From Candidatus Phaeomarinobacter ectocarpi (lineage in GTDB: Bacteria > Pseudomonadota > Alphaproteobacteria > CGMCC-115125), in the NCBI RefSeq assembly GCF_000689395.1, contig NZ_HG966617.1:568753-632752 (forward strand): a stretch of DNA of 64,000 bases. Direction: 5' to 3'. The number at the start of each line of letters is the position of its first letter. Within the stretch, counting starts at the first letter, position 1. A program made the translations under genes and the position numbers. The notes under the pieces are model-generated. The model ran no database searches, had not been told where the DNA came from, and saw nothing but the letters and a program-made list of their open reading frames with translations. Positions 1 through 64,000 of this stretch are shown here, in pieces.

Positions 1-495
<495 letters not shown>

Positions 496-573
496 TCATT
501 GTGCCGGACGGCGCTTCTCGTCAAAGCGGCTCGGCCCGGCGGGTTAGCAGTTTGATGGTCTGAAAACGGCAAT

Positions 574-613
574 AAAAAAGCCGCGCTAGTGAGGGGCATG
601 CCCTCGCGCAGCT
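574..613 (-). terminator. Terminator-like hairpin between groES and groEL
   Basis: Read on the minus strand, directly after the groES stop codon, GCTGCGC pairs with GCGCGGC (one G-U) and an inner GAGGG pairs with CCCTC around a CATG loop, with a small ACTA bulge. A run of six T follows. This looks like an intrinsic terminator inside the operon. It may reduce transcription into groEL or act as an mRNA processing or stability element. Heat-shock-dependent cleavage of groESL mRNA between the two genes has been described in Agrobacterium, so a regulatory role is plausible but inferred. Confidence 0.6.
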
Positions 614-919
614 CTACTTCTTGCCCTTTTTGCCTTCGATCACGCCGAGAATATCGCTCTCTTTCATGATGAGCAGATCTTCACCGTCGATCTTTACTTC
701 GGTGCCGGACCACTTGCCGAAAAGCACCTTGTCGCCGGCTTTCACGTCGAGCGGCTGTACCTTGCCGGACTCATCGCGCGCGCCGTCGCCAACGGAGACG
801 ATTTCGCCTTCGCTTGGCTTTTCCTTGGCTGTGTCGGGGATGATGATCCCGCCAGCTGTCTTCTCATCTTCTTCGAGCCGGCGAACGACAACACGGTCGT
901 GCAGGGGGCGAAAACCCAT
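614..919 (-). CDS. groES: Co-chaperonin GroES
   Basis: GroES forms the heptameric lid that closes the GroEL folding chamber. The 101-residue product begins [14 protein letters not shown], contains the mobile-loop region [16 protein letters not shown] at about 20-35 and ends in a basic GKKGKK tail. Length and motifs are typical, with the C-terminus slightly longer than E. coli GroES. I chose the ATG at 917-919 because AGGAGA lies just upstream; the open frame continues further 5' without family similarity. It is the first gene of the groESL operon, under the promoter and CIRCE element at 1021-1089. The strongly predicted hairpin after its stop codon separates it from groEL. Confidence 0.98.
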
Positions 920-1020
920 GAGCTCTCTCCTCTTATATGGATAAGGCCCCAATACCATCAGGGCCAAAAGTCCAACATTTTCAATAACTAAGCGGGCTGC
1001 TTGATGCGGCCCGCTGCTTA

Positions 1021-1047
1021 TTGGCACTCGGTTTGGGCGAGTGCTAA
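1021..1047 (-). promoter_or_regulatory. CIRCE operator (HrcA binding site)
   Basis: The minus strand reads TTAGCACTC, nine bases, GAGTGCCAA. This matches the CIRCE consensus TTAGCACTC-N9-GAGTGCTAA with one mismatch in the second arm. It lies immediately downstream of the predicted -10 box and about 100 bases before the groES start, the normal place for HrcA repression. HrcA itself is not encoded in the window. Heat-shock derepression of groESL is therefore expected. Confidence 0.95.
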
Positions 1048-1060
1048 CAAGCACGGGGGT

Positions 1061-1089
1061 GAGATAGGGAGTCTGCCAACGGGTGTCAA
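1061..1089 (-). promoter_or_regulatory. groESL housekeeping-type promoter
   Basis: On the minus strand a perfect -35 TTGACA (1084-1089) is followed after exactly 17 bases by TATCTC (1061-1066) as -10. Transcription would start close to position 1054, a few bases before the CIRCE repeat. The combination of a sigma-70-type promoter and CIRCE supports HrcA rather than RpoH as the main heat-shock control. This is a sequence prediction without start-site mapping. Confidence 0.8.
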
Positions 1090-1160
1090 CAGGTTGTGAT
1101 GGCTTAAAGTGGCGGGAAGACTCGTGTTTTCGCCCCATGCCCCAAGATCAGGAACCCTCA

Positions 1161-1529
1161 ATGACCATCGCATTTCATGGCGCCATTCCGGTCCTGCGCA
1201 TTTTCGACGAAACGCAGGCCCGGCGCTTCTATCTGGACTATCTGGGGTTCGAGATCGTGTTCGAGCACCGGTTCGAGCCTGACCTGCCGCTATACATGCG
1301 CATTTCAAGGGCCGGACTGACCCTCGACCTCACCGGCCATCATGGTGATGCCACGCCGGGCTCAACAGCTTTTGTGCCCGTGGAGGACATCGAGGCGTTC
1401 CACGCAGACCTGCGCAGCCGCGATGACATCGGCAATATCAGGCCAGGACTGGAGGATGCCCCGTGGGGCGGCAAACTACTGGAGGTGACGGACCCCTTCG
1501 GCAACCGGCTGAGGTTTGCGTCAGCCTGA
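1161..1529 (+). CDS. Glyoxalase superfamily protein (bleomycin-resistance-like fold)
   Basis: A 122-residue single-domain protein of the vicinal-oxygen-chelate superfamily. It has the typical opening IPVLRIFDETQARRFYLDYL, a central FVPVEDIEAFHADL helix and a closing LLEVTDPFGNRLRF strand. Proteins with this pattern are annotated as glyoxalase or bleomycin-resistance proteins. The substrate cannot be told from sequence, and binding or sequestration is as likely as catalysis. I chose ATG 1161 because AGGA sits seven bases upstream; an in-frame ATG at 1137 would add eight residues. It is divergent from groESL, whose promoter lies just upstream, and has no operon partner on its strand. Confidence 0.85.
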   Translation: MTIAFHGAIPVLRIFDETQARRFYLDYLGFEIVFEHRFEPDLPLYMRISRAGLTLDLTGHHGDATPGSTAFVPVEDIEAFHADLRSRDDIGNIRPGLEDAPWGGKLLEVTDPFGNRLRFASA

Positions 1530-1544
1530 GATGCACCCGGTGCG

Positions 1545-2321
1545 CTAGTCGGCGCTTATCGCCGGGAACTGGCCAGCGCCCGATGCCATGCGCGGCACGC
1601 GGGCGTGCCGGCCCGGCTGGCGTCGCGCATAGTCTCCGACCACGGCCCGAGCGGGATCAAACTGGTCCAGCAGCGCTGCAATGAACAGGCTGACGCCAAG
1701 CAGCTCAAACCCCTCTTCAATGCTGATGGACAGCGCGTAGAAAGCGGTTGCCCGGTAGCCCTGATAATCCAGCCAGCCGCCGACCATTTCCATGCCCAGC
1801 GCGCCCGCTACAAACAGCCCGCCAAACGCTGCAAACTTCCAGAACAGGCTCGGTGGCAATCGCTTGAGTAGCGGCAGCAGCGCCAGTCCAAGTCCCAGGA
1901 CGCAGACAAATGCCGGTACGACCCAGGCGTAAAAAAGAACACCGCCGAACCCGAAGGCACTGCGCAGGGGGGCAATGACGCCCTCGTGGAAACTGGCCGC
2001 TTCGTCGATCGACAACGCCATGAAGACAAGGGCCAGAACCAGCCACAGGCGCCAAAGAATGTCCCCGGCACGCCAGGCCTTTGCACCAAGTGTGTAGAGC
2101 AGCAGCGACGCAATGAGCATCATTGATGAGCCCCACCATGCGGGCACGCTGTTCTCGGCATCCAGATTGAACTGCCGCAGGTCCTGCACCACGGTGTCCA
2201 CACCCACATTGATCACAAATGCCTCGCGCGCGAGCCCGGCAGCCAGGACGGCAAGCGAGCCTGCGAAGATCAGATATTTGGCAAATTGTGGGTCGAGGCG
2301 CATGGCGCTATTCCGGTTCAT
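1545..2321 (-). CDS. Multi-spanning membrane protein of unknown function
   Basis: This 258-residue protein has about six or seven hydrophobic segments, so it is an inner-membrane protein. Two acidic motifs lie at or near membrane segments: SIDEAASFHE at about residues 103-112 and SISIEEGFELLG near 200. Paired acidic and histidine residues of this kind occur in several uncharacterised bacterial membrane families and could bind a metal or proton, but I cannot assign a function. The C-terminal 35 residues are hydrophilic and basic. An alternative start at 2303 (MRLDPQ) has a slightly better upstream GGAA. It is divergent from the HAD-UbiA gene, so a link with that envelope module is possible. 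Confidence 0.7.
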   Translation of the reverse strand: MNRNSAMRLDPQFAKYLIFAGSLAVLAAGLAREAFVINVGVDTVVQDLRQFNLDAENSVPAWWGSSMMLIASLLLYTLGAKAWRAGDILWRLWLVLALVFMALSIDEAASFHEGVIAPLRSAFGFGGVLFYAWVVPAFVCVLGLGLALLPLLKRLPPSLFWKFAAFGGLFVAGALGMEMVGGWLDYQGYRATAFYALSISIEEGFELLGVSLFIAALLDQFDPARAVVGDYARRQPGRHARVPRMASGAGQFPAISAD

Positions 2322-2476
2322 TTTGGGCCAAAGGGCCGGTCAGGAAGGTGAGCGCCGCAATCCCCGTGCCGGAACACGCCAGAACGCACGAAAAAAGTCG
2401 GTGTCCGCCTTAACCCGGTCTTTGGCCCTGGTCCTGCACAGTTGAGCGAAGGTTCAACCAGCAGGAAGCCCCCCAG

Positions 2477-3976
2477 ATGCCTGCCATACATGATGTACAA
2501 CGCGCGCCTGAAACGGCGGAAAAGACCGGAATAACGGACAAATCGGCGGAATTGCCGCTGGTTCTGGATCTCGACGGCGCGCTCATCCGAACGGACATTC
2601 TGTTCGAGACATTCATTGCTTTCGTGCGGCAAAACCCCTTGCGCCTGTTTCAGGTTGCAGCATGGGTGCTGCGCGGCCGTGCCATTTTGAAACAGAAGCT
2701 GGCTGAAAAAGCCGTGCTGGATGTGGAAAGCCTGCCGGCAACCGAAGACCTTGTGAGTTTTGCCGCGCGCGAAGCCGCCATGGGCCGCCAGGTGCATCTG
2801 GCGACCGCGACAGACAGTCTGGTGGCTCACCGGATCAAGAAGCGGTTTCCGTTTATCAGTCGCGTCTTTGCAAGCGATGGGGCTACCAATCTCAAGGCAA
2901 AGGCCAAGGCGGCCGTGCTGGTAGATGCCTTCCCGGATGGCTTTGCCTATGCGGGCGACAGCCGAGCGGATGTGCCTGTATGGAAAGCCGCGCAGGACTC
3001 CCTTGTGGTGAACCCGACACCCGGCGTTCTGCGCGCCGCGCGCGCCGTGCGCGAACCTGTGGAAGTGTTCGCGCGTCCCAAGGCCGGTTTCAAATTCGCC
3101 GCCAAGGTATTGCGTCTGCACCAATGGGCCAAGAACGGGCTGATCTTTGCGCCGCTCCTGCTGGGCGGATTGATGTTCAACGTTGAGGCCTGGACCCTGG
3201 CAGCAGCAGGCTTCCTGGCGCTGTCACTCCTGGCGTCGGCCACCTATCTGCTGAATGACCTGTTCGATCTGGCAGACGATCGCCGTCACTGGTCCAAGCG
3301 CAACCGGCCCCTGGCGTCCGGTCGATTGAAGATTGCCCATGCGCTGGTGCTCATTCCAGCGGGCATGATCGCCGCCTATGCCATTGCCGCGTGGATCGGT
3401 CCGGTCGCCATCGGCTTCCTGACGCTCTATCTGGCGTTGACCCTGGCCTACTCTTTCAGTCTCAAGAAGATCGAGCTGCTGGACGCTGCGGTGCTGGCCA
3501 CATTGTTCACGGTGCGCCTTGGCTTCGGCGTGGCGCTGGCCGGCGTCGTCTTCTCGCCATGGCTGCTGGTGTTTTCCATGTTCCTGTTCCTGTCGTTGTC
3601 CTTTGCCAAGCGCCATGTGGAAGTCACCCGCATGGAAGCCCATGGCCGCACCAAAGCAGCCGGTCGTGGCTACAAGGCAGGCGATGGTCCCATGGTCGCC
3701 ATGATCGGTGCAGCCTCGGGTCTTGCCTCCGTGCAGGTGCTGGTGATGTACGTCATGAATGAAGCCTATTCCGCAGGCGCCTATGCGCAGCCACTGATGC
3801 TGTGGGCGGCGCCGCCTATCTTGTTCCTCTGGGTCGCGCGTATCTGGCTGCTGGCCCAGCGTGGCGAGCTTGATGACGATCCGGTCGCCTTTGCCGTCAA
3901 GGATGGCCCCAGCCTGTTGCTCGGGGCCGTGCTCGGCATGGTATTCGCCGCAGCACTTCTTGGCTCTCCGCTCTAA
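2477..3976 (+). CDS. HAD phosphatase-UbiA prenyltransferase fusion, DPPR-synthase-like
   Basis: A 499-residue two-domain enzyme. Residues 25-200 form a HAD hydrolase: DLDGAL at 31-36 (nucleophile Asp31, though Ala replaces the usual Thr of DxDGT), LATATD as motif II, and YAGDSRADVPVW as motif IV. Residues about 210-499 are a UbiA-type membrane prenyltransferase with nine or so helices, the first Asp-rich motif NDLFDLADDRRH near 259 and the downstream YSFSLKKIELLD. The C-terminal domain resembles 5-phosphoribosyl transferases that load polyprenyl phosphate more than quinone-pathway UbiA. By analogy with mycobacterial Rv3806c/Rv3807c, the fused phosphatase would remove the 5-phosphate from the product. 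The start has AGGAAG upstream. The GtrA gene follows 12 bases later, suggesting an operon. Confidence 0.88.
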   Translation: MPAIHDVQRAPETAEKTGITDKSAELPLVLDLDGALIRTDILFETFIAFVRQNPLRLFQVAAWVLRGRAILKQKLAEKAVLDVESLPATEDLVSFAAREAAMGRQVHLATATDSLVAHRIKKRFPFISRVFASDGATNLKAKAKAAVLVDAFPDGFAYAGDSRADVPVWKAAQDSLVVNPTPGVLRAARAVREPVEVFARPKAGFKFAAKVLRLHQWAKNGLIFAPLLLGGLMFNVEAWTLAAAGFLALSLLASATYLLNDLFDLADDRRHWSKRNRPLASGRLKIAHALVLIPAGMIAAYAIAAWIGPVAIGFLTLYLALTLAYSFSLKKIELLDAAVLATLFTVRLGFGVALAGVVFSPWLLVFSMFLFLSLSFAKRHVEVTRMEAHGRTKAAGRGYKAGDGPMVAMIGAASGLASVQVLVMYVMNEAYSAGAYAQPLMLWAAPPILFLWVARIWLLAQRGELDDDPVAFAVKDGPSLLLGAVLGMVFAAALLGSPL

Positions 3977-3988
3977 AGGTCGGAGACA

Positions 3989-4474
3989 ATGAGTGACACA
4001 CATCCAAGCGAAACGCCTCTAAGCGAAAGACGTCTAAGCGAGACACATCGCGTATTGCGTTTCCTGCTGGTGGGCAGCCTTGCAGCCGCCGTCAACTGGC
4101 TGGCGCGCATTGCCCTGTCGGCTGTCTTCGCACCGGCCCTCAGTTTCGAGATGGCCGTGCTGATTGCCTATGCCATTGGCATGACCAGCGGTTTCCTGCT
4201 GTATCGCGCCTATGTGTTTCCCGATGCGGGCCTGCCCATGGCGGTGCAGCTGCGCCGGTTCATCGCCGTCAATCTGGTGAGTGCTGTTGAAGTCTGGCTG
4301 GTGGCTGTCGTGCTGTTGCGCATGGTTGTTCCAGCGCTCGGCATTGGTCTCGACTACACGCCGGTCGCAGAAGCCATCGCCCATGGCATCGCCATCGCCA
4401 TTGGCGCGGCCACAAGCTATGTGGGCCACAAGTTGCTGACATTCAGATCAGCGCAGGGTGTTGAACCTGCCTAG
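3989..4474 (+). CDS. GtrA family membrane protein
   Basis: A 161-residue protein with four transmembrane helices, matching GtrA/DPMS-like proteins thought to flip or help move polyprenyl-phosphate sugars across the inner membrane. RFLLVGSLAAAVNW at about 25-38 and the C-terminal YVGHKLLTFR are typical. It follows the HAD-UbiA gene by 12 bases, so the pair probably makes and translocates a lipid-linked sugar, as mycobacterial UbiA and the GtrA protein Rv3789 do for decaprenyl-phospho-arabinose. The first 20 residues are a hydrophilic tail encoded by three imperfect 15-base repeats (4004-4048) giving PSETP/LSERR/LSETH. Its stop codon overlaps the stop of the convergent gene in a CTAG tetranucleotide. 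Confidence 0.9.
   Translation: MSDTHPSETPLSERRLSETHRVLRFLLVGSLAAAVNWLARIALSAVFAPALSFEMAVLIAYAIGMTSGFLLYRAYVFPDAGLPMAVQLRRFIAVNLVSAVEVWLVAVVLLRMVVPALGIGLDYTPVAEAIAHGIAIAIGAATSYVGHKLLTFRSAQGVEPA
4004..4048 (+). repeat. Three imperfect 15-bp tandem repeats within the gtrA 5' end
   Basis: Units CCAAGCGAAACGCCT, CTAAGCGAAAGACGT and CTAAGCGAGACACAT follow one another exactly every 15 bases. They stay in frame and encode a five-residue repeat in the cytoplasmic N-terminal tail. The remaining protein is ordinary GtrA, so the repeat looks like a local slippage expansion. Confidence 0.8.
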
Positions 4475-5793
4475 GCTGTTCCGGAAATCCTGAGCGCGGC
4501 CATGGTGACGAGATTGAGCACCATGGCGTATCCCACCAGCACTGCAAGAATGCCGCGCCACTCGGTCCGCACCGTGGGGGCCAGCAACAGCATGGCAATG
4601 GGCAACCAGTCCAGCGCATAGCGCTGCACATTGTACTGGCTGAAGCCGTTGGAGTGATAAAACAGCGTGATGCCGCAAATAGCGGCTGCCGTGGCCAGAC
4701 CGATGAATGCAATGCGGTGCCGCTGCACAAACACAAGCAGCAGTAGGAACGGGCTGGCCGCCAGAATGGACGTGCCGAAACTGTCCACACCCATGATCTT
4801 GGTCGTGTAGGTGCCGCCAAAATCAATGTGCAGTCCCTGGAAGAACATATGGACCACGTTGAACAGGAAGTACTCCTGCGCAAACAGGCCAAGATCATTG
4901 ATCCGCAGGGTGATGACGTTCTCTTCGCCCGGCAGGATATTGGCGGCGATATAGCCGTAGCCCGTATCAAGCGGCGCGCCAAAGCGCACATAATTATAGA
5001 GGCAGTAAACGCCGACGGCGCCCAGGATCGGGACGCCGAGCTTGAGCGCCTGCGCGATCCGTTCCTTGTTGATGCGCAGCAGCGGCTCATCATCATGGAG
5101 CAGCAGCGCAAAAAGCAGCGGCGCATAGAGAATGCTCATCTGCCGCGACAGGAATGCCATGCCGATCATGATGCCGGCCAGCCACGCATTGCGGCGTTCG
5201 ATGGTGGCCCACAGCGCCATGGACACAAAGAAGAAGCCCACAAGCTGCGCAAAGAACCACACTCGGTCACCGCGCAACGCCACAAAATAAAGCGGTGTCG
5301 CAAAGACCAGCGCCAGCAACAAAATCAGCGTCCGCGTCTGATCAGGGCCAGCCGCTGCAAACAGCCGCGACCAGATAAAGCCGATGGCCAGCAACAGTGC
5401 CATGGAAAGGGGCATGAAGTGTTTGAAGTCAGCGCCCTGACCACTCAGCGCCACAAAGGGCAACGCCACGGCAGCGGGGGCGGGCGGGAAGATGACGTAT
5501 GTCTTACCCTCAAAGGTCGCGCAGTCGCCGTCAAAGCAGGTGTCGGAATGCAGCTGGCCGCTCAGCCATGAATCCACCAGCACCGCATAGGAGTTGGTGC
5601 CTGCTTCTTCGCTCAGCATGCGCATGGCAAAGCCTGCGGCCAGGGCACAGGCAAGCAGCACCAGCACGGAAATCAGCAGCCAGTAGCGCGGCGCGGAGAC
5701 AGCCGGCGGCATATAGCCCTGCGCCTGCGGGTCCGCAGGGGAGGCGTCCGCGTCCGGTGACGGCGCGTCTGGAGATGTGTCGGCGGTGGTCAT
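4471..5793 (-). CDS. Polytopic membrane protein, glycosyltransferase (GT-C)-like
   Basis: A 440-residue inner-membrane protein with a 40-residue Asp/Pro/Ala-rich cytoplasmic head and about ten to eleven transmembrane helices. A loop after the first helix contains GTNSYAVLVDSWLSGQLH followed by CFDGDCATFEGKTYVIFPP, with acidic residues where polyprenyl-phosphate-sugar-using GT-C enzymes keep their catalytic Asp. The tail has YNVQRYALDWLP, common in this class. Function as an envelope mannosyl/arabinosyl-type transferase is an inference from topology and from the neighbouring HAD-UbiA and GtrA genes. ATG 5791-5793 was chosen; a longer open frame upstream has no membrane or family features. Confidence 0.72.
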   Translation of the reverse strand: MTTADTSPDAPSPDADASPADPQAQGYMPPAVSAPRYWLLISVLVLLACALAAGFAMRMLSEEAGTNSYAVLVDSWLSGQLHSDTCFDGDCATFEGKTYVIFPPAPAAVALPFVALSGQGADFKHFMPLSMALLLAIGFIWSRLFAAAGPDQTRTLILLLALVFATPLYFVALRGDRVWFFAQLVGFFFVSMALWATIERRNAWLAGIMIGMAFLSRQMSILYAPLLFALLLHDDEPLLRINKERIAQALKLGVPILGAVGVYCLYNYVRFGAPLDTGYGYIAANILPGEENVITLRINDLGLFAQEYFLFNVVHMFFQGLHIDFGGTYTTKIMGVDSFGTSILAASPFLLLLVFVQRHRIAFIGLATAAAICGITLFYHSNGFSQYNVQRYALDWLPIAMLLLAPTVRTEWRGILAVLVGYAMVLNLVTMAALRISGTA

Positions 5794-5995
5794 GGCGTGG
5801 CCCGGTTGTCGGATTTCTGCGCAGGACCTTACGGACCATCCCCTTGATGCCGCCTTAACGCGGTAAACGATTTCTGAAAGGGCGTCTCCGAGCGCCCGCA
5901 GCATTTGGTGAAAACGGCGGTTTTCTCTAAGGTTCGAAAGGTCTGGCATTGGGTCGGACATTCGACGAAACAGCCGATATTGATCAGGACTTTTC

Positions 5996-7168
5996 ATGCC
6001 CATCACGCCAGACGCAGCCGCCACCCTGACCCCCAACGCGCACATGCTTGGCCAGCAGGGGTCTGCGCAGGCTCTCAACACCCCCGCGCTGGTGCTGGAT
6101 CTGGATGCCTTCGACCGCAACCTCACCCGCATGATGGACCACTGCAAGGCCTCAGGCCTTGGGCTGAGGCCCCACGCCAAGACCCACAAGTCGGTTGAAA
6201 TTGCCCGCCGTCAGCTGGCGGCAGGCGCCGTGGGTGTGTGCGTCGCCAAACTCGGCGAGGCGGAGGTCATGGGCGAGGGCGGCATTGATAGCGTGCTGAT
6301 CACCTCACCGGTTGTGAAGGAAGACGGCATCCGCCGCGTCATGGACCTCAATGGCCGCATGGCGGACCTGATCGTGACCGTGGACAATCTCGACAACGCC
6401 CAGGCCCTGGCGCGCGCAGCGTCCCCGGAGCAAGGCGGCAGCCGTCCCCTGAAGGTGATTGTCGATTTGGACGTGGGCCTGCATCGCACTGGCATTGCGC
6501 CCGGCGAAGGCGCGGCGGAACTGGCAGAATTCGTGGCCGCCAGTCCGGGGCTTAAATTCATGGGGCTGCAGGCCTATGCAGGCCATCTGATGCATGTCGA
6601 AGACTACGCAGAGCGCCGGGAAAAATCCCTCGACGCCATGAAACAGCTTGGCGACATGCGCGACATGCTCCGTGAGCGGAGTATTTCCTGTGATATTCTC
6701 ACCGGCGGCGGCACCGGATCATGGGACATTGATCCCGAGGCGGATATCCTGACGGACCTGCAGGCCGGCAGCTACCTGTTCATGGATACGGAATACAACG
6801 CCGTGCACCAGAAGAGCGGTCCCGAACAGGCCTTTGAAACATCTCTCACGATCCAGACCACCGTTGTGAGCGCCAACACGCCAGGCATTGCCACCACCGA
6901 CGCCGGCATCAAGAGCATGGCCACCGACCAGAAGACAATCGCCATCGCGTCCGGCACCCCGGAAGGCACGGCCTACTTCCTGTTCGGCGACGAGCAGGGC
7001 GGCCTGGCGTTTCCCGACAAGGACACCGGCCTGGCGCCGGGCAGCGTCCTCAACCTCGAGACCCCCCACTGCGACCCCACCGTGAACCTCTATGACTGCT
7101 ACCACGTGGTCAAAGACGGCACGCTGGTAGACATCTGGCCCGTCAGCACCCGCGGGCGATCTGCGTAG
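5996..7168 (+). CDS. DSD1 family PLP enzyme, D-threonine-aldolase-like
   Basis: A 390-residue PLP enzyme of fold type III. LNTPALVLDLDAFDRN opens the alanine-racemase-like barrel and RPHAKTHKS carries the probable PLP lysine (Lys62). The C-terminal domain has PHCDPTVNLYDCYHVV: the His-x-Asp arrangement fits the Mn2+ site of bacterial D-threonine aldolase, whereas D-serine dehydratases have His-x-Cys. The expected reaction is cleavage of D-threonine or another D-3-hydroxy amino acid to glycine and an aldehyde in the cytoplasm. AGGA lies seven bases before the ATG. The phosphofructokinase pair begins about 70 bases downstream on the same strand; no direct metabolic link is evident. Exact substrate uncertain. 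Confidence 0.88.
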   Translation: MPITPDAAATLTPNAHMLGQQGSAQALNTPALVLDLDAFDRNLTRMMDHCKASGLGLRPHAKTHKSVEIARRQLAAGAVGVCVAKLGEAEVMGEGGIDSVLITSPVVKEDGIRRVMDLNGRMADLIVTVDNLDNAQALARAASPEQGGSRPLKVIVDLDVGLHRTGIAPGEGAAELAEFVAASPGLKFMGLQAYAGHLMHVEDYAERREKSLDAMKQLGDMRDMLRERSISCDILTGGGTGSWDIDPEADILTDLQAGSYLFMDTEYNAVHQKSGPEQAFETSLTIQTTVVSANTPGIATTDAGIKSMATDQKTIAIASGTPEGTAYFLFGDEQGGLAFPDKDTGLAPGSVLNLETPHCDPTVNLYDCYHVVKDGTLVDIWPVSTRGRSA

Positions 7169-7235
7169 TCGGGCCGTCACACGACGTGGCTAGTATCGAG
7201 TGCATGAGCTTGGCACCCAGAACAAAAGAGACGCG

Positions 7236-8399
7236 ATGCGTATCGGAATACTGACAGGCGGTGGCGATGTGCCCGGGTTGAACCCGGCGATCCAGCAGGT
7301 GACGCGCGAGGCGTGCGCGCGCGGCTGGGAGGTGGTGGGCATCCGCAATGGCTGGGCCGGCCTGCTTGGGGTCAATCCCGATGATGAGAGCAGCCAGGCT
7401 GCCCGCCTGATGACACTGGACCCGCAAACGACGCGAGGCATAGACCGGTTTGGCGGCACGGTGCTGCACACGGCCAGGCTGCACCCGGACACGGTGCGTG
7501 AAGCGGACATGCCGGAATTCCTGCAGGCCACGGCGTCCTATGACGAGCGCCGCTGGGCCGACATGACACCGCACATCCTGCGGGTCATTGAGTATCTGAA
7601 GCTCGATGCGCTCATTCCCATTGGGGGCGATGGCACGTTGAGCTATGCCGCACGGCTGGGCGAAGAAGGCGTGCCCGTGCTCGCCATCCCCAAGACCATG
7701 GACAATGATGTTCAGGGGACGGATGTCTGCATCGGGTTTCCCACGGCCATCACCCGGTCCATCCATACGGTGCATGACATTCGCAGCACGGCCTCTGCAG
7801 AAGAAAGCATCGGCGTCATTGAATTGATGGGGCGGCACTCGGGTGAAACCGCGCTGATGGCGGGGCATCTTGGCTCCGCAGACCGGACCGCCATTGCCGA
7901 AGTGCCCGTGGACGTGGCGGCCCTATCTGAACTGCTGTGGAATGATCTGTCGGCGGGCGGTGAGGCGGGCGCTGTCATGGTGATCTCGGAAGGTGCGCAG
8001 CTTGTGGGCATTGATGCGGACACAGCCTCGACGCCAGCGCGCACGGACAAGTTTGGCAACACGCGTCTGGGCGGCGTCGGCGAAATTCTGGCGCGCGACC
8101 TGACCCAGCGACTGGGCGTGCCTGCGTTCTCTCTTCAACTGGCCTATCTCATGCGCGCGGGCGCGCCAGTCTCCCAGGACAGCATGATCGCGCGGGCGTT
8201 CGGCACCCTGGCGGTGGAGCTGATTGCCGCCGGTCAGACCGGGCGCATGACGGCGTTGCAGGAGGGGACATACACCTCTGTGCCCATTTCACGCACTGGC
8301 GAGGGCGCGGCACAGGTCGATGTGGATCGTTACTATGACGCCAAGACCTTCAAACCCCGCATCACGCGACCGGGCATTGCCCAGTCGTTGAGCTTTTAG
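7236..8399 (+). CDS. 6-phosphofructokinase, paralogue 1 (GGDGT type)
   Basis: A 387-residue group A phosphofructokinase. Seen motifs are MRIGILTGGGDVPGLNPAIQ at the start, IGGDGTLSYA for the phosphoryl-donor site, PKTMDND with the catalytic base Asp, ELMGRHSGETAL and ISEGA. At the position equivalent to E. coli Gly104 it has Gly, typical of ATP users, but Lys replaces Gly124 as in PPi-dependent enzymes, so the donor must be tested. I chose ATG 7236 because it matches the start of the adjacent paralogue; an earlier in-frame ATG at 7203 adds 11 residues. The second phosphofructokinase follows after 16 bases, an obvious tandem duplication and operon. Confidence 0.92.
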   Translation: MRIGILTGGGDVPGLNPAIQQVTREACARGWEVVGIRNGWAGLLGVNPDDESSQAARLMTLDPQTTRGIDRFGGTVLHTARLHPDTVREADMPEFLQATASYDERRWADMTPHILRVIEYLKLDALIPIGGDGTLSYAARLGEEGVPVLAIPKTMDNDVQGTDVCIGFPTAITRSIHTVHDIRSTASAEESIGVIELMGRHSGETALMAGHLGSADRTAIAEVPVDVAALSELLWNDLSAGGEAGAVMVISEGAQLVGIDADTASTPARTDKFGNTRLGGVGEILARDLTQRLGVPAFSLQLAYLMRAGAPVSQDSMIARAFGTLAVELIAAGQTGRMTALQEGTYTSVPISRTGEGAAQVDVDRYYDAKTFKPRITRPGIAQSLSF

Positions 8400-8415
8400 G
8401 TCGGGGGGCAGACAC

Positions 8416-9513
8416 ATGCGTATTGGCGTTCTCACAGGCGGCGGCGATGTTCCCGGTCTCAACCCGGCGATCCAGACGATTACCCGTCAGGCGACGGATC
8501 TTGGCTGGGAAGTCATTGGCATCAGACGCGGCTGGCGCGGCCTGCTGGACTTTGATCTGGATGATCCGGAGGGATCCCTCGAGGCCTGCACCATGCCCCT
8601 GACCGCGACATCCGTGCGCGCCATTGACCGGCTCGGCAGCACGGTGCTGCATACCTCCCGCACCCACGTGGCAACCCTTGAAGCGGGTACGGCGCATATT
8701 CTTGAAGTGATCGCGCATCTCAACATCGACGCGCTGGTTCCCATTGGCGGTGTGGACACACTGGCTTATGCAGCGCAACTTCAGGCCCATGGCGTCCGGG
8801 TCAACACCATTCCCAAGACCATGGACAATGATGTGTTCGGCACCGACTACTGCATCGGGTTTTCAACCGCTGTCACACGCTCCGTCGATGCCATCAATGC
8901 CCTGCGGACACCGGCCGGCAGCCATGAGCGCGTCGGTATCATTGAGCTGTTCGGCCGCAAGTCCGGCGAGACAGCCCTGATGTCCGGCTACCTGGCGGAC
9001 GCGCCCCGCGTGCTGATTGCCGAAGTCCCCTTCGACATGGAGCGGCTGGCGGACATGTTGATGGCCGACAGGGCCGACAACCCCTCGAACTACACCATGG
9101 CCGTCATTTCCGAAGGCGCGCGCATCGAGGGCAGCGATGCGGTGGAGTATGGGGAGACGGATGCCTCCGGCCAGCGTCGTCTCGGCGGCATCAGCGACGT
9201 TGTGAGCGAAGAGTTCAAGCGGTTGACCGGCGCCGGCACGATTTCCCAGAAGCTCTCCTACCTCATGCGCACCGGCACGCCGGATGCGCTGGACACAATG
9301 GTGGCCCGCAGCATGGGCGCCATGGCCGTGCAGCATCTTGAACAGGGCCGCGACGGCCTGATGATTGCCGTGCGCGACGGGGCTTACCAAAGCGTGCCGG
9401 TGTCGACTTGTATCGAAGGACAACGCCGCGTGGACGTGGCTGCGCATTACGATGCAGACGCCTACCGGCCCAACATCCACAACATCAACACCAAGCCGAT
9501 GTTCCTTGGCTGA
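8416..9513 (+). CDS. 6-phosphofructokinase, paralogue 2 with altered donor site (GGVDT)
   Basis: A 365-residue paralogue of the preceding gene, colinear over its whole length. It shares MRIGVLTGGGDVPGLNPAIQ, PKTMDND and ISEGA. The donor motif reads IGGVDTLAYA: the Mg-binding Asp103 position is Val and the Gly104 position is Asp. Asp at 104 together with Lys at 124 is the signature of PPi-dependent enzymes, so this copy may use pyrophosphate, while the Val could reduce or change activity. ELFGRKSGETAL also has Phe for the substrate-contacting Met. A GGGGG-rich ribosome site precedes the ATG. The two enzymes could form a hetero-oligomer or act in opposite directions of glycolysis; that is inference. 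Confidence 0.9.
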   Translation: MRIGVLTGGGDVPGLNPAIQTITRQATDLGWEVIGIRRGWRGLLDFDLDDPEGSLEACTMPLTATSVRAIDRLGSTVLHTSRTHVATLEAGTAHILEVIAHLNIDALVPIGGVDTLAYAAQLQAHGVRVNTIPKTMDNDVFGTDYCIGFSTAVTRSVDAINALRTPAGSHERVGIIELFGRKSGETALMSGYLADAPRVLIAEVPFDMERLADMLMADRADNPSNYTMAVISEGARIEGSDAVEYGETDASGQRRLGGISDVVSEEFKRLTGAGTISQKLSYLMRTGTPDALDTMVARSMGAMAVQHLEQGRDGLMIAVRDGAYQSVPVSTCIEGQRRVDVAAHYDADAYRPNIHNINTKPMFLG

Positions 9514-9532
9514 CAAAAACCGGGAGATGAAA

Positions 9533-9982
9533 ATGAAACGGATTGTACGGGGGGCACTCAGCCTGGCGGGCCTGGCTGTGCTGCCGATGACGGCTGGTGC
9601 CGCAGAGACCGCCTATCATTCCTCAGGCGCGTTTGAAGGCCAGAACCTGCCCTTCACGGAAGCTGTGGAAGCCGGTGGTTTGGTCTTTCTGTCCGGCCAG
9701 ATCGGCGTCAAACCCGGCACGCTGACATTGGTGGAAGGCGGCATCGAAGCCGAAGCCCGCCAGACCATGGACAATATCGGTGCCACGCTGAAAGCCGCCG
9801 ACCTGACATTTGCCGACGTGATCAAATGCACCGTCATGCTCTCAGACATGGCCGACTGGCCCGCCTTCAATGCGGTCTATGTGGAATATTTTGAAGCCCC
9901 ATACCCGGCACGATCCGCCTTCGGAGCAAACGGCCTGGCGCTGGGCGGCAGCCTCGAAGTCGAGTGCATCGCGGCGCGTTAG
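9533..9982 (+). CDS. Secreted Rid (YjgF/UK114) family protein
   Basis: A 149-residue protein with a clear Sec signal peptide, MKRIVRGALSLAGLAVLP then cleavage near AGAA-ET, followed by a Rid domain: FTEAVEAGGLVFLSGQIG, ARQTMDNIGATLKAADLTFADVIK and the C-terminal GGSLEVECIAAR. Cytoplasmic RidA hydrolyses reactive enamine/imine intermediates; a periplasmic version must have another substrate, which is unknown. The usual active-site Arg before the penultimate strand is seen as YPARSAFGA. I chose ATG 9533 because GGAG lies six bases upstream; ATG 9527 overlaps that site. It follows the phosphofructokinase pair by 19 bases and may be cotranscribed. Its stop overlaps the convergent lipoprotein gene by four bases. 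Confidence 0.87.
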   Translation: MKRIVRGALSLAGLAVLPMTAGAAETAYHSSGAFEGQNLPFTEAVEAGGLVFLSGQIGVKPGTLTLVEGGIEAEARQTMDNIGATLKAADLTFADVIKCTVMLSDMADWPAFNAVYVEYFEAPYPARSAFGANGLALGGSLEVECIAAR

Positions 9983-10587
9983 CTGACCGGCTCCATCTGG
10001 GATGCAGGCTCATTTTCGACGTCAGGCACCACGAACTTTTCAGGGTCGGCATCCGCCGCGTTGGAAAGCCGGGCAATGAAGGCCTTGATGTTTTCCTTGA
10101 TCGCACCCTCATTGGCGATCCGCAGTCGCTCTACGCCGAGAAAGGCGTCTGACACGCCTGCCGTGAACGGCGTCCGGATGACTTCTGAGAAGGCGCGCTG
10201 ACCATCCGGCGTTGACACGTTGTAATCAACCACGGCTGTCACCGTGAAGCTGAAGCCCACCAGGGGCTGTTTCAGGTCTCTGATATGGGCGTTGAGGCTG
10301 AGGCCACCGTCGGATTGGTCCAACATGTCCGACGAGCGCAATGAAGAGATAAGTGCTTCTCTAAATGCTCCGCTGGAAACCTCAGAGGTCCACATCGGGT
10401 TGGTTTCCTCACCCCCCGAAACCGAATTGACCTTGATGGATTGAAACAGGACGCTGTCGCTTGCTGCTTTTGTTGACGCGTCAATCGGGGCGACCATGGA
10501 GGTGGAGCGGGCACCTGCGGCGCAGGCCGCCAAGCTCAAGGAAGCCACCAGCGCGAATGTCAGGCGGGCAAAAAAGGAACGTCGCAT
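9979..10587 (-). CDS. Putative lipoprotein of unknown function
   Basis: A 202-residue protein beginning with a lipoprotein signal peptide whose lipobox is LAAC (Cys near residue 23). The mature part has no recognised enzymatic motif but shows the pattern of small periplasmic beta-rich proteins: SIKVNSVSGGEETNPMW, a central segment SLNAHIRDLKQPLVGF and VVDYNVSTPDGQRAFSEVIRT. Proteins of this kind sit in the outer or inner membrane facing the periplasm. ATG 10585-10587 was chosen because it begins the signal peptide directly. It is a single gene, convergent with the secreted Rid gene (TTAG overlap at 9979-9982). Function unknown. Confidence 0.75.
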   Translation of the reverse strand: MRRSFFARLTFALVASLSLAACAAGARSTSMVAPIDASTKAASDSVLFQSIKVNSVSGGEETNPMWTSEVSSGAFREALISSLRSSDMLDQSDGGLSLNAHIRDLKQPLVGFSFTVTAVVDYNVSTPDGQRAFSEVIRTPFTAGVSDAFLGVERLRIANEGAIKENIKAFIARLSNAADADPEKFVVPDVENEPASQMEPVS

Positions 10588-10761
10588 GGCAAAACTCCGT
10601 CTACACCACAGTTTCAGAACCTCGTGCCGACCGCACGAGAGGTGCCATCTTTGCGTGCGTTGGCGTGTGCCGTCAAGGAAGCGCCACAGGAGACATGGGC
10701 GCTGCGACCGGTTCGTGGTGGCGTGCCGGCACGCAGGCGCGCCGGGACACAACTGCGCAAA

Positions 10762-11646
10762 TCAGCCGTCCAGCTCCGCCGCCTCTGCCAGCATCTCCGG
10801 CAGGCCAATGACCTCGTTGTAGCTCTGGAACGTCACGCGGTCTTCGCCCGCGGGCAGTTTGCCGTTCGACAGAACTGCTCCGTATACGTCCTGCAGGCGC
10901 TTGGTAATGGCAAGCAGCGCTGTCACCGGGAAGACGGCGATCTTGTATCCCATCTGCTCAAGTTCTTCGGCGGTCAGATAGGGCGTCTTGCCGTCTTCCA
11001 CCATATTGGCAATCAGGTGGGTGTCGGGAAACGTCTCGCAGATTTTGACCAGCTCTTTTTCGGTGCGTGGCGCTTCCACAAACAGGATGTCTGCGCCGGC
11101 GGTCAAAAACGCTTCGGCCCGCTTGAGCGCGTCCTTCATGCCGTTCATGGAGCGGGCATCCGTGCGCGCCATAATCTTGAAGTCTGTGCTCTCACGGGCG
11201 TCCACCGCGGCACGGATCTTGGCGGCAGCATCCGCGGTCGAGACAACTTCCTTGTTTTCCATATGGCCGCAGCGCTTGGGAAAGACCTGATCCTCAAGCT
11301 GGATGCAGGCTGCCCCGGCGCTTTCATACAGCCGCGTCAGCCGGGCTGCATTGAGCGGGCCACCATGGCCGTTGTCCCCGTCGGCAATCAGCGGTACGGG
11401 CAGGGTGGAGGACGCCAGCGCCCGCACCCGATCCGCCATTTCCGTCGCGCTCATAAGGCCAATGTCAGGGACGCCAAGGGTAGACCCGGCAGCCCCGAAG
11501 CCGGTCATGTACACACAGTCCGCGCCTGCCTGAGCAGCGATTTTGGCTGAAAGCGCGTCATACGCCCCCGGCGCCACAATGATGGCCTTGCGCTTCAGGC
11601 GCTTTGACAGGGCTTTGGCGCCGGACTGTTTGGGAGAAATGGACAT
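10762..11646 (-). CDS. Isocitrate lyase/PEP mutase superfamily enzyme
   Basis: A 294-residue TIM-barrel enzyme. The diagnostic active-site loop QVFPKRCGHMENKEVV contains the KRCGH catalytic motif of the isocitrate lyase/2-methylisocitrate lyase/PEP mutase superfamily, and the metal-binding ADGDNGHGG is also present. MARTDAR and the C-terminal FPVTALLAITKRLQD fit the short lyase branch (about 290 residues) rather than full-length AceA. Plausible reactions are C-C lyase cleavage of 2-methylisocitrate or dimethylmalate-type acids, or oxaloacetate decarboxylation; sequence alone does not decide. It is divergent from the omega-aminotransferase, 152 bases apart, with which it may share a regulatory region. 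Confidence 0.88.
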   Translation of the reverse strand: MSISPKQSGAKALSKRLKRKAIIVAPGAYDALSAKIAAQAGADCVYMTGFGAAGSTLGVPDIGLMSATEMADRVRALASSTLPVPLIADGDNGHGGPLNAARLTRLYESAGAACIQLEDQVFPKRCGHMENKEVVSTADAAAKIRAAVDARESTDFKIMARTDARSMNGMKDALKRAEAFLTAGADILFVEAPRTEKELVKICETFPDTHLIANMVEDGKTPYLTAEELEQMGYKIAVFPVTALLAITKRLQDVYGAVLSNGKLPAGEDRVTFQSYNEVIGLPEMLAEAAELDG

Positions 11647-11798
11647 GGTGGACGCCTTCCCGGACGGATGAAGGTGAGGGGGAGCTATGCGGAAGGTGAT
11701 TATTTATCACCGCCTCCGTCTCTGATAGCGTTTGAGCACCCGCACCGGCAAGTAGGACCGGTTGGCGCGCCGAAACCCGCTTTTGTGAGTTTGCCACG

Positions 11799-13154
11799 AT
11801 GACACCACCTGATGATCTCGGACCCGCGAGCACACCCAATGACCTTGACGCGTTCTGGGTGCCATTTACGCCCAATGCCGAGTTCAAGAAGCGGCCGCGC
11901 CTCGTTGCCCGCGCTGAAGGCATGCACTACTACACGCCGGAAGGCCGGGCCATTCTGGACGGTACGGCGGGCCTGTGGTGCGCCAATGCCGGTCACTGCC
12001 GCCCGTCGATTGTGGAAGCCATTCAAAAGGCCGCTGCTGAACTCGACTTCGCGCCATCCTTCCAGTTTTCCCACCCCAAGGCGTTCGAGCTGGCTTCGCG
12101 CATTGCAGCCCTTGCGCCCGGTGACCTCAACCATGTGTTCTTCGGCAACTCCGGCTCTGAGGCAGACGACACAGCGCTGAAAATCGCACTGGCCTATCAC
12201 CGCGCAAAGGGTGAGGGCAGCCGCACGCGCCTGATCGGCCGCGAGCGCGCCTATCACGGCACCGGCTTTGGCGGCATTTCCGTTGGCGGCATGGTGATGA
12301 ACCGCAAATGGTTCTCCGGCGCGATGCTGCCCGGCGTTGACCATCTGCCCGCTACCTATTCACGTGAGCATCAGGCGTTCACCAAGGGCCAGCCTGAATG
12401 GGGTGCCCATCTGGCGGATGATCTGGAGCGGCTCGTCGCCCTGCATGATGCGTCCACCATTGCTGCAGTCATTGTGGAACCCATGGCCGGCTCCACCGGC
12501 GTGCTGCCGCCGCCTGTCGGCTATCTGCAGCGTCTGCGGGAGATCACCAGGAAGCACGGCATCCTGCTGATCTTCGACGAAGTTATTACCGGGTACGGAC
12601 GATTGGGCGCGGCCTTTGCAGCCGAGCGTTTTGGTGTGGTGCCGGATATGATTACCTTTGCCAAGGGCGTGACCTCAGCGTCCGTGCCCTTGTCCGGCGT
12701 GATTGTCAGCGAAGACATTTACGACACCTTCCAGGACAGCGTGACGGGCGTCGATCACGCCATTGATCTGTTCCATGGCTACACGTACTCCGCGCATCCC
12801 CTGGCCTGTGCGGCAGCACTCGCCACACTGGACCTCTACCGTGATGAAGGCCTGTTCGAGCGCACCGCATCCATTGAGGCGATGTGGGCTGATGCCATCA
12901 TGAGCCTGAAGGGTCATCCGCTGGTCGAAGACATCCGCCAGATGGGTCTGACCGCGGCGTTTGATCTGGCGCCCGTCGAGGGAGCACCGGCCAAACGCGG
13001 CTTTGATGCCATGAAGGCGGCCTTCCACGACCATGACCTGATGATCCGCGCCAGTGGCGACACGATCTGCCTGTCGCCGCCCTTGATCGTCAGCGAGGAC
13101 GAAGTGGGCGAGATTGTGGCGCGCACCCGCAAGGTGTTTGATCAGGTCTCCTAA
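11799..13154 (+). CDS. Omega-amino acid:pyruvate aminotransferase (class III)
   Basis: A 451-residue class III PLP aminotransferase. DAFWVPFTPNAEFKK, LDGTAGLWCANAGHCRP and FAPSFQFSHPKAFELA match the beta-alanine/omega-amino acid:pyruvate transaminases of Pseudomonas type. LLIFDEVITGYGR contains the PLP-binding Asp and TFAKGVTSASVPL the Schiff-base lysine. It would transfer the amino group of beta-alanine or related omega-amino acids to pyruvate in the cytoplasm, feeding malonate semialdehyde catabolism. The ATG has no strong ribosome site. It is divergent from the lyase-family gene. The nearest terminator-like hairpin is 185 bases downstream and may belong to a separate transcript. Confidence 0.92.
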   Translation: MTPPDDLGPASTPNDLDAFWVPFTPNAEFKKRPRLVARAEGMHYYTPEGRAILDGTAGLWCANAGHCRPSIVEAIQKAAAELDFAPSFQFSHPKAFELASRIAALAPGDLNHVFFGNSGSEADDTALKIALAYHRAKGEGSRTRLIGRERAYHGTGFGGISVGGMVMNRKWFSGAMLPGVDHLPATYSREHQAFTKGQPEWGAHLADDLERLVALHDASTIAAVIVEPMAGSTGVLPPPVGYLQRLREITRKHGILLIFDEVITGYGRLGAAFAAERFGVVPDMITFAKGVTSASVPLSGVIVSEDIYDTFQDSVTGVDHAIDLFHGYTYSAHPLACAAALATLDLYRDEGLFERTASIEAMWADAIMSLKGHPLVEDIRQMGLTAAFDLAPVEGAPAKRGFDAMKAAFHDHDLMIRASGDTICLSPPLIVSEDEVGEIVARTRKVFDQVS

Positions 13155-13338
13155 AAGAGGCTGCAAATTCAGAGGCTTAGCCGTTCACGCGACCGTTATG
13201 GGATGTGCTGATTGTCGCACTTGTGGGGGCGGTTTTCATGCCCATATCCGGTTCACACCCGGACAGCCTCCCGGTTCAGTCAGCATCCCCCCCCTCCCCG
13301 TCGGCTGGACATTGGTTAAGGCATTTATTCGGGCGTTG
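13155..13338 (+). other. Intergenic region, possible sRNA body
   Basis: No ORF with protein-like composition is present. The stretch contains several C-rich anti-Shine-Dalgarno-like motifs (AGCCTCCCGG near 13260, a long C run with CCTCCCC near 13290) and ends at the strong intrinsic terminator 13339-13372. Alphaproteobacterial trans-acting sRNAs often expose CCTCC loops upstream of such a terminator. It could equally be only the 3' untranslated region of the aminotransferase mRNA. The start of a separate transcript is not visible. Confidence 0.35.
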
Positions 13339-13372
13339 AGCCCGGTGGCAGCGATGCCGCCGGGCTTTTTTT
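13339..13372 (+). terminator. Rho-independent terminator
   Basis: GCCCGGTGGCA (13340-13350) pairs with TGCCGCCGGGC (13355-13365) around a GCGA loop, with one G-T pair, followed by seven T. This GNRA-capped stem is a strong intrinsic terminator for transcription from the aminotransferase side or from an sRNA upstream. The methyltransferase starts 100 bases later. Confidence 0.88.
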
Positions 13373-13473
13373 ATGCCGATCTAGGACGACCTCAAACCGG
13401 TGCGCTGTGGCGACGCGGTCATGGTAGTTTGCAGCGACGCCCACCTTCGAGACCGCATCAAACGAGTACGCCG

Positions 13474-14229
13474 ATGGACGACATGGACCTGCTGATAGAC
13501 CTGCATGGCAGTGCCTTGCGACAAGGCCCCGGTAGCGAAGCAGACACCCTGCGCGCCATTGATCTGTCAGGCCTCTCTGACAAGCGAAACCTGAAAATTG
13601 CGGACATTGGATGTGGGGCCGGTGCGTCAACACTGACGCTGGCGCGCACGTTGGATGCAGACATCGTGGCTGTGGATTTTCTGCCCGCGTTCCTCGCGCG
13701 CCTAGAAGAGCGGGCCGCGGCGCAAGGGCTGTCGCAGCGGATCACCACGCGCGAAGCCTCCATGGACGCTTTGGCGTTCGCACCCGCGTCTCTCGATGCG
13801 GTCTGGTCGGAAGGTGCGATCTACAATATGGGTTTTGAGAACGGCATCAAAAGCTGGCGGCCGTTTCTCAAGCCCGGCGGCATTCTGGCAGTGTCAGAGC
13901 TGACCTGGCTGACATCGGACCGGCCCGCGGAGCTGACGGAGCATTGGACGCGCGAATATGCGGAAGTGGCACCTGCATCAAAAAAGATGGCGCAGCTGGA
14001 AGCCCACGGTTACGTGCCGGTTGGATATTTTCCGCTGCCCCGGAGCAGCTGGCTCGATACCTATTATCGCCCCATGCAGGAGCGGTTCGGTGATTTTCTG
14101 GCGCGGCACGGCAATGCCGCGCAGGCGCAGTCCATTGTAGACGCAGAGCGACACGAAATAGCTCTCTATGAGCGGTATTCAGACTTTGTCAGCTACGGCT
14201 TTTACATCGCGCGTAAACTGGCAGACTGA
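13474..14229 (+). CDS. Class I SAM-dependent methyltransferase
   Basis: A 251-residue methyltransferase. Motif I is IADIGCGAGASTLTLA at about residues 45-60, the acidic end of strand 2 is ADIVAVDFLPAFL, and FLKPGGILAVSELTWL is the motif III region. The C-terminal half, SWLDTYYRPMQERFGDFLARHG, is characteristic of small-molecule methyltransferases related to UbiE/sterol-type enzymes, but the acceptor is unknown. I chose ATG 13474 (MDDMDLL); the frame is open upstream through the terminator, where it cannot be coding. It is a single gene after a strong terminator, so it needs its own promoter within 13373-13473. Confidence 0.86.
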   Translation: MDDMDLLIDLHGSALRQGPGSEADTLRAIDLSGLSDKRNLKIADIGCGAGASTLTLARTLDADIVAVDFLPAFLARLEERAAAQGLSQRITTREASMDALAFAPASLDAVWSEGAIYNMGFENGIKSWRPFLKPGGILAVSELTWLTSDRPAELTEHWTREYAEVAPASKKMAQLEAHGYVPVGYFPLPRSSWLDTYYRPMQERFGDFLARHGNAAQAQSIVDAERHEIALYERYSDFVSYGFYIARKLAD

Positions 14230-14293
14230 TCCGCAGCTCTGGCGGGCGCGATCCTGACAAGGTCAGAAGCGCACCCGCACGAGCCGTGCGATG

Positions 14294-15067
14294 TCAGCCA
14301 CCGGTGATGGTTGCACCACCGTCGATGGTCATGGTCTGGCCGGTCATGAAGGCACCGGCATCAGACGCCAGGAACACAGCTGCGCCGGCGATCTCGTCAG
14401 GAATGCCGATGCGCTTGAGAGCGGAGCCGGAGGTGGACGCCTTGAGAATGTTCTCGTCGTCCCACAGCGCCTTGGCAAAGTAGGTCTTGATGAGGCCCGG
14501 CGCGATCGCGTTGGCACGAATGCCTTTGTCGCCATACTCAACAGCCAGGTTGCGGGCAAGCTGCATGTCAGCCGCCTTGGAGATCGCGTAAGCACCCAGA
14601 ATGGGCGAGCCCTTGAGGCCGCCAATGGACGAGATGATGGTGATGGAGCCTTCGCCGCGTTCCAGCATCTGGGGCAGCACCATGTTGCACAGCCAGTGGT
14701 TGGACTTGATGTTGACGTCCATCACCTTCTGAAAGGCTTCGTCAGGGATCTCGGCGGAGGACCCGAAATAGGGGTTCACGGCAGCATTGCACACCAGCGC
14801 ATCAATGCGGCCGAAGGCCTTCATTGTGGCATTCACCAGCTTCTCAAGCTCTTCCTTGTGGGAAATGTTGCAGGGGATCGCCACCGCGGTGCCCTCGCCA
14901 TGGGCCGCATTGATTTCAGCCGCGACCTTGTCGCAGGCATCTGCCTTGCGGCTGGAGACGACAACTTTTGCGCCGTGCTCGGCCATCCGTTTGACGATGG
15001 CTTCGCCGATGCCTTTGGTGGAGCCGGTAACCAGGGCAACCTTGCCGGTGAGGTCAAAAAGCGACAT
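14294..15067 (-). CDS. SDR family oxidoreductase
   Basis: A 257-residue classical short-chain dehydrogenase/reductase. It has the cofactor motif TGSTKGIGEA at 15-24 with SSRK afterwards, favouring NADP(H); CNAAVNP in place of NNAG; catalytic Ser in IISSIGG and YAISK with the Tyr/Lys pair; and the C-terminal TGQTMTIDGG of enoyl-ACP/3-ketoacyl-type SDRs. The close match to plant and bacterial DHRS4-like peroxisomal/carbonyl reductases is only a general resemblance; substrate unknown. AAGGAA lies seven bases before the ATG. It is monocistronic, convergent with the methyltransferase (64 bases between stops). Confidence 0.92.
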   Translation of the reverse strand: MSLFDLTGKVALVTGSTKGIGEAIVKRMAEHGAKVVVSSRKADACDKVAAEINAAHGEGTAVAIPCNISHKEELEKLVNATMKAFGRIDALVCNAAVNPYFGSSAEIPDEAFQKVMDVNIKSNHWLCNMVLPQMLERGEGSITIISSIGGLKGSPILGAYAISKAADMQLARNLAVEYGDKGIRANAIAPGLIKTYFAKALWDDENILKASTSGSALKRIGIPDEIAGAAVFLASDAGAFMTGQTMTIDGGATITGG

Positions 15068-15371
15068 GGAACTATTCCTTCCTGAACGTGTTTTTCGTTA
15101 GATCAAATGCAGGGCCATCGGCTGCTTCTGTGTGCTAGAATCTGCAGCACAGCCTAGAAGCTTGATGGTTTTTCGCAGGTTTCCCGGCATCTATACCAGA
15201 TTGCCAGCGCCTGCGGCATCGGCTTTGAGAGATTGTTCAGCTTGGGTTCATGCTGCGAACCCGACGCTGAAGCGACAGGGGATGTTGGGGGCCATCGCGC
15301 ATGATGCGGCGACCCGTCATCCAGAACGGATTTAGGGCCCTCCCAGGGGCGATTTCAAAGGACGGATACTC
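15068..15371. other. Divergent intergenic region between SDR and OmpA-lipoprotein genes
   Basis: This 304-base stretch holds the 5' regions of two divergent genes. The only structure I see is a perfect inverted repeat GGGTTC-ATGCTGC-GAACCC at 15244-15262, about 110 bases before the OmpA-lipoprotein start, which could be an operator or a leader hairpin. A short open frame across 15132-15335 shows no protein-like features. No confident -35/-10 pair was found. Confidence 0.45.
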
Positions 15372-16058
15372 ATGAAAAAAGTCATTGCCCTCGTAGCGGC
15401 TTCCGCACTGACATTGGCGGCCTGCACGACAGACCCCTACACAGGCGAACGTAAGGCCTCCAAGGCTGGCATTGGCGCTGGCATTGGTGCTGCTGTGGGT
15501 GCCCTTGGTGGCGCGCTCATCGGTGGCGGCGACACCCGCACACGCGTCCTGATTGGCGCCGGTGTTGGCGCGCTGGCAGGCGCAGGCGTCGGCTACTACA
15601 TGGACCGTCAGGAAGCGGAGCTCCGCGAGCGCCTTCAGGCCAGCGGTGTGAGCGTGACCCGTGTGGGCGACAACATCCTGCTCAACATGCCGTCCAACAT
15701 CACGTTTGCTGTCAACCAGTCCGACATCAAACCCAACTTCTATGAAGTGCTGAACTCGGTCGCCATCGTGCTCGACGAATATGACAAGTCACTGGTTGAC
15801 GTGATGGGCCACACGGATTCAACCGGCAGCGCTGAATACAACATCGACCTGTCCCTGCGCCGCGCAAGCTCTGTTGGCCAGTATCTTGCCAGCCAGGGCG
15901 TGGATGGCCGTCGCCTGCTCGTGAAGGGCTTCGGTGAAGAACGTCCGGTTGCGGACAATTCAACGGAAGCCGGCCGGGCCGCAAACCGCCGCGTTGAAAT
16001 CCAGATTTCACCGCTGCGTGCCACGTCTTCCCTGGAAACAGGTCAGACTGCGTCCTAA
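15372..16058 (+). CDS. OmpA family lipoprotein (YiaD-like)
   Basis: A 228-residue outer-membrane lipoprotein. The signal peptide MKKVIALVAASALTLAAC ends in lipobox LAAC with Cys18. Residues 33-80 are a glycine-zipper segment (AGIGAGIGAAVGALGGALIGG, then GAGVGALAGAGVGYYMD), able to insert in or pack against the membrane. Residues 105-215 form the peptidoglycan-binding OmpA-C domain with FAVNQSDIKPNF, VMGHTDSTGS, LSLRRASSVGQYLASQGV and ANRRVEIQI. It links the outer membrane to the cell wall. The start is fixed by the signal peptide and AAGGA upstream. It is followed 18 bases after the stop by a bidirectional terminator. Confidence 0.95.
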   Translation: MKKVIALVAASALTLAACTTDPYTGERKASKAGIGAGIGAAVGALGGALIGGGDTRTRVLIGAGVGALAGAGVGYYMDRQEAELRERLQASGVSVTRVGDNILLNMPSNITFAVNQSDIKPNFYEVLNSVAIVLDEYDKSLVDVMGHTDSTGSAEYNIDLSLRRASSVGQYLASQGVDGRRLLVKGFGEERPVADNSTEAGRAANRRVEIQISPLRATSSLETGQTAS

Positions 16059-16075
16059 GCGTCTAGCCACATCAC

Positions 16076-16115
16076 AAAAAAGCCCCCTGCCGGTGACCCG
16101 GCGGGGGGCTTTCGT
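16076..16115. terminator. Bidirectional terminator between OmpA lipoprotein and GPx genes
   Basis: AGCCCCCTGCCGG (16081-16093) pairs with CCGGCGGGGGGCT (16098-16110) around TGAC with one G-T pair. A-rich sequence precedes it and T-rich sequence follows, so it can end transcripts from both convergent genes. Very stable stem of 13 pairs. Confidence 0.9.
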
Positions 16116-16136
16116 GTTTCTGGTATCGCGACGTGC

Positions 16137-16628
16137 CTAGGCGTCTTCAACCACAAGCCGCAAATCGCGCAGCAGATCGTCCGACATGGGCGTGACCTTC
16201 GGGGAAAAGCTCTTGATGAAGTCGCCGTTGGGGCCAATCAGCAGCTTGTGAAAGTTCCAGCCGGGAATGGCCGTATCGCCACCTTCTTTTGCCGCCCATT
16301 TGTAAAAGTCATGGGCACCGTCGCCAATAACCGCCTGCTTGCTGGTCATGGGAAAATCGACCGCATAGGTCACCGTGCAGAAATCCTGAATTTCGCTTTC
16401 GGTGCCGGGTTCCTGGGCGCCGAAGTCATTTGACGGCACCCCCAGGACAACCAGACCCCGATCCTTGTAGCGCTCCCACAGGCGCTGCAGGTCGCCATAT
16501 TGTGGCGTGAGCCCACATTCACTGGCGGTGTTCACCACAAGCAGCGTTTTGCCCTTGTAGTCAGCCAGGTTGATGGTGCTGCCGGTGATCGACGGAAAAC
16601 TGAAATCATGCGCACTCACGGGAGACAT
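16137..16628 (-). CDS. Glutathione peroxidase family protein
   Basis: A 163-residue thiol peroxidase of the GPx family that reduces hydroperoxides using glutathione or thioredoxin. The catalytic triad is visible: Cys38 in VVNTASECGLTPQY (Cys-type, no selenocysteine), Gln in SNDFGAQEPG, and Trp in PGWNFHKLLIGPNG. The usual PCNQFG is altered to PSNDFG. Being short, without the dimer loop, it is probably monomeric and thioredoxin-linked like many bacterial GPx proteins. ATG 16626-16628 (MSPVSAHD) fits the family start; an upstream TTG-type start adds eight residues. The glutathione-degrading ChaC gene lies upstream on the same strand (100 bases away), a possible functional link. Confidence 0.93.
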   Translation of the reverse strand: MSPVSAHDFSFPSITGSTINLADYKGKTLLVVNTASECGLTPQYGDLQRLWERYKDRGLVVLGVPSNDFGAQEPGTESEIQDFCTVTYAVDFPMTSKQAVIGDGAHDFYKWAAKEGGDTAIPGWNFHKLLIGPNGDFIKSFSPKVTPMSDDLLRDLRLVVEDA

Positions 16629-16728
16629 CCTTATCAAGCATCGAGGAAGCAAGCGCTGGATGTATCAGGTTTTGGGATCGTCCGCGCGCTTGATTTATCA
16701 GCTCAAAGCTCTAAAGGCGCCAAACGCC

Positions 16729-17283
16729 CTAGCGGCGAAACCGGGTGCCGCCGGCAATGACCGGCACGAGATCATGCAGGTCACTCTGGCGCACGCCATG
16801 GGCGCTCAGCGCTTCCGCAGACTGGCGCACATAATCAGCCGCATAGCCCTTGCGACCAACGCCGTGGCTGAGCCGCCTTAGAAAGTCCCCCACCGGCTGG
16901 GTCGTGCGAAACCGCCCGTTTACCGGGCTGGCGAGATAGGTCAGGGCCCGCACGCTGGACCCGTCCGCCAGGCGCATCGGCGCCATGACAGCAAGATAGG
17001 CCCATTCGCGCTTGCTCAGGACATCCAGAATCTCAGGGCATTTGTCAGGCGCCACCAGAAACGCCACCCCCTCGACGCTGCCACGGGGGTGCAGCCCGGC
17101 CGCAAGACCGGGGCGCGACGGGCGGCCATAGGAATTGGTGGCGATCATGCTCATGCGCCGGTGCCAGCCAGGCAGGGTGGCGCGGGCCGCGCGCACATAC
17201 TCAAAGCCTGGATCCCACATCAGGGAGCCATAGCCGAAAATCCAAAGGCCGTCGGGGGAAATAGGCGGGAATCTGTGGCGCAT
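16729..17283 (-). CDS. Gamma-glutamylcyclotransferase, ChaC-like
   Basis: A 184-residue ChaC-type enzyme that cleaves glutathione to 5-oxoproline and cysteinylglycine. The family signature WIFGYGSLMWDPGF lies at 13-26, providing the phosphate-like substrate loop YGSL, and the catalytic Glu is in SKREWAYL near residue 88. TYLASPVNGRF and the C-terminal GVRQSDLHDLV also fit. I chose ATG 17281-17283 (MRHRFPP); the open frame extends 12 codons upstream. It lies upstream of the GPx gene on the same strand, so the pair may tune glutathione levels and peroxide defence together. Confidence 0.92.
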   Translation of the reverse strand: MRHRFPPISPDGLWIFGYGSLMWDPGFEYVRAARATLPGWHRRMSMIATNSYGRPSRPGLAAGLHPRGSVEGVAFLVAPDKCPEILDVLSKREWAYLAVMAPMRLADGSSVRALTYLASPVNGRFRTTQPVGDFLRRLSHGVGRKGYAADYVRQSAEALSAHGVRQSDLHDLVPVIAGGTRFRR

Positions 17284-17480
17284 GGGCGCAAATCTAGGGA
17301 TCGCGCACTGTTTGGGCAAATGTGGGATTGGGCAAATCTCGGCCGCAAAGACCCCCGACTGCGCGCGTGGTTAACGATTTCTCAAACCCTGCGGGCAAGA
17401 CTGTGCGTCAAGACTCTGTTCACCATGCGGGACAGCTGCGCCAGATCGCCCGGCTTTCCGCCCAAAAGACTGTCTTCGCC

Positions 17481-18770
17481 ATGCCATCCTGGCTCAACCA
17501 TGGTCTCATCTTTGCGTCATACGCAATTGTAATTGCCGGGCTATCCGTGGCCCTGCATCGGGCGGGTGGCATTGAACTACAGTCGGCCATTCTGGTTGGC
17601 GCGGTGCTCCTGTTGTTTGCCGGACAGGCCCATGCGCTTGTCGGCCGCAGTGCCGAACGGTCCCAACTTGAAACAGAACTGCGTGGTCTGCGCATGCAGG
17701 CCGCCACTATGAGCCGCGACATGGACGGCATGCGCGAGCACATTGCCGAACTCGAAACGTCACTGGATATCCAGACGTCATCGCGCAACGAACAGCTCTC
17801 CAGCGAAGTCCGCCTGGTCGAAACCCTGGTGAAGGGCCTTGCTGAAAGCGTTGAGGCCGGCGTCAACGGCACATCACCCAGCCGCCGTGCAACGGACCGC
17901 AAGAGCGATGCGCCCCGCGACCAGACCCGTCTGCCGCTGGAAGGCGAAGCGGCTGAACCCGTGACCGAAGGTGAGATGATTGAAACCATCCGCGCGTCAC
18001 TGGAAGAAAACCGCGTGGACCTTTATCTGCAGCCCATCGTGACCCTGCCCCAGCGCCGCACCCGCTTCTACGAAGGCCTGACGCGCCTGCGCGGTGAAGA
18101 AGGCGAGATCATCATGCCCGGCGATTACATGCGCGTGGCAGAGCCGGCCGGAATGATGCCGGTGGTCGACAATCTGCTGTTGTTCCGCTGCGTGCAGGTG
18201 GTGCGCCGCCTTGTGGCCCGCAGCCGCGACATTGGCGTGTTCTGCAATATTTCCGCGCACTCCCTGCTGGACGCTGAGTTCTTCCCGCAATTCGTTGAGT
18301 TCATGGAACACAATGCCGACCTGACGGGGCATCTGTATTTCGAGTTTTCACAGGCCGCTTTTGAGGGGCTCGGCCCAATTGAAAAAGCCAGCCTGGAGGC
18401 CCTGCACGCCCTTGGCTTCCGCTTCTCGCTGGACCATGTACGCCGCCTCGACATGAATCTGAGCGAACTCCACGACATGGGCTTCCGCTTTGTGAAGGTG
18501 CCCTCCGAGTTACTGCTGGGCGACCTGCGCGGTACCGGGTCGCTGGTGCGGGCAGACGACATCAAGGCGCTGTTTGAACGCAACGGCATCGACCTGATTG
18601 CCGAGCGCATCGAGAATGAGCGCGCGGCTGTGTCGGTCCTCGATCTCAACATCAAATATGGCCAGGGCTTCCTGTTCGGCGAACCCCGCGCTGTCCGCGA
18701 GGATGCCCTGTCTGCCCCCGCAGACCCCACGGCCAACCCGGCTGAGGAATTGCGGCAGGCTCGTATCTAG
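17481..18770 (+). CDS. TipF-like EAL-domain protein (degenerate, membrane-bound)
   Basis: A 429-residue protein with two N-terminal transmembrane helices (about 10-28 and 35-55), a coiled coil (about 60-130) and a C-terminal EAL domain (190-415). The EAL motif reads EGL; FCNISAHSLLD, YFEFSQAAFEG, FVKVPSELL and YGQGFLFGEP retain other site residues, but the DDFG motif is DHVR, losing one metal-binding Asp. This architecture matches TipF of Caulobacter, a c-di-GMP-binding flagellar assembly factor without measurable phosphodiesterase activity. I expect a c-di-GMP sensor at the cell pole rather than an enzyme. Start ATG 17481 places the helices at the N-terminus; GTG 17322 would add 53 residues. 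Confidence 0.85.
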   Translation: MPSWLNHGLIFASYAIVIAGLSVALHRAGGIELQSAILVGAVLLLFAGQAHALVGRSAERSQLETELRGLRMQAATMSRDMDGMREHIAELETSLDIQTSSRNEQLSSEVRLVETLVKGLAESVEAGVNGTSPSRRATDRKSDAPRDQTRLPLEGEAAEPVTEGEMIETIRASLEENRVDLYLQPIVTLPQRRTRFYEGLTRLRGEEGEIIMPGDYMRVAEPAGMMPVVDNLLLFRCVQVVRRLVARSRDIGVFCNISAHSLLDAEFFPQFVEFMEHNADLTGHLYFEFSQAAFEGLGPIEKASLEALHALGFRFSLDHVRRLDMNLSELHDMGFRFVKVPSELLLGDLRGTGSLVRADDIKALFERNGIDLIAERIENERAAVSVLDLNIKYGQGFLFGEPRAVREDALSAPADPTANPAEELRQARI

Positions 18771-18839
18771 GCCCGCATCTGACACGGACGTTCCGTGCCC
18801 GCTTGACGCGAGAGCGCAAAGCCCGCTACCTCCGCCGCC

Positions 18840-19745
18840 ATGTCAGATACATCTCCCGCACCGGCCACGTCCCTCATTGCCAGCCTGAGCGATATCGCGT
18901 CCGACTATGACGCGATCCTCTGTGATGTCTGGGGGGTCATCCACAATGGCCAGCAGCCTCATCATGCCGCCTGCGCCGCGCTGAAGAAATTCCGCCAAGA
19001 GCACGGACCCGTTGTGCTCGTGTCCAACGCCCCGCGCCCGGCGGAAGGCATCCCCGCGCAGCTGGCCCAGATCGGCGTGCCCGAGGAAAGCTGGGACGCG
19101 ATTGTGACCTCCGGCGATGGTACCCGGATGATGGTGCGCGAAGGCAATTACGGGCCGCGCTGTTTCCATCTGGGTCCTGATCGCGGCGACCACTCCCTGT
19201 TTGAAGGCATGGACATCACCCGCTCGCGTGATCCTGAGGACGAGGCCGACTTCATCATATGCACGGGCCCCTGGGACGATGAAACAGAGACCGCTGAAGA
19301 CTATCGCGACCTGTTCACCGGACTGATCGAGCGCAAGCTGCCAATGATCTGCGCTAACCCGGATCTCGTGGTGGAGCGCGGACCGCGGCTCATTACCTGC
19401 GCGGGGTCACTGGCCAAGCTCTATGAAGAAATGGGCGGGGTTGCTGAGTATTCCGGCAAGCCTCATCCGCCGATCTATCGCCTGGCCCGCGAGATGCTGG
19501 CAACACTGGATGTGAAGCGCGATGAAGGTGACTGGCAGCGTGTGCTGTTTATTGGCGACGGTCTGCCGACTGACATTCCCGGTGCCAAGGCACAGGGCAT
19601 GGATGCGCTGTTTGTGACGGCGGGCATTCACGCCAGCGAATTTGGCGATGATGCCGATGCACCCGATGAAGCCATGCTCCAAACGGTTTTGGCGCATCGG
19701 GATTTATCACCCCGATACGCCATTCCGCGTCTCACTTGGAAGTAG
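18840..19745 (+). CDS. TIGR01459 family HAD-type hydrolase (NagD-like)
   Basis: A 301-residue HAD superfamily IIA hydrolase. DVWGVIHNG near residues 29-37 holds the nucleophile in the DxWGxxHxG variant characteristic of the alphaproteobacterial TIGR01459 group; SNAPRP is motif II, SGKPHPPIY supplies the Lys of motif III, and FIGDGLPTDIPGA is motif IV. The C2-type cap lies between motifs II and III. It dephosphorylates small phosphorylated metabolites; the actual substrate is unknown. The gene precedes cheY (opposite strand) and ribF (same strand), a neighbourhood often seen in alphaproteobacteria. The ATG follows a GC-rich leader without a clear ribosome site. Confidence 0.92.
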   Translation: MSDTSPAPATSLIASLSDIASDYDAILCDVWGVIHNGQQPHHAACAALKKFRQEHGPVVLVSNAPRPAEGIPAQLAQIGVPEESWDAIVTSGDGTRMMVREGNYGPRCFHLGPDRGDHSLFEGMDITRSRDPEDEADFIICTGPWDDETETAEDYRDLFTGLIERKLPMICANPDLVVERGPRLITCAGSLAKLYEEMGGVAEYSGKPHPPIYRLAREMLATLDVKRDEGDWQRVLFIGDGLPTDIPGAKAQGMDALFVTAGIHASEFGDDADAPDEAMLQTVLAHRDLSPRYAIPRLTWK

Positions 19746-19766
19746 GTCTGGACCCGCGATCTGGGC

Positions 19767-20153
19767 CTAGAATTCGCCGATCACGGCTTCGATCTTGCTC
19801 TTCAGCGTCGCCGCGTTGAAAGGCTTCACGATGTAGTTGTTCACGCCGGCCTTTTTGGCGGCAATCACATTCTCGGTTTTGGACTCAGCCGTAATCAGGA
19901 TGAACGGCGTCGGCTTGAGATTTTCATCCGCGCGCACTTCCTTCAGAAGCTGGTAGCCGGTCATCGGCTCCATGTTCCAGTCAGAAATGACAAGGCCGTA
20001 GCCGCGCTCTTTCATCTTGGCGAACGCCTCGGTGCCGTCCGCGGCTTCATCCACGTCAGAGAAGCCGAGCTGCTTCAGCAGGTTGCGGATAATCCGGATC
20101 ATGGTCTTGTAGTCATCAACAACAAGTACCGGCATGGACAAGTTCACAGCCAT
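19767..20153 (-). CDS. CheY-like single-domain response regulator
   Basis: A 128-residue receiver domain without output domain. Conserved residues are Asp13/Asp14 (metal), Asp58 (phosphoacceptor in ISDWNMEPMTG), Thr88 (LITAES) and Lys110 (VKPF). SDWNMEPMTGYQLL is the typical chemotaxis CheY pattern. Phosphorylated CheY binds the flagellar motor switch or acts as a phosphate sink. No che or fli operon is adjacent, although the TipF-like gene 1 kb away is also flagellum-associated. It is monocistronic, convergent with the HAD gene and divergent from ribF; the ATG is preceded by a 250-base region shared with ribF. Confidence 0.95.
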   Translation of the reverse strand: MAVNLSMPVLVVDDYKTMIRIIRNLLKQLGFSDVDEAADGTEAFAKMKERGYGLVISDWNMEPMTGYQLLKEVRADENLKPTPFILITAESKTENVIAAKKAGVNNYIVKPFNAATLKSKIEAVIGEF

Positions 20154-20403
20154 CGTTCTGCCTCAGATAGTTCAAATGTCACGCGCAATTTCTTTGCACT
20201 TGACGAAAAGGTACCCATGCCGGTTTGAAAAACCGTTAACGGCGACGCGAGTTGATACACACAAAAGCAATCTAGGGTTGTGTGGTGTCGCCGGCTTCCC
20301 CACTTTACGTGCAGTTTTCCGCCTGCCTCTTGACGAAATGCCGTCTGCCGCCTAGGTGGACCCGGCCTTACACCTCACCAACAAAGGACGTCCGGCAGCT
20401 GCC

Positions 20404-21354
20404 ATGCGGATCATCCGCCACCATACCGACGTGCCGGATATCGCCCGCGGCGCTGTTGTTGCCATCGGCAATTTCGACGGTGTCCATCGTGGTCATCAGG
20501 CTGTCATCGGCACCGCCCGAGACAGGGCACAGGAAATGGGCGTGCCGCTTGCCGTTATGGTGTTCGAGCCCCATCCCCGCCAGTTCTTTGCGCCGAATGC
20601 CCCGTTTTTTCGCCTGTCATCGTTTCGCGCAAAGGTCGCGCTGCTGGCCGAGCAGGGCGTCGAAATCGTCTATGCCCTGCCGTTCGACGCCAATATGGCG
20701 GCGCTGACGGCGCCGGATTTTGTCTCGGAGGTGCTGGTCAAGGGTCTGGGTGCCGTTCATGTGACCGTGGGCTATGATTTCTGCTTCGGCAAAGGCCGGG
20801 CAGGGGACATCACGCTCCTGCGCTATATGGGCGATATGGAGGGATTTGGCGTGACCGTTGTTTCACCGCAAGGCGACAAGACCGGTACGGGCGACGGAAG
20901 TGACGCCTATTCCTCAACGCGCATCCGCGATGCCCTGAGTGAGGGCCGGGTGGAAGACGCCGCCCACATGCTTGGCCGCCCCTGGTTCATTGAAGGCCGG
21001 GTGCTGGATGGCGACAAACGTGGCCGGACCATCGGCTTTCCTACCGCCAATGTCGCCCTCGATGGCATCGTCACACCGAAGCTGGGTGTCTATGCCGTGG
21101 AGATCGAGATTGAGGACGGCGACCACATGGGTACATACAAGGGGGTCGCCAATCTCGGCAAACGCCCGACCTTCAACAAGAAGGACGTGCTTTTGGAGGT
21201 GAACCTGTTTGATTTCAGCGGCGACATTTATGGCGCCCATCTGCGGGTGTCTTTCATCGGCTTCATCCGCCCGGAACAAAAATTTGACGGTCTGGACGCA
21301 CTGAAGGCACAGATTGCCGCTGATGCGGACACAGCCCGCAAAATCCTCGGCTGA
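20404..21354 (+). CDS. ribF: Bifunctional riboflavin kinase/FAD synthetase
   Basis: A 316-residue enzyme that converts riboflavin to FMN and FMN to FAD. Residues 15-180 are the nucleotidyl-transferase FAD synthetase: IGNFDGVHRGHQAVI (HxGH site), GYDFCFGKGRAGD and STRIRDALSEG. Residues 185-310 are the riboflavin kinase with GRTIGFPTANV (GxPTAN) and GVANLGKRPTF plus LLEVNLFDF. I chose ATG 20404 (MRIIRHH); a GTG at 20356 gives a non-conserved 16-residue extension. It starts the ribF-ileS-lspA run, although 300 bases separate it from ileS. Confidence 0.96.
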   Translation: MRIIRHHTDVPDIARGAVVAIGNFDGVHRGHQAVIGTARDRAQEMGVPLAVMVFEPHPRQFFAPNAPFFRLSSFRAKVALLAEQGVEIVYALPFDANMAALTAPDFVSEVLVKGLGAVHVTVGYDFCFGKGRAGDITLLRYMGDMEGFGVTVVSPQGDKTGTGDGSDAYSSTRIRDALSEGRVEDAAHMLGRPWFIEGRVLDGDKRGRTIGFPTANVALDGIVTPKLGVYAVEIEIEDGDHMGTYKGVANLGKRPTFNKKDVLLEVNLFDFSGDIYGAHLRVSFIGFIRPEQKFDGLDALKAQIAADADTARKILG

Positions 21355-21657
21355 CACAGGGCAGTTTCAGGGAGGCCCGGAGCGCTTTACCCAGTGCTTT
21401 ACGCGGTGCTTTACCGGGTGCTTTACGGGGCGACTCTCCCGCTGCTACAAGCACCCTATGCAGTGGATATGGACCAGTATTTCGGCGCGAATTAGCCGCC
21501 CGGTTCAGCTTTAGGCGCCTGTGCCCGCACGTCATGTGTGCCGCACATCAGCGCTTTGGCCGGATCGGGATGAGAACGACGCCACCCTCAAGTGAAATTT
21601 GAGCGCGACGGGTCCTATCAAGACCACCAAAGCGCATATGTGAGTCCAAACACCCAA
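21355..21657 (+). other. Spacer between ribF and ileS
   Basis: This 303-base region has no convincing ORF. It contains the 12-base tandem repeat at 21384-21426 and then AT-poorer sequence up to the ileS start. An in-frame extension of ileS upstream to 21592 is possible but not family-like. No T-box or other riboswitch was recognised. The ileS promoter must lie here if it is not transcribed from ribF. Confidence 0.5.
21384..21430 (+). repeat. Four 12-bp tandem repeats (core GCTTTAC)
   Basis: GCTTTAC recurs at 21384, 21396, 21408 and 21420, an exact 12-base period with variable CC/CG-rich five-base linkers. The array is intergenic, about 30 bases after the ribF stop. It could be a slippage-prone repeat or a cluster of protein-binding sites; half a helical turn out of phase with 10.5 bases, it would put sites on gradually rotating faces. 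Confidence 0.85.
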
Positions 21658-24558
21658 ATGTCCGAAACCCCCGACTACCGCCCGACACTGTTCCTGCCTG
21701 AAACAGACTTTCCCATGAAAGCCGGCCTGCCCAAGCGTGAGCCAGAGGTGCTCGAGCGCTGGAACAAGATGGACCTGTACGGTCGCCTGCGCGAAGCGCG
21801 CAAGGACGCGCCGGTGTTCAGCTATCATGATGGTCCGCCCTACGCGAACGGCGAAATCCATATGGGGCATTCACTTAACAAGATCCTCAAGGACATCGTC
21901 TGCCGCTCCCAGTCCATGCTGGGCCGCAACGCCTCCTTCGTGCCGGGCTGGGACTGCCACGGCCTGCCCATCGAGTGGAAGGTCGAGGAAAAATACCGCA
22001 ACGCCGGCAAGAACAAGGACGAAGTGCCCGTGCTGGAATTCCGGCAGGAATGCCGCGACTTCGCCGCGCACTGGGTCGATGTGCAGCGTGAAGGCTTCAA
22101 GCGCCTGGGCATCCTCGCGGACTGGGATAATCCGTACACCACCATGTCCAACGATGCGGAAGCCTCCATCGTTGAAGAGTTTTTGAAGTTCGCCATGTCC
22201 GGCGCGCTCTATCGCGGGTCCAAGCCGGTGATGTGGTCCACCGTTGAAAAGACGGCGCTGGCGGAAGCCGAGGTCGAGTATCACGACCACAACTCACCAA
22301 CGATCTATCTGGCTTTCCCGATCACCAAGTCGAAGCATGTGATGCTCGCACCCAACATGGAGCAGCGCACACCGCATCTGGTCATCTGGACCACGACCCC
22401 GTGGACAATCCCGGCGAACCGCGCCATCGCCTATGCGCCAAACATGAATTACGTGCTGGTGGAAGGTGGGCATGACGCCGGCCGCGGCATCGAACGCAAG
22501 GCCTATGTGGTGGCCGAGCCGCTGCTGGAAACCTTCATGAAGGAAACCGGCCTCGACCAGCCGCAGATCATGACGCATCTCAAGGGCTCGGACATTGAAG
22601 GCACGGTCTGCGCGCATCCGCTGCGCGGCCAGGGATATGACTATGACGTGCCGGCGCTTGCTGGTGACTTTGTCACCGACGAGCAGGGCACGGGCTTTGT
22701 GCATGTGGCTCCCGGCCACGGTCAGGATGACTATGTGCTGGGCATGCAGCACGGCATCGAAGTGCCGCACACCGTGTCGGAGGACGGCAGCTACTACGAT
22801 CACGTGCCGCTGTTTGCCGGCGAGACCGTGTTCAAGCCAAACGGCAAGGATGGCGGTGCCAACAAGAGCGTGATGGAAGCGCTGCGCGCGACAGGACATC
22901 TTGTGGCGTCTGGCCGTCTGGAACACTCCTATCCCCACTCATGGCGCTCGAAAGCGCCGGTCATTTTCCGCAATACGCCGCAATGGTTCATCTCCATGGA
23001 CCATGATGATCTGCGCCGGAAGGCGCTGACAGCGATTGACGCGGTGGAATGGTTCCCCGAGCGCGGTCAGGCCCGCATCCGCTCCATGGTGGAAACCCGG
23101 CCGGACTGGGTTGTGTCCCGCCAGCGCGCCTGGGGCGTGCCGCTGACGATCTTTGTTCACAAGGACACCGGCGAAATCCTGCGTGACGACGCCGTCAACG
23201 CGCGTATCCACGCCGCTGTTTCGGCGCGTGGCTGTGATGCCTGGTATGATACCGACGCACAGGAGTTTCTCGGCAACGATTACAAGGCCGATGACTACGA
23301 GCAGGTGTCAGACATTCTTGATGTCTGGTTTGACTCCGGCTCGACCCATGCATTCGTGCTGGAAGGCCGCGAAGACCAGACCTGGCCCGCCAACCTCTAT
23401 CTTGAAGGCTCAGACCAGCACCGCGGCTGGTTCCAGTCATCCCTGCTTGAAAGCTGCGGCACCCGCGGCCGCGCGCCCTATGAGCAGGTGGTAACCCACG
23501 GCTTCATTCTCGACGAGACGGGCAAGAAGATGTCCAAGTCCGGCAAGAACGCCACGGCACCGGACAAAGTCATTCAGCAGTCCGGTGCGGAGATCATCCG
23601 CATCTGGGTGGCAAGTTCCGACTATCAAAACGACCTGGTGGTCGGCCCCAACATCATCAAGGCGTGTACGGACGGTTATCGCAAGCTGCGCAACACGGTG
23701 CGATTCCTGATCGGCAACCTTGCAGGCTTTGACGACGCGGAACGCGTCAGCGTGGACGACATGCGCGCGGCTGCCGACAGCGAAGGCCTTGGCCTTGAGC
23801 TGTTTGTTCTGCACCGCCTTGCTGAACTCGATGCGCTGGTGCGCGAAGGCTATGAGACCTACGACTTCACCCGCGTCTATCACGCACTCACCAATTTCTG
23901 CGTCACCGAGCTGTCTGCGTTCTACTTCGATATCCGCAAGGATGCGCTTTATTGCGATGCGCCCACGAGCCTGCGCCGCCGCGCCGCCCGCACGGTCATG
24001 GATCAGGTGTTCTCCTGCCTGACCGCGTGGCTTGCGCCTATGCTGTCTTTCACCATGGAAGAAGCCTGGCAGTCGCGTTTCCCTGATGAAAATGATTCAG
24101 TACACCTGCGCACGTTCCCGGACGTGCCAGGGACATGGAAAGACGAAGCGCTGGCGACCCGCTGGCAGAACCTGCGCCAGTTCCGCCGCGTGGTCACCGG
24201 AGCGCTGGAAATCGAACGCCGCGAAAAACGCATCGGGGCGAGCCTTGAAGGCGCGCCCCATGTCTATGTGGACAATGAGGCGATCCGGTCAGCCCTGGGC
24301 GATATCCCGCTGGATGATCTGTGCATCACATCAGACCTGAAGGTGATGGCGGCAGGGGACGCTGCGCCCACTGACGCCTTCCGCATCGACGACGTGTCCG
24401 GTGTGGCTGTGATGCCAGTGCATGCGGAAGGTGAAAAATGCGCCCGCTGCTGGAAGCTGTTGCCCGATGTGGGCAGCGATCCTGCCCATCCCGGCACCTG
24501 TGGCCGCTGCGCGGAGGCTGTTGCCGCGCGTCCTGAAACCCTGAGCGAGGCCGGCTGA
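21658..24558 (+). CDS. ileS: Isoleucyl-tRNA synthetase
   Basis: A 966-residue class I synthetase that charges tRNA-Ile. HMGHSLNK near residue 66 is the HIGH motif; KKMSKSGKN near 623 is KMSKS; WTTTPWTIPANRAI lies in the editing (CP1) domain; and CARCWKLLPDVG plus CGRC at the C-terminus form the zinc knuckle of bacterial-type IleRS. Length and zinc domain indicate the normal housekeeping type rather than the mupirocin-resistant type. I chose ATG 21658 (MSETPDYRPTLFLPETDFPM), which matches the family start. lspA follows after four bases, so they are cotranscribed. Confidence 0.98.
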   Translation: MSETPDYRPTLFLPETDFPMKAGLPKREPEVLERWNKMDLYGRLREARKDAPVFSYHDGPPYANGEIHMGHSLNKILKDIVCRSQSMLGRNASFVPGWDCHGLPIEWKVEEKYRNAGKNKDEVPVLEFRQECRDFAAHWVDVQREGFKRLGILADWDNPYTTMSNDAEASIVEEFLKFAMSGALYRGSKPVMWSTVEKTALAEAEVEYHDHNSPTIYLAFPITKSKHVMLAPNMEQRTPHLVIWTTTPWTIPANRAIAYAPNMNYVLVEGGHDAGRGIERKAYVVAEPLLETFMKETGLDQPQIMTHLKGSDIEGTVCAHPLRGQGYDYDVPALAGDFVTDEQGTGFVHVAPGHGQDDYVLGMQHGIEVPHTVSEDGSYYDHVPLFAGETVFKPNGKDGGANKSVMEALRATGHLVASGRLEHSYPHSWRSKAPVIFRNTPQWFISMDHDDLRRKALTAIDAVEWFPERGQARIRSMVETRPDWVVSRQRAWGVPLTIFVHKDTGEILRDDAVNARIHAAVSARGCDAWYDTDAQEFLGNDYKADDYEQVSDILDVWFDSGSTHAFVLEGREDQTWPANLYLEGSDQHRGWFQSSLLESCGTRGRAPYEQVVTHGFILDETGKKMSKSGKNATAPDKVIQQSGAEIIRIWVASSDYQNDLVVGPNIIKACTDGYRKLRNTVRFLIGNLAGFDDAERVSVDDMRAAADSEGLGLELFVLHRLAELDALVREGYETYDFTRVYHALTNFCVTELSAFYFDIRKDALYCDAPTSLRRRAARTVMDQVFSCLTAWLAPMLSFTMEEAWQSRFPDENDSVHLRTFPDVPGTWKDEALATRWQNLRQFRRVVTGALEIERREKRIGASLEGAPHVYVDNEAIRSALGDIPLDDLCITSDLKVMAAGDAAPTDAFRIDDVSGVAVMPVHAEGEKCARCWKLLPDVGSDPAHPGTCGRCAEAVAARPETLSEAG

Positions 24559-24562
24559 CCCC

Positions 24563-25120
24563 ATGGACTGGTTGAAACGCCAATTTGATGACGCCATCGC
24601 CTCGCTGAAGAACCCCGAAGCGCATTTTCGCTACGGCGTCTTGCTGGCGCTGGCGATTGCCGTGTCAGACCGGCTGAGTAAATGGGCGATCCTCTACTGG
24701 GTTGATCTGCCGGCAAAGCAGAAGATCACGATCACGCCATTTTTCGATCTCACCATGGTCTGGAACCCGGGCATCAGCTATGGCCTGCTCCCGGCCAACT
24801 CCACCTGGGCGGTGGCGGTTCTGGTGATCTTTGCCCTCAGCGTCACCCTTGCCCTGATTGTGTGGCTGTCGCGGATCGAGCATCGGCTGCTGGCGGTTGC
24901 TGTGGGTCTGGTGATTGGCGGGGCCGTGGGCAATGCCTATGATCGGGCGATATACGGCGCGGTGGCGGACTTTATGAGCTTCCATGCCTTCGGGTTTTAT
25001 TGGTACGTTTTCAACGTGGCTGATATTGCCATCGTGTTTGGTGTAATACTGCTGATCTGGGACTCGGTCTTTGGCCCGACAGCCCAACAGGAACGCGCCA
25101 AACGGCGCAACGGCAACTAG
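24563..25120 (+). CDS. lspA: Lipoprotein signal peptidase (signal peptidase II)
   Basis: A 185-residue inner-membrane aspartyl protease that removes the signal peptide of prolipoproteins after diacylglyceryl modification. Four transmembrane helices are visible. Catalytic aspartates are in GGAVGNAYDRAIYGAVADFM and FNVADIAIVFGV, and MVWNPGISYGLL is the conserved N-terminal block (N-x-G in place of the more common N-x-G-x-A-F). It follows ileS by four bases, the widespread ileS-lspA pairing. The following gene encodes a lipoprotein, a natural substrate. Confidence 0.97.
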   Translation: MDWLKRQFDDAIASLKNPEAHFRYGVLLALAIAVSDRLSKWAILYWVDLPAKQKITITPFFDLTMVWNPGISYGLLPANSTWAVAVLVIFALSVTLALIVWLSRIEHRLLAVAVGLVIGGAVGNAYDRAIYGAVADFMSFHAFGFYWYVFNVADIAIVFGVILLIWDSVFGPTAQQERAKRRNGN

Positions 25121-25206
25121 CGCTGCCGCTGCCTTATCAAAGTTAACTTCCTCGGGCCTTGTATGTGGCGCCGCGGAGCAAATGTGAGACCGGACAAGTG
25201 ATCGAG

Positions 25207-25824
25207 ATGTTTGAGCGTCCCAAATCCCACCTTCCCAAGTCCCGCCTTCCCAAGTCCCGCCTTTTCGGCTTTGTTGCTGCCCTTTCAGCATCGGCATTTC
25301 TGGCCGGCTGCGGCGGTGGTCTTGATGACGCCTTGGGCCTTGGCAAGAACCCGCCGGATGAGTTCGCCATCGTCACCAAGGCACCGCTTGCCATTCCGCC
25401 AGACTATTCGCTGCGTCCGCCGGTTCCCGGTGCGCCCAACCGTCAGGCCCGGTCTGCGCAGGAAATTGCCGCAGCCGCGTTGTACTCTGGCCGCGCCACC
25501 GGCGTATCCGCCCAGGCCCTTGGTCAGCCCGGCAGCAGTGCCGGTGAATCGGCCCTTATCGCCAGTGCCGGCGCTGAAAACGCCAGCCCGGAAGTGCGCC
25601 GCCTGATCGAGAACGAATATCAGTCCCGCATTGATGCCGACCGCTCCTTCGCAGACCGCATCATCTTCTGGCAGGACCGCACGCCCAAGCCGATCCCCGT
25701 GGATGCCCAGGCCGAAGCCCAGCGTCTGCGCAAGAACGATGCACTTGGGCAGCCGGTGACCGAAGGCGAGACCCCGCGCATCGAGCCCAAGGAAAATCAG
25801 GGCCTTCTGGAAGGCATCTTCTAG
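25207..25824 (+). CDS. DUF3035 family lipoprotein
   Basis: A 205-residue lipoprotein of the alphaproteobacterial DUF3035 family. The signal peptide ends in FLAGC; the next part LGLGKNPPDEFAIVTKAPL followed by IPPDYSLRPP is the family signature. The rest is hydrophilic and probably extended or helical in the periplasm, with the C-terminal half rich in Glu and Ala. Function is unknown, but constant linkage to lspA and paired M16 peptidases suggests an envelope-maintenance role. Before the hydrophobic core the signal peptide carries three PKS(H/R)L units encoded by 15-base repeats (25219-25263), giving an unusually long basic n-region. Start ATG 25207. Confidence 0.9.
   Translation: MFERPKSHLPKSRLPKSRLFGFVAALSASAFLAGCGGGLDDALGLGKNPPDEFAIVTKAPLAIPPDYSLRPPVPGAPNRQARSAQEIAAAALYSGRATGVSAQALGQPGSSAGESALIASAGAENASPEVRRLIENEYQSRIDADRSFADRIIFWQDRTPKPIPVDAQAEAQRLRKNDALGQPVTEGETPRIEPKENQGLLEGIF
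25219..25263 (+). repeat. Three 15-bp tandem repeats in the DUF3035 signal-peptide region
   Basis: CCCAAATCCCACCTT followed by two identical copies of CCCAAGTCCCGCCTT. They encode PKSHL-PKSRL-PKSRL, lengthening the positively charged n-region of the signal peptide by multiples of five residues. Two identical adjacent copies imply a recent duplication and possible copy-number variation between strains. Confidence 0.9.
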
Positions 25825-25977
25825 CGCCCGATTGAGTGACGAGATTTTCGTCCTCACCAGCACTTGATGACAAAAAGATAAGGAAACGGGCCCAATCGGG
25901 CTCGTTTCTGTCATATTCGGGTGGTCGACTTCGTTCACTTGCCGCCCTTAATGCGTCTCCCAACCGGAATTTCAACC

Positions 25978-27492
25978 ATGCGCACCGGCTCACGCCCTCT
26001 CATTGCGACTGCTTTGCTTTTCTCTCTGCCGCTGCTTGCAGCATGTGGCGAGGAACAGGCGTCAGCACCAGTGGAACCCGAAACCAGTGACGTGGCGCAG
26101 GCGCCTGCACCGGGAGCGGTCGAGCCACAGGCGGAGGCGGCAGCAGAGCCAGCTGCGGAACCAGCCGAACCGCGCATTGTAGAGGCAACCGGCCAGCCGA
26201 TCCCCGAGACGTTCATGCTGTCCAACGGCATGCAGGTGGTGGTGATTGAAGACCGCCGCGCCCCGGTTGTGACCCACATGGTCTGGTACAAGGTCGGCTC
26301 CGCAGACGAGCCCCGCGGCAAGTCCGGCATTGCCCACTATCTTGAGCACCTGCTGTTCAAGGGCACCGAAAAATTCCCGACCGGCGAATTCTCCGCCACC
26401 GTCGCCCGTAATGGCGGTCAGGAAAACGCCTTCACCTCCTATGACTACACAGGCTACTTCCAGCGCGTGGCGCGTGACCGGCTGCCGCTCGTCATGGAGC
26501 TGGAAGCAGACCGCATGACCGGCCTGGTGCTGACCGAAGACCTGGTGCTGCCCGAGCGCGACGTCATTCTGGAAGAACGCTCCGCGCGTATCGAGAATGA
26601 TCCCGGTTCGCTTTTGTCTGAGCAGATGAACGCCATGCTGTATCTGGCGCATCCCTATGGCACGCCGATCATCGGCTGGGAGCACGAGATGCGCGGCCTG
26701 ACCTATCAGGACGCTTTGGACTTCTATCGCAAATGGTATGACCCCGCGAACGCCGTTTTGATTGTGGCAGGCGACGTTGATGCCGCCGAACTGCGTCCGC
26801 TGGCAGAGCAGTTTTATGGGGTGATCCCGTCCAATGGTGGTCAGCCGGACCGGGTGCGCCCTCAGGACCCGCCCCAACGCGCCGCCCGCCGCGTGGTGCT
26901 TGAGGATGCCCGCGTCGAACAGCCCTATGTGCGCCGCTCTTACCTTGCCCCGTCTTACGCCAATGGCGAGCCGGGCGAAGCAGAAGCGCTGGACGTGCTC
27001 AGCGAAATCATCGGCGGCGGCGCCACGGCCCGCATCTACAAGTCACTGGTCGTCGATCAGAAAATCGCCCTGGGGGCCAGCGGCTGGTACATCGGGTCTT
27101 CCCTTGATGATGGCAGCATCGGCTTTTTTGCGGTGCCCGCGCCCGGTGTCGCCATGGAAGACGCCGAAGCCGCGATTGATGCTGAAATCGACAAGCTTCT
27201 GGCCGACGGCGTGACCTCTGAGGAAGTTGAACGCGCCCAGCGCACGCTTGTGGCAGATGCCATTTTTGCGCAGGACAGCCAGCAAAGCATGGCGCGCTCC
27301 TATGGCGTGGCCCTGATGACCGGCCTGACCGTGGAACATGCCGCCACCTGGCCGGACCGCGTACTGGCCGTGACCCCTGACCAGGTGACGCAAGCCGCCC
27401 GTAAATTTCTGCGCAAGGAGCGATCCGTGACCGGTGTTCTGAAGCGTCCCCAGCCTGCCGCCGAGACAGTGGAAAAGGAGGACAAGTCATGA
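25978..27492 (+). CDS. M16 family zinc peptidase, catalytic subunit (lipoprotein)
   Basis: A 504-residue periplasmic M16 peptidase. It begins with a lipoprotein signal peptide (lipobox LAAC) and a 40-residue Ala/Pro/Glu-rich linker, followed by the protease. HYLEH at about 120-124 is the inverted zinc motif HxxEH, with the third ligand Glu expected in EADRMTGLVL about 75 residues later. The C-terminal half is the second M16 domain. ATG 25978 directly starts the signal peptide; ATG 25951 is an in-frame alternative. The next gene overlaps by four bases (ATGA) and lacks the zinc motif, so the two probably form a heterodimer, as in other M16B pairs. Confidence 0.94.
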   Translation: MRTGSRPLIATALLFSLPLLAACGEEQASAPVEPETSDVAQAPAPGAVEPQAEAAAEPAAEPAEPRIVEATGQPIPETFMLSNGMQVVVIEDRRAPVVTHMVWYKVGSADEPRGKSGIAHYLEHLLFKGTEKFPTGEFSATVARNGGQENAFTSYDYTGYFQRVARDRLPLVMELEADRMTGLVLTEDLVLPERDVILEERSARIENDPGSLLSEQMNAMLYLAHPYGTPIIGWEHEMRGLTYQDALDFYRKWYDPANAVLIVAGDVDAAELRPLAEQFYGVIPSNGGQPDRVRPQDPPQRAARRVVLEDARVEQPYVRRSYLAPSYANGEPGEAEALDVLSEIIGGGATARIYKSLVVDQKIALGASGWYIGSSLDDGSIGFFAVPAPGVAMEDAEAAIDAEIDKLLADGVTSEEVERAQRTLVADAIFAQDSQQSMARSYGVALMTGLTVEHAATWPDRVLAVTPDQVTQAARKFLRKERSVTGVLKRPQPAAETVEKEDKS

Positions 27493-28850
27493 TCCGCAAG
27501 CTTCTCCTCACAACGTCCTTCCTGTTCGTAGCCTTTGTTCTGCCCGCGCAGGCCTTTGAAATCGAACCGGTTGGGAGTGAAAGCGGCATCGAGGCGTGGC
27601 TGGTCTCAGAAGACGCCGTGCCCGTTGTGGCGCTTGAAGTCCTGTTTCATGCGGGCTCCCACCTGGACCCTGACGGCAAGTCGGGGCTGGCCGACATGAC
27701 CACCAGCCTGATGACCGAAGGGGCAGGGGACCTTGATAGCCAGGCCTTTGCCTCGCGCCTGCGGGACCTCAACGTGTCCGTGTCTGTCTCTGCAGGCCGC
27801 GACACGGTCAAGATCCAGATGCGCACCCTGTCGCAAAATATTCCCGAAGCCTTTGAGCTTGTGCGCCTCGCGCTGACCCAGCCGCGATTTGACGAAGGGG
27901 ATGTTGCCCGCGTCCGTGCGCAGTCTCTGGCCAGTCTGGCGCAGGATCGCGAAGACCCTGACACCGTCGCCTATCGCGCTTTTTTTGCGGAGGTCTTTGA
28001 CGGCCACCCTTATGCTGCATCGCCCTCCGGCACACCTGAAAGCATCGCAGCCATCACCGTGGACGACATGCGCAGCTACGCCGCCATGGCGTTTGCCCGC
28101 GACAACATTTCGGTCGCCGTTGTGGGCGACATTACGGCGGCAGAACTTGCGCCCCTGATCGACAGCACGTTCGGCAGCCTGCCCGAAACAACCGACCGCA
28201 AGGACCCCGGCGACATCGCGCCGCTCACCCCCGGCACCACGGTCATCGAGCGCGACAATCCGCAGTCGGTGGTGGTGTTCGGCATGGACGGCATGAAGCG
28301 CGATGACGAGGATTTCATTCCCGCCTTCGTGATGAACTACATGCTGGGCGGCGGCAGTTTTGTGAGCCGCATGTTCAAGGAAGTGCGCGAAGAACGCGGG
28401 TTGGTCTATTCCGTCTATACGTCGCTCTATCCGCTTTCCCATGGGGGCCTGACCCTTGGCTATTTCGCCACCAGCAATGCCACAGCCGGTGAAGCGCTTG
28501 AGGTTGCCACAGCGCAGATCCTTGATGTGGCTGAAAACGGCATCACGGCGGAAGAACTCGATGCCGCCAAGACCTACCTGACCGGCTCCTATGCCCTGCG
28601 GTTTGATTCAAGCCGCGCCATCGCAGGCCAGCTGGCAGCCATCCAGTTTGAAGGGCTTGGACTGGATTATGTGGACAGGCGCAATTCTCTGGTCAACGCA
28701 GTGACCCTTGAGGATATCTCGCGCGCCGCCAGCCGCCTGCTGAAGCCGGACGCCATGCGCGTGGTCGCTGTCGGGGCACCGGAGGGCATCACTGCGTCTC
28801 CAGAAGCGGAGGCAGAGGCCGGAGCAGCGGACGAAACACCGGCCAACTAG
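27489..28850 (+). CDS. M16 family peptidase-like protein, non-catalytic partner
   Basis: A 453-residue exported protein with a Sec signal peptide (MIRKLLLTTSFLFVAFVLPAQA). It has two M16 domains, but the zinc site is lost: the region equivalent to HxxEH reads LADMTTSLM. It keeps the Arg/Tyr substrate-binding pair in EERGLVYSVY and the GGGSFVSRMFKEVRE stretch, features that the non-catalytic subunits of M16B heterodimers supply to their partners. It overlaps the catalytic gene by four bases, so they are translationally coupled. The last 20 residues are acidic and Ala-rich. Substrate unknown, probably periplasmic peptides or misfolded outer-membrane proteins. Confidence 0.93.
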   Translation: MIRKLLLTTSFLFVAFVLPAQAFEIEPVGSESGIEAWLVSEDAVPVVALEVLFHAGSHLDPDGKSGLADMTTSLMTEGAGDLDSQAFASRLRDLNVSVSVSAGRDTVKIQMRTLSQNIPEAFELVRLALTQPRFDEGDVARVRAQSLASLAQDREDPDTVAYRAFFAEVFDGHPYAASPSGTPESIAAITVDDMRSYAAMAFARDNISVAVVGDITAAELAPLIDSTFGSLPETTDRKDPGDIAPLTPGTTVIERDNPQSVVVFGMDGMKRDDEDFIPAFVMNYMLGGGSFVSRMFKEVREERGLVYSVYTSLYPLSHGGLTLGYFATSNATAGEALEVATAQILDVAENGITAEELDAAKTYLTGSYALRFDSSRAIAGQLAAIQFEGLGLDYVDRRNSLVNAVTLEDISRAASRLLKPDAMRVVAVGAPEGITASPEAEAEAGAADETPAN

Positions 28851-28924
28851 CTGGCCCCTTTGCCCTTTGCTACGGTGGCGAGCGCCTGTTTTGGCGAGTC
28901 GCAGTACCGGAGTAGCCTAGCGCC

Positions 28925-30229
28925 ATGCCTTCTACCGCCACACCTTCACTGCCCTTTATCCACGACGTCTCCGGCATAATTGGTGCGGGAGGGCTGACGC
29001 AGGCCCAATACGACGCGCATCTTGCAGCAACCAAACCCGCCCTGGAGGAGCTCCGCCGTCAGCATGCAGACAGCACGCTGCCATTGCTGCACCTGTCAAA
29101 ACGCCGTGACGACATTGTCGAGATGGAGCGCATTGCGGCGCACCTGAAAAAGGACGCCACCGACATCGTGGTGCTGGGGATCGGCGGCTCGAGCCTTGGC
29201 GCCAAGGCGGTGGCGCAGCTTGCCTATGATGCCACGCCAGCCCAAAGCCAAAGCGAGCCGCGCGTCCACTTTTTCGAAAATCTTGACCCGCACACCTTTG
29301 AGCGCGCCCTGCAGTCACTTGACCTGCGCACGACACGCTTTCTGGTCGTCTCCAAATCAGGCGGCACCGCGGAGCCCTTGATGCAGGCCTATGCGGCCAA
29401 GGCGGCGCTGGAGGCTTCCGGCGGTGGCGACCATCTCGCCCAGCATTTTGCCGCGATCACGGAGCCTTCCGACAACCCCGTTCGCCGCTTTGCAACCAGC
29501 ATTGGCGCTCCGGTGATTGATCATGATCCACGCGTCGGCGGACGTTTTTCCATTCTCACCAATGTGGGTCTCGTGCCGGCCATGCTCATGGGGCTGGACG
29601 TTGTGGCCGTGCGCGAAGGCGCTGATCGCGTATTGGCGCCGGTGATAGCAGGTGCAGAGCCTGCGGACGTTGCCCCCGCCGCAGGGGCCGTCATGCAGGT
29701 CGGGCTCGCGCAGGAGGCAGGCGCGGCCGCCAGTGTCATCATGGCCTATTCCGACCGACTGGAAAGATTTGGCCAGTGGTATCGCCAGCTATGGGCGGAG
29801 AGCCTGGGCAAGGACGGACGCGGCACGGTCCCCGCCACCGGCATCGGACCGGTGGACCAGCACAGTCAGCTGCAGCTCTATCTCGCAGGGCCCGCGGACA
29901 AGGCCTACACCATCATGTCTGTCGGGTCCGCAGGCGCAGGCCCGCGCGTGACAACAGATGACCCGGCCCTGGACTACCTCAACGGCAAGACCATGGGCGA
30001 TCTCATGGACGCGGAGTACCGCGCCACTGTGGCCACGCTCAAGGCCAACAAGCGCCCGGTGCGCACCATCGATATTCCGGTGCTGGATGAAACCGCCATG
30101 GGTGCGTTGCTCATGCATTTCATGCTGGAGACGATCATTGCCGCCCACCTGATGGGCGTGGACCCCTTCGATCAGCCCGCCGTCGAAGAAGGCAAGATCC
30201 TCGCCCGCCAATATCTGGGAGAGATGTAG
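28925..30229 (+). CDS. pgi: Glucose-6-phosphate isomerase
   Basis: A 434-residue isomerase interconverting glucose-6-phosphate and fructose-6-phosphate. The sugar-phosphate-binding motifs VLGIGGSSLGAKA and VVSKSGGTAEP, the active-site GPVDQHSQLQLYL (His) and the C-terminal QPAVEEGK with the catalytic Lys are all present. It is shorter than E. coli Pgi (549) and belongs to the shorter bacterial group. It is relevant to the phosphofructokinase pair at 7.2-9.5 kb, since both act on fructose-6-phosphate. mutL follows by six bases. Confidence 0.95.
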   Translation: MPSTATPSLPFIHDVSGIIGAGGLTQAQYDAHLAATKPALEELRRQHADSTLPLLHLSKRRDDIVEMERIAAHLKKDATDIVVLGIGGSSLGAKAVAQLAYDATPAQSQSEPRVHFFENLDPHTFERALQSLDLRTTRFLVVSKSGGTAEPLMQAYAAKAALEASGGGDHLAQHFAAITEPSDNPVRRFATSIGAPVIDHDPRVGGRFSILTNVGLVPAMLMGLDVVAVREGADRVLAPVIAGAEPADVAPAAGAVMQVGLAQEAGAAASVIMAYSDRLERFGQWYRQLWAESLGKDGRGTVPATGIGPVDQHSQLQLYLAGPADKAYTIMSVGSAGAGPRVTTDDPALDYLNGKTMGDLMDAEYRATVATLKANKRPVRTIDIPVLDETAMGALLMHFMLETIIAAHLMGVDPFDQPAVEEGKILARQYLGEM

Positions 30230-30235
30230 GTCCGC

Positions 30236-32131
30236 ATGTCTGATGCCGCTGCCAGTTCTGAGCATTCACGCCCGCATATCCGCAGGCTGAGCGAAGGCAC
30301 GGTCAATCGGATCGCGGCGGGTGAAGTCGTCGAGCGGCCGGCCAGTGCCGTGAAGGAGCTGGTGGAAAACGCCATCGATGCGGGCGCGTCGCGCATTGAA
30401 GTGGCGATATCAGCGGGCGGCAAAACCCTCATCGCGGTTGATGACGATGGCTGCGGCATGACCGCAGATGATCTGTCGCTCGCCGTCGAACGCCACGCGA
30501 CCTCAAAGCTGGCTGTCAGTGATACGGGAACGGAAGACCTCGTCCACATCCAGAGCCTTGGGTTCCGTGGCGAAGCACTGCCATCCATTGGGGCTGTGGC
30601 GCGGCTGGGCATCGTCTCGCGCCCGGCAGGCGATGAAGGTCACGCCCTGAAGGTTGAAGGCGGCAAGGTCTCCGGACCCAAGCCATCCTCGGCAGCGCCG
30701 GGCACCCGTATTGAGGTGCGCGATCTATTTTATGCGACGCCCGCCCGCCTCAAGTTCCTTAAGTCAGATCGGGCGGAAGCACAGGCGGTGGGCGATGTCA
30801 TGCGTCGCATCGCCATGGCCAATCCCCGCGTCGGCTTTTCGCTCACCCATGAGGGGCGCACGTCGTTGCGTATGGATGCGGAGACTGATGCTCTTGATGA
30901 TGACGCGCAGCTGTCCCGCCTGTCGCGCATTCTGGGGCGCGACTTCCAGGACAACGTGATGCCGGTGGAGATCGAGCGTGAAGGCGTTCGCATTGCAGGC
31001 TTTGCGGGCCTTCCCACCTTCAATCGCGGCAATGCCCAGGCGCAATATCTGTTCGTCAATGGACGGCCCGTCCGCGACAAGCTGCTGATCGGTGCCGTCC
31101 GCGGAGCCTATGCAGATTTTCTCGCCCGCGACCGCCACCCGGTGCTGGCGCTGTTTGTCGAGATTGACCCAGCCGAAGTGGACGTGAATGTGCATCCGGC
31201 CAAGGCAGAGGTGCGCTTCCGCGATCCGGGCCTGATCCGCGCCCTCATCGTCAAAAGCCTGCGCATGGCGCTGGATGCAGCAGGCCATCGTGCCTCGACA
31301 ACGGTTGCGGGCGCAGCGCTGTCTTCGTTCCAGCCCGGTGCCCATGCGGGCCAGCAACCACCTCCCCAGCGCCACCTGATGGAACTGGCTGCGCGCGGGT
31401 TTGCCCCGACAGATGGGGCCGATGTCCAGGTACCTGTGCCCGGCATGGAGGAAACGTCACCCCTGCAGCCCCAAAACCTCCCCCAGGACCTGGCAGGCTT
31501 TGACCAGCCAGCCGCGCGCGTGGAGGAAACGTCAGCCGATGATCTGATGGACCGGCCGTTGGGTGCGGCACGCGGCCAGCTGCACCTCACTTACATCGTG
31601 GCCGAAACCCACAACGGTCTGGTGCTGGTGGATCAGCACGCCGCCCATGAGCGGCTGGTGCACGAGCGCATGAAAAAGGCACTGGCCGACACCGGCATCA
31701 GGCGTCAGGCCCTGCTGGTGCCCGAAGTGGTCGAGCTGGGCGCAGACGAGGCCGCGGCACTGGCAGACCGCTCCGACGAACTCGCCGAACTGGGACTGGT
31801 GATCGAACCATTTGGCGACGGCACAATCATCGTCCGCGAAACGCCAGCCATGCTGGGCGACACGGACATTCAGGGCCTCGTGAAGGACCTGGCCGATGAA
31901 GTCTCTGATCTGGGGCAGGCCCTGTCCCTGAAAGAGAAGCTGGATGAAGTCTCCGGCACCATGGCCTGCCACGGCTCGGTCCGCGCAGGCCGCCGACTGA
32001 CCGCCGTTGAAATGAATGCCCTGCTGCGCGAGATGGAGGTAACCCCTCACTCAGGCCAGTGCAATCACGGGCGCCCGACCTATGTCACGCTCAGCCTGCC
32101 CGACATCGAAAAGCTGTTTGGGCGGCGCTAG
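30236..32131 (+). CDS. mutL: DNA mismatch repair protein MutL
   Basis: A 631-residue MutL that couples MutS mismatch recognition to downstream repair. The N-terminal GHKL ATPase has [25 protein letters not shown] (motif I), DDGCGM (motif II), [13 protein letters not shown] (motif III); [12 protein letters not shown] closes the transducer domain. A Pro/Gln-rich linker spans about 345-430. The C-terminal dimerisation domain has [18 protein letters not shown], which is the DQHA(X)2E(X)4E endonuclease motif, and [12 protein letters not shown]. This MutL is therefore probably an endonuclease, as expected outside enterobacteria. It overlaps no gene and follows pgi by six bases. Confidence 0.97.
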
Positions 32132-32263
32132 CATCCAGATCGCCAACGCGTATGTTGCCGCCAAACAACACCCGTCTGACCTTGTGCAATAGCTACAGCG
32201 ACATGACGTCTTGAAGAATTACCGGCACCTGATCAGGTGACGGGCATAAAACTTTCAGGAGAC

Positions 32264-32761
32264 ATGACAGGCGCCGCCATGCGTATGACGCTCACCACCC
32301 AGCTTGATTGCCCGATAGACACCGTGTGGACGCAGGTCCACCGGCCAGACCTGCTGCAGCACATTGCCTGGCCCCTGATCCGGTTTACCTATCGCGCGCC
32401 CCGCACACCGCCGCCCCGATGGGTGGAGGGGCGCTACCGGGTTGGCATGTGGAGCTTCGGCGTCCTGCCGCTCGGCGGCCAGTGGGTAGGGATCGAGTAT
32501 CCGGAAGGCAGTTCGATCGCCGATGGGAAGGCGGTGCTCCGCGACAACGGCTCGGGCACCCTCATCCGCAAATGGGATCACTGGATATTCCTCGAGGATC
32601 TTGGAAACGGCCGCACCCGCTACACCGACCGCCTCGACGTCGAAGCAGGTGTGCTGACGCCCTTCGTCTGGCTGTTCGCCCGCCTCTTTTATGGCCATAG
32701 GCAGCGCCGGTGGCGCACGCTGGTGGCAACGGGGTTTACGGCTTTGGCGTCAGAAGAATGA
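32264..32761 (+). CDS. SRPBCC (START-like) family protein
   Basis: A 165-residue protein with the helix-grip fold of ligand-binding or cyclase-type SRPBCC proteins: MTLTTQLDCPIDTVWTQVHRPDLLQHIAWPL at the start and the closing RYTDRLDVEAGVLTPFVWLFARLFYGHRQRRWRTLV helix. Ligand unknown; this type is often annotated only as SRPBCC domain. Start uncertain: ATG 32264 or 32279, or GTG 32237. Its 3' end overlaps the convergent rsmD gene by 26 bases, so simultaneous transcription would make complementary ends. Confidence 0.8.
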   Translation: MTGAAMRMTLTTQLDCPIDTVWTQVHRPDLLQHIAWPLIRFTYRAPRTPPPRWVEGRYRVGMWSFGVLPLGGQWVGIEYPEGSSIADGKAVLRDNGSGTLIRKWDHWIFLEDLGNGRTRYTDRLDVEAGVLTPFVWLFARLFYGHRQRRWRTLVATGFTALASEE

Positions 32762-33305
32762 CTTGCGTGTCGCCATATTCCCGGCGGCTGAGTTCTTCAA
32801 ACCCATCCGGACACGGAACGTCTGCGGAGGATGCTTCTTCAAGGACGCACAGGGCGGTGTCATCGAGCCAGCCGCCGGAGAGTGCCGCTGAGAGCGCAGG
32901 CCCGCCGAGGCCTTTGCCATAGGGCGGATCGCAGAACGCAAGCGAGAAGGGCGGACCAGCGGAACCTTCGCGGGCCCCCAGCTTCGTGGCGTCGCGGCGA
33001 TACAGCTTGATGCGGCCTGTCTCGCCCAAAGTGTCGGCATTCTCGCGGATCAGGCCCCGGCTTTGCGGGTGGTCATCCACAAACAGCGCAAAGGATGCGC
33101 CACGCGACAGGGCCTCAAGGCCCAGCGCCCCGGTGCCGGCAAACAGGTCCAGCACCCGCGCGCCGTCGAGCGACCAGCCCTCAAAGTCGCCATGGGCCAG
33201 CACATTGAAGATCGCTTCGCGGGTGCGGTCCGATGTCGGGCGCACGCGGTCATCCTTGGGAGCCTTCAGCGGGCGGCCCTTATGGGTTCCGCCGACGATT
33301 CGCAT
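32736..33305 (-). CDS. rsmD: 16S rRNA (guanine-966-N2)-methyltransferase RsmD
   Basis: A 189-residue SAM-dependent methyltransferase that modifies G966 of 16S rRNA. MRIVGGTHKGRPLKAP is the family start, RVLDLFAGTGALGLEALSRGA the SAM motif I, and FCDPPYGKGL the DPPY catalytic motif for amino-group methylation. PTSDRTREAIFNVL at about residues 23-36 is also diagnostic. ATG 33303-33305 was chosen because it gives the conserved start; it overlaps the end of the upstream rluB-type gene by 26 bases, so the two genes form an operon, with coupled translation likely. Confidence 0.96.
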   Translation of the reverse strand: MRIVGGTHKGRPLKAPKDDRVRPTSDRTREAIFNVLAHGDFEGWSLDGARVLDLFAGTGALGLEALSRGASFALFVDDHPQSRGLIRENADTLGETGRIKLYRRDATKLGAREGSAGPPFSLAFCDPPYGKGLGGPALSAALSGGWLDDTALCVLEEASSADVPCPDGFEELSRREYGDTQVILLTPKP

Positions 33306-34422
33306 TTGGCTTTCCTGAAGTTTTCGGACGTGCAGGGCCCCCACGGGAGGGATTTCCGCCTGATGGTTTTCCACCGGATAGGCGCGGCCCAGCCTTGCCG
33401 GAACTGCCCTTGGCTGCGGCTGGTCTGCCCCCCGGCTTGCCGGAAAACGACTTGCCACCCGCGCGCTCTATGGTCTTGCCGGCAGTACGCTCCGACGCGC
33501 GGTCCTTGAACTTGCCGCGGCCTTTGTGCCCGGCCTTGTCCTTTGTTTTGTCTCTCGCCTTGTCTTTGAGCTTGTCCTTTGGCTTTGCCTTGGCCCATCC
33601 ACCGGGCTTTGGCGCGCGCGGTGCACGTTTGACGCTGCCGTCTTCCGCCATTTCGGTCTTGGGACCCCGGCCCATCTGGTCCTTGAGGACGCGTTCGGGG
33701 ACTTCCTGCACCAGACCTGCAGGGAGGTCCGCCAGCTCAAACGGGCCATAGGACAGACGGATCAACCGGCTGACTTCCACATCGACCGCCGCCAGCACGC
33801 GGCGGATTTCGCGGTTCTTGCCTTCGCGTAGACCAATGGTGAGCCACTGATTGGCGCCGCCGGAGGATTGCTCGTCACGGGTGACGTTGATCTCGCCATA
33901 TTTGATGCCGTCGACTTCAATGCCGGAGCGCAGCTTTGAAATGATACCGTCATGGACCTTGCCGCGCACCCGCACACGGTAGCGGCGCAGCCAGCCGGTG
34001 GCGGGTAGTTCAAGCTGCCGCGCCAGTTCGCCGTCATTGGTCAGCAGCAACAGGCCTTCGGACGCAATATCCAGGCGGCCCACGGAAATGACCCGCGGCA
34101 AATCCGACGGCAGCTTTTCAAACACCGTCGGGCGGCCTTCAGGATCCTTGGCGGTGGTCACCAGGCCCTGCGGCTTGTGGTAACGCCAGACGCGCGTCGC
34201 CTCGGGCTTTTGCACTTCCGCGCCATTCACCCGAATGACATTGCCGCTGGCGACCTTGAAGGCGGGGGTGGTGAGGCGGATGCCATCCACCTCCACGCGG
34301 CCTTCCTCGATCAGCTTTTCAGCATCGCGGCGCGAACACACGCCCGCGCGGGCCAGATATTTGGCAATCCGCTCGCCGCCGGTCGGAAATTCAAGATGGT
34401 TCTTGGAAGAAGTGTCACTCAT
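33280..34422 (-). CDS. rluB: 23S rRNA pseudouridine synthase, RluB type
   Basis: A 380-residue RsuA/RluB-family pseudouridine synthase. Residues 15-75 form an S4 RNA-binding domain (ERIAKYLARAGVCSRRDAEKLI), and the catalytic domain has VGRLDIASEGLLLLTNDG with the catalytic Asp, KPQGLVTT and REGKNREIRRVLAAV. It isomerises a uridine in 23S rRNA, by family resemblance U2605. After residue 250 there is a long low-complexity tail of Lys/Asp/Gly/Pro repeats (KDKLKDKARDKTKDK), which probably binds RNA non-specifically; such tails are common in alphaproteobacterial RluB. ATG 34420-34422 gives MSDTSSKN. rsmD follows with overlap; tadA is divergent, 94 bases away. Confidence 0.95.
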   Translation of the reverse strand: MSDTSSKNHLEFPTGGERIAKYLARAGVCSRRDAEKLIEEGRVEVDGIRLTTPAFKVASGNVIRVNGAEVQKPEATRVWRYHKPQGLVTTAKDPEGRPTVFEKLPSDLPRVISVGRLDIASEGLLLLTNDGELARQLELPATGWLRRYRVRVRGKVHDGIISKLRSGIEVDGIKYGEINVTRDEQSSGGANQWLTIGLREGKNREIRRVLAAVDVEVSRLIRLSYGPFELADLPAGLVQEVPERVLKDQMGRGPKTEMAEDGSVKRAPRAPKPGGWAKAKPKDKLKDKARDKTKDKAGHKGRGKFKDRASERTAGKTIERAGGKSFSGKPGGRPAAAKGSSGKAGPRLSGGKPSGGNPSRGGPARPKTSGKPNANRRRNP

Positions 34423-34516
34423 GGGGATGGTCTGTAGCAGATGCGAGGCGGCCCTGCGAGCCAGTTGAGGGGAGAGCATCTTGACCGGGCAGGGCTGCAA
34501 AAGGCACGGTCCCGCC

Positions 34517-34963
34517 ATGACACGCCCCATGCAGATTGCTCTGGAAGAAGCAAAGGCCGCCGCCGCCCGTGGCGAAGTGCCGGTGGGGGCCGTCGTGGTG
34601 TCACCGTCAGGAGAGATTGTGGGGCGGGCGGGCAACCGGACGCTGGAGGACAAGGACCCGACAGCGCACGCGGAAATGCTCGCCATTCGCGCGGCCTGTA
34701 TGGCCCTGGGCACCGAACGGCTGATCGGCTGTGATCTCTATGTAACCCTGGAGCCCTGCCCCATGTGCGCCGGGGCGATCTCGTTTGCGCGTATCCGGCG
34801 GCTGTATTTCGGGGCAGATGACCCCAAGAGCGGCGGTGTCGAACATGGGGCGCGGGTGTTTTCCCGGTCCACCTGCCACCACGCACCCGAAGTCTATGGC
34901 GACATCGAAAGCGGTCCGTCCCGCGCGCTTCTGCGGACCTTTTTTGCGGCCCGCCGCGACTAG
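34517..34963 (+). CDS. tadA: tRNA-specific adenosine deaminase TadA
   Basis: A 148-residue zinc enzyme that converts A34 to inosine in tRNA-Arg(ACG). The cytidine/deoxycytidylate deaminase zinc site is complete: [14 protein letters not shown] (His ligand and proton-shuttle Glu) and [12 protein letters not shown] (two Cys ligands). [16 protein letters not shown] in the C-terminal part fits TadA. ATG 34517 was chosen; an ATG at 34529 is also possible, and a TTG at 34481 gives a non-conserved extension. It is divergent from rluB/rsmD with a shared 94-base promoter region, grouping RNA-modification genes. Confidence 0.96.
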
Positions 34964-35127
34964 GGCAGGACCGGGCCAGCCCTTCCAAAACGTCGCGTCT
35001 GCTTGACCTATCGCAAGACCGTGCCCGGACACCGCCATTGGAGGTGACGGCGTGCACACAAGCCGTTAGAGTCGCCCGCGAAACCACTTATTTCGTCATA
35101 AACACGAGAAAAAATGAGGGAACTCGC

Positions 35128-36366
35128 ATGAATTTTGAACATACCGACAAGGTCAAGGAGCTGATCGCGCGCCTTGAGGCCTTCATGGATGAGCACATCT
35201 ATCCAAACGAAGACACCTACAATGCCCAGATGCAGGCGTTCCGCGACGCAGGCAACCCCTGGCAGGTGCCGCAGATCCTCGAAGACCTGAAGCCGAAGGC
35301 CCGCGAAGCCGGCCTGTGGAACCTGTTCCTGCCGCATTCAGATCTTGGCGGCGGCACCAACAACCTTGAATACGCTCCTCTGTGCGAAATCATGGGCCGC
35401 GTCGGCTGGGCATCTGAAGTCTTCAACTGCTCAGCGCCCGACACCGGCAACATGGAAGTGTTCGAGCGCTATGCGTCAGAAGAGCTGAAGGAAAAATACC
35501 TCAAGCCGCTTCTCGCCGGTGAAATCCGTTCCGCCTTCCTGATGACAGAGCCTGCGGTTGCGTCCTCTGACGCCACCAACATTGAAACCAGCATCGTGCG
35601 CGATGGTGACGAATACGTCATCAATGGCCGCAAGTGGTGGTCTTCAGGGCTTGGTGATCCACGCTGCGTCGTGGCCATCGTCATGGGCAAGACCGATCCG
35701 GGCGCTGACAGTTACCGTCAGCAGTCACAGATCATCGTTCCCATGGACGCACCGGGCATCGAGATCGTCCGTATGCTGCCAGTGTTCGGCTTTGACGATG
35801 CACCCCACGGCCACGCGGAAGTCATCCTAAAGGATGTGCGCGTTCCCGCAGGCAATCTTATCCTCGGCGAAGGCCGTGGCTTTGAAATCGCTCAGGGTCG
35901 CCTTGGACCGGGCCGTATTCACCACTGCATGCGCACCATCGGTGTGGCGGAACGCTGCCTCGAAAAGATGGTCAAGCGTCTGCTGACCCGCGAAGCCTTC
36001 GGCAAGACGATTGCTGAACACTCCGTTTGGGAACAGCGCGTGGCTGAAGCCCGCACCAACATCGAAATGACCCGTCTGCTGACCCTCAAGGCAGCGGACA
36101 TGATGGACAAGGTGGGTAACAAGGTTGCCCGTGCCGAGATCGCCATGATCAAGGTTGCCGGTCCGCGCATTGCGCTGCAGGTCATTGATGATGCGATCCA
36201 GGCCCATGGGGGCGGCGGCGTGACGTCTGACTTTGGTCTCGCCAAAGCCTATTCAGGCATCCGCACCCTGCGTCTCGCAGACGGCCCGGACGAAGTGCAC
36301 AACCGCACGATCGCCCGGCTTGAGTACAAGCGGCACATGGAAGAGCTGCGCGCCGCTGCCGAATAG
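35128..36366 (+). CDS. Acyl-CoA dehydrogenase, ACAD10/11-like
   Basis: A 412-residue flavin enzyme that introduces a double bond into acyl-CoA. The N-terminal helical domain, then [18 protein letters not shown] (FAD-contacting signature), [11 protein letters not shown] and the C-terminal [43 protein letters not shown] are clear. The long form with FDEHIYPNE-like start and LADGPDEVH resembles the dehydrogenase part of ACAD10/ACAD11, which works with a kinase domain on 4-hydroxyacyl-CoA. Two matching kinase genes lie at 39.3 and 41.9 kb. TGAGGGA precedes ATG 35128. A terminator follows at 36405. Function on hydroxyacyl-CoA is inferred. Confidence 0.92.
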
Positions 36367-36404
36367 CAGTGTCGTGATCGGTCGATCGACAGCTTGTTAA
36401 GTGG

Positions 36405-36440
36405 GCGGCCCGGCACCATATGGTGACCGGGCCGCTTTTT
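36405..36440 (+). terminator. Rho-independent terminator after the acyl-CoA dehydrogenase gene
   Basis: GCGGCCCGGCACCA (36405-36418) pairs with TGGTGACCGGGCCGC (36421-36435), with one bulged A, followed by TTTTT. It lies 38 bases after the dehydrogenase stop codon and separates it from the GST gene. Confidence 0.9.
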
Positions 36441-36614
36441 AATGGCAGTCTCAAACCTGAAAGACCATTCGAAGCCTCGACTGGCGACTTGGCCGCCCGA
36501 GGCATAAAAATCAGCAGTTTCCCGGGAAATTCGCATCATAAGCGCCGGGTCCCCAAAGCGCCCATTGCTGCATGGCCCTGTTGCCGTGTCGTGATGCGCC
36601 GAAGGAAGAAGCCA

Positions 36615-37256
36615 ATGAAACTCTACAACAACGATCTGTCGCCTTTTTCCGCCCGTTGCCGGTTGATGTTCTATGTCAAAGGCATTGACGTGGAGATGGT
36701 GGACCCGTTCGCCGATCTGGAGCCGGATGCTTTCCGGGCTCTGACGCCATTGGCAAAAGTGCCTGCCCTGCAATTGGATGACGGGTGGGTGCTTCCTGAA
36801 TCGGAAACCATCTGCGAATACATCGAGCAGATGCATCCAGAGCCTTCCTTGTTGCCGTCAGACCCCAAGGAGCGCGCGAAAGTCCGTCTCATAGGCCGTA
36901 TCGGCGACCTTTACATGCTCGCGCCGCTAACGACGTTGTTCGGCAACATCGACCCCAGCGTGCGCGACCATGACAAGGTCGTTGCCGCCTTCACGGAACT
37001 CAAGACCGCCCTTGGCTGGCTGGACAACTATCTTGACGGGTCCGGCCACGCGGTGGGCGGGAAGATGTCGCTGGCCGATTGCGCGCTGGTGCCGATCCTG
37101 TTTTTCGTGCGCCGTATTCCCCAGATGTTTGGCAAGTCGATTTGCCTTCTGGATGCCCACGAGAAAACAACGAAGTACTGGCAGGGCATCTTTGATGAGC
37201 CTGCTGTCAATCGTGTCTACGAAGAAATGGATTCAGCCCTCAAAGGCATGCAGTAA
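36615..37256 (+). CDS. Glutathione S-transferase family protein
   Basis: A 213-residue cytosolic GST. The thioredoxin-like N-terminal domain has LYNNDLSPFSARCRLMFYVKG and the glutathione gamma-Glu site LPESETICEYIE around 62-73; the all-helical C-terminal domain has MSLADCALVPILFF. Ser9 of SPFSARCR is the probable thiol-activating residue. It resembles the stringent-starvation/maleylacetoacetate-isomerase-like branch; substrate unknown. GAAGGAAG precedes ATG 36615. The open frame extends upstream but covers the terminator region. Its stop lies eight bases from the end of the convergent histidine kinase gene. Confidence 0.9.
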   Translation: MKLYNNDLSPFSARCRLMFYVKGIDVEMVDPFADLEPDAFRALTPLAKVPALQLDDGWVLPESETICEYIEQMHPEPSLLPSDPKERAKVRLIGRIGDLYMLAPLTTLFGNIDPSVRDHDKVVAAFTELKTALGWLDNYLDGSGHAVGGKMSLADCALVPILFFVRRIPQMFGKSICLLDAHEKTTKYWQGIFDEPAVNRVYEEMDSALKGMQ

Positions 37257-37264
37257 CCCGCGGA

Positions 37265-39202
37265 CTAGGCTGACTTTTGCACATCGTTGTCGACAGCATC
37301 AGCATCGGGAATGGCAATCGTCACTGTTGTGCCGCGACCCGGAGTGCTTTTTATATCGAACTCGCCGTCCTGCATGTCCACGAGCGCGCGGACGAGGGGA
37401 AGCCCAAGGCCGGTGCCCTGGCTGGCCAGTTCCGCATGACGGACGACCTGCTCAAACGGATTGAGCACCCGTTCAAGATCCTGCGCCTCGATGCCGACAC
37501 CTGTATCGCGCACGCTGATCGCGATGCGTCCATGGGCAGCACGCACGGCGGACAATGTGATGCGGCCACCTGCCGGTGTGAACTTCACGGCATTTGAAAG
37601 AATGTTCAAAAGGATCTGTGTGAGCGCGCGTTCGTCCGCATGCACGTGGCAATCCTCTATGCCATCCAGCTGAAGCAGCAGTTCAAGTTCGCCTTCGCCC
37701 ACGCGGGTCTGCACCATACGCGCTGCTTTCTTGAGCGCCGGCACCACGGCAACGGACTCAAATGACAGTTCGTACTTGCCGGCTTCAATCTTCGACATAT
37801 CAAGAATGTCGCTGATGAGAGACAGAAGATGGCTGCCGCTTTCATGGATCAACTCAGCATATTCTCCATACTGAGTATTTCCCATCGGGCCGAAAATTTC
37901 CTGCGTCATCATTTCCGAGAAGCCAAGAATGGCATTCAGCGGCGTGCGCAACTCATGGCTCATATTCGCCAGGAAGCGTGACTTGGTGAGATTGGCCTGC
38001 TCGGCATGTTCGCGCGCGGCCATCAATTCCTGCTCGCGGGTTTTTTGTTCGGTGATGTCACGCGTACAGGTGACCATGCCCTGATATTCGCCGCGGTCGT
38101 CCACAAGGGGCGTAATGGCGGATTCAAGCCACAGATATTCACCGCTGCTGGCCATCATCCGGTAGGAGACGCGGCGGGTCTGATGATCCTTGAACATGCC
38201 GACAATCTCTGTGGCGACATGCTTGCGGTCCTGCGGGTGCGTAAACTCATCCCAGGACTGTGTGAGGCTGACCTCAGGGGGATAGCCCAATACGCGTTCG
38301 ACGGATGGCGACACGTAAACCGGTTTGCCTTCAACGTCGTAGCGGGAAATGACATCGGTAGAATGTTCCGCCAGCAGCCGGAATTCCTGCTCGGAATTGC
38401 GGATGGCCTTGTTGGCGCGTTCCAGCACTGTCACGTCCTGGGTCACGCCGACAAGCGATGTGGGTTTGCCAAACTGGTCACGCTCAACATGGCCAGTGAT
38501 CATCAGGCGTCGGAAACTGCCATCCTCATGGCGCATTGAGACGATGCGGCTGAAAGACTCGCCATTCACCAGAGCCTGGATGGACTCCTGCGCAATGGCT
38601 TCTCGGTCCTCATCCGCAATGCGGTCGGACACCCACTGCATGTCGGGGTCGCACTGTTCGCGCTTCAGCCCAAGAATTGAGTACAGCCCATCAGACCAAT
38701 AAGGTCCCACGTCGCCATCGTCCCAGCGCCAGTGCCCAAAGCCGATTGCGTTTTCTGCATTGCGTATCTGTTCTTCACGCTGTTTCTGAACGGTAATGTC
38801 GCGCGACACCATGACGATGCCTTTGACCCGTGGATCATCCACCAGATTGATCGCGTGGGTCTGGATCCAGATCCATCCCCCGCGGCCATTGCTCATGCGG
38901 TGGTCGGCCAGGTGGCGTCGTCCTCCATTGACCACTAGGTCAGTGAAGTCCGCGAACATGGCATCGTAGTCGTCGGGATGAAAATTGTCTTCGGTGAGCT
39001 TGTCGATGGACCCGTGCTCATAGCCAAAGGTCTCGGCTGCCTTCGGACAGGCATAGATGAACACGCCGTCCTGATCGATCACGGAGATCATGTCAGCGGC
39101 GTTTTCAACGACGGCACGGAAAAACCCGTCGGGGGCATCTGGCTGGTTAAAGCGCAGCGACCCCGGCGTCAGTCCGCCCTTTGTCTCAATGTCCTGGGAC
39201 AT
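37265..39202 (-). CDS. Soluble sensor histidine kinase with three PAS domains
   Basis: A 645-residue kinase without transmembrane helices. PAS domains lie at about 25-145, 150-265 and 270-395, each ending in the typical PAC pattern (VMVSRDITVQKQREEQI, VGVTQDVTVLERA, VTCTRDITEQKTREQEL). HisKA follows with SHELRTPLNAILGFSEMM (phospho-His near 416), then a HATPase_c domain with N box QILLNILSNAVKFT, G1 DTGVGI and G2 GTGLGL. The HELRTPLNAILGFSEMM sequence is of the PleC/DivJ type found in alphaproteobacterial cell-cycle signalling. No response regulator is adjacent, so it is an orphan. The signal is unknown; PAS domains could bind a cofactor or small molecule. Confidence 0.93.
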   Translation of the reverse strand: MSQDIETKGGLTPGSLRFNQPDAPDGFFRAVVENAADMISVIDQDGVFIYACPKAAETFGYEHGSIDKLTEDNFHPDDYDAMFADFTDLVVNGGRRHLADHRMSNGRGGWIWIQTHAINLVDDPRVKGIVMVSRDITVQKQREEQIRNAENAIGFGHWRWDDGDVGPYWSDGLYSILGLKREQCDPDMQWVSDRIADEDREAIAQESIQALVNGESFSRIVSMRHEDGSFRRLMITGHVERDQFGKPTSLVGVTQDVTVLERANKAIRNSEQEFRLLAEHSTDVISRYDVEGKPVYVSPSVERVLGYPPEVSLTQSWDEFTHPQDRKHVATEIVGMFKDHQTRRVSYRMMASSGEYLWLESAITPLVDDRGEYQGMVTCTRDITEQKTREQELMAAREHAEQANLTKSRFLANMSHELRTPLNAILGFSEMMTQEIFGPMGNTQYGEYAELIHESGSHLLSLISDILDMSKIEAGKYELSFESVAVVPALKKAARMVQTRVGEGELELLLQLDGIEDCHVHADERALTQILLNILSNAVKFTPAGGRITLSAVRAAHGRIAISVRDTGVGIEAQDLERVLNPFEQVVRHAELASQGTGLGLPLVRALVDMQDGEFDIKSTPGRGTTVTIAIPDADAVDNDVQKSA

Positions 39203-39343
39203 CCCTCAACTTCACAGCTATTGTTCTTGCTGCTGAAAGTCTGCCCCCGGAGAGGTTAATATCCTGTAGGCACAGCGTTTTTCCGCTTTTCAGGCGCAGC
39301 GATGTGACTGAAAACCGCCAAAAAATACCCCGTGTCTGATCGC

Positions 39344-40408
39344 TCAGGACTTGCCGCCGACAATCCGCCACGCAGCTTCGGCAAGCATTTTCGCCGCGTT
39401 GCCATAGAGCGTCGCGCGTTCTGAGCTGGCATTGCCATCAAGGCCGCGCTTGTAAACACCCTGCGCAATGGAGGCGAGGCGGAAGATGGAAAAGCCCACA
39501 TAGAACGGCCAGTTCTCGATGCCGTCACGTTCCGCCCGCTCGCAATAACGCGCCACATAGTCCATCTCGGCCGGGATGCCGGAATTTGCAAAATCAACCC
39601 GTGTCAGCGTGCCCATGGTGGGGCTGTCGATGTGATACAGCATCGAGTTGTAGCCAAGGTCTGCCAGCGGGTGCCCAATGGTCGACAGCTCCCAGTCCAG
39701 CACCGCAATCATCCTGGGCTCGGTTGGGTGAAACATCGTGTTCTCAAGCCGGTAGTCACCATGGGCAATGGAGACCGAGGCCTCGGCGGGCACATTGTCC
39801 GGCATCCATGCGATGAGGTGTTCCATCTCATCAATGGTTTCGGTTTCAGCGGCCCGGTACTGCTTGATCCAGCGGGAGATCTGCCGGTCGTAATAGTTGC
39901 CCGGCCGTCCAAACGCACCAAGACCGACAGCTTCAAAATCAACTTTGTGCAGCTCCGCCAGAACGCGGTTCATGTCGTCGTAAATGGCAGCCCGCTCGTC
40001 CGGTGTCATATCCGGCAGTGTGGGGTCACGGAACACGCGGCCTTCAAGATGCTCCATGATGTAGAACGACGTACCGACCACGCCATCGTCTTCGCACAGG
40101 GCATACATGTGCGGCACCGGCACGGGCGTGTCCGCCAGCGCCTTCATGACCGTGTATTCGCGATCAACAGCGTGGGCGCTTGCCAGCAATTGCCCGGGAG
40201 GCTTTTTGCGCATCACATATTTGCGGGCGGGCGTCACCAGCTGGAAGGTGGGGTTTGACTGACCCCCCTGGAACTGGCGGATGTCCAGCGGCCCTTCATA
40301 GCCCTCCACATGGGACTCACACCATTTTTCGAGCGCCTTCTGGTCAAAGCGATGCCGGTCGAGGACATCAATTGTTTCAGGCGTGGCGGCTGGGGCTGAA
40401 TCGGACAT
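39344..40408 (-). CDS. APH-fold phosphotransferase, ACAD10/11 kinase-domain-like (copy 1)
   Basis: A 354-residue aminoglycoside-phosphotransferase-fold kinase. QFQGGQSNPTFQLVTPARKYVMRKKPPGQLLASAHAVDREY forms the nucleotide-binding lobe, SIAHGDYRLENTMFHP is the catalytic loop (HGDxxxxN) and IAVLDWELSTIGHPLADLGY holds the metal-binding Asp. This subgroup is that of the kinase domain of ACAD10/11 and of LvaA, which phosphorylates 4-hydroxyacyl-CoA; real antibiotic resistance is unlikely. ATG 40406-40408 (MSDSAPAATPE) was chosen; the open frame upstream to 40960 is not family-like. A close paralogue lies at 41.9 kb on the same strand, separated by the opposite-strand MscS gene. Confidence 0.9.
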   Translation of the reverse strand: MSDSAPAATPETIDVLDRHRFDQKALEKWCESHVEGYEGPLDIRQFQGGQSNPTFQLVTPARKYVMRKKPPGQLLASAHAVDREYTVMKALADTPVPVPHMYALCEDDGVVGTSFYIMEHLEGRVFRDPTLPDMTPDERAAIYDDMNRVLAELHKVDFEAVGLGAFGRPGNYYDRQISRWIKQYRAAETETIDEMEHLIAWMPDNVPAEASVSIAHGDYRLENTMFHPTEPRMIAVLDWELSTIGHPLADLGYNSMLYHIDSPTMGTLTRVDFANSGIPAEMDYVARYCERAERDGIENWPFYVGFSIFRLASIAQGVYKRGLDGNASSERATLYGNAAKMLAEAAWRIVGGKS

Positions 40409-40549
40409 GAGACTTCCAGGCTGAATGCAAATGTTGGGTCGCCGGTGTCCTAGCACGGGCACGGCCCGCAGCGCGACATCTGTCCGCCGATCATACGGCC
40501 ACCCGATAGCCCTCTCGACACAGCCGGGCGAGAGTGCTGCAATCCCGTT

Positions 40550-41911
40550 ATGTACCAGACACCTGAACCGCCTGAACTCCCGGACATCGCAGAGGCCGCC
40601 GCCGACGCCAAAAGCCTTCTGGACACGGTGTGGGACTGGATCATTGCCGACGTCGCAACCGTGCCGGTGGCCATTCAGGTGACGATCCTTGTGGTCATTG
40701 CCGTGACGACCATTGCGCTGGGCCGCCGCCTGGCCGGCCCTGTCGCCCAACTGGTCGCCCGCGCAGATGCCCGCGCCTGGTTGCACCGGCGGCTGGACAG
40801 GCTGGGCAGTCTCATCACCCCCGTCTCGGCGCTGTTGCTGACCTGGCTTGCAACCGCCGGCATGCGCGTCGCGGAACGTGAAACCGAGCTGCTGAGTGTG
40901 GCGTCCAGCCTGCTCATCGCCTGGGTGCTGATCCGTCTGATCACCGTGCTGACCCGGCAAACCGGCGTGACGAAGCTGGCTGGTGCGGTCATCTGGTTTG
41001 TTGCAGCCCTGGCCATCGTGGGGTGGCTGGAGCCATTCCTCGCTGCATTGGATGCGGCAGCCTTCACCGCCGGCAACATGCGCATCTCGCTGCTGACCAT
41101 CATCAACGGCATTCTTCTGGTCGGTGCGCTGGTGTGGGTGGCGATCTTTGTTTCATCGCTGCTGGAAGGTCAGTTGCGGCGCATCGACGGTGTGACCCCC
41201 GCCGCAGGTGTGCTGGTGGGCAAGGTCCTGCGCATCGGCTTCCTGACTGTGGCCGTGCTGGTCGGCCTTACCTCGCTGGGTATCGACTTTACAGCAGTCG
41301 CTGTCTTCTCCGGTGCCATTGGTGTCGGCATCGGCTTTGGTTTGCAGAAGGTTGTCTCCAACCTCATCAGCGGCATCATCTTACTGCTCGACCGGTCCAT
41401 CAAACCTGGCGACGTCATCGAGATCGGCCAGGCCTATGGCTGGATATCCAAGCTGGGCGCGCGCTATGCGGCAGTCGTGACCCGCGACGGCAAGGAATAT
41501 CTCATTCCCAATGAAGACCTGATCACCCAGCAGGTTGTGAACTGGTCATTTTCCAACCGTGCGGTGCGTCTCAAGATTGCTGTTGGCGTCAGCTATCAAT
41601 CCGATGTGCGCAAGGCGCTGGACCTGATGATGCAGTCCGCGGAGGAGCACAAACGCGTGCTCACTTCGCCGCCCCCGGCCACGCGACTGGTGGGCTTTGG
41701 CGACAACTCGGTCGATCTTGAATTGCGCATCTGGGTCAACGATCCCGAAGCAGGCGTCGTGAATGTCGCCAGCGACATTCGCCTGCACATCTGGGATCTG
41801 TTTCATGAGAACAGTATCGAGTTCCCGTTCCCGCAGCGCGACCTGCACATTACCTCAGCCGATGGCCTCAAGGAGACCATGGCCGAAGTGATGCGAAGCA
41901 GGTCAGACTAA
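40550..41911 (+). CDS. MscS family mechanosensitive channel
   Basis: A 453-residue inner-membrane channel. About five transmembrane helices precede the conserved pore helix TAVAVFSGAIGVGIGFGLQKVVSNLISGIILLLDRSIKPGDVIEI, the MscS signature, and a cytoplasmic beta domain (VTRDGKEYLIPNEDLITQQVVNWSF) plus vestibule. It opens under membrane tension during osmotic downshift. It lies between the two kinase paralogues but on the opposite strand. Its stop overlaps the convergent kinase stop by four bases (CTAA). ATG 40550 has no strong ribosome site. Confidence 0.94.
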   Translation: MYQTPEPPELPDIAEAAADAKSLLDTVWDWIIADVATVPVAIQVTILVVIAVTTIALGRRLAGPVAQLVARADARAWLHRRLDRLGSLITPVSALLLTWLATAGMRVAERETELLSVASSLLIAWVLIRLITVLTRQTGVTKLAGAVIWFVAALAIVGWLEPFLAALDAAAFTAGNMRISLLTIINGILLVGALVWVAIFVSSLLEGQLRRIDGVTPAAGVLVGKVLRIGFLTVAVLVGLTSLGIDFTAVAVFSGAIGVGIGFGLQKVVSNLISGIILLLDRSIKPGDVIEIGQAYGWISKLGARYAAVVTRDGKEYLIPNEDLITQQVVNWSFSNRAVRLKIAVGVSYQSDVRKALDLMMQSAEEHKRVLTSPPPATRLVGFGDNSVDLELRIWVNDPEAGVVNVASDIRLHIWDLFHENSIEFPFPQRDLHITSADGLKETMAEVMRSRSD

Positions 41912-43005
41912 ACGGCGCCCGCCTTCTGGGCGTAGAACCAGCCTTCATCCGCCAACGGACGAACATTGGCGGCCATGGTCTTGGCGTGGTCACTGGCCGC
42001 CGTTCCATCGCGCACGCGACCGGCAATGCCCTGCAGAATGCCCGCCAGGCGCATGAAGTTATACGCATAGTAGAAATCAAGATTGTCGATGCCGCTACGG
42101 CCGGTCCGGTCGCAATAGGCTTTGACGTAATCTTCAAAGCTGGGAATGCCCAGGGCCGCAAGGTCATGATCCTTGAGGGAGCCCGTGCCGCCGCCGGTGC
42201 CCTGGCCAGGCATCTTCCACTGCATGGTGTGGTAGGTGAAATCACCAAGCGGGTGACCCAGCGTGCTCAGTTCCCAGTCCAGCACGGCAAGCACGCGCGG
42301 CTCGGTTGGGTGCAGCACCATGTTGTCCAGACGGTAGTCGCCATGGACGATGGAGTTTGAATCTTCGTCGGGAATATTGTTCGGCAACCACTCCATGAGC
42401 TTGTTCATGGACTCGATGGTTTGCGTCTCACTGGCCACATACTGCTTGGACCAGCGCGAAATCTGGCGCGCGAAATAGTTGCCCGGCTTGCCGAAATCAG
42501 CAAGGCCGACTTTCTCGTAGTCGACCATGTGCAGCTTGGCGATGGTGTCGTTCATCGCATCGTAGATCTGGCCGCGGCTTTCTTTCGATTCATTGGGCAG
42601 CAACGCTTCCCAGAGGATGCGGCCTTCGACCATTTCCATGACGTAGAACATCGTGCCGATGACGTCGTCGTCTTCGCACAGGGTGTAGGCCTTGGGCACC
42701 GGAACGTTTGTGTCGCCCAGGGCTGAGATCACTTTGAATTCACGATCAACCGCGTGCGCGGAGGGCAGAAGCTTGCCTGGCGGCTTGCGGCGCAGAACAT
42801 ATTTCTTTTTCGGCGTGACCAGCTGATAGGTCGGGTTGGATTGACCACCCTTGAATTCACGGACTTCAAGCGGGCCTTTAAAGCCCTCAACCGTGTCGTT
42901 CAGATACTCAAACAGTTTGGTCTCATCAAACCGGTGATTGTCCGCCACACCCTTGGTGCCGGAGAACATCTCCTGGCGGTCATCCGATTCTGCTGCATCA
43001 CTCAT
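41908..43005 (-). CDS. APH-fold phosphotransferase, ACAD10/11 kinase-domain-like (copy 2)
   Basis: A 365-residue paralogue of the gene at 39.3 kb, colinear along the whole length: REFKGGQSNPTYQLVTPKKKYVLRRKPPGKLLPSAHAVDREF, SIVHGDYRLDNMVLHPTEPRVLAVLDWELSTLGHPLGDF. All kinase residues (HGD..N, DWE) are retained, so both copies should be active. The two differ mainly in the C-terminal helical part, suggesting different acyl substrates. The first 30 residues are acidic and variable. purD lies 73 bases upstream in the opposite orientation of reading order (same strand, purD ends before this gene begins), so cotranscription from purD... cannot be excluded only if readthrough occurs from 44.4 kb. 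Confidence 0.9.
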   Translation of the reverse strand: MSDAAESDDRQEMFSGTKGVADNHRFDETKLFEYLNDTVEGFKGPLEVREFKGGQSNPTYQLVTPKKKYVLRRKPPGKLLPSAHAVDREFKVISALGDTNVPVPKAYTLCEDDDVIGTMFYVMEMVEGRILWEALLPNESKESRGQIYDAMNDTIAKLHMVDYEKVGLADFGKPGNYFARQISRWSKQYVASETQTIESMNKLMEWLPNNIPDEDSNSIVHGDYRLDNMVLHPTEPRVLAVLDWELSTLGHPLGDFTYHTMQWKMPGQGTGGGTGSLKDHDLAALGIPSFEDYVKAYCDRTGRSGIDNLDFYYAYNFMRLAGILQGIAGRVRDGTAASDHAKTMAANVRPLADEGWFYAQKAGAV

Positions 43006-43078
43006 GGGGAAATTCCCTGTTCAGTTTCTTGGTTTGCTTGGTTCCTGAGTTTCGTATGTCTCAAATGCGTAGGGGCCT

Positions 43079-44371
43079 TCAGGCGTTTTCGCGGTCTTCC
43101 ATTTCCCTTTGGAGCGCGCGCCAGCCGATATCGCGGCGGCTAAAGCCTTCAGGCCAGTCAATCTTGTCTACCGCAGCATAGGCCAGCGCCTGCGCTTGCG
43201 CCACCGATGCGCCCATGGCGGTCACATTGAGCACCCGTCCGCCGGTGGCCACGACCTGGCCGTCTTTCTCGGCGGTGCCCGCATGAAAAATCTCCACGCT
43301 GTCATCCGCGCCCGCGTCATCCAGATTGTTGATCGGCGTGTTCTTCTCATAGGCACCGGGATAGCCCTTGGCAGCCATGACCACGCTCAGCGCCGGGTCC
43401 TCATGCCAGGTGACGCTGGCACCGGAGAGGTCGCCGCGCGCGGCCGCATCCAGCAGCGGCAACAAATCACTCTGCATACGCATCATCAGCACCTGGCATT
43501 CCGGATCGCCAAATCGCGCATTGTATTCAATGAGCTCAGGACCCTTGTCGGTAATCATCAGGCCCGCAAAGATCACGCCCTTGTACGGCATGCCATCCGC
43601 CTTCAGCGTGTCGAGGGTCGGCTGGATCATTTTCGTCATGGTGAACGCGACGAGATCAGGCGTCATCACCGGGGCCGGGGAGTAGGCACCCATCCCGCCA
43701 GTGTTGGGCCCCACATCACCATCGCCTACGCGTTTGTGGTCCTGCGCCGTGACGAGCGGCACAGCGCGTTCACCGTCGCACAGGGCAAAGAAGCTGGCTT
43801 CTTCGCCTTCCAGAAAAGCCTCGACGACAACTTCCGCGCCAGCCTCGCCAAAGCGCCCGTCAAAGGCTTCGGTGATGGCGTTCTCAGCATCCGCCAGTTC
43901 CATGGCGACCGTCACGCCCTTGCCCGCGGCAAGTCCATCCGCCTTGATCACGATGGGGGCGCCTTGCTCGCGCACATAAGCCAGCGCGTCGTCCGCATTG
44001 GTGAAGTGGCGGTAGGCAGCCGTGGGGATGCCTGCGCGCTGGCAAATGTCCTTGGTGAAGGCCTTGGACCCTTCAAGCTGGGCCGCCTTGGCGCTGGGGC
44101 CAAAGACCCGGATGCCGGCCTCTTCCAGCCGGTCGGTCAGGCCAGCCACGAGCGGGCCTTCCGGGCCGACCACCACCAGGTCAATTTGGGTGTCGCGGGC
44201 AAAGGTCACCAGCGCGTCGAGGTCCTCAACGCCGATGGGTACGCATTCAGCGACCGCCTTCATACCCGAATTGCCGGGGGCGGCGTAAAGCTTGGTGAGC
44301 CTGGGGCTCTGGGCCAGTTTCCAGCACAAGGCGTGTTCGCGTCCGCCGGAGCCTACCACCAATACTTTCAT
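43079..44371 (-). CDS. purD: Phosphoribosylamine-glycine ligase
   Basis: A 430-residue ATP-grasp enzyme catalysing the second step of purine biosynthesis (phosphoribosylamine plus glycine to GAR). [19 protein letters not shown] is the conserved start, [23 protein letters not shown] and [26 protein letters not shown] are diagnostic, and [16 protein letters not shown] carries the metal ligands. ATG 44369-44371 was chosen; a TTG 18 bases upstream is less likely because the ribosome-binding-like AGGAGG there is on the other strand. It is divergent from xseA. The kinase paralogue follows 73 bases downstream on the same strand. Confidence 0.97.
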
Positions 44372-44400
44372 GTCTGCCGTGCCCGCCAAAAGGAGGTGAA

Positions 44401-44457
44401 ATGGAGTGCCCTTTGCGTTTGCCCGATAGCCTATCGCGCTGCCGAAGGGTATGCTGA
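44401..44457 (+). CDS. Possible 18-residue leader peptide upstream of xseA
   Basis: AGGAGGTG at 44391-44398 is one of the best ribosome-binding sites in the window and is followed by ATG 44401. The frame encodes 18 residues ([18 protein letters not shown]) and stops at TGA 44457, 101 bases before the xseA start. It is rich in Arg, Cys and Leu. It could be a leader peptide, or the site may be a chance match within the divergent purD-xseA promoter region. No terminator/antiterminator pair was recognised after it. Confidence 0.35.
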
Positions 44458-44558
44458 CCGGGTTCTAGCACGAAGTCTCGCGCCCTTAGAACCCATCGAA
44501 AACCGGCGGGAAATCCGCCTTTCTTTCAAACGGATTCACACCTGCAAGGCGACCCGAA

Positions 44559-46076
44559 TTGGCCACTGATTCTCTTGACGCACCCGCCTTGGGCAACGCC
44601 CCTGAATACTCCGTTTCGGAGATATCCGGTGCCGTCAAACGCATGGTCGAGGACCAGTTCGGCCATGTGCGGGTGCGCGGCGAGATCGGCCGGGTGTCGC
44701 GGCCTGCCTCCGGCCACATCTATCTGGACTTGAAGGACGATCGCGCGGTCCTGTCCGGTGTGATCTGGAAAGGCAACGCGTCGCGCCTCGCGACCCAGCC
44801 CGAGCAGGGGCTGGAAGTGATCGCGGTCGGCCGTCTGACGACGTTCCCCGGCCAGTCGAAATATCAGATCGTCATCGAGTCCATCGAGCCTGCCGGTGTT
44901 GGCGCGCTGATGAAACTGCTGGAAGACCGCCGCAAGAAGCTGGCCGCCGAAGGCCTGTTTGATGCGGACCATAAAAAGCCGCTGCCATTTCTGCCGGACG
45001 TGATCGGCGTCGTGACGTCTCCGTCCGGCGCTGTCATTCGCGACATTCTGCATCGCGTCCGCGACCGGTTCCCCCGCCATGTGCTGGTCTGGCCAACACG
45101 GGTGCAGGGGGAAACCGCTGCGGCGGAAGTTGCCGCCGGCATCAGGGGCTTCAACGCGCTTGAGCCGGGCGGCGACATTCCACGCCCGGACCTCATCATC
45201 GTCGCGCGCGGCGGCGGCAGTGTCGAAGATTTGTGGCCCTTCAACGAAGAAGTGGTGGTGCGGGCCGCCTTTGAAAGCGACATTCCGCTGATCTCGGCTG
45301 TGGGTCACGAGACAGATACAACGCTGATCGACTTTGCGTCAGACCTGCGGGCGCCGACACCAACGGCCGCCGCTGAACATGCAGTGCCGGTCCGCGCTGA
45401 TCTCATTGCGCAGGTGATGGAGCAGGGTGCCCGCCAGCACCGCACCATGACCCGCAGGCTGGAACAGGCCCGCACCGATGTGCGCAGCCTTGCCCGCGCC
45501 CTGCCAAGGCCTGAACGCCTGCTGGAAATCCAGCGCCAGCGGCTGGACGTGGCAGGTGAGCGCCTGGTCAGCCATCGCGGGCGCTTCCTGCAGGACCGGC
45601 GAGCCACTTTGGCCAACTGGGCAGGACGCCTTGAAGCCCGTCGCCCGCAGGCGCAGCTGGCCCAGTCCCGCAAGGACCTGGATGCCCTGGGAGACCGTCT
45701 CCTGCGCCGTCGCGATGTGGCAACGCAGGCCGCGCGGCGGGCGCTGGACCCTGTGGCCGAGCGCTTGCCGTGGGTCTTTGCAGTCCATGTCGAAAACCGC
45801 CGCAAACGTCTGGATCAGGCCGGGCGGTTGCTGGACACACTGTCCCACAAGAGCGTGCTGGAGCGCGGTTTCGCGCTGGCCCTTGATGGCAATGGCAAGC
45901 CCATCCGCTCAGGCGGCGCGGCGCGCGAGGCAGGACGGTTCGCACTTGAGTTTGCCAATGCCGACCGGGTGACGGTTGAAACGGTTGAGGGGCCCGCGCC
46001 CAAGGGTAGCGTGAAAAAGCCCGCCACGGCCAAAAAGGCCGCGCCGAAACGCAAAGGGCAGGGAGAGCTCTTCTAG
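44559..46076 (+). CDS. xseA: Exodeoxyribonuclease VII large subunit
   Basis: A 505-residue nuclease subunit that degrades single-stranded DNA with XseB. The N-terminal OB fold (EYSVSEISGAVKRMVEDQFGHVRVRGEIGRVSRPASGH) and catalytic domain (VVTSPSGAVIRDI, VARGGGSVEDLWPFNEE, SAVGHETDTTLIDFASDLRAPTPTAAAE) are complete, followed by a long Arg-rich coiled coil and the C-terminal LSHKSVLERGFAL. The last 40 residues are Lys/Ala-rich. No ATG fits; the best start is TTG 44559 with AAGGCG eight bases upstream. xseB is not nearby. A REP-like element lies between this gene and the DUF2093 gene. Confidence 0.95.
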   Translation: MATDSLDAPALGNAPEYSVSEISGAVKRMVEDQFGHVRVRGEIGRVSRPASGHIYLDLKDDRAVLSGVIWKGNASRLATQPEQGLEVIAVGRLTTFPGQSKYQIVIESIEPAGVGALMKLLEDRRKKLAAEGLFDADHKKPLPFLPDVIGVVTSPSGAVIRDILHRVRDRFPRHVLVWPTRVQGETAAAEVAAGIRGFNALEPGGDIPRPDLIIVARGGGSVEDLWPFNEEVVVRAAFESDIPLISAVGHETDTTLIDFASDLRAPTPTAAAEHAVPVRADLIAQVMEQGARQHRTMTRRLEQARTDVRSLARALPRPERLLEIQRQRLDVAGERLVSHRGRFLQDRRATLANWAGRLEARRPQAQLAQSRKDLDALGDRLLRRRDVATQAARRALDPVAERLPWVFAVHVENRRKRLDQAGRLLDTLSHKSVLERGFALALDGNGKPIRSGGAAREAGRFALEFANADRVTVETVEGPAPKGSVKKPATAKKAAPKRKGQGELF

Positions 46077-46112
46077 ACCGTTTTCCTCTCCCCTTTATGC
46101 TCACTCTCCGTG

Positions 46113-46196
46113 TCTCCGGGCTTGACCCGGAGCCTACTCTCATCCGTTGCGCATCTTGGCATCTGCGAGTGGGCCCCGGATCAAGCCCGGGGCTGC
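46113..46196. repeat. REP-like inverted repeat element, copy A
   Basis: Two 26-base arms (CTCCGGGCTTGACCCGG... and ...CCGGATCAAGCCCGGGG) are near-perfect inverted copies separated by about 27 bases; each arm is itself a small GGG..CCC hairpin. A second element with the same layout lies at 57674-57752. Such GC-rich repeats built on CCGGGCTTGACCCGG are dispersed in many alphaproteobacterial genomes and usually sit between genes. This copy lies 37 bases after xseA and could form a large stem in its mRNA 3' end. Confidence 0.85.
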
Positions 46197-46312
46197 GGAG
46201 GAAAAAAGGTCAAAGGTCGCACGATATTGCTGCCCTGTTCCTGCCGCTATCGCCCGTGATAAGAATGGGGACGAACAAGACATTGAATGAGAATTGGGAA
46301 TGAGGATTGTCC

Positions 46313-46522
46313 GTGAACCGGTTTGACAGCCAGATGGGCGGCGAAGCGCGCCTTCGCTATCTCGATGCAGATTATGACGTTCTGGCACCGGGCTCCTTTG
46401 TGACCTGTGCTGTGACCGGCGAGCGGATTTCGCTGGATGAACTGCGCTACTGGAGCGTGGACCGGCAGGAACCCTATGCGACTGCCGAAGCCGTCGTGAA
46501 AAGGGATCTTGGTCTTGCGTAA
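46313..46522 (+). CDS. DUF2093 family protein
   Basis: A 69-residue cytosolic protein of the alphaproteobacterial DUF2093 family. NRFDSQMGGEARLRYLDADYDVLAPGSFVTCAVTGERISLDELRYWSVDRQE is the full-length family signature; a single Cys and an ITGE-like turn recur. Function unknown. GTG 46313 is preferred because GAGGA lies six bases upstream; TTG 46307 is the alternative. The next gene begins before this one ends, so they are translationally coupled; the same neighbourhood with xseA and lipid A genes is seen in related bacteria. Confidence 0.9.
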   Translation: MNRFDSQMGGEARLRYLDADYDVLAPGSFVTCAVTGERISLDELRYWSVDRQEPYATAEAVVKRDLGLA

Positions 46523-47327
46523 ATCAGTAATCGCAGCAGCGCTCGCCCTGTTCAGCATGCCCGCCTCCGCGCTGGAATTGGACGGCGATCTCAGCCAGGG
46601 CGGCATGGTCATCGGCACTGTGGAGCCGGGCAGCGAAGTCTCGTTGGACGGCGACATGCTGCCCGTGACCGAAGAAGGAAAGTTCGTCATCGGCTTTGGC
46701 CGCGACCACGGCCCGACGGCACTGCTGGCAGTCATGAAGGACGGAACGGACGAGCAGGAAGTCTGGCCGCTGGAGATTGCCAGGCGCGACTACGACATTC
46801 AGCGCATTGACGGCCTGCCGCCGGGAAAAGTCGGCGGGTTTTCAGCCGCCACTCTCAAGCGCATCCGCGCCGACAACGCCCAGGTTGCCGCCGCCCGTCG
46901 TGACACAGGCCGCGACGAGCATTTCCTGTCCGGTTTCATCTGGCCCACCAAGGGGCGCATTTCCGGCGTCTACGGCTCCCAGCGCGTGCTGAACGGTGAG
47001 CCGCGACGTCCGCATTTCGGCATTGATATCGCCGCGCCCACCGGCACGCCGGTTCTGTCTCCTGCCGCAGGCACTGTCCGGCTGGCGGAAAGCGATCACT
47101 TCTTTACCGGCGGCATCGTCATCATTGATCACGGCTTCGCGGTGAACTCGACCCTTTTCCACCTGCACAGCGTGGATGTGGAAGTTGGTCAGGTGGTGGC
47201 GCAGGGTGAGCAGATCGGCACCGTTGGAGCGACGGGCCGCGCAACCGGCCCGCATCTGGACTGGCGCATGAACTGGGGTAAGCAGCGTCTTGATCCCCAG
47301 CTCGTTGTCGGGCCGATGCCTCAGTAG
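46515..47327 (+). CDS. M23 family (LytM-type) metallopeptidase
   Basis: A 270-residue secreted peptidoglycan endopeptidase. After a Sec signal peptide (RKSVIAAALALFSMPASA) comes a beta-rich region, then the M23 domain from about 145. Zinc ligands and catalytic residues are visible: PHFGIDIAAPTGTPV (His and Asp) and STLFHLHSVDVEVGQVV (HxH, with GPHLDWRM further on). All expected residues appear intact, so it should cut peptide cross-links in the periplasm. TTG 46515 is chosen with AAGGGA upstream; TTG 46509 is possible. It overlaps the DUF2093 gene by eight bases. Its stop lies five bases from that of the convergent acyltransferase. Confidence 0.92.
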   Translation: MRKSVIAAALALFSMPASALELDGDLSQGGMVIGTVEPGSEVSLDGDMLPVTEEGKFVIGFGRDHGPTALLAVMKDGTDEQEVWPLEIARRDYDIQRIDGLPPGKVGGFSAATLKRIRADNAQVAAARRDTGRDEHFLSGFIWPTKGRISGVYGSQRVLNGEPRRPHFGIDIAAPTGTPVLSPAAGTVRLAESDHFFTGGIVIIDHGFAVNSTLFHLHSVDVEVGQVVAQGEQIGTVGATGRATGPHLDWRMNWGKQRLDPQLVVGPMPQ

Positions 47328-47332
47328 GCGAA

Positions 47333-48220
47333 TTACTCTTTCGGCCAGCGGTTGTGCAGCCACAGCCACATGCCCGGGCGCTGTCTGATCCAGTCTTCCA
47401 GAAACTGATTGACCTTGAGCGTGATGGCGGCGATGTCCGCCTGCATGTCGCCGGTCTTGTCGTGCGCAAGCGGCGGCCAGAAGCGGATGCGGAATTTCGT
47501 GCCCGCCAGCCGCTCGAACGTCACCGGCACGATCGGCACATTGTAGCGAAGCGACATGGTGGCGGGTGCCGCAGGAGACATGGCAGGACGGCCAAAGAAA
47601 GTGCTTTCAATGCCGTCATTCATCTTCTGGTCGGCCAGCATGCACAGGCTGACACCGGACTTGAGACACTTGACCAGTTCGCGTGCGCCGGATGGTCCCT
47701 TTGGCACCTGATGGGCCATGATGTGCTGCTGGCGGGCACGGGTGATCCACGCATCCACGGCAGGGTTGTTGGGCGCGCGATAGATTTCCGCGCCCTCGAC
47801 ACCCGCCCGCGCCACCGTCAGCGGCATCAGCTCCCAATTGGCAAAATGTCCGGAAACGAAGATGGCGGACCTGCCGTCTTCGGCAAAACTGTTGAGGACA
47901 TCAGCGCCAAGGACTTCGATATCGGCGTCATCGGCATCCGGGCCGCCCGTCGTAAAGCTGCCCAGATGGGGGTACTCGCCCGCAACCCGACCCAGATTGT
48001 CCCACATCTGTGACAGATAGTCGGCGCGTTGCTGCGGCGTCAGGTCCGGCAGCACGCGGGCCATGCTGGCATCAGCCTTTTTGTGGCGTGAGATTTTGGG
48101 GCCGATGGTGCGGAACAGCCAGCCGCCAAAGGCAGACGCCCGCTCGCGGCCAAGCGCCTTGAACGCCCCCATGAGGAGTGAAAAGCCTGCCGATTCCAGC
48201 TTGTGCTGCCAGCCGCTCAT
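47333..48220 (-). CDS. Lipid A biosynthesis lauroyl acyltransferase (LpxL/HtrB-like)
   Basis: A 295-residue membrane-associated acyltransferase of the LpxL family, which adds a secondary acyl chain to Kdo2-lipid IVA. The catalytic HxxxxE motif is in FVSGHFANWELMPL (His near 123). RAPNNPAVDAW, LADQKMNDGIESTFFGRPA and the final W-rich segment GMWLWLHNRWPKE fit. Whether it acts as LpxL or LpxM type is unknown. ATG 48218-48220 was chosen. It is followed, on the same strand upstream, by lpxK and waaA (13-base gap to lpxK), forming a lipid A operon transcribed from about 53.7 kb. Confidence 0.93.
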   Translation of the reverse strand: MSGWQHKLESAGFSLLMGAFKALGRERASAFGGWLFRTIGPKISRHKKADASMARVLPDLTPQQRADYLSQMWDNLGRVAGEYPHLGSFTTGGPDADDADIEVLGADVLNSFAEDGRSAIFVSGHFANWELMPLTVARAGVEGAEIYRAPNNPAVDAWITRARQQHIMAHQVPKGPSGARELVKCLKSGVSLCMLADQKMNDGIESTFFGRPAMSPAAPATMSLRYNVPIVPVTFERLAGTKFRIRFWPPLAHDKTGDMQADIAAITLKVNQFLEDWIRQRPGMWLWLHNRWPKE

Positions 48221-48233
48221 GGGTGCTGTTCCT

Positions 48234-49271
48234 TCAAAAGGCTTTGTAGTCGCCCGCCCGAGAGGCGGCATTGATACGCGCTGTCAGCACCTGGTCAAGC
48301 GCCTCCGGGTCATCAAAAACAACTTCAACCGGAAGCGTGCGCGCATGGGAGCGCAGTTCAGCCAGCGCGCCGGAATGACCTGCGCCGCCCAGCCGGGCCA
48401 TGTCCTTCTCGGTGGTGACTAGGGTCAGGGCACCGTCGCGCGCGCGGCTGAGCAAGGCCTGTGCCTCGTCATCGGTAAAGCTGTGATGGTCACCAAAGGC
48501 CTGTGTCTCGCGTATGTCAGCGCCCAGATCCTTCAGCGTATCGAAAAACTTCTGCGGTTTGCCGATGCCCGCAAACGCCAGCACGCGCTTGCCGCGCCAC
48601 TGCTCCGCGTCGCCGGCCGGCACAAGCGTCCCGGCGAAGACGGGCAGGTCGAGCGACCGGGCCCTGGAGATGACATCATCCGCCGCGTCTCCCTTGCCCA
48701 TGACCACAAGGCAGTGCGCGCGCGCCAGAGCATCATCGGCCGCCTCGCGCATGGGACCGGCGGGAATGAGCAATCCATTGCCAAGGCCGGTCGCCGCATC
48801 AATCACCACAATGCCCGCATCCTTGTGCAGCGATGGATTTTGAAACCCGTCATCCATCACAACAACGCTGGCACCATTGTTGCCGGCCATCTCTGCACCC
48901 TTGGGGCGGTTACCGGACACAATCGTGGGAAAGCTGCGGGCCAGGAGCAGGGGCTCGTCCCCCACATCAATGGCGTGCGACGTGTCAGCATCCACCAGCA
49001 AAGGGCCGGGCAGACGTCCGCCATAGCCACGGGTCAGGAATGTCGGCTTCTCGCCAAGCGCGGCCAGCCGCTTTGCGATCGCAATGGCAACGGGTGTCTT
49101 GCCGCTGCCGCCCGCAGTGATGTTGCCGACGCACACAACGGGAACGCTGGCGCGCTGCGGCACCACCATGCGGGCACGGGCACGCGTGACAGAGGCATAA
49201 AGCGATGCGACCGGTGTCAGTACGCGGGCCAGCCAGTGACCGGCATTTTGCCAGTGATCAGGTGCGCGCAT
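48234..49271 (-). CDS. lpxK: Tetraacyldisaccharide 4'-kinase
   Basis: A 345-residue inner-membrane kinase that phosphorylates lipid A disaccharide at the 4' position. An N-terminal membrane helix precedes VCVGNITAGGSGKTP (P-loop), TRGYGGRLPGP, and VVMDDGFQNPSL (the DDGFQ catalytic signature). The C-terminal domain with FGDHHSFTDDEA and TTEKDMARL is also typical. ATG 49269-49271 (MRAPDHW) was chosen; it overlaps the end of waaA by 14 bases, so translation is coupled. lpxL-like gene follows 13 bases after its stop. Confidence 0.97.
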   Translation of the reverse strand: MRAPDHWQNAGHWLARVLTPVASLYASVTRARARMVVPQRASVPVVCVGNITAGGSGKTPVAIAIAKRLAALGEKPTFLTRGYGGRLPGPLLVDADTSHAIDVGDEPLLLARSFPTIVSGNRPKGAEMAGNNGASVVVMDDGFQNPSLHKDAGIVVIDAATGLGNGLLIPAGPMREAADDALARAHCLVVMGKGDAADDVISRARSLDLPVFAGTLVPAGDAEQWRGKRVLAFAGIGKPQKFFDTLKDLGADIRETQAFGDHHSFTDDEAQALLSRARDGALTLVTTEKDMARLGGAGHSGALAELRSHARTLPVEVVFDDPEALDQVLTARINAASRAGDYKAF

Positions 49272-50553
49272 TGGATGTGCCTCCCGTTGCCGTATCCAGG
49301 AAGGGCAGCAGGTCTGTGAGCGTTGTCTCAAGCGCCCCAGTGAGGCTGCCGGCGGTTTCAGCCGCTGCGGTCACCCGTGCGCCTGCCAACACCCCATCCG
49401 ACATGAGCCGCCCGATGGCCGCAGCCAGCGATGGCGCGTCGGTGACGGTCTCACTGGCTTTGCCGTCTGAAAACGCCCGGTAGATGCCTTCAAAATTATG
49501 CACATGCGGGCCGGTCAGAATGGCCGCGCCAAGTAAAGCGGGTTCAATGGGGTTGTGCCCGCCCACGCGCACCAGCGACCCGCCCATGAACACAATCGTC
49601 AGAACACGGAAGAAGCCACCAAGCTCGCCAAGTGTGTCGGCCAGATAGATGTCTGTCCGACCCGTGACGCGATCACCGGTGCTGCGCTGGGCGACGTCCA
49701 GGTCCATGTCGCGCAGCATGCGCGCGATCTCAGGGCCGCGCTCAGGATGCCGGGGAACGATAACGGTCAGCAGACCGGGGATGGCTTTTTTCAACAGCTG
49801 GTGAGTGTCCGCAAGGATGCGTTCCTCACCGGGATGGGTGCTGGCAGCGACCCACGCGGCGCGGCCCGCCAGAAACCGCGTCAGATCGCCCATCAGCCCG
49901 TCGGGCGCCGGTGGTGGTGCGGCATCGACCTTGAGATTGCCAACAGCCTTTGCGCCCGTGGCACCCAGGCGTCGGAGGCGCGCGGCGGCCGTTTCATCCT
50001 GCGCCAGCACCAGACCAAAGCTGCCGGTGATGCTGCGGGCCGCGCTGGCCCACCAGCGCCAGCCGCGTTCAGAAGAGGCAGACATCCGCGCATTGATCAG
50101 CGCCATGGGGATGCGGCGGGCCCGCGTCAGGGTGATGAGATTGGGCCAGAGCTCGCTTTCCACCAGCACGGCCGCATCAGGCCGCCAGTGATCCAGAAAG
50201 CCGGCCACGGCACCGGGCGTGTCCACCGGCACGAACTGATGCAGGGCCCGCTCCGGCAGACGCTTGCCAAGCAGTTTCGCCGACGTGACCGTGCCCGATG
50301 TCACCAGCAGGGTAAGGTCAGGGCGGGCCGCGAGAATGCGATCAATGAGTGTGAGGATCGACAGGGATTCGCCGACGCTGGCGGCATGCAGCCATACCAG
50401 ATGTCCCGCCGGGCGCTTCAGGCCGGCTGTACCCAGACGCTCGCCCATACGCACCGGATCTTCTTTGCCGCGTTTCATGCGCCGCTGCAGATAGGCCGGG
50501 ATCAGCGGTCCAAGCAGACGCGTCAGACCGCGATAGATTGCCAGGCCACTCAT
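49258..50553 (-). CDS. waaA: 3-deoxy-D-manno-octulosonic acid transferase
   Basis: A 431-residue GT-B fold transferase (KdtA) adding Kdo to lipid IVA. The N-terminal membrane anchor, WLHAASVGESLSILTLI with the catalytic Glu, VLVESELWPNL, ASTHPGEE and the C-terminal FMGGSLVRVGGHNPIEPALLGA are all present. The number of Kdo residues transferred cannot be predicted. It overlaps the DUF374 gene by four bases (start over its stop) and lpxK by 14 bases, placing it in the middle of a tightly packed minus-strand envelope operon. Confidence 0.97.
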   Translation of the reverse strand: MSGLAIYRGLTRLLGPLIPAYLQRRMKRGKEDPVRMGERLGTAGLKRPAGHLVWLHAASVGESLSILTLIDRILAARPDLTLLVTSGTVTSAKLLGKRLPERALHQFVPVDTPGAVAGFLDHWRPDAAVLVESELWPNLITLTRARRIPMALINARMSASSERGWRWWASAARSITGSFGLVLAQDETAAARLRRLGATGAKAVGNLKVDAAPPPAPDGLMGDLTRFLAGRAAWVAASTHPGEERILADTHQLLKKAIPGLLTVIVPRHPERGPEIARMLRDMDLDVAQRSTGDRVTGRTDIYLADTLGELGGFFRVLTIVFMGGSLVRVGGHNPIEPALLGAAILTGPHVHNFEGIYRAFSDGKASETVTDAPSLAAAIGRLMSDGVLAGARVTAAAETAGSLTGALETTLTDLLPFLDTATGGTSNART

Positions 50554-51254
50554 GTGAGCGGTTCCAGCGGCGGATGACCCATATGCGCGCGGGTCTCCGC
50601 GCTGAGAGTTTGCAGCACCGTGTCGAGATGGGCGCGGGTGGTGTCCATCGCCTCAGCGTCGGCATCGCGCGGGACATAAATCGGCTCCCCCCATTTGATG
50701 AGGCCACGGGAGAACGGGCGGTGCAGGGCAAAGCGGTCCCAGCTGTTCATGATTTTCGCGCGGTTCGAGGCCCCGGCGATAGGCAGGATCGGCACACCAG
50801 ACAGGCGTGCAAGAACAATCAGGCCTTCCTTGGACTGCATGCCTGGTCCGCGCGGCCCATCCGGCGTGATGCCAATGCTGTCTCCCTCCTTGAGCATTTT
50901 TAGCATGCCGCGCAGGGCGGCGCGTCCACCCTTGTCCTTGCCGTTCTTGTCAGAGGACCCGCGCACGGCACCGATGTTCAGCTTGGCCAGCGCCTGCGCG
51001 ATCATCTCGCCATCGAGATTCTGAGAAATCAGCATGCTGATGGGTTTTTCACAGCGCCAGCAATCAACTATGATCAGCATCTGTCCATGCCAGAACGCCA
51101 CGATGAACGGCTTGTCGGCTTTCCAGAACTGCTCTGGAATGTGCTGGTTCTCAACCTCGATGCGGCTGGTCCACAGCATGAAGCGGATGTACCACGCCGC
51201 CACAGTGGAGATGAGGCCCGCAACAAACGCTGATCTGGCAATCTTCTTGAACAG
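50550..51254 (-). CDS. DUF374 lysophospholipid acyltransferase family protein
   Basis: A 234-residue (if started at 51254) membrane-associated acyltransferase-like protein. FIVAFWHGQMLII carries the WHG(x)2 family motif; VRGSSDKNGKDKGGRAALRGM and GITPDGPRGPGMQSKEGLIVLARLSG are the DUF374 signature. It belongs to the PlsC superfamily and is regularly next to waaA, implying a lipid A or phospholipid acyl role. No ATG fits the family N-terminus (FKKIARSAFVAGLISTVAAWYIRFM). A CTG at 51252-51254 has GGCGGAG at good distance; the only other start is GTG 51201-51203, which removes 17 residues. The preceding DUF4170 gene ends 15 bases upstream in the same frame. Confidence 0.88.
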   Translation of the reverse strand: MFKKIARSAFVAGLISTVAAWYIRFMLWTSRIEVENQHIPEQFWKADKPFIVAFWHGQMLIIVDCWRCEKPISMLISQNLDGEMIAQALAKLNIGAVRGSSDKNGKDKGGRAALRGMLKMLKEGDSIGITPDGPRGPGMQSKEGLIVLARLSGVPILPIAGASNRAKIMNSWDRFALHRPFSRGLIKWGEPIYVPRDADAEAMDTTRAHLDTVLQTLSAETRAHMGHPPLEPLT

Positions 51255-51269
51255 GGATTTGCTCCGCCT

Positions 51270-51536
51270 TCAGTCCTGGCAGTCAGCGTCGTTTTCAGGA
51301 TCAAGCAGCTTGTGCAGATGCACGATGAAGTAGCGCATCGCCGCATCGTCAACGGTGCGTTGGGCTGCCGACTTCCAGGCGTCGTGTGCCTTGGCGTAGT
51401 TGGGATAGACACCCACAATGTCGAGCTTGGACACGTCCTCGAATTCAGTGTCAGCCAGATCCGTCAGGCGGCCGCCCATGACGAGATGCAGCAGCTGCTC
51501 GGGTTTTTCTTCGCCTGTGGCGGTGTCGTCGCTCAT
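51270..51536 (-). CDS. DUF4170 family protein
   Basis: An 88-residue cytosolic protein of the alphaproteobacterial DUF4170 family. LLHLVMGGRLTDL, KLDIVGVYPNYAKAHDAWKSAAQRTVDDAAMRYFIVHLHKLLDP is the complete signature. Function unknown. ATG 51534-51536 (MSDDTATGEE) was chosen over an earlier ATG at 51554. It stands between cysQ and the DUF374 acyltransferase in the lipid A operon, an arrangement conserved in related bacteria, suggesting a supporting role there. Confidence 0.92.
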   Translation of the reverse strand: MSDDTATGEEKPEQLLHLVMGGRLTDLADTEFEDVSKLDIVGVYPNYAKAHDAWKSAAQRTVDDAAMRYFIVHLHKLLDPENDADCQD

Positions 51537-51571
51537 GATGTCATGTCTCCCCACAAAACACGCTCCCGGTA

Positions 51572-52390
51572 TCAGCCCGGCAGCACTATCGCACCAATAC
51601 GGTCATGCAGCGCGCGATGCAACGCAGGCCCTGCGGCAACCACCGTGCGGTGGCGCGGGTCCTTGGCATTATAGGTCAGACCCTCGCCCGTGTGGCTGGT
51701 CATATGGCCGCCCGCCTCGTGCACGATGAGGTCGGCGGCTGCCAGATCCCAGTCGTTTTTCCAGTTCATCACCAGCATGGCGTCAAAGTCGCCGGATGCG
51801 ACGAGGGCCCCGCGATAGGCGATGGAGTTGCGCTGGGCGATGTCCATGGGTGGCCATTTTTGCGGCCAGGCCGGGTGCTGGAACATGTCAGCGGCCCCCA
51901 GCATGCGGCAGCCTTCCACGTCCGGCACGTCGGTCACTGAAATCGGCGTGCCGTTGAGGAGCGCGCCCTTGCCGGACTGCGCTTCAAAGAGTTCGTCCGT
52001 TGCCGGGTTGTAGATGGCACCGGCCACCGGGCGGCCATTGTCGATGAGCGCTGCCACAACCGCGAAATGCGGGCGGCCCTTGATGAAGGCGCGAGTGCCG
52101 TCGATCGGGTCCACCATCCATTGCCGGGTGGTCTCGAGACGGGCGGCATCATCTTCGGTCTCTTCTGACAGCCAGCCATAGTCCGGTTGGGCGGCACGCA
52201 GCCGCTGCTTCAGCAGGGCATCGACGGCCAGGTCCGCTTCGGTAACGGGTGTGCCGTCCTTCTTGTCCTGGGACGTGACCCCGGCCTTGAAATGCGCAAG
52301 CGCCAGCGCGCCGCCTTCACGCACAGCCTCCAGCAAAATGGCGTGGTCTGAGGCGACATCAAGCGCGCTTTTCAAATCAGGCTCCGGCAA
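51572..52390 (-). CDS. Inositol monophosphatase family protein, CysQ-like
   Basis: A 272-residue Mg-dependent sugar/nucleotide phosphatase. Metal-binding motifs are complete: LSEETEDD, WMVDPIDGTRAFIKGRP and WDLAAADLIVHEAGG. The DGTRAFIKG variant is typical of 3'(2'),5'-bisphosphate nucleotidase CysQ, which removes 3'-phosphoadenosine phosphate from sulfate assimilation or acyl-carrier-protein turnover; inositol phosphatase activity is an alternative. It overlaps the pmbA gene by 14 bases and precedes the DUF4170 gene by 35 bases in the same operon. Confidence 0.92.
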   Translation of the reverse strand: MPEPDLKSALDVASDHAILLEAVREGGALALAHFKAGVTSQDKKDGTPVTEADLAVDALLKQRLRAAQPDYGWLSEETEDDAARLETTRQWMVDPIDGTRAFIKGRPHFAVVAALIDNGRPVAGAIYNPATDELFEAQSGKGALLNGTPISVTDVPDVEGCRMLGAADMFQHPAWPQKWPPMDIAQRNSIAYRGALVASGDFDAMLVMNWKNDWDLAAADLIVHEAGGHMTSHTGEGLTYNAKDPRHRTVVAAGPALHRALHDRIGAIVLPG

Positions 52391-53738
52391 TGGTCATGCC
52401 TTCAACGCGCATGGTGGGCGCATTCGTGCCGTAGCGGAACACAAGATCGCTGGCCGGTGTCATGGCCATGAACATGTCCTTGAGATTGCCTGCGACCGTG
52501 ATTTCCGTGACCGGGAAAGTCAGCTCGCCATTCTCGATCCAGTAGCCTGCAGCGCCGCGTGAATAGTCACCGGTAATGCCGTTGACGCCCATGCCGATGA
52601 GCTCAGTGATGTAGAAGCCTTCCGTAATGTCCGCCATCAGCTCTTCAACGCTGAGCTTGCCTGCTTCCATGTAGAGATTGGTGGTGGAGGGACCCGGAGG
52701 GCCTCCGGTGCCGCGCGCCGCGCGGCCGGAGGTTTCAAGCCCCAGCTGACGGGCGGAAGATGAATCCATGATCCAGCTTTGCAGAACACCGTCGTCAACC
52801 AGCGCCAGCTTTTCAGCAGCAACGCCTTCGCCATCAAACGGCTTTGACGAGCGGCCGCGCACAATGCGCGGGTCATCCACGATGGCAAGTCCTGACGCCA
52901 TCACCTGCTCACCCATCCGGTCCTTCAGGAAACTTGTGCCGCGCGCCACAGAAGACCCGGACACAGCACCCGCCAGATGACCGACAAGACCACCGGAAAC
53001 GCGCGGGTCATAGATGACCGGCACGGCCTGGCTTTTCATCTTGCGCGGGTTGAGGCGTTTGACGGCTTTATCCGCCGCACTCTTGCCAACTGTTTCAGGC
53101 GCATCCAGCTCTGACAGATGCCGCGACGACGTGTAGTCGTAGTCACGCTCCATGCCGGTGCCTTCGCCCGCAAGGACGGAGCAGGAGATGGAGTGGGAGC
53201 TGCCTGAATACGTGCCTTCAAAACCGTCACTGGTGACAAGCGCCACCTGCGACCGGCTCCAGCCGGCACCTGCCCCCATGGAATTGGTCACGCCTTCCAC
53301 ATCAAGCGCTGCTTTTTCAGCCGCTTCCGCGCGCGATGCCAGCGTGTCCGCGTCAGGCTCTTGGCCATCATCCAGATCAAGATCGGCAATGTCTGTGGCG
53401 AGGCGGGATTTGTCTGCCAGACCGCAATAGGGATCATCCGGCGCGATGCGCGCCATGGCGATGACGCGCTCAACGGCTTCGTCCAGGGCCGGGCCGCTTG
53501 TGTCCGTCAGGGAGACCACCGCCTGCCGCATGGCCCCGTCGTCACCCTTGACCATGGCGCGGATGCCAAGATCCGTGCCCTCAGAGCGTTCCACATCTTC
53601 AAGTTTGCCCATCCGGAACGAGACACCCAGCGATGTGCCCGCCGCGGCAATGGCGTCCGCGGCATCGGCACCGGCGGCCATGAGTTTCTTGACGGCGGTG
53701 GACGCAAGCTCGAGATCGGTCTTGGACGGAATGGTCAT
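52377..53738 (-). CDS. pmbA: TldD/PmbA family metallopeptidase, PmbA (TldE) type
   Basis: A 453-residue subunit of the TldD-TldE peptidase, which matures modified peptides such as microcin B17 and antitoxin CcdA in E. coli. VSFRMGKLEDVERSEGTDLGIRAMV and YDPRVSGGLVGHLAGAVSGSSVARGTSFLKD plus STTNLYMEAGKLSVEELMADITEGFYITELIGMGVNGITGDYSRGAAGYWIENGELTFPVTE are diagnostic. The zinc-binding HExxxH motif of TldD is absent, as expected for TldE. tldD is not in this window. It is the first gene of the minus-strand envelope operon; ATG 53736-53738. Presence implies that small modified peptides may exist in this genome. Confidence 0.96.
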   Translation of the reverse strand: MTIPSKTDLELASTAVKKLMAAGADAADAIAAAGTSLGVSFRMGKLEDVERSEGTDLGIRAMVKGDDGAMRQAVVSLTDTSGPALDEAVERVIAMARIAPDDPYCGLADKSRLATDIADLDLDDGQEPDADTLASRAEAAEKAALDVEGVTNSMGAGAGWSRSQVALVTSDGFEGTYSGSSHSISCSVLAGEGTGMERDYDYTSSRHLSELDAPETVGKSAADKAVKRLNPRKMKSQAVPVIYDPRVSGGLVGHLAGAVSGSSVARGTSFLKDRMGEQVMASGLAIVDDPRIVRGRSSKPFDGEGVAAEKLALVDDGVLQSWIMDSSSARQLGLETSGRAARGTGGPPGPSTTNLYMEAGKLSVEELMADITEGFYITELIGMGVNGITGDYSRGAAGYWIENGELTFPVTEITVAGNLKDMFMAMTPASDLVFRYGTNAPTMRVEGMTIAGA

Positions 53739-53920
53739 ACGGGTAATCGGCCTGAAAAAGACGCCTGAAAAAGACGGGGAAACGTGCGCAAAACTGTGGA
53801 CTCACGCGGGCGTGAGGCTGGTATAGCGCGCGAATGGGCTATAAGTCCTCATATAGCCTGAATGCAGGGCGCATGCGCCCCTCAGGCAGCAAAATTGCTC
53901 AGTTTTTTCGGGGGGCTGAC

Positions 53921-54589
53921 ATGAGAATGAGTGGTTCAAACCGGCATATCCTGCGCGCGGGCCTTGTGGCAGGCGTGCTTGCCACCCTTCTGGCCGCCTG
54001 TGCCGGGGGTCGGGACCAGCCCATCGCCAAGCGAATCTATGAATTGCACCCCGGCGGCCAGCCATCCCCTGAGCATTTTGTCATCTGTTCGGGCCATGGC
54101 TGCTATGAGCGCCACGACGTGCATCTGTCCGAAGGCCAATGGGAAGGCGTGCGATCTGTTTTTGCGCAGGCTCCCGCCAATGCGGAGGAAGAGCGCAAGC
54201 TGATTGGCCTTGCGGTGTCAAAACTTGAAAAGCTGGCAGGCGCGCAAACCGGCACTGATGCGGATCTGGGCGGCACCTATTCAAATTTCTGGCTCGCCAA
54301 CCAGCTCGATTGCGCCGATGAGACCGTCAATACGACGACTTATCTCAAGCTCCTGATGGCGGATGGTCTGATAGCGAAACACCGGCTTGGTGGCCGGCTC
54401 CACAAGGGCGACATCATCGATTACCTGCCGCACATGGCACCCACCATCATCGACCAGGAAACCGGGACGCAGTGGGTCGTGGACAGCTGGTATCTGGACC
54501 ATGGCGAGCCGCCGGAAATTACCACGGCTGCTCTGTGGCACACGGACTACGAGACCTGGGGCTCCACTGGCAAACCAGCGCGCCCGTGA
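53921..54589 (+). CDS. Exported or lipid-anchored protein with conserved Cys-His motifs, unknown
   Basis: A 222-residue exported protein with a signal peptide whose end LLAAC resembles a lipobox. The mature region has CSGHGCYERHDVHLSEGQW, then SNFWLANQLDCADETVNTTTYLKLLMADGL and WVVDSWYLDHGEPPEI. The helix-capping LDCADETVNTTTYL with downstream WVVDSW is repeated across alphaproteobacterial homologues that I remember only as hypothetical. The layout could fit a papain/transglutaminase-like thiol enzyme, but the His ligand is not assigned. The start ATG 53921 was chosen because it gives the signal peptide; the frame is open from 53834. It is divergent from pmbA. Confidence 0.75.
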   Translation: MRMSGSNRHILRAGLVAGVLATLLAACAGGRDQPIAKRIYELHPGGQPSPEHFVICSGHGCYERHDVHLSEGQWEGVRSVFAQAPANAEEERKLIGLAVSKLEKLAGAQTGTDADLGGTYSNFWLANQLDCADETVNTTTYLKLLMADGLIAKHRLGGRLHKGDIIDYLPHMAPTIIDQETGTQWVVDSWYLDHGEPPEITTAALWHTDYETWGSTGKPARP

Positions 54590-54613
54590 GGTCTCGTTAG
54601 CCGCAGACAGATG

Positions 54614-55006
54614 TTAGCCAAACACGATCCAGAGACATCCAACGCCCAGCGCCAATATGCCGAACCAGGTGGACAGCGTGCCGATCTGACGGAAAAGCGA
54701 AATGCCGTTGCTGATGCCGATGGCGTGACCGACGCGGCCGACCGTGACCAGCAGACCGGCAATATGGATCAGCGTTGTGGAAGCGCCCAGCAGCGCCAGC
54801 GCAATCAGACCCGGCAGGGCGATAGCAACATATTCAACATTGTTGCCGTGGGCGCGCATGGCGCGCTCCAGATCGTCATTGCCGCCAGTGCCCAGGCTGA
54901 TTTCATGCTTGGCGCGCTGACGCACCACCAGAATGGCGAGTACCAGCGTCAAAATGAGATTGAGCCCGATATAGAGCCCGACTGCTTCTGTCTGTGTTCC
55001 AACCAT
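54614..55006 (-). CDS. MAPEG family membrane protein
   Basis: A 130-residue, four-helix membrane protein of the MAPEG family (membrane-associated proteins in eicosanoid and glutathione metabolism). RAMRAHGNNVEYVAIALPGL is the glutathione-binding signature (ERA-x-x-N-x-x-E), and RVGHAIGISNG is the later conserved block. It may conjugate glutathione to lipophilic electrophiles. It is convergent with the unknown lipoprotein gene, 24 bases between stops. With GST, GPx, ChaC and GshA it is the fifth glutathione-related gene in the window. Confidence 0.92.
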   Translation of the reverse strand: MVGTQTEAVGLYIGLNLILTLVLAILVVRQRAKHEISLGTGGNDDLERAMRAHGNNVEYVAIALPGLIALALLGASTTLIHIAGLLVTVGRVGHAIGISNGISLFRQIGTLSTWFGILALGVGCLWIVFG

Positions 55007-55048
55007 GTCATCCCCCGTTCTTGTTGATTTGATGGGGCGGAGTATTGG

Positions 55049-55735
55049 TCAGTTCGCGGCAAACCGCCAGACCCGCGCATTGCGCACGTCGGTGTCGTCA
55101 AGCTCGCGGGAGGATTTGACCCCGTAGCCGATCACCGGCTCGAGGTCCTTGCGCGGCAGGAAAGTGCGGCCGGGGTCGCCGATCAGTACCTCGCGGCCTG
55201 CTTGGGCTTCATCGCCCAGCCAGTCCCGCACCCGTTCGGCAACGGATTGCTCGTAGCAGATGTCACCGGCGATGATGACGTCGAAGTCGGCAAGGCTCTC
55301 GCCCACCAGATCGTCGGTGGATGTGTCGAGAGCAATGTCGTTGGCGTCCGCGTTCATCTGCGCAGCGACGGCGGCAAGAGGATCAATGTCAGCGGCCAGC
55401 ACATGAGTGGCGCCGGAGAGTTTGGCGGCAATGCCGCTGATGGCACTGCCGGAGGCAAAGTCCAGCACGCGCTTGCCGTGAACCCGCTCCGGCTCATCCA
55501 GCAACAGCCGCGCCAATGCCTGTCCGCCCGCCCAGGCAAATGCCCAATAGGGCAGGACGATGCCATCGTCCCACAGATCGCGCTGGGTCTTGTTCCACAG
55601 GGGCGCGCGTTCGTCAGCCAGATGAAGTTTTATCTCGGGCACAAGTGGTGCCGTCTGAACAACAGAATTACCGGCGACATACGCGTGGGGGTCTACCTCG
55701 GCGGGGCGGACCTCAAGATCAGGCGGCGTCATCAA
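55049..55735 (-). CDS. Methyltransferase, ETF-beta lysine methyltransferase/Nnt1-like
   Basis: A 228-residue class I methyltransferase. VLDFASGSAISGIAAKLSGATHVLAADIDPLA is SAM motif I plus strand 2, and DVIIAGDICYEQSVAERV the post-II motif. The N-terminal PLVPEIKLHLADERAPLWNKTQRDL and LPYWAFAWAGGQALARLLLD are typical of bacterial homologues of ETF-beta lysine methyltransferase (ETFBKMT). The likely substrate is electron transfer flavoprotein beta, the acceptor of acyl-CoA dehydrogenases, but ETF is not encoded here. It overlaps the desaturase gene by four bases, so it is cotranscribed with it and the TetR gene. Confidence 0.85.
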   Translation of the reverse strand: MMTPPDLEVRPAEVDPHAYVAGNSVVQTAPLVPEIKLHLADERAPLWNKTQRDLWDDGIVLPYWAFAWAGGQALARLLLDEPERVHGKRVLDFASGSAISGIAAKLSGATHVLAADIDPLAAVAAQMNADANDIALDTSTDDLVGESLADFDVIIAGDICYEQSVAERVRDWLGDEAQAGREVLIGDPGRTFLPRKDLEPVIGYGVKSSRELDDTDVRNARVWRFAAN

Positions 55736-56766
55736 GCTGCATTCGGTTTGGCGGACGTGTCCACCTCATCAAAACCTTCAGAAATGATGCCGGAGACACG
55801 CCGGGTGCGGGCGTTGTGCACCATCTCGCCGGGACGGTCCTCATCGTCAGATCGCGACGTGGCCATCTTGATGACGTCGAAATAGCTGTCCTTGATTTCC
55901 ATCTTGTCGCCGTGGCCATTCGCCAGCAGATATTTGTGCAGCTTGGGCAGGTTGTAACAGGGCACCCACATGAACAGGTGATGCTCCACGTGATAGTTCA
56001 CATAACCCGGCGCCAGCACCAGCCGCATGAACCAGTTGGCCTTGGTGGTGCGCGCGTTGCGGAACGGGTCACTGTCGTCCGGCACCATGGCGTGCTCGGC
56101 AATGTTGCGAATGCGCGTGACAGCCTGATGCCAGGTCAGCATGGGCAGCACCCAGAGCAGGAAATAAAGATACCACTGGCCGGCCAGCGCCAGGATCGAG
56201 AACAGCACAAGATTGGTGAAGGCCGCTGGCCCAAGCTTGGCAGCAAACCGGTCGATGCGCTTGTCCCACGGCAGCGACGGGTCGCCCAGCGCGTTGAGGA
56301 TCTGTGCCTTGCGCTGCTGGTAGCCGGTCTGCCCGGTGATATCGCGGATGAACTTGCGGCGGAAACTCTTGCGCGTGATCGGGAACGGCTTGGAGAGGAT
56401 CAGGTCGGGATCGTTCTCCTGCTGCGTGTTCATATGGTGGGTGAGGTGATAGCGGCGATAGGACATGGTCTCTGCCAGCATCGGATAGGCGCACAGCCAC
56501 TGCGACAGAAACATGTTGAGGGAGGGGCTCTTGGTCAAAACCCCATGCGCACCGTCATGCATGCCGATGGCCAGCCCCAGTTGCCGCGTGCCGATGATGA
56601 TGACGGCAGCGATGAAAGTGAGCGGGTTCGGCCAGATGGCAAACATCGCCATGGCGCCGAAAATGAGCATCCAGCTGAAGGCCACGACCCAGATGCCTTT
56701 GAGGTCGGATCGCTCTTTCACTTCGGCGAGCTGTTGTTCGGTCAGAAGATCAAGCGGATTGATCAT
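55732..56766 (-). CDS. Membrane fatty acid desaturase
   Basis: A 344-residue integral membrane di-iron desaturase. All three histidine boxes are present: GMHDGAHGVL (HxxxH), RRYHLTHHMNTQQENDPDL (HxxHH), and NYHVEHHLFMWVPCYNLP (HxxHH). Four or more membrane helices separate them. It introduces double bonds into membrane acyl chains or a related lipid; regioselectivity is not predictable. The last 50 residues are hydrophilic and variable. Its start overlaps the end of the TetR gene by 17 bases and its stop overlaps the methyltransferase start, forming a three-gene operon under the TetR regulator. Confidence 0.94.
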   Translation of the reverse strand: MINPLDLLTEQQLAEVKERSDLKGIWVVAFSWMLIFGAMAMFAIWPNPLTFIAAVIIIGTRQLGLAIGMHDGAHGVLTKSPSLNMFLSQWLCAYPMLAETMSYRRYHLTHHMNTQQENDPDLILSKPFPITRKSFRRKFIRDITGQTGYQQRKAQILNALGDPSLPWDKRIDRFAAKLGPAAFTNLVLFSILALAGQWYLYFLLWVLPMLTWHQAVTRIRNIAEHAMVPDDSDPFRNARTTKANWFMRLVLAPGYVNYHVEHHLFMWVPCYNLPKLHKYLLANGHGDKMEIKDSYFDVIKMATSRSDDEDRPGEMVHNARTRRVSGIISEGFDEVDTSAKPNAA

Positions 56767-57418
56767 GGGACATGTCCTCGTTCCGGTCTGTGTTCATTGT
56801 GTTGTTGGTCGCATGGGGATCAAGTCCCGCCATGCGCAAGACGGTATCAATCAGGGCATCGGCATCCGGCACGTTGTCCGGGCCGTGCAATGTCAGGGCG
56901 GACGGGATGGCACCGGCAATGGCAGCCGCCGTGACATGCGCATCAAGCGCTGGAATCTCGCGCGCGGCCTGTGCCTCGCGCATCAGCCGTTCAAAAATGG
57001 CCGCGTGACGGCGGCGATAGGCAAGGCGTTCGTCCGCAAGGGCTCCATCCACCGGTTCCGCGAGCAGGGCGTGCGCCTGTTTGGCGCCACGCACAGCGCG
57101 TGTGGTGAAAGCGTGCACGACGTCCCGCAGCCGGGCCGCCGGCAAGCCCGGTCCAGCGGCAATGTCTTCAAGTCGCGACATCTCTGCGTCCGACACCGCC
57201 CGGAACACGTCCAGCAGCAGTGCCTCGCGGGAGGCGAAATAGCGATACAGCGTCCCCGTCGCCACGCCCGCATCGCGGGCAACTGCCGCCATGCTGGCAG
57301 CCTGAAACCCGCCGGAAAACACAAGCGCGCGCGCCGCATCAAGGATGCGCGCACGGTTGGCCTCCAACTGGGCCACCACTTTGCCGGTTTTGCGATACGC
57401 CAAGAAATGAAACTCCAT
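56750..57418 (-). CDS. TetR family transcriptional regulator of the desaturase operon
   Basis: A 222-residue TetR-type repressor. The N-terminal HTH is ANRARILDAARALVFSGGFQAASMAAVARDAGVATGTLYRYFASREALL (about 19-67), with the typical recognition helix TGTLYRYFASRE. The C-terminal ligand domain is Ala-rich with no specific match. It directly precedes and overlaps the desaturase gene, so it probably senses acyl-CoA or fatty acids and represses the operon. A perfect 16-base palindrome lies 16-31 bases before its start, between -35 and -10, as expected for autoregulation. Confidence 0.94.
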   Translation of the reverse strand: MEFHFLAYRKTGKVVAQLEANRARILDAARALVFSGGFQAASMAAVARDAGVATGTLYRYFASREALLLDVFRAVSDAEMSRLEDIAAGPGLPAARLRDVVHAFTTRAVRGAKQAHALLAEPVDGALADERLAYRRRHAAIFERLMREAQAAREIPALDAHVTAAAIAGAIPSALTLHGPDNVPDADALIDTVLRMAGLDPHATNNTMNTDRNEDMSHDQSA

Positions 57419-57433
57419 TCAGGTCTTGATGAA

Positions 57434-57462
57434 ATGAACCACGGTTCATGGCTTGGAGTCAA
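57434..57462 (-). promoter_or_regulatory. TetR operator and promoter of the desaturase operon
   Basis: ATGAACC-AC-GGTTCAT at 57434-57449 is a perfect palindrome. On the minus strand a candidate -35 TTGACT (57457-57462) lies upstream and a weak -10 overlaps the proximal end of the palindrome, so bound repressor would block polymerase. Its TGAAC...GTTCA core resembles the operators of fatty-acid-responsive TetR proteins such as FabR and DesT. The promoter boxes are less certain than the palindrome. Confidence 0.8.
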
Positions 57463-58087
57463 TGCGTGTCGCGGTGTGAGGAGGGGAGCGGGGTGATGCT
57501 TGGACCGTTGTTTAGAGTTCTCACCCACCCCACGCCGCCATCCCACGGCTTGACCGGGGGATCCATTCGGGGCCTGAGCAGGTAACCGATATCCTTGGAT
57601 TGTCCGGTTAAACCGGACAATGGCGAAGCTGGGTGGGTGGAAATGGAGTCCGATCACATTCCCCCTCCCGTATCCCCGGGCTTGACCCGGGGTCCACTCG
57701 CGGTGGCTGTGCAGTTGATTGTTTGCGAGTAGGCCCCGGATCACGTCCGGGGCTACGGAAAGTTTTTTCAGGAATCTATCCCCGGTCTTCTTGGCGGCCT
57801 CATACTGGGTGCGCCTCGTGCTTGAGGGCATCCCGGACCGTCCGGGCTTGGGCATGGGGGCGGATGGCCTTGTGGGCCGCTTGCGGGTAACGAACGCAGG
57901 TGACCATGAGGCGGCAAAGGCTCGGCCCGGCGCGTAAAGTAAGATCGCCCCGGTGGACGTGCATGCGGACGCGACACATGGCCAGACCGGTGTCGGAATG
58001 CATGTGTGACCGGTAGCAGGGCTGCGGTGGAACACTGCGAGGTAACGCCTCGCGCCATTGCTTGTGCCCCAGCCGAAGACCATCCGT
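57463..58087. other. Gene-poor region upstream of the TetR operon
   Basis: Apart from REP-like element B, I find no convincing gene here. Several overlapping open frames occur on both strands in the GC-rich stretch 57770-58060, but none has protein-like composition or a ribosome site. Structure noted: a degenerate REP arm near 57545-57575 (CGGCTTGACCGGGGGATCC), a hairpin GCGAGG-TAACG-CCTCGC at 58037-58053, and ACCGGT repeats around 57985-58012. The stretch 57770-58090 could encode a structured RNA; none of the usual housekeeping RNAs was recognised. Confidence 0.4.
57674..57752. repeat. REP-like inverted repeat element, copy B
   Basis: Same layout as the element at 46113-46196: left arm CCCCGGGCTTGACCCGGGG plus TCCACTCG, a 25-base centre, and right arm CGAGTAGGCCCCGGATC plus ACGTCCGGGG, the reverse complement with a few mismatches. 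Two copies 11.5 kb apart in intergenic positions mark a dispersed repeat family of this genome. Confidence 0.85.
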
Positions 58088-58166
58088 AACGGGAGCGCTG
58101 CTTACGAGCGGCACTCGATACAGTTCTTGATCACAACGGCCGGGCTGCCACGGCAGCGCTCCCGTT
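58088..58166. other. Long-stem inverted repeat, possible structured RNA
   Basis: AACGGGAGCGCTGC (58088-58101) has a perfect 14-base reverse complement at 58153-58166. The 51-base interior contains smaller complementary pieces (CGGCACTCG, GCCGGGCTGCCACGGC). As RNA it would be a compact closed domain of about 79 nucleotides. It is in a gene-free stretch. It could be a small RNA, the remnant of a mobile element, or a recombination site. No match to tRNA, tmRNA, RNase P, 6S or SRP RNA was recognised. Confidence 0.45.
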
Positions 58167-58250
58167 CTCCCTCATTCGCGAGGGGCAAGACAGCACCTCA
58201 CCTTCGCAGGCGATCCGCCTACGGAGCATTTGGTATAGGCAAACGAAAAC

Positions 58251-58276
58251 AGCGCCCGCGGTTTCCCGCAGGCGCT
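58251..58276 (-). terminator. Terminator downstream of the 66-residue ORF
   Basis: On the minus strand AGCGCCTGCGG pairs with CCGCGGGCGCT around GAAA with one mismatch, followed by a T-rich run (TGTTTTCGTTT). It lies 45 bases after the stop codon of the small minus-strand ORF 58322-58522, which supports a real transcript there. Confidence 0.7.
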
Positions 58277-58321
58277 GCTTGAAGTCAGTCGTCACGTTTT
58301 GTCACGTGTTATGGGGGCGTC

Positions 58322-58522
58322 TTAGGCTGCGTGGGCGTGCCCTGGATAGCCGCCGATAAACCCTTCATCTGCGTCGTCGAAGGGGAGTGACATTTGTCGG
58401 GAATGGTCTTTGGTCGACGCAAAGTCGGTGTCCGCAAGGCGCACAGGCTCATAAGGCAGACCCGCAAAGGCGCTTATGGAGGCAGCAATGGCGTTGAGCC
58501 AAATCTTCAGAAAGTCAGTCAT
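58322..58522 (-). CDS. Small hypothetical protein, 66 residues
   Basis: ATG 58520-58522 has GGGAG seven bases upstream, and an intrinsic terminator follows the stop. The product starts MTDFLKIWLNAIAASISAFAGLPYEPV, where residues 3-21 form a short amphipathic or membrane-touching helix, then is hydrophilic and ends DDADEGFIGGYPGHAHAA. I do not recognise the family. A further short frame upstream (ending at 58515-58517) overlaps its start, so a coupled upstream peptide is possible. Translation signal and terminator make it more likely than the shadow frames on the other strand. Confidence 0.5.
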   Translation of the reverse strand: MTDFLKIWLNAIAASISAFAGLPYEPVRLADTDFASTKDHSRQMSLPFDDADEGFIGGYPGHAHAA

Positions 58523-58771
58523 CTTCAGGCTCCCGGTTTTCTTCGTCGAGCAAGGACAATTCCTTGGCATCTGTAGTGTGACGTGAAAATCGGTCCGGGA
58601 GGCCAAAAGAGCAATGCATGTCCCTGGTCATCAGGGCTGCACCGCTCGCATGGCTGCTGTCAGAAATCGCAGTTTTGCGGGGGAATTTACGTTTCGTCAG
58701 TAGCCTGACCATCTGCCATGCAGCAGTGCATGGCCGCGCGCCTCGAACACCCGGCAGAAAGGCAGAGCTGC
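58523..58771 (-). other. Spacer between two small ORFs
   Basis: A minus-strand frame ending at 58515 (C-terminus LSLLDEENREPEDD) could start at 58631 or 58712, but neither start has a convincing ribosome site. The plus-strand frame over the same stretch has poor composition. I leave it unannotated. No repeats were noted. Confidence 0.35.
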
Positions 58772-58906
58772 CTAGTCTGGAAGGCGGTGGCGCACGTAAA
58801 TGGCCTTGCGCTCATACATGCCTTCAAAGGCAAACATCTGCAGGACGAAATCACGGCTGGCGTTGCTCACTCGGGACAGCGCGGCGGGGATGGCAGATAG
58901 GGACAT
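58772..58906 (-). CDS. Small hypothetical protein, 44 residues
   Basis: ATG 58904-58906 is preceded by GGAGAG at six bases, an excellent ribosome site. The 44-residue product (MSLSAIPAALSRVSNASRDF, then VLQMFAFEGMYERKAIYVRH and RLPD) is basic and probably one or two helices. I do not recognise it; length and charge recall small alphaproteobacterial regulatory or stress proteins such as DUF1127, but the DUF1127 motif is not present. It is upstream of the 66-residue ORF on the same strand, so the two might be cotranscribed. Confidence 0.5.
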   Translation of the reverse strand: MSLSAIPAALSRVSNASRDFVLQMFAFEGMYERKAIYVRHRLPD

Positions 58907-59042
58907 GGTGTCTCTCCGTTCAGCTCACAGGAACAACCATGTGTTCCCGTGTTGATAAGGGATACGACAAGACGTTCGTGGTGGATCATGTGTGACCAAA
59001 AAACGCCCGGCACGGGAGAAAGTTCCCTCCCATCGAGCGGTT

Positions 59043-60008
59043 TTACAGGGACGTGCCCGGCGTTCCGGCAAACAGGCAGGCCAGAATGATGATCCCGAAA
59101 TCCCGGTTGGACTTGAAGGCCGCCAGGCATTCCTCGGGGCGGTCCAGATCCGTATCGCGCACCTGCCGCATCAGATGGAAGCCGCCCATGAACAGCCCGG
59201 CAAAATAGACCCAGCCAATACCCGCAAAGACGCCTGCCAGCCCAAGGAAGACAAGTGTCAGCCCGTAAAAGCCCCACAGCCATGTCTTGGTGTTGGCCCC
59301 GAGCCGAAGGGCTGTGGATTTCACCCCGATCAGCGCATCGTCTTCCTTGTCCTGATGGGCATAGATCGTGTCATAGCCCAGCGTCCAGCAGATGCCGGCC
59401 AGATAGAGGAATATAGGTGCCAATGTGAGCGATCCGGTGACAGCCGCCCAGCCCATCAGTGCACCCCAGTTGATGGCAAGGCCCAAAAAGACCTGCGGCC
59501 ACCAGGTGAACCGCTTGGCAAATGGATAGATGGTGATCAGTGCCAGCGATGCCACGCCAAGCCCGATAGCAGCCCAGCTGAGCTGAATGAGAATGAGAAA
59601 GCCGATCAGCAGCAGCACGCCCAGAAAGATCAGCGCAGATGACCCACTAACCTGACCGGACGGAATGGGGCGGCTGGCCGTGCGCGCCACCTGCGCGTCG
59701 ATCTCCCGATCGGTGTAGTCGTTCCACACACAGCCCGCGCCCCGCATCACGAACGCGCCAACCAGAAACAGGCCGATCAGATAAAGGATCTCGGGGTAGA
59801 GCACATATTTCCCGACCTGCGGCGCGGCCAGAACAATGGCCCACGCGCCCGGCCAGAACAGCAGCCACGTGCCGATGGGCCGGTCGGCCCGCATCAACCG
59901 AAGATAGGGCCGCGTGCCCGCCGGCGCCCACCGGTCCACCCAGTTATCTGGAGCGGCATCGGCAACGCTCCCGGACTCGTCAGGCTCGTTATCTTGAGGA
60001 ACTGTCAT
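59043..60008 (-). CDS. ubiA: 4-hydroxybenzoate polyprenyltransferase
   Basis: A 321-residue membrane prenyltransferase attaching the polyprenyl tail to 4-hydroxybenzoate in ubiquinone synthesis. Both Asp-rich motifs are intact: GAGCVWNDYTDREIDAQVARTASRPIPSG and GYDTIYAHQDKEDDALIGVKSTALRLG. About eight or nine transmembrane helices follow a 40-residue acidic N-terminus. This is the true quinone-pathway UbiA, unlike the HAD-UbiA fusion at 2.5 kb. ATG 60006-60008 shares its CATG with a possible rsmE start on the other strand; alternative upstream starts exist. It forms the alphaproteobacterial ubiA-rsmE-gshA cluster. Confidence 0.96.
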   Translation of the reverse strand: MTVPQDNEPDESGSVADAAPDNWVDRWAPAGTRPYLRLMRADRPIGTWLLFWPGAWAIVLAAPQVGKYVLYPEILYLIGLFLVGAFVMRGAGCVWNDYTDREIDAQVARTASRPIPSGQVSGSSALIFLGVLLLIGFLILIQLSWAAIGLGVASLALITIYPFAKRFTWWPQVFLGLAINWGALMGWAAVTGSLTLAPIFLYLAGICWTLGYDTIYAHQDKEDDALIGVKSTALRLGANTKTWLWGFYGLTLVFLGLAGVFAGIGWVYFAGLFMGGFHLMRQVRDTDLDRPEECLAAFKSNRDFGIIILACLFAGTPGTSL

Positions 60009-60033
60009 GCAACCCGTGATACTTGGGGACATC

Positions 60034-60795
60034 ATGTCGAGCAACCGTACAAATCTGATTCGCCTTTTTGTCGCTGCACCGCTGGAAGCGGATGTGCCCA
60101 TCGATCTGCCGTCGGAGCAGGCCCATTACCTCGCCAATGTCATGCGCAAGAAGGCGGGCGACGAAGCGCTGGCCTTCAATGGTGAGGATGGCGAATGGCT
60201 GATCCGGCTGGATGAAATCGGCAAGAAGCGCGCCCAGGCAACACCGGTCGAGCGCACCCGCAAGCAGACCACAGGCCCTGACCTGCATTTGCTGTTCGCC
60301 CCGCTCAAGCGCGCCCGCATCGATTATCTGGCGCAAAAAGCCACAGAAATGGGCGCGGCCCTTTTGCAGCCCGTCGTGACCCGGCGCACCCAGGCGGAAC
60401 GGGTCAAGACGTCCCGCCTGCTGGCAAACGCTGTGGAGGCCGCCGAGCAATGCAATCTGCTGTTTGTGCCCACCGTCGAAGAACCCGCAAAGCTTGAAAC
60501 CGTGCTCACGCGCTGGTCCCGCGAGCGGCAGATTTTGTTTTGCGATGAAGCCCTGCCCGGTGCGGACGTACCCGCGCCCGCAGACTTTTTGCGCAACCTG
60601 CCCGACGGCGTGAAGCAGGCCCCCTGGGCCATTCTCATTGGCCCTGAAGGCGGCTTTGACCCCGCCGAGCGAAAGATGCTCGAAGCCATGCCCAATGCGC
60701 ACCCCGTCGCCCTTGGCCCGCGCATCATGCGGGCCGATACGGCGGTGGTGGCCGCGATGGCGCTGTGGCAGTCGGTGCTGGGAGACTGGCGCTAG
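60034..60795 (+). CDS. rsmE: 16S rRNA (uracil-1498-N3)-methyltransferase RsmE
   Basis: A 253-residue SPOUT methyltransferase that modifies U1498 of 16S rRNA. The N-terminal PUA-like domain has IRLFVAAPLEADVPIDLPSEQAHYLANVMRKKAGDE, and the C-terminal knot has KATEMGAALLQPVVTRRTQ, IGPEGGFDPAERKML and LGPRIMRADTAVVAAMALWQ. ATG 60034 gives the usual length; ATG 60007 has the better ribosome site (GAGGA) and would add nine residues. It is divergent from ubiA. Confidence 0.95.
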   Translation: MSSNRTNLIRLFVAAPLEADVPIDLPSEQAHYLANVMRKKAGDEALAFNGEDGEWLIRLDEIGKKRAQATPVERTRKQTTGPDLHLLFAPLKRARIDYLAQKATEMGAALLQPVVTRRTQAERVKTSRLLANAVEAAEQCNLLFVPTVEEPAKLETVLTRWSRERQILFCDEALPGADVPAPADFLRNLPDGVKQAPWAILIGPEGGFDPAERKMLEAMPNAHPVALGPRIMRADTAVVAAMALWQSVLGDWR

Positions 60796-60807
60796 CGTGC
60801 TTGTCTT

Positions 60808-61197
60808 CTAACGCGCAAGGGCTGTGATCTTGAGTTCCATGCGCGCGCCGGGGAAGGCCAGTTCGGTTGTGCCGACTGCCGTCCATGCCGGATAGGGCTC
60901 GTTGATATACTTGTCCTTGACCGCCATGAACGTGCCGATGTGCTCCTGCAGCCCGATATGGAAGGTGGTCATTTCCACAATGTCGGTGAAATCCAGCCCG
61001 GCTTCCGCCAGCACCATCTTGGCCTGCTGAAATGCCGCTTCAAATTCCTCCGTCGGGTCAGCCGGCACCGCCCCATCAGCGCCGGTGCCCAGAATGCCGG
61101 ACATATGCAGCAAGCCACCGGCGCGCACACCCGGTGCGAATTTGAAATTCTGGTAGGTGGGTTTCAGGGCATCTGGAAGAATGAGATCGCCAGCCAT
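60808..61197 (-). CDS. RidA family protein
   Basis: A 129-residue Rid-family protein without signal peptide. FAPGVRAGGLLHMSGILG, EEFEAAFQQAKMVLAEAGLDFTDIVEMTTFHIG and YPAWTAVGTTELAFPGARMELKITALA cover the family. The catalytic Arg of true RidA (YPARxxV) is replaced by YPAWTAV, so it may not have classic enamine deaminase activity and belongs to one of the Rid subfamilies without it. It lies on the opposite strand between rsmE and gshA. The other Rid gene (9.5 kb) is secreted. Confidence 0.9.
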   Translation of the reverse strand: MAGDLILPDALKPTYQNFKFAPGVRAGGLLHMSGILGTGADGAVPADPTEEFEAAFQQAKMVLAEAGLDFTDIVEMTTFHIGLQEHIGTFMAVKDKYINEPYPAWTAVGTTELAFPGARMELKITALAR

Positions 61198-61490
61198 GGA
61201 TATGTCCTCAAATTGGGGGAGTGATCGTGATTATCGCCAGTCTGTCGCGATTGAATGTGGCCGCCTACCCACTATTCAGCCAATCATCCTGCGTGGTTTG
61301 GCCAAATGATTGGCTCAACCTTGTGACTTGTGCGGAATTGCCCAAGCCCTTACATGACCAAGGGTCCAAATTCGGCGCTATGCTGGGCAGGACAGGGAAG
61401 GCCGATCAACGGCCAGTAACACCCAAATGGGGACCGGGCCCGTAGAGGCCCAGAAGAATGGCCCGCAGAGGCCCTGAAGGAACGTTCGGT

Positions 61491-62888
61491 ATGTCGGCAC
61501 CTCCCACAACGCGTGAGACGACCCCACCCGTCGAAACACGCGACGAGCTCGTGGCCTATCTGGCATCCGGCTCGAAGCCTGAGACCGACTGGCGCATCGG
61601 CACCGAACACGAGAAATTCGGCTATCGCATCGGCGACTTCTCCCCCATGCCCTACGACAACGCACCCGGCGAAACCGGCGCGACCGTAAAGGCGATGCTG
61701 GAAGGCATGCAGCGCTTTGGCTGGGAGCCTGCGTTCGAAGGCGACAATATCATTGCGCTCATGGGCTCTGACAAGACCGGCGGCGGGTCCATCACGCTTG
61801 AGCCGGGCGGCCAGTTTGAGTTGTCTGGCGCGCCGCTGGAAACCCTGCACGACACCTGTGACGAAGTGCATACCCATCTTGATCAGGTGGCGACGGTTGC
61901 TGGTGAAATTGATGCGGGCTTCATCGGCCTTGGCTTTGCGCCGCGCCGCTCCCTGGCAGACACACCGGTGATGCCCAAGGGCCGCTACGGCATCATGCGC
62001 AACTACATGCCCAAAGTCGGCAGCCGTGGGCTGGACATGATGTTCCGCACGGCAACAGTGCAGGTAAATCTCGATTTCTCGTCAGAAGCCGACATGGTGC
62101 AGATGTACCGCATCTCGCTCGCGCTGCAGCCGATTGTGACGTCGATCTTTGCCAACTCGCCCTTCGTTGATGGCAAGCCCAACGGCGTGCTTTCCAACCG
62201 CGCAAACGTCTGGCTCGATACCGACAAGCATCGCACAGGCATGTTGCCGTTCGTCTTCGAGGACGGGTTTGGCTTTGAGCAATATGTCGATTACGCCCTC
62301 GATGTGCCGATGTATTTCGTCCATCGCAATGGCACGTATGTCGATGTCTCCGGCCAGTCCTTCCGTGACTTCATGCAGGGCAAGCTCAAGGGCCTTGAGG
62401 GTGATCGCCCGTCGATGGACGACTGGGAAAACCACCTGACAACCATTTTTCCCGAAGCCCGCCTCAAGCGGTTCATTGAAATGCGCGGCGCTGACGGTGG
62501 CCCCTGGCGGCGTCTGTGTGCGCTACCGGCTTTCTGGGTCGGACTGTTCTACGACAAGGCCTCTCAGGAAGCAGCCTTCGATCTGGTCAAGGACTGGACC
62601 GAGGAAGAGCGCGAACAATTGCATCGCGATGTGCCGGTGCACGCACTCAACACCAGGTTCCGCGATCATACGGTGCTGGACATCGCCCGCGATGCATTGG
62701 CGATTGCCAAGCAGGGCCTCAAGGCCCGCGCCCGAAGCGACGGCTTTGATGGCGACGAACGTGGCTTCCTGGCAGCCGTTGAAACCACGGTAGATAGCGG
62801 CCGCACCCCGGCCGAAGAGATGCTCGATCTCTACAACGGCAAATGGCAGGGCAATCTCGACAATCTCTTTGCCGAGTATTCCTACTAG
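61491..62888 (+). CDS. gshA: Glutamate-cysteine ligase (GCS2/plant-type)
   Basis: A 465-residue ATP-dependent ligase making gamma-glutamylcysteine, the first step of glutathione synthesis. [61 protein letters not shown] and [14 protein letters not shown] identify the alphaproteobacterial/plant group rather than E. coli-type GshA. It may be redox-regulated as in plants, but the relevant cysteines cannot be assigned. AAGGA lies about nine bases before ATG 61491. The 293-base spacer upstream holds its promoter; no clear boxes seen. Neighbouring ubiA and rsmE are part of the conserved cluster. Confidence 0.96.
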
Positions 62889-62909
62889 CCGCGCAGCAGT
62901 ATTGCAGAC

Positions 62910-63617
62910 CTAGTCTTCGAACAGCCCCAGTTCTTCCATCCGGTCGAGGATGGAAATGGGTTTGCTGCTCAGCACTTCGTGGGCTTCGTCGTCCAGCGCG
63001 AAATTGATGGTCTCAAGCGCGTCGTCGCGGGCGACCAGCAGCTGCGCAATATCGTCCCTGAACAATCCAAAAAGATGGCTGAACCACTGGTTGGCCAGGG
63101 GGGCATCAAATGCGTCCGTGCAGGTGAGCCGGTCGAGCAACGGCAGGATGCTTTTGGCTGTCACCATGGCTTCGTCGGTCACCCAGCGATTGGTGGTGAA
63201 CAGCTCAATCGGCAGGCCGGTGGCATCCATGGTGATGGCGATGACGTGAAACAGATCATCGGCTTCCAGCGTCGTGGCGTCTTCATCGGCGGCGGAAATC
63301 GACTTTACGTCGCTCGCTGTATCCCCGGCCTTCAGAAAGATGTGAAAATGGCCGTGCTCATGTCCCGCACGGTGGCCGTGATAATAAATCTGCACACCGC
63401 TCCGGCTGTCGCGGGCGTCCCCCGGCGGGTAGTGCGTCCAGCTTTCAAAGGGAGCATCGTCGTCAAACGTGCCAATGGTCAGGGTGACGGGATTAAGTCC
63501 CTGTTCCGCCATCTGGGCACCGGCATCCACGAGGCCGAAGGCGGCGTCTGCCAACTCATCGGTGAGAGGGGCATCGACGCGCGTGTCACCGGGCGTATCA
63601 AGAATGGGAGCGGCCAT
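62910..63617 (-). CDS. Histidine-rich protein, DUF6969-like
   Basis: A 235-residue cytosolic protein. The central YYHGHRAGHEHGHFHIFLKAG contains eight histidines within about 20 residues, and FHVIAITMDATGLPIELFTTNRWVTDEAM follows. This resembles the family annotated DUF6969. The clustered His suggest a metal site; no catalytic role is known. ATG 63615-63617 was chosen; ATG 63633-63635 is possible. It is downstream of the Cys-rich peptide gene on the same strand with 84 bases between, so an operon is likely. The final third is acidic and helical. Confidence 0.78.
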   Translation of the reverse strand: MAAPILDTPGDTRVDAPLTDELADAAFGLVDAGAQMAEQGLNPVTLTIGTFDDDAPFESWTHYPPGDARDSRSGVQIYYHGHRAGHEHGHFHIFLKAGDTASDVKSISAADEDATTLEADDLFHVIAITMDATGLPIELFTTNRWVTDEAMVTAKSILPLLDRLTCTDAFDAPLANQWFSHLFGLFRDDIAQLLVARDDALETINFALDDEAHEVLSSKPISILDRMEELGLFED

Positions 63618-63701
63618 GGGAGTGGTCAGGGTCATCAGCGTAAATCGGGATAATGAAAGTGTCCGAGCTGCCTGTGTCAGCAGCCCGGACATCTCAGTCA
63701 G

Positions 63702-63968
63702 CTACTGTGCTGCACCGCAAGGGCTGCATGGGTTGGCCTTGGCCGCACCGCATGGGCTGCACTTTGCTGCACCACATTTTGCTGCGGCACAGGGGCTGCA
63801 TGGGTTGGCCTTTGCACCAGCACATTTTGCACCAGCACATGGGCTGCAGGCAGATGTGCGCTTGGCACCACAGCCATAGGCACCACAGGCAGCAGACGCG
63901 GGCTGCGCAACAGCAACGGCTGCAGCCATCATGGCAGCAGAACCAAGAACGACAGATGCGCGGGACAT
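63702..63968 (-). CDS. Secreted cysteine-rich repeat peptide (start probably just outside the window)
   Basis: The product has a signal-peptide-like segment (SRASVVLGSAAMMAAAVAVA, cleavage near ASA-AC) and a mature part of about 60 residues with 12 cysteines in repeats such as SPCAGAKC, ANPCSPC, AAKCGAAKC and SPCGAAK. No enzymatic domain. ATG 63966-63968 is the first in the window, but the frame stays open to the edge and codes KSSTPKTRRM upstream; position 63999-64000 ends in TG, so an ATG starting at 64001 is likely. It could bind metal or serve as a redox buffer or precursor of a modified peptide. The His-rich protein gene follows. Confidence 0.75.
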   Translation of the reverse strand: MSRASVVLGSAAMMAAAVAVAQPASAACGAYGCGAKRTSACSPCAGAKCAGAKANPCSPCAAAKCGAAKCSPCGAAKANPCSPCGAAQ

Positions 63969-64000
63969 ACGGCGCGTCTTGGGCGTAGAGGATTTCGACA

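Follow-up and report, generated by a model that had tools for sequence, protein, structure and literature searches.

A HAD-UbiA fusion, a GtrA protein and a convergent GT-C protein as a probable epimerase-free pentofuranosylation module in Candidatus Phaeomarinobacter ectocarpi

Three adjacent genes in the window (the whole stretch of 64,000 nucleotides of Candidatus Phaeomarinobacter ectocarpi DNA that was analyzed) encode a HAD-UbiA fusion protein, a GtrA family protein and a polytopic membrane protein with a predicted GT-C fold. Their features are given below, with residues compared to those of ORF15, a HAD-UbiA protein of Citrobacter youngae.

2477-3976, plus strand: HAD-UbiA fusion, predicted polyprenyl-phosphate phosphoribosyltransferase and 5'-phosphatase (PPPRS/PRP), from NF006088 and from PDB 8j8j by sequence and structure
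2537-3076, plus strand: HAD phosphatase domain, about residues 21-200, from NF006088 coverage and SerB-like structural matches; boundary approximate, set by eye from the secondary structure of the model
2567-2575, plus strand: HAD motif I, Asp31-Leu-Asp33 (DLDGA), aligned with ORF15 D18 by motif position only
3089-3973, plus strand: UbiA-type membrane PRTase domain, about residues 205-499, from profile, PDB sequence and structural matches
3254-3280, plus strand: Asp-rich loop N260 D261 D264 D268, invariant in 20 aligned sequences, with the spacing of ORF15 N247 D248 D251 D255
3611-3622, plus strand: R379/E382 motif of the second cytoplasmic loop, unchanged across 20 aligned sequences, counterpart of ORF15 R366/E369
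3989-4474, plus strand: small membrane protein of the GtrA family (PF04138, 52.5 bits), candidate flippase for a lipid-linked sugar, adjoining HAD-UbiA in relatives
4471-5793, minus strand: GT-C fold protein of 440 aa, candidate pentofuranosyl (ribofuranosyl) transferase, from the predicted model and structural matches
5608-5610, minus strand: invariant Glu62 (13/13 sequences), candidate GT-C catalytic acid/base, following predicted helix 34-60

The positions and strands of all three genes reproduce those of an earlier reading made from the letters alone (hereafter the sequence-only reading). The GtrA and GT-C reading frames are convergent and share 4 bases at their 3' ends; as distant genomes carry the gene set too, the arrangement is not due to chance. 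For the GT-C gene the longest open reading frame starts at a TTG at 6189 and relatives favor the ATG at 5793. The upstream gene (1545-2321, minus strand) was excluded from the module, since Pfam and NCBIfam-type searches assigned it to no family and, among the related loci compared, it is kept within the genus only. A promoter and terminator scan around the locus was uninformative, an Rfam search of the region gave zero matches, and no O-antigen genes were recognized among the annotated neighbors.

The fusion protein of 499 aa matches the NCBIfam family NF006088/PRK08238 with 593 bits over residues 21-494, passing the curated cut-off of 351 across both domains, and Pfam UbiA with 64 bits. In a PDB sequence search the sole matches were 8j8j (E 2.8e-19) and 8j8k, and 8j8j was also on top when the predicted model was used in a structure search (TM 0.81 of target). 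The DPPRS models score 132 and 121 bits, values under the curated cut-offs of these stand-alone models, whereas the ubiA_proteo model reaches 27 and that of heme O synthase 20. All three lines agree with the earlier proposal that the UbiA half is related to phosphoribosyltransferases, grouping it with decaprenyl-phosphate phosphoribosyltransferase and away from the quinone and heme enzymes. Judged by profiles and the predicted model, the UbiA half is closest to Rv3806c-type enzymes among UbiA proteins, its activity being predicted only. Membership in the UbiA superfamily would also fit an ordinary prenyltransferase acting on a quinone, heme or other aromatic. However, the scores and structure point to the phosphoribosyltransferase branch and the genome encodes two further UbiA genes with much higher scores (216 and 205 bits), on which grounds a quinone or heme prenyltransferase identity was dropped and the whole alternative is extremely improbable. 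The DDRRHWSK peptide was not counted as a clade marker because it had itself served as a search probe, and its invariance in those loci is thus partly ascertainment.

On the N-terminal half no Pfam HAD family was reported at E 0.001. Its predicted structure matches SerB-type HAD phosphatases and four HAD motifs are legible, with D31, D33, T110, K144 and D161 retained, including the nucleophile (D31) and the acid/base (D33) of a phosphoribose phosphatase. The sequence-only reading had allowed that an Ala in place of the Thr of motif I (DxDGT) might make the phosphatase inactive. We reject this argument, as the catalytic Asp residues are both intact, the Thr is not among them, and its position varies among relatives (Ala in L016, Ser in L014, DLDHA in L017, and Thr in the congener L031). 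In other relatives (L023, L057 and L058) motif I is degenerate and the nucleophile is lost, so that some lineages can do without the phosphatase half, while for the L138 and L148 genomes the alignment covers the UbiA half alone. These cases, and the activity partly kept by ORF15 D18A (PMC11127046), would be consistent with an inactive HAD half, with a separate phosphatase acting or phosphoribose itself being transferred. Yet the window protein retains all five residues and the SerB-like fold, and we consider such a route to have little probability. The likening of the HAD half to Rv3807c did not hold, as Rv3807c is unrelated to HAD phosphatases (PMC11127046).

The GtrA gene, already recognized beside the fusion from the letters, is confirmed by its match to PF04138 (GtrA/DPMS TM domain), which lies well over the cut-off of 26.1. 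The protein presumably resembles Rv3789, a GtrA-type small membrane protein of mycobacteria. GtrA adjoins HAD-UbiA in 16/19 related loci.

The convergent protein has zero matches in Pfam and NCBIfam at E 0.001, its relatives touch PMT_2/GT87 of Pfam below cut-off, and a profile built from the GT-C alignment matched no PDB sequence at E 0.1. The predicted model (pLDDT 80.5) bears out the earlier suggestion that this protein is transferase-like: all 50 structural matches listed are of the GT-C fold, with the best to ArnT (Z 19.0) and others to AftB (14.1), AftD (13.6) and EmbC (12.5). Both the overall fold and the acidic residue (E62) after helix 1 are those of a GT-C enzyme, with the function predicted; by GT-C precedent, E62 is a candidate for a catalytic role. 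From the searches above, the family appears to be one without a name in Pfam or NCBIfam.

In a survey of 297 genomes, the GT-C gene was found in 27, HAD-UbiA in 72 and both in 26 (Fisher p 4e-17, shared ancestry ignored), leaving 46 of the 72 HAD-UbiA genomes without GT-C. The two genes are adjacent in 18 of the 26 and unlinked in 8. Given its opposite strand and its location elsewhere in those 8 genomes, the GT-C protein could stand outside the module and use a different lipid-linked donor; likewise, a weak homologue is found in a genome without HAD-UbiA (G465) and a distant one on a Flammeovirgaceae plasmid with no annotated UbiA neighbor. However, co-occurrence holds in 26/27 genomes, the 8 unlinked cases included, and the GT-C gene is co-directional in L135, L136, L144, L147 and L149, so that we regard a separate role as quite unlikely. 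On a Devosia neptuniae plasmid, HAD-UbiA and GtrA stand in one run with a GT-C that is 49% identical, a trio that by gene content is a self-contained cassette. Cultivable relatives with the cassette include Methylopila turkensis and Chelatococcus asaccharovorans. Phage-borne copies numbered zero in 50,697 phage records; one phage example has been mentioned (PMC11127046).

The sequence-only reading had called the module DPA-like while allowing that the sugar could stay ribose, and had proposed a genome search for DprE1 and DprE2. In our calibrated profile search, neither gene was found in the organism's own genome, a single contig of 3.4 Mb with a completeness rating of 100%. The best DprE1 score was 76 bits to NF053785 as a protein and 55 in a genome scan, and the best DprE2 score 64 bits, far under true alphaproteobacterial versions (DprE1 beside HAD-UbiA, 363 bits in Methylovirgula and 369 in Rhizobium; DprE2, 184 in Methylosinus and 168 in Rhizobium). 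The six FAD_binding_4 genes of the genome are GlcD-like, lactone-oxidase-like or MurB, and DprE1 was not found in either congener of the class survey (best E 9.9e-7). Given the lack of both genes, the DPA-like product is not supported, and our best guess is that the sugar would be ribose rather than arabinose. That DprE1/DprE2 genes at other loci provide lipid-linked D-arabinofuranose might be argued from the wider surveys, in which most HAD-UbiA genomes carry DprE1, often adjacent (13/18 in one survey, 39/72 in the 297-genome survey). Against the complete genome and the two congeners, this is very unlikely, and the calibrated absence appears largely to refute it.

Of 18 named relatives' genomes only 2 carry DprE1, and it is absent from all 9 in which GT-C is adjacent; in the 297-genome survey most genomes with GT-C and HAD-UbiA (22 of 26) lack it. 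The other 4 carry it, in two of them (L135 and L136) within about 5 kb, where GtrA is missing and an extended-SDR epimerase adjoins GT-C, so that the GT-C protein is not tied to ribose everywhere. The product could be another pentofuranose (xylofuranose or modified), made by an unlinked SDR epimerase acting on polyprenyl-P-ribose as for ORF13 of C. youngae O2. The 41 SDR-like matches in the genome, the extended SDR beside the same GT-C in L135 and L136, and the donor promiscuity of ORF12 are in keeping with this, but an epimerase gene is absent from the window locus and was not recognized in most relatives with the cassette, making this outcome unlikely.

Taken together, the three genes probably constitute an epimerase-free pentofuranosylation module ending in ribofuranose transfer to the envelope. 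Under this scenario, the UbiA half would use PRPP to place 5-phosphoribose on polyprenyl (undecaprenyl) phosphate at the cytoplasmic face, and the HAD half, fused to it in one polypeptide, would strip the 5'-phosphate to give polyprenyl-P-ribofuranose. Both steps are predicted from homology to ORF15, an enzyme of shown activity, and are supported by the presence of D31 and of N260, D261, D264 and D268, counterparts of ORF15 residues (N247, D248, D251 and D255) whose mutation abolished or cut activity (PMC11127046). GtrA, from its family and gene position, may then aid polyprenyl-P-ribofuranose to the periplasmic face, although the literature holds no direct demonstration of flippase function for such proteins. 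Finally, from its predicted fold and co-occurrence, the convergent GT-C protein is the putative enzyme passing ribofuranose to an envelope acceptor.

If so, a pathway proved in one enterobacterium would extend to many alphaproteobacteria, including relatives of a marine algal associate, methylotrophs and root-nodule isolates; a conserved uncharacterized GT-C protein would be a likely pentofuranosyltransferase; and the envelope pentose of such bacteria is predicted to be ribose, not arabinose. More speculatively, and with a good deal of doubt, a ribofuranosylation cassette that depends on GtrA and needs no epimerase may have become fixed in an alphaproteobacterial lineage, with its transferase the founder of a new GT-C family and with a conserved envelope component, rather than variable O antigen, as the target. 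Relatives would then add tailoring genes (DprE1/DprE2, extended SDR, class III aminotransferase, acyltransferase) to the same core, yielding other pentofuranoses and possibly an amino-pentofuranose.

The module is best read as the published three-component pentofuranose system in a variant form that uses GtrA and has no epimerase, as a PPPRS, a flippase candidate and a GT-C protein are all found in the window and in relatives. In C. youngae, ORF15 converts PRPP to polyprenyl-P-ribofuranose for a periplasmic GT-C (Kelly et al. 2024, PMC11127046), with ORF14 a MATE flippase, ORF12 the GT136 transferase and ORF13 an epimerase in O2. The notion that a one-polypeptide synthase/phosphatase is new is accordingly corrected, ORF15 being already published. 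Both systems have a single protein in which the HAD phosphatase precedes a UbiA-type PPPRS, together with a flippase candidate and a GT-C transferase, and like the ribose version (O1) the window system has no epimerase. In contrast, the flippase candidate adjoining the window fusion is GtrA rather than MATE (compared at the locus only), its GT-C protein has no Pfam or NCBIfam name, and the system is alphaproteobacterial with O-antigen genes unrecognized nearby. This form, limited to ribose and with another transferase, appears unstudied; no literature on the alphaproteobacterial three-gene cassette was found, and prior mention is possible among the further candidates in SI Figs S11 and S12 of PMC11127046.

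Compared to the mycobacterial DPA pathway (Rv3806c, Rv3807c, DprE1/DprE2, Rv3789, Emb/Aft), the UbiA half is homologous to Rv3806c and the GT-C fold is shared, but a fused HAD phosphatase stands in place of Rv3807c, DprE1/DprE2 are missing and the transferase is not recognizable by sequence as Emb/Aft. Pilin arabinosylation in Pseudomonas paraeruginosa (PSPA7_6245-6251, TfpW) likewise uses a PPPRS in a Gram-negative, yet that PPPRS has no HAD domain and its sugar is D-Araf. The noeCHOP genes of Azorhizobium are also alphaproteobacterial and are likened to the mycobacterial pathway (PMC2443382); the sugar there is arabinose and the acceptor the Nod factor.

A HAD-UbiA fusion, a GtrA protein and a convergent polytopic protein lie at the left end of the window, surrounded by metabolic and housekeeping genes, and the sequence-only reading located all three correctly.

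Genes of the module and a second UbiA gene
2477-3976, + strand: HAD-UbiA fusion, 499 aa (NF006088/PRK08238)
3989-4474, + strand: GtrA protein, 161 aa, a candidate lipid-linked-sugar flippase (PF04138)
5793-4471, - strand: convergent polytopic protein, 440 aa (GT-C fold by predicted structure)
about 59115-59861, - strand: second UbiA gene (Pfam UbiA)

NF006088/PRK08238 ('UbiA family prenyltransferase', NCBIfam) covers both halves of the fusion at 593 bits, while UbiA is the sole domain reported by Pfam; the HAD half is recognisable by its motifs and by SerB-like structural matches of its confidently predicted model (mean pLDDT 87.4). Nearby, a 258-aa membrane protein (1545-2321, - strand), for which a search returned no family match, is confined to the genus among the loci examined. 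Two tandem phosphofructokinase-like genes (7200-8399 and 8416-9513, + strand) share 47% identity, with IGGDGT in the first copy becoming IGGVDT in the second.

The earlier guess that the UbiA half belongs to the phosphoribosyltransferase branch was a good one. A PDB sequence search with the fusion matched solely 8j8j and 8j8k (decaprenyl-phosphate phosphoribosyltransferase), which again ranked top in the structural search. Against NCBIfam, the DPPRS models score 132 and 121 bits, under their own cut-offs, whereas ubiA_proteo reaches 27 and heme O synthase 20, a difference that argues against the alternative grouping with quinone or heme prenyltransferases. By Pfam UbiA score, two further genes in the genome reach 216 and 205 bits versus 66 for the fusion; one is the second UbiA gene in the window, the other lies just beyond its edge. 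The Asn/Asp loop (N260, D261, D264, D268) and R379/E382 do not vary in 20 sequences and, mapped by motif spacing only, would coincide with residues mutated in ORF15, the HAD-UbiA enzyme of Citrobacter youngae. In three fusions from other genomes (L023, L057, L058), the motif I nucleophile Asp of the HAD half is gone and the UbiA motifs are intact, pointing to decay of the phosphatase half in certain lineages.

The module had been described as DPA-like; by gene content it is probably a ribose module. The proposed search for DprE1 and DprE2, the arabinose-pathway epimerase pair, recognised neither in the window's genome. Scores to the DprE1 model do not exceed 76 bits among its six FAD_binding_4 genes (by NCBIfam four GlcD-like, one FAD-linked lactone-oxidase-like and one MurB) or 55 bits in a direct scan of the genome, and the DprE2 model reaches no more than 64 bits. 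These scores are far beneath those of calibration genes: DprE1 genes adjoining HAD-UbiA score 363 (Methylovirgula) and 369 bits (Rhizobium tumorigenes), and DprE2-like genes 184 (Methylosinus) and 168 bits (R. tumorigenes). Since the calibration genes also fall short of the curated cut-offs (500 and 250 bits), the cut-offs alone mislead and the score gap is what counts. Araf systems come with DprE1/E2 homologues, according to PMC11127046. As far as the genes tell, the module would thus supply ribose rather than DPA.

The closest named relative found is a bin of Candidatus Phaeomarinobacter (93% over 100 residues), a genus associated with brown algae according to PMC4110880. Among the genomes of 18 named relatives, some of them metagenome bins that may be incomplete, DprE1 occurs only in Methylosinus sporium (620 bits) and Methylovirgula (988 bits), the other 16 giving at most 54 bits. 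Class-wide, the fusion is above cut-off in 18 of 241 sampled genomes; DprE1 scores 250 bits or more in 13 of them, and three of the five without it are from the window's genus. On a tree of 33 fusions, that of the window falls inside a group of 20 (support 98/96), 18 of which lack DprE1, and at least three to four changes in DprE1 presence are required.

The polytopic protein, a candidate ribofuranosyl transferase, reached threshold for no family in Pfam or NCBIfam. Aligned with its model (pLDDT 80.5), ArnT reaches Z 19.0 across 324 residues, ahead of AftB (14.1), AftD (13.6) and EmbC (12.5); the 50 structural matches listed are all GT-C fold proteins, including GPI transamidase subunit U. As helical bundles can attain Z of about 13 with this aligner through arrangement alone, it is the ArnT-level matches that carry weight for a GT-C fold. 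Foldseek alone gave no E-value below 0.001 (best 1.7e-3).

Among 297 genomes from the order of Methylopila turkensis, the GT-C protein (profile at E 1e-10) is present in 27, the fusion (NF006088, above cut-off) in 72 and both in 26 (Fisher p 4e-17, shared ancestry uncorrected). Given these 72 genomes and 89 matching plasmid records, the fusion family is common. The two genes lie within 6 kb in 18 of the 26 genomes and are unlinked in eight; the sole GT-C genome without the fusion (G465) also has the weakest GT-C match (286 bits). DprE1 is absent from 22 of the 26 fusion genomes with GT-C versus 11 of the 46 without (p 1e-6). GT-C therefore goes with absence of DprE1 among fusion genomes, although the rule is not strict, as four of the 26 have DprE1, two of them (L135 and L136) in the module's own locus. 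Across 19 related loci, GtrA adjoins the fusion in 16 and GT-C does in 10. All three genes occur in 11 of 14 fetched stretches, which were picked for carrying GT-C and are no test of association; GtrA is missing from L135 and L136, and L137 (from G465) has GT-C alone. On a Devosia neptuniae plasmid, all three genes stand in a single run, and the GT-C there (49% identical) is annotated hypothetical. In the class sample of 241 genomes, GT-C was not found outside the genus except for two matches near E 1e-3. A 30% identical homologue on a Flammeovirgaceae plasmid (L152:5911-7122) comes after a gene of the O-antigen ligase family, and none of its neighbours is annotated as UbiA.

Some relatives carry additional genes. 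Two clusters (L135:4431-11523 and L136:3986-11412) run HAD-UbiA, GT-C, extended SDR (epimerase), class III aminotransferase and DprE1, with neither GtrA nor a DprE2 match; speculatively, a DprE1-made 2-keto pentose could be aminated there to a lipid-linked amino-pentofuranose. In Hansschlegelia, an AT3-SGNH acyltransferase sits between GtrA and GT-C (L016:9959-11974, L019:10115-12142, L023:9917-12022), that of L016 weakly resembling mycobacterial SucT (132 bits, cut-off 1275), which suggests that the added sugar may be acylated.

What makes the module interesting is which envelope component would accept the sugar and which GT-C family the polytopic protein represents. A synthase and phosphatase in one polypeptide, put forward as a novelty, is not new, such a fusion being already characterised in another bacterium. 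According to PMC11127046, Rv3807c, to which the HAD half had been likened, is unrelated to HAD phosphatases. That paper describes C. youngae ORF15 as a single polypeptide in which HAD (PRP) precedes UbiA (PPPRS); it converts farnesyl-P and PRPP to farnesyl-P-ribofuranose, and the phosphorylated product builds up in its D18A variant.
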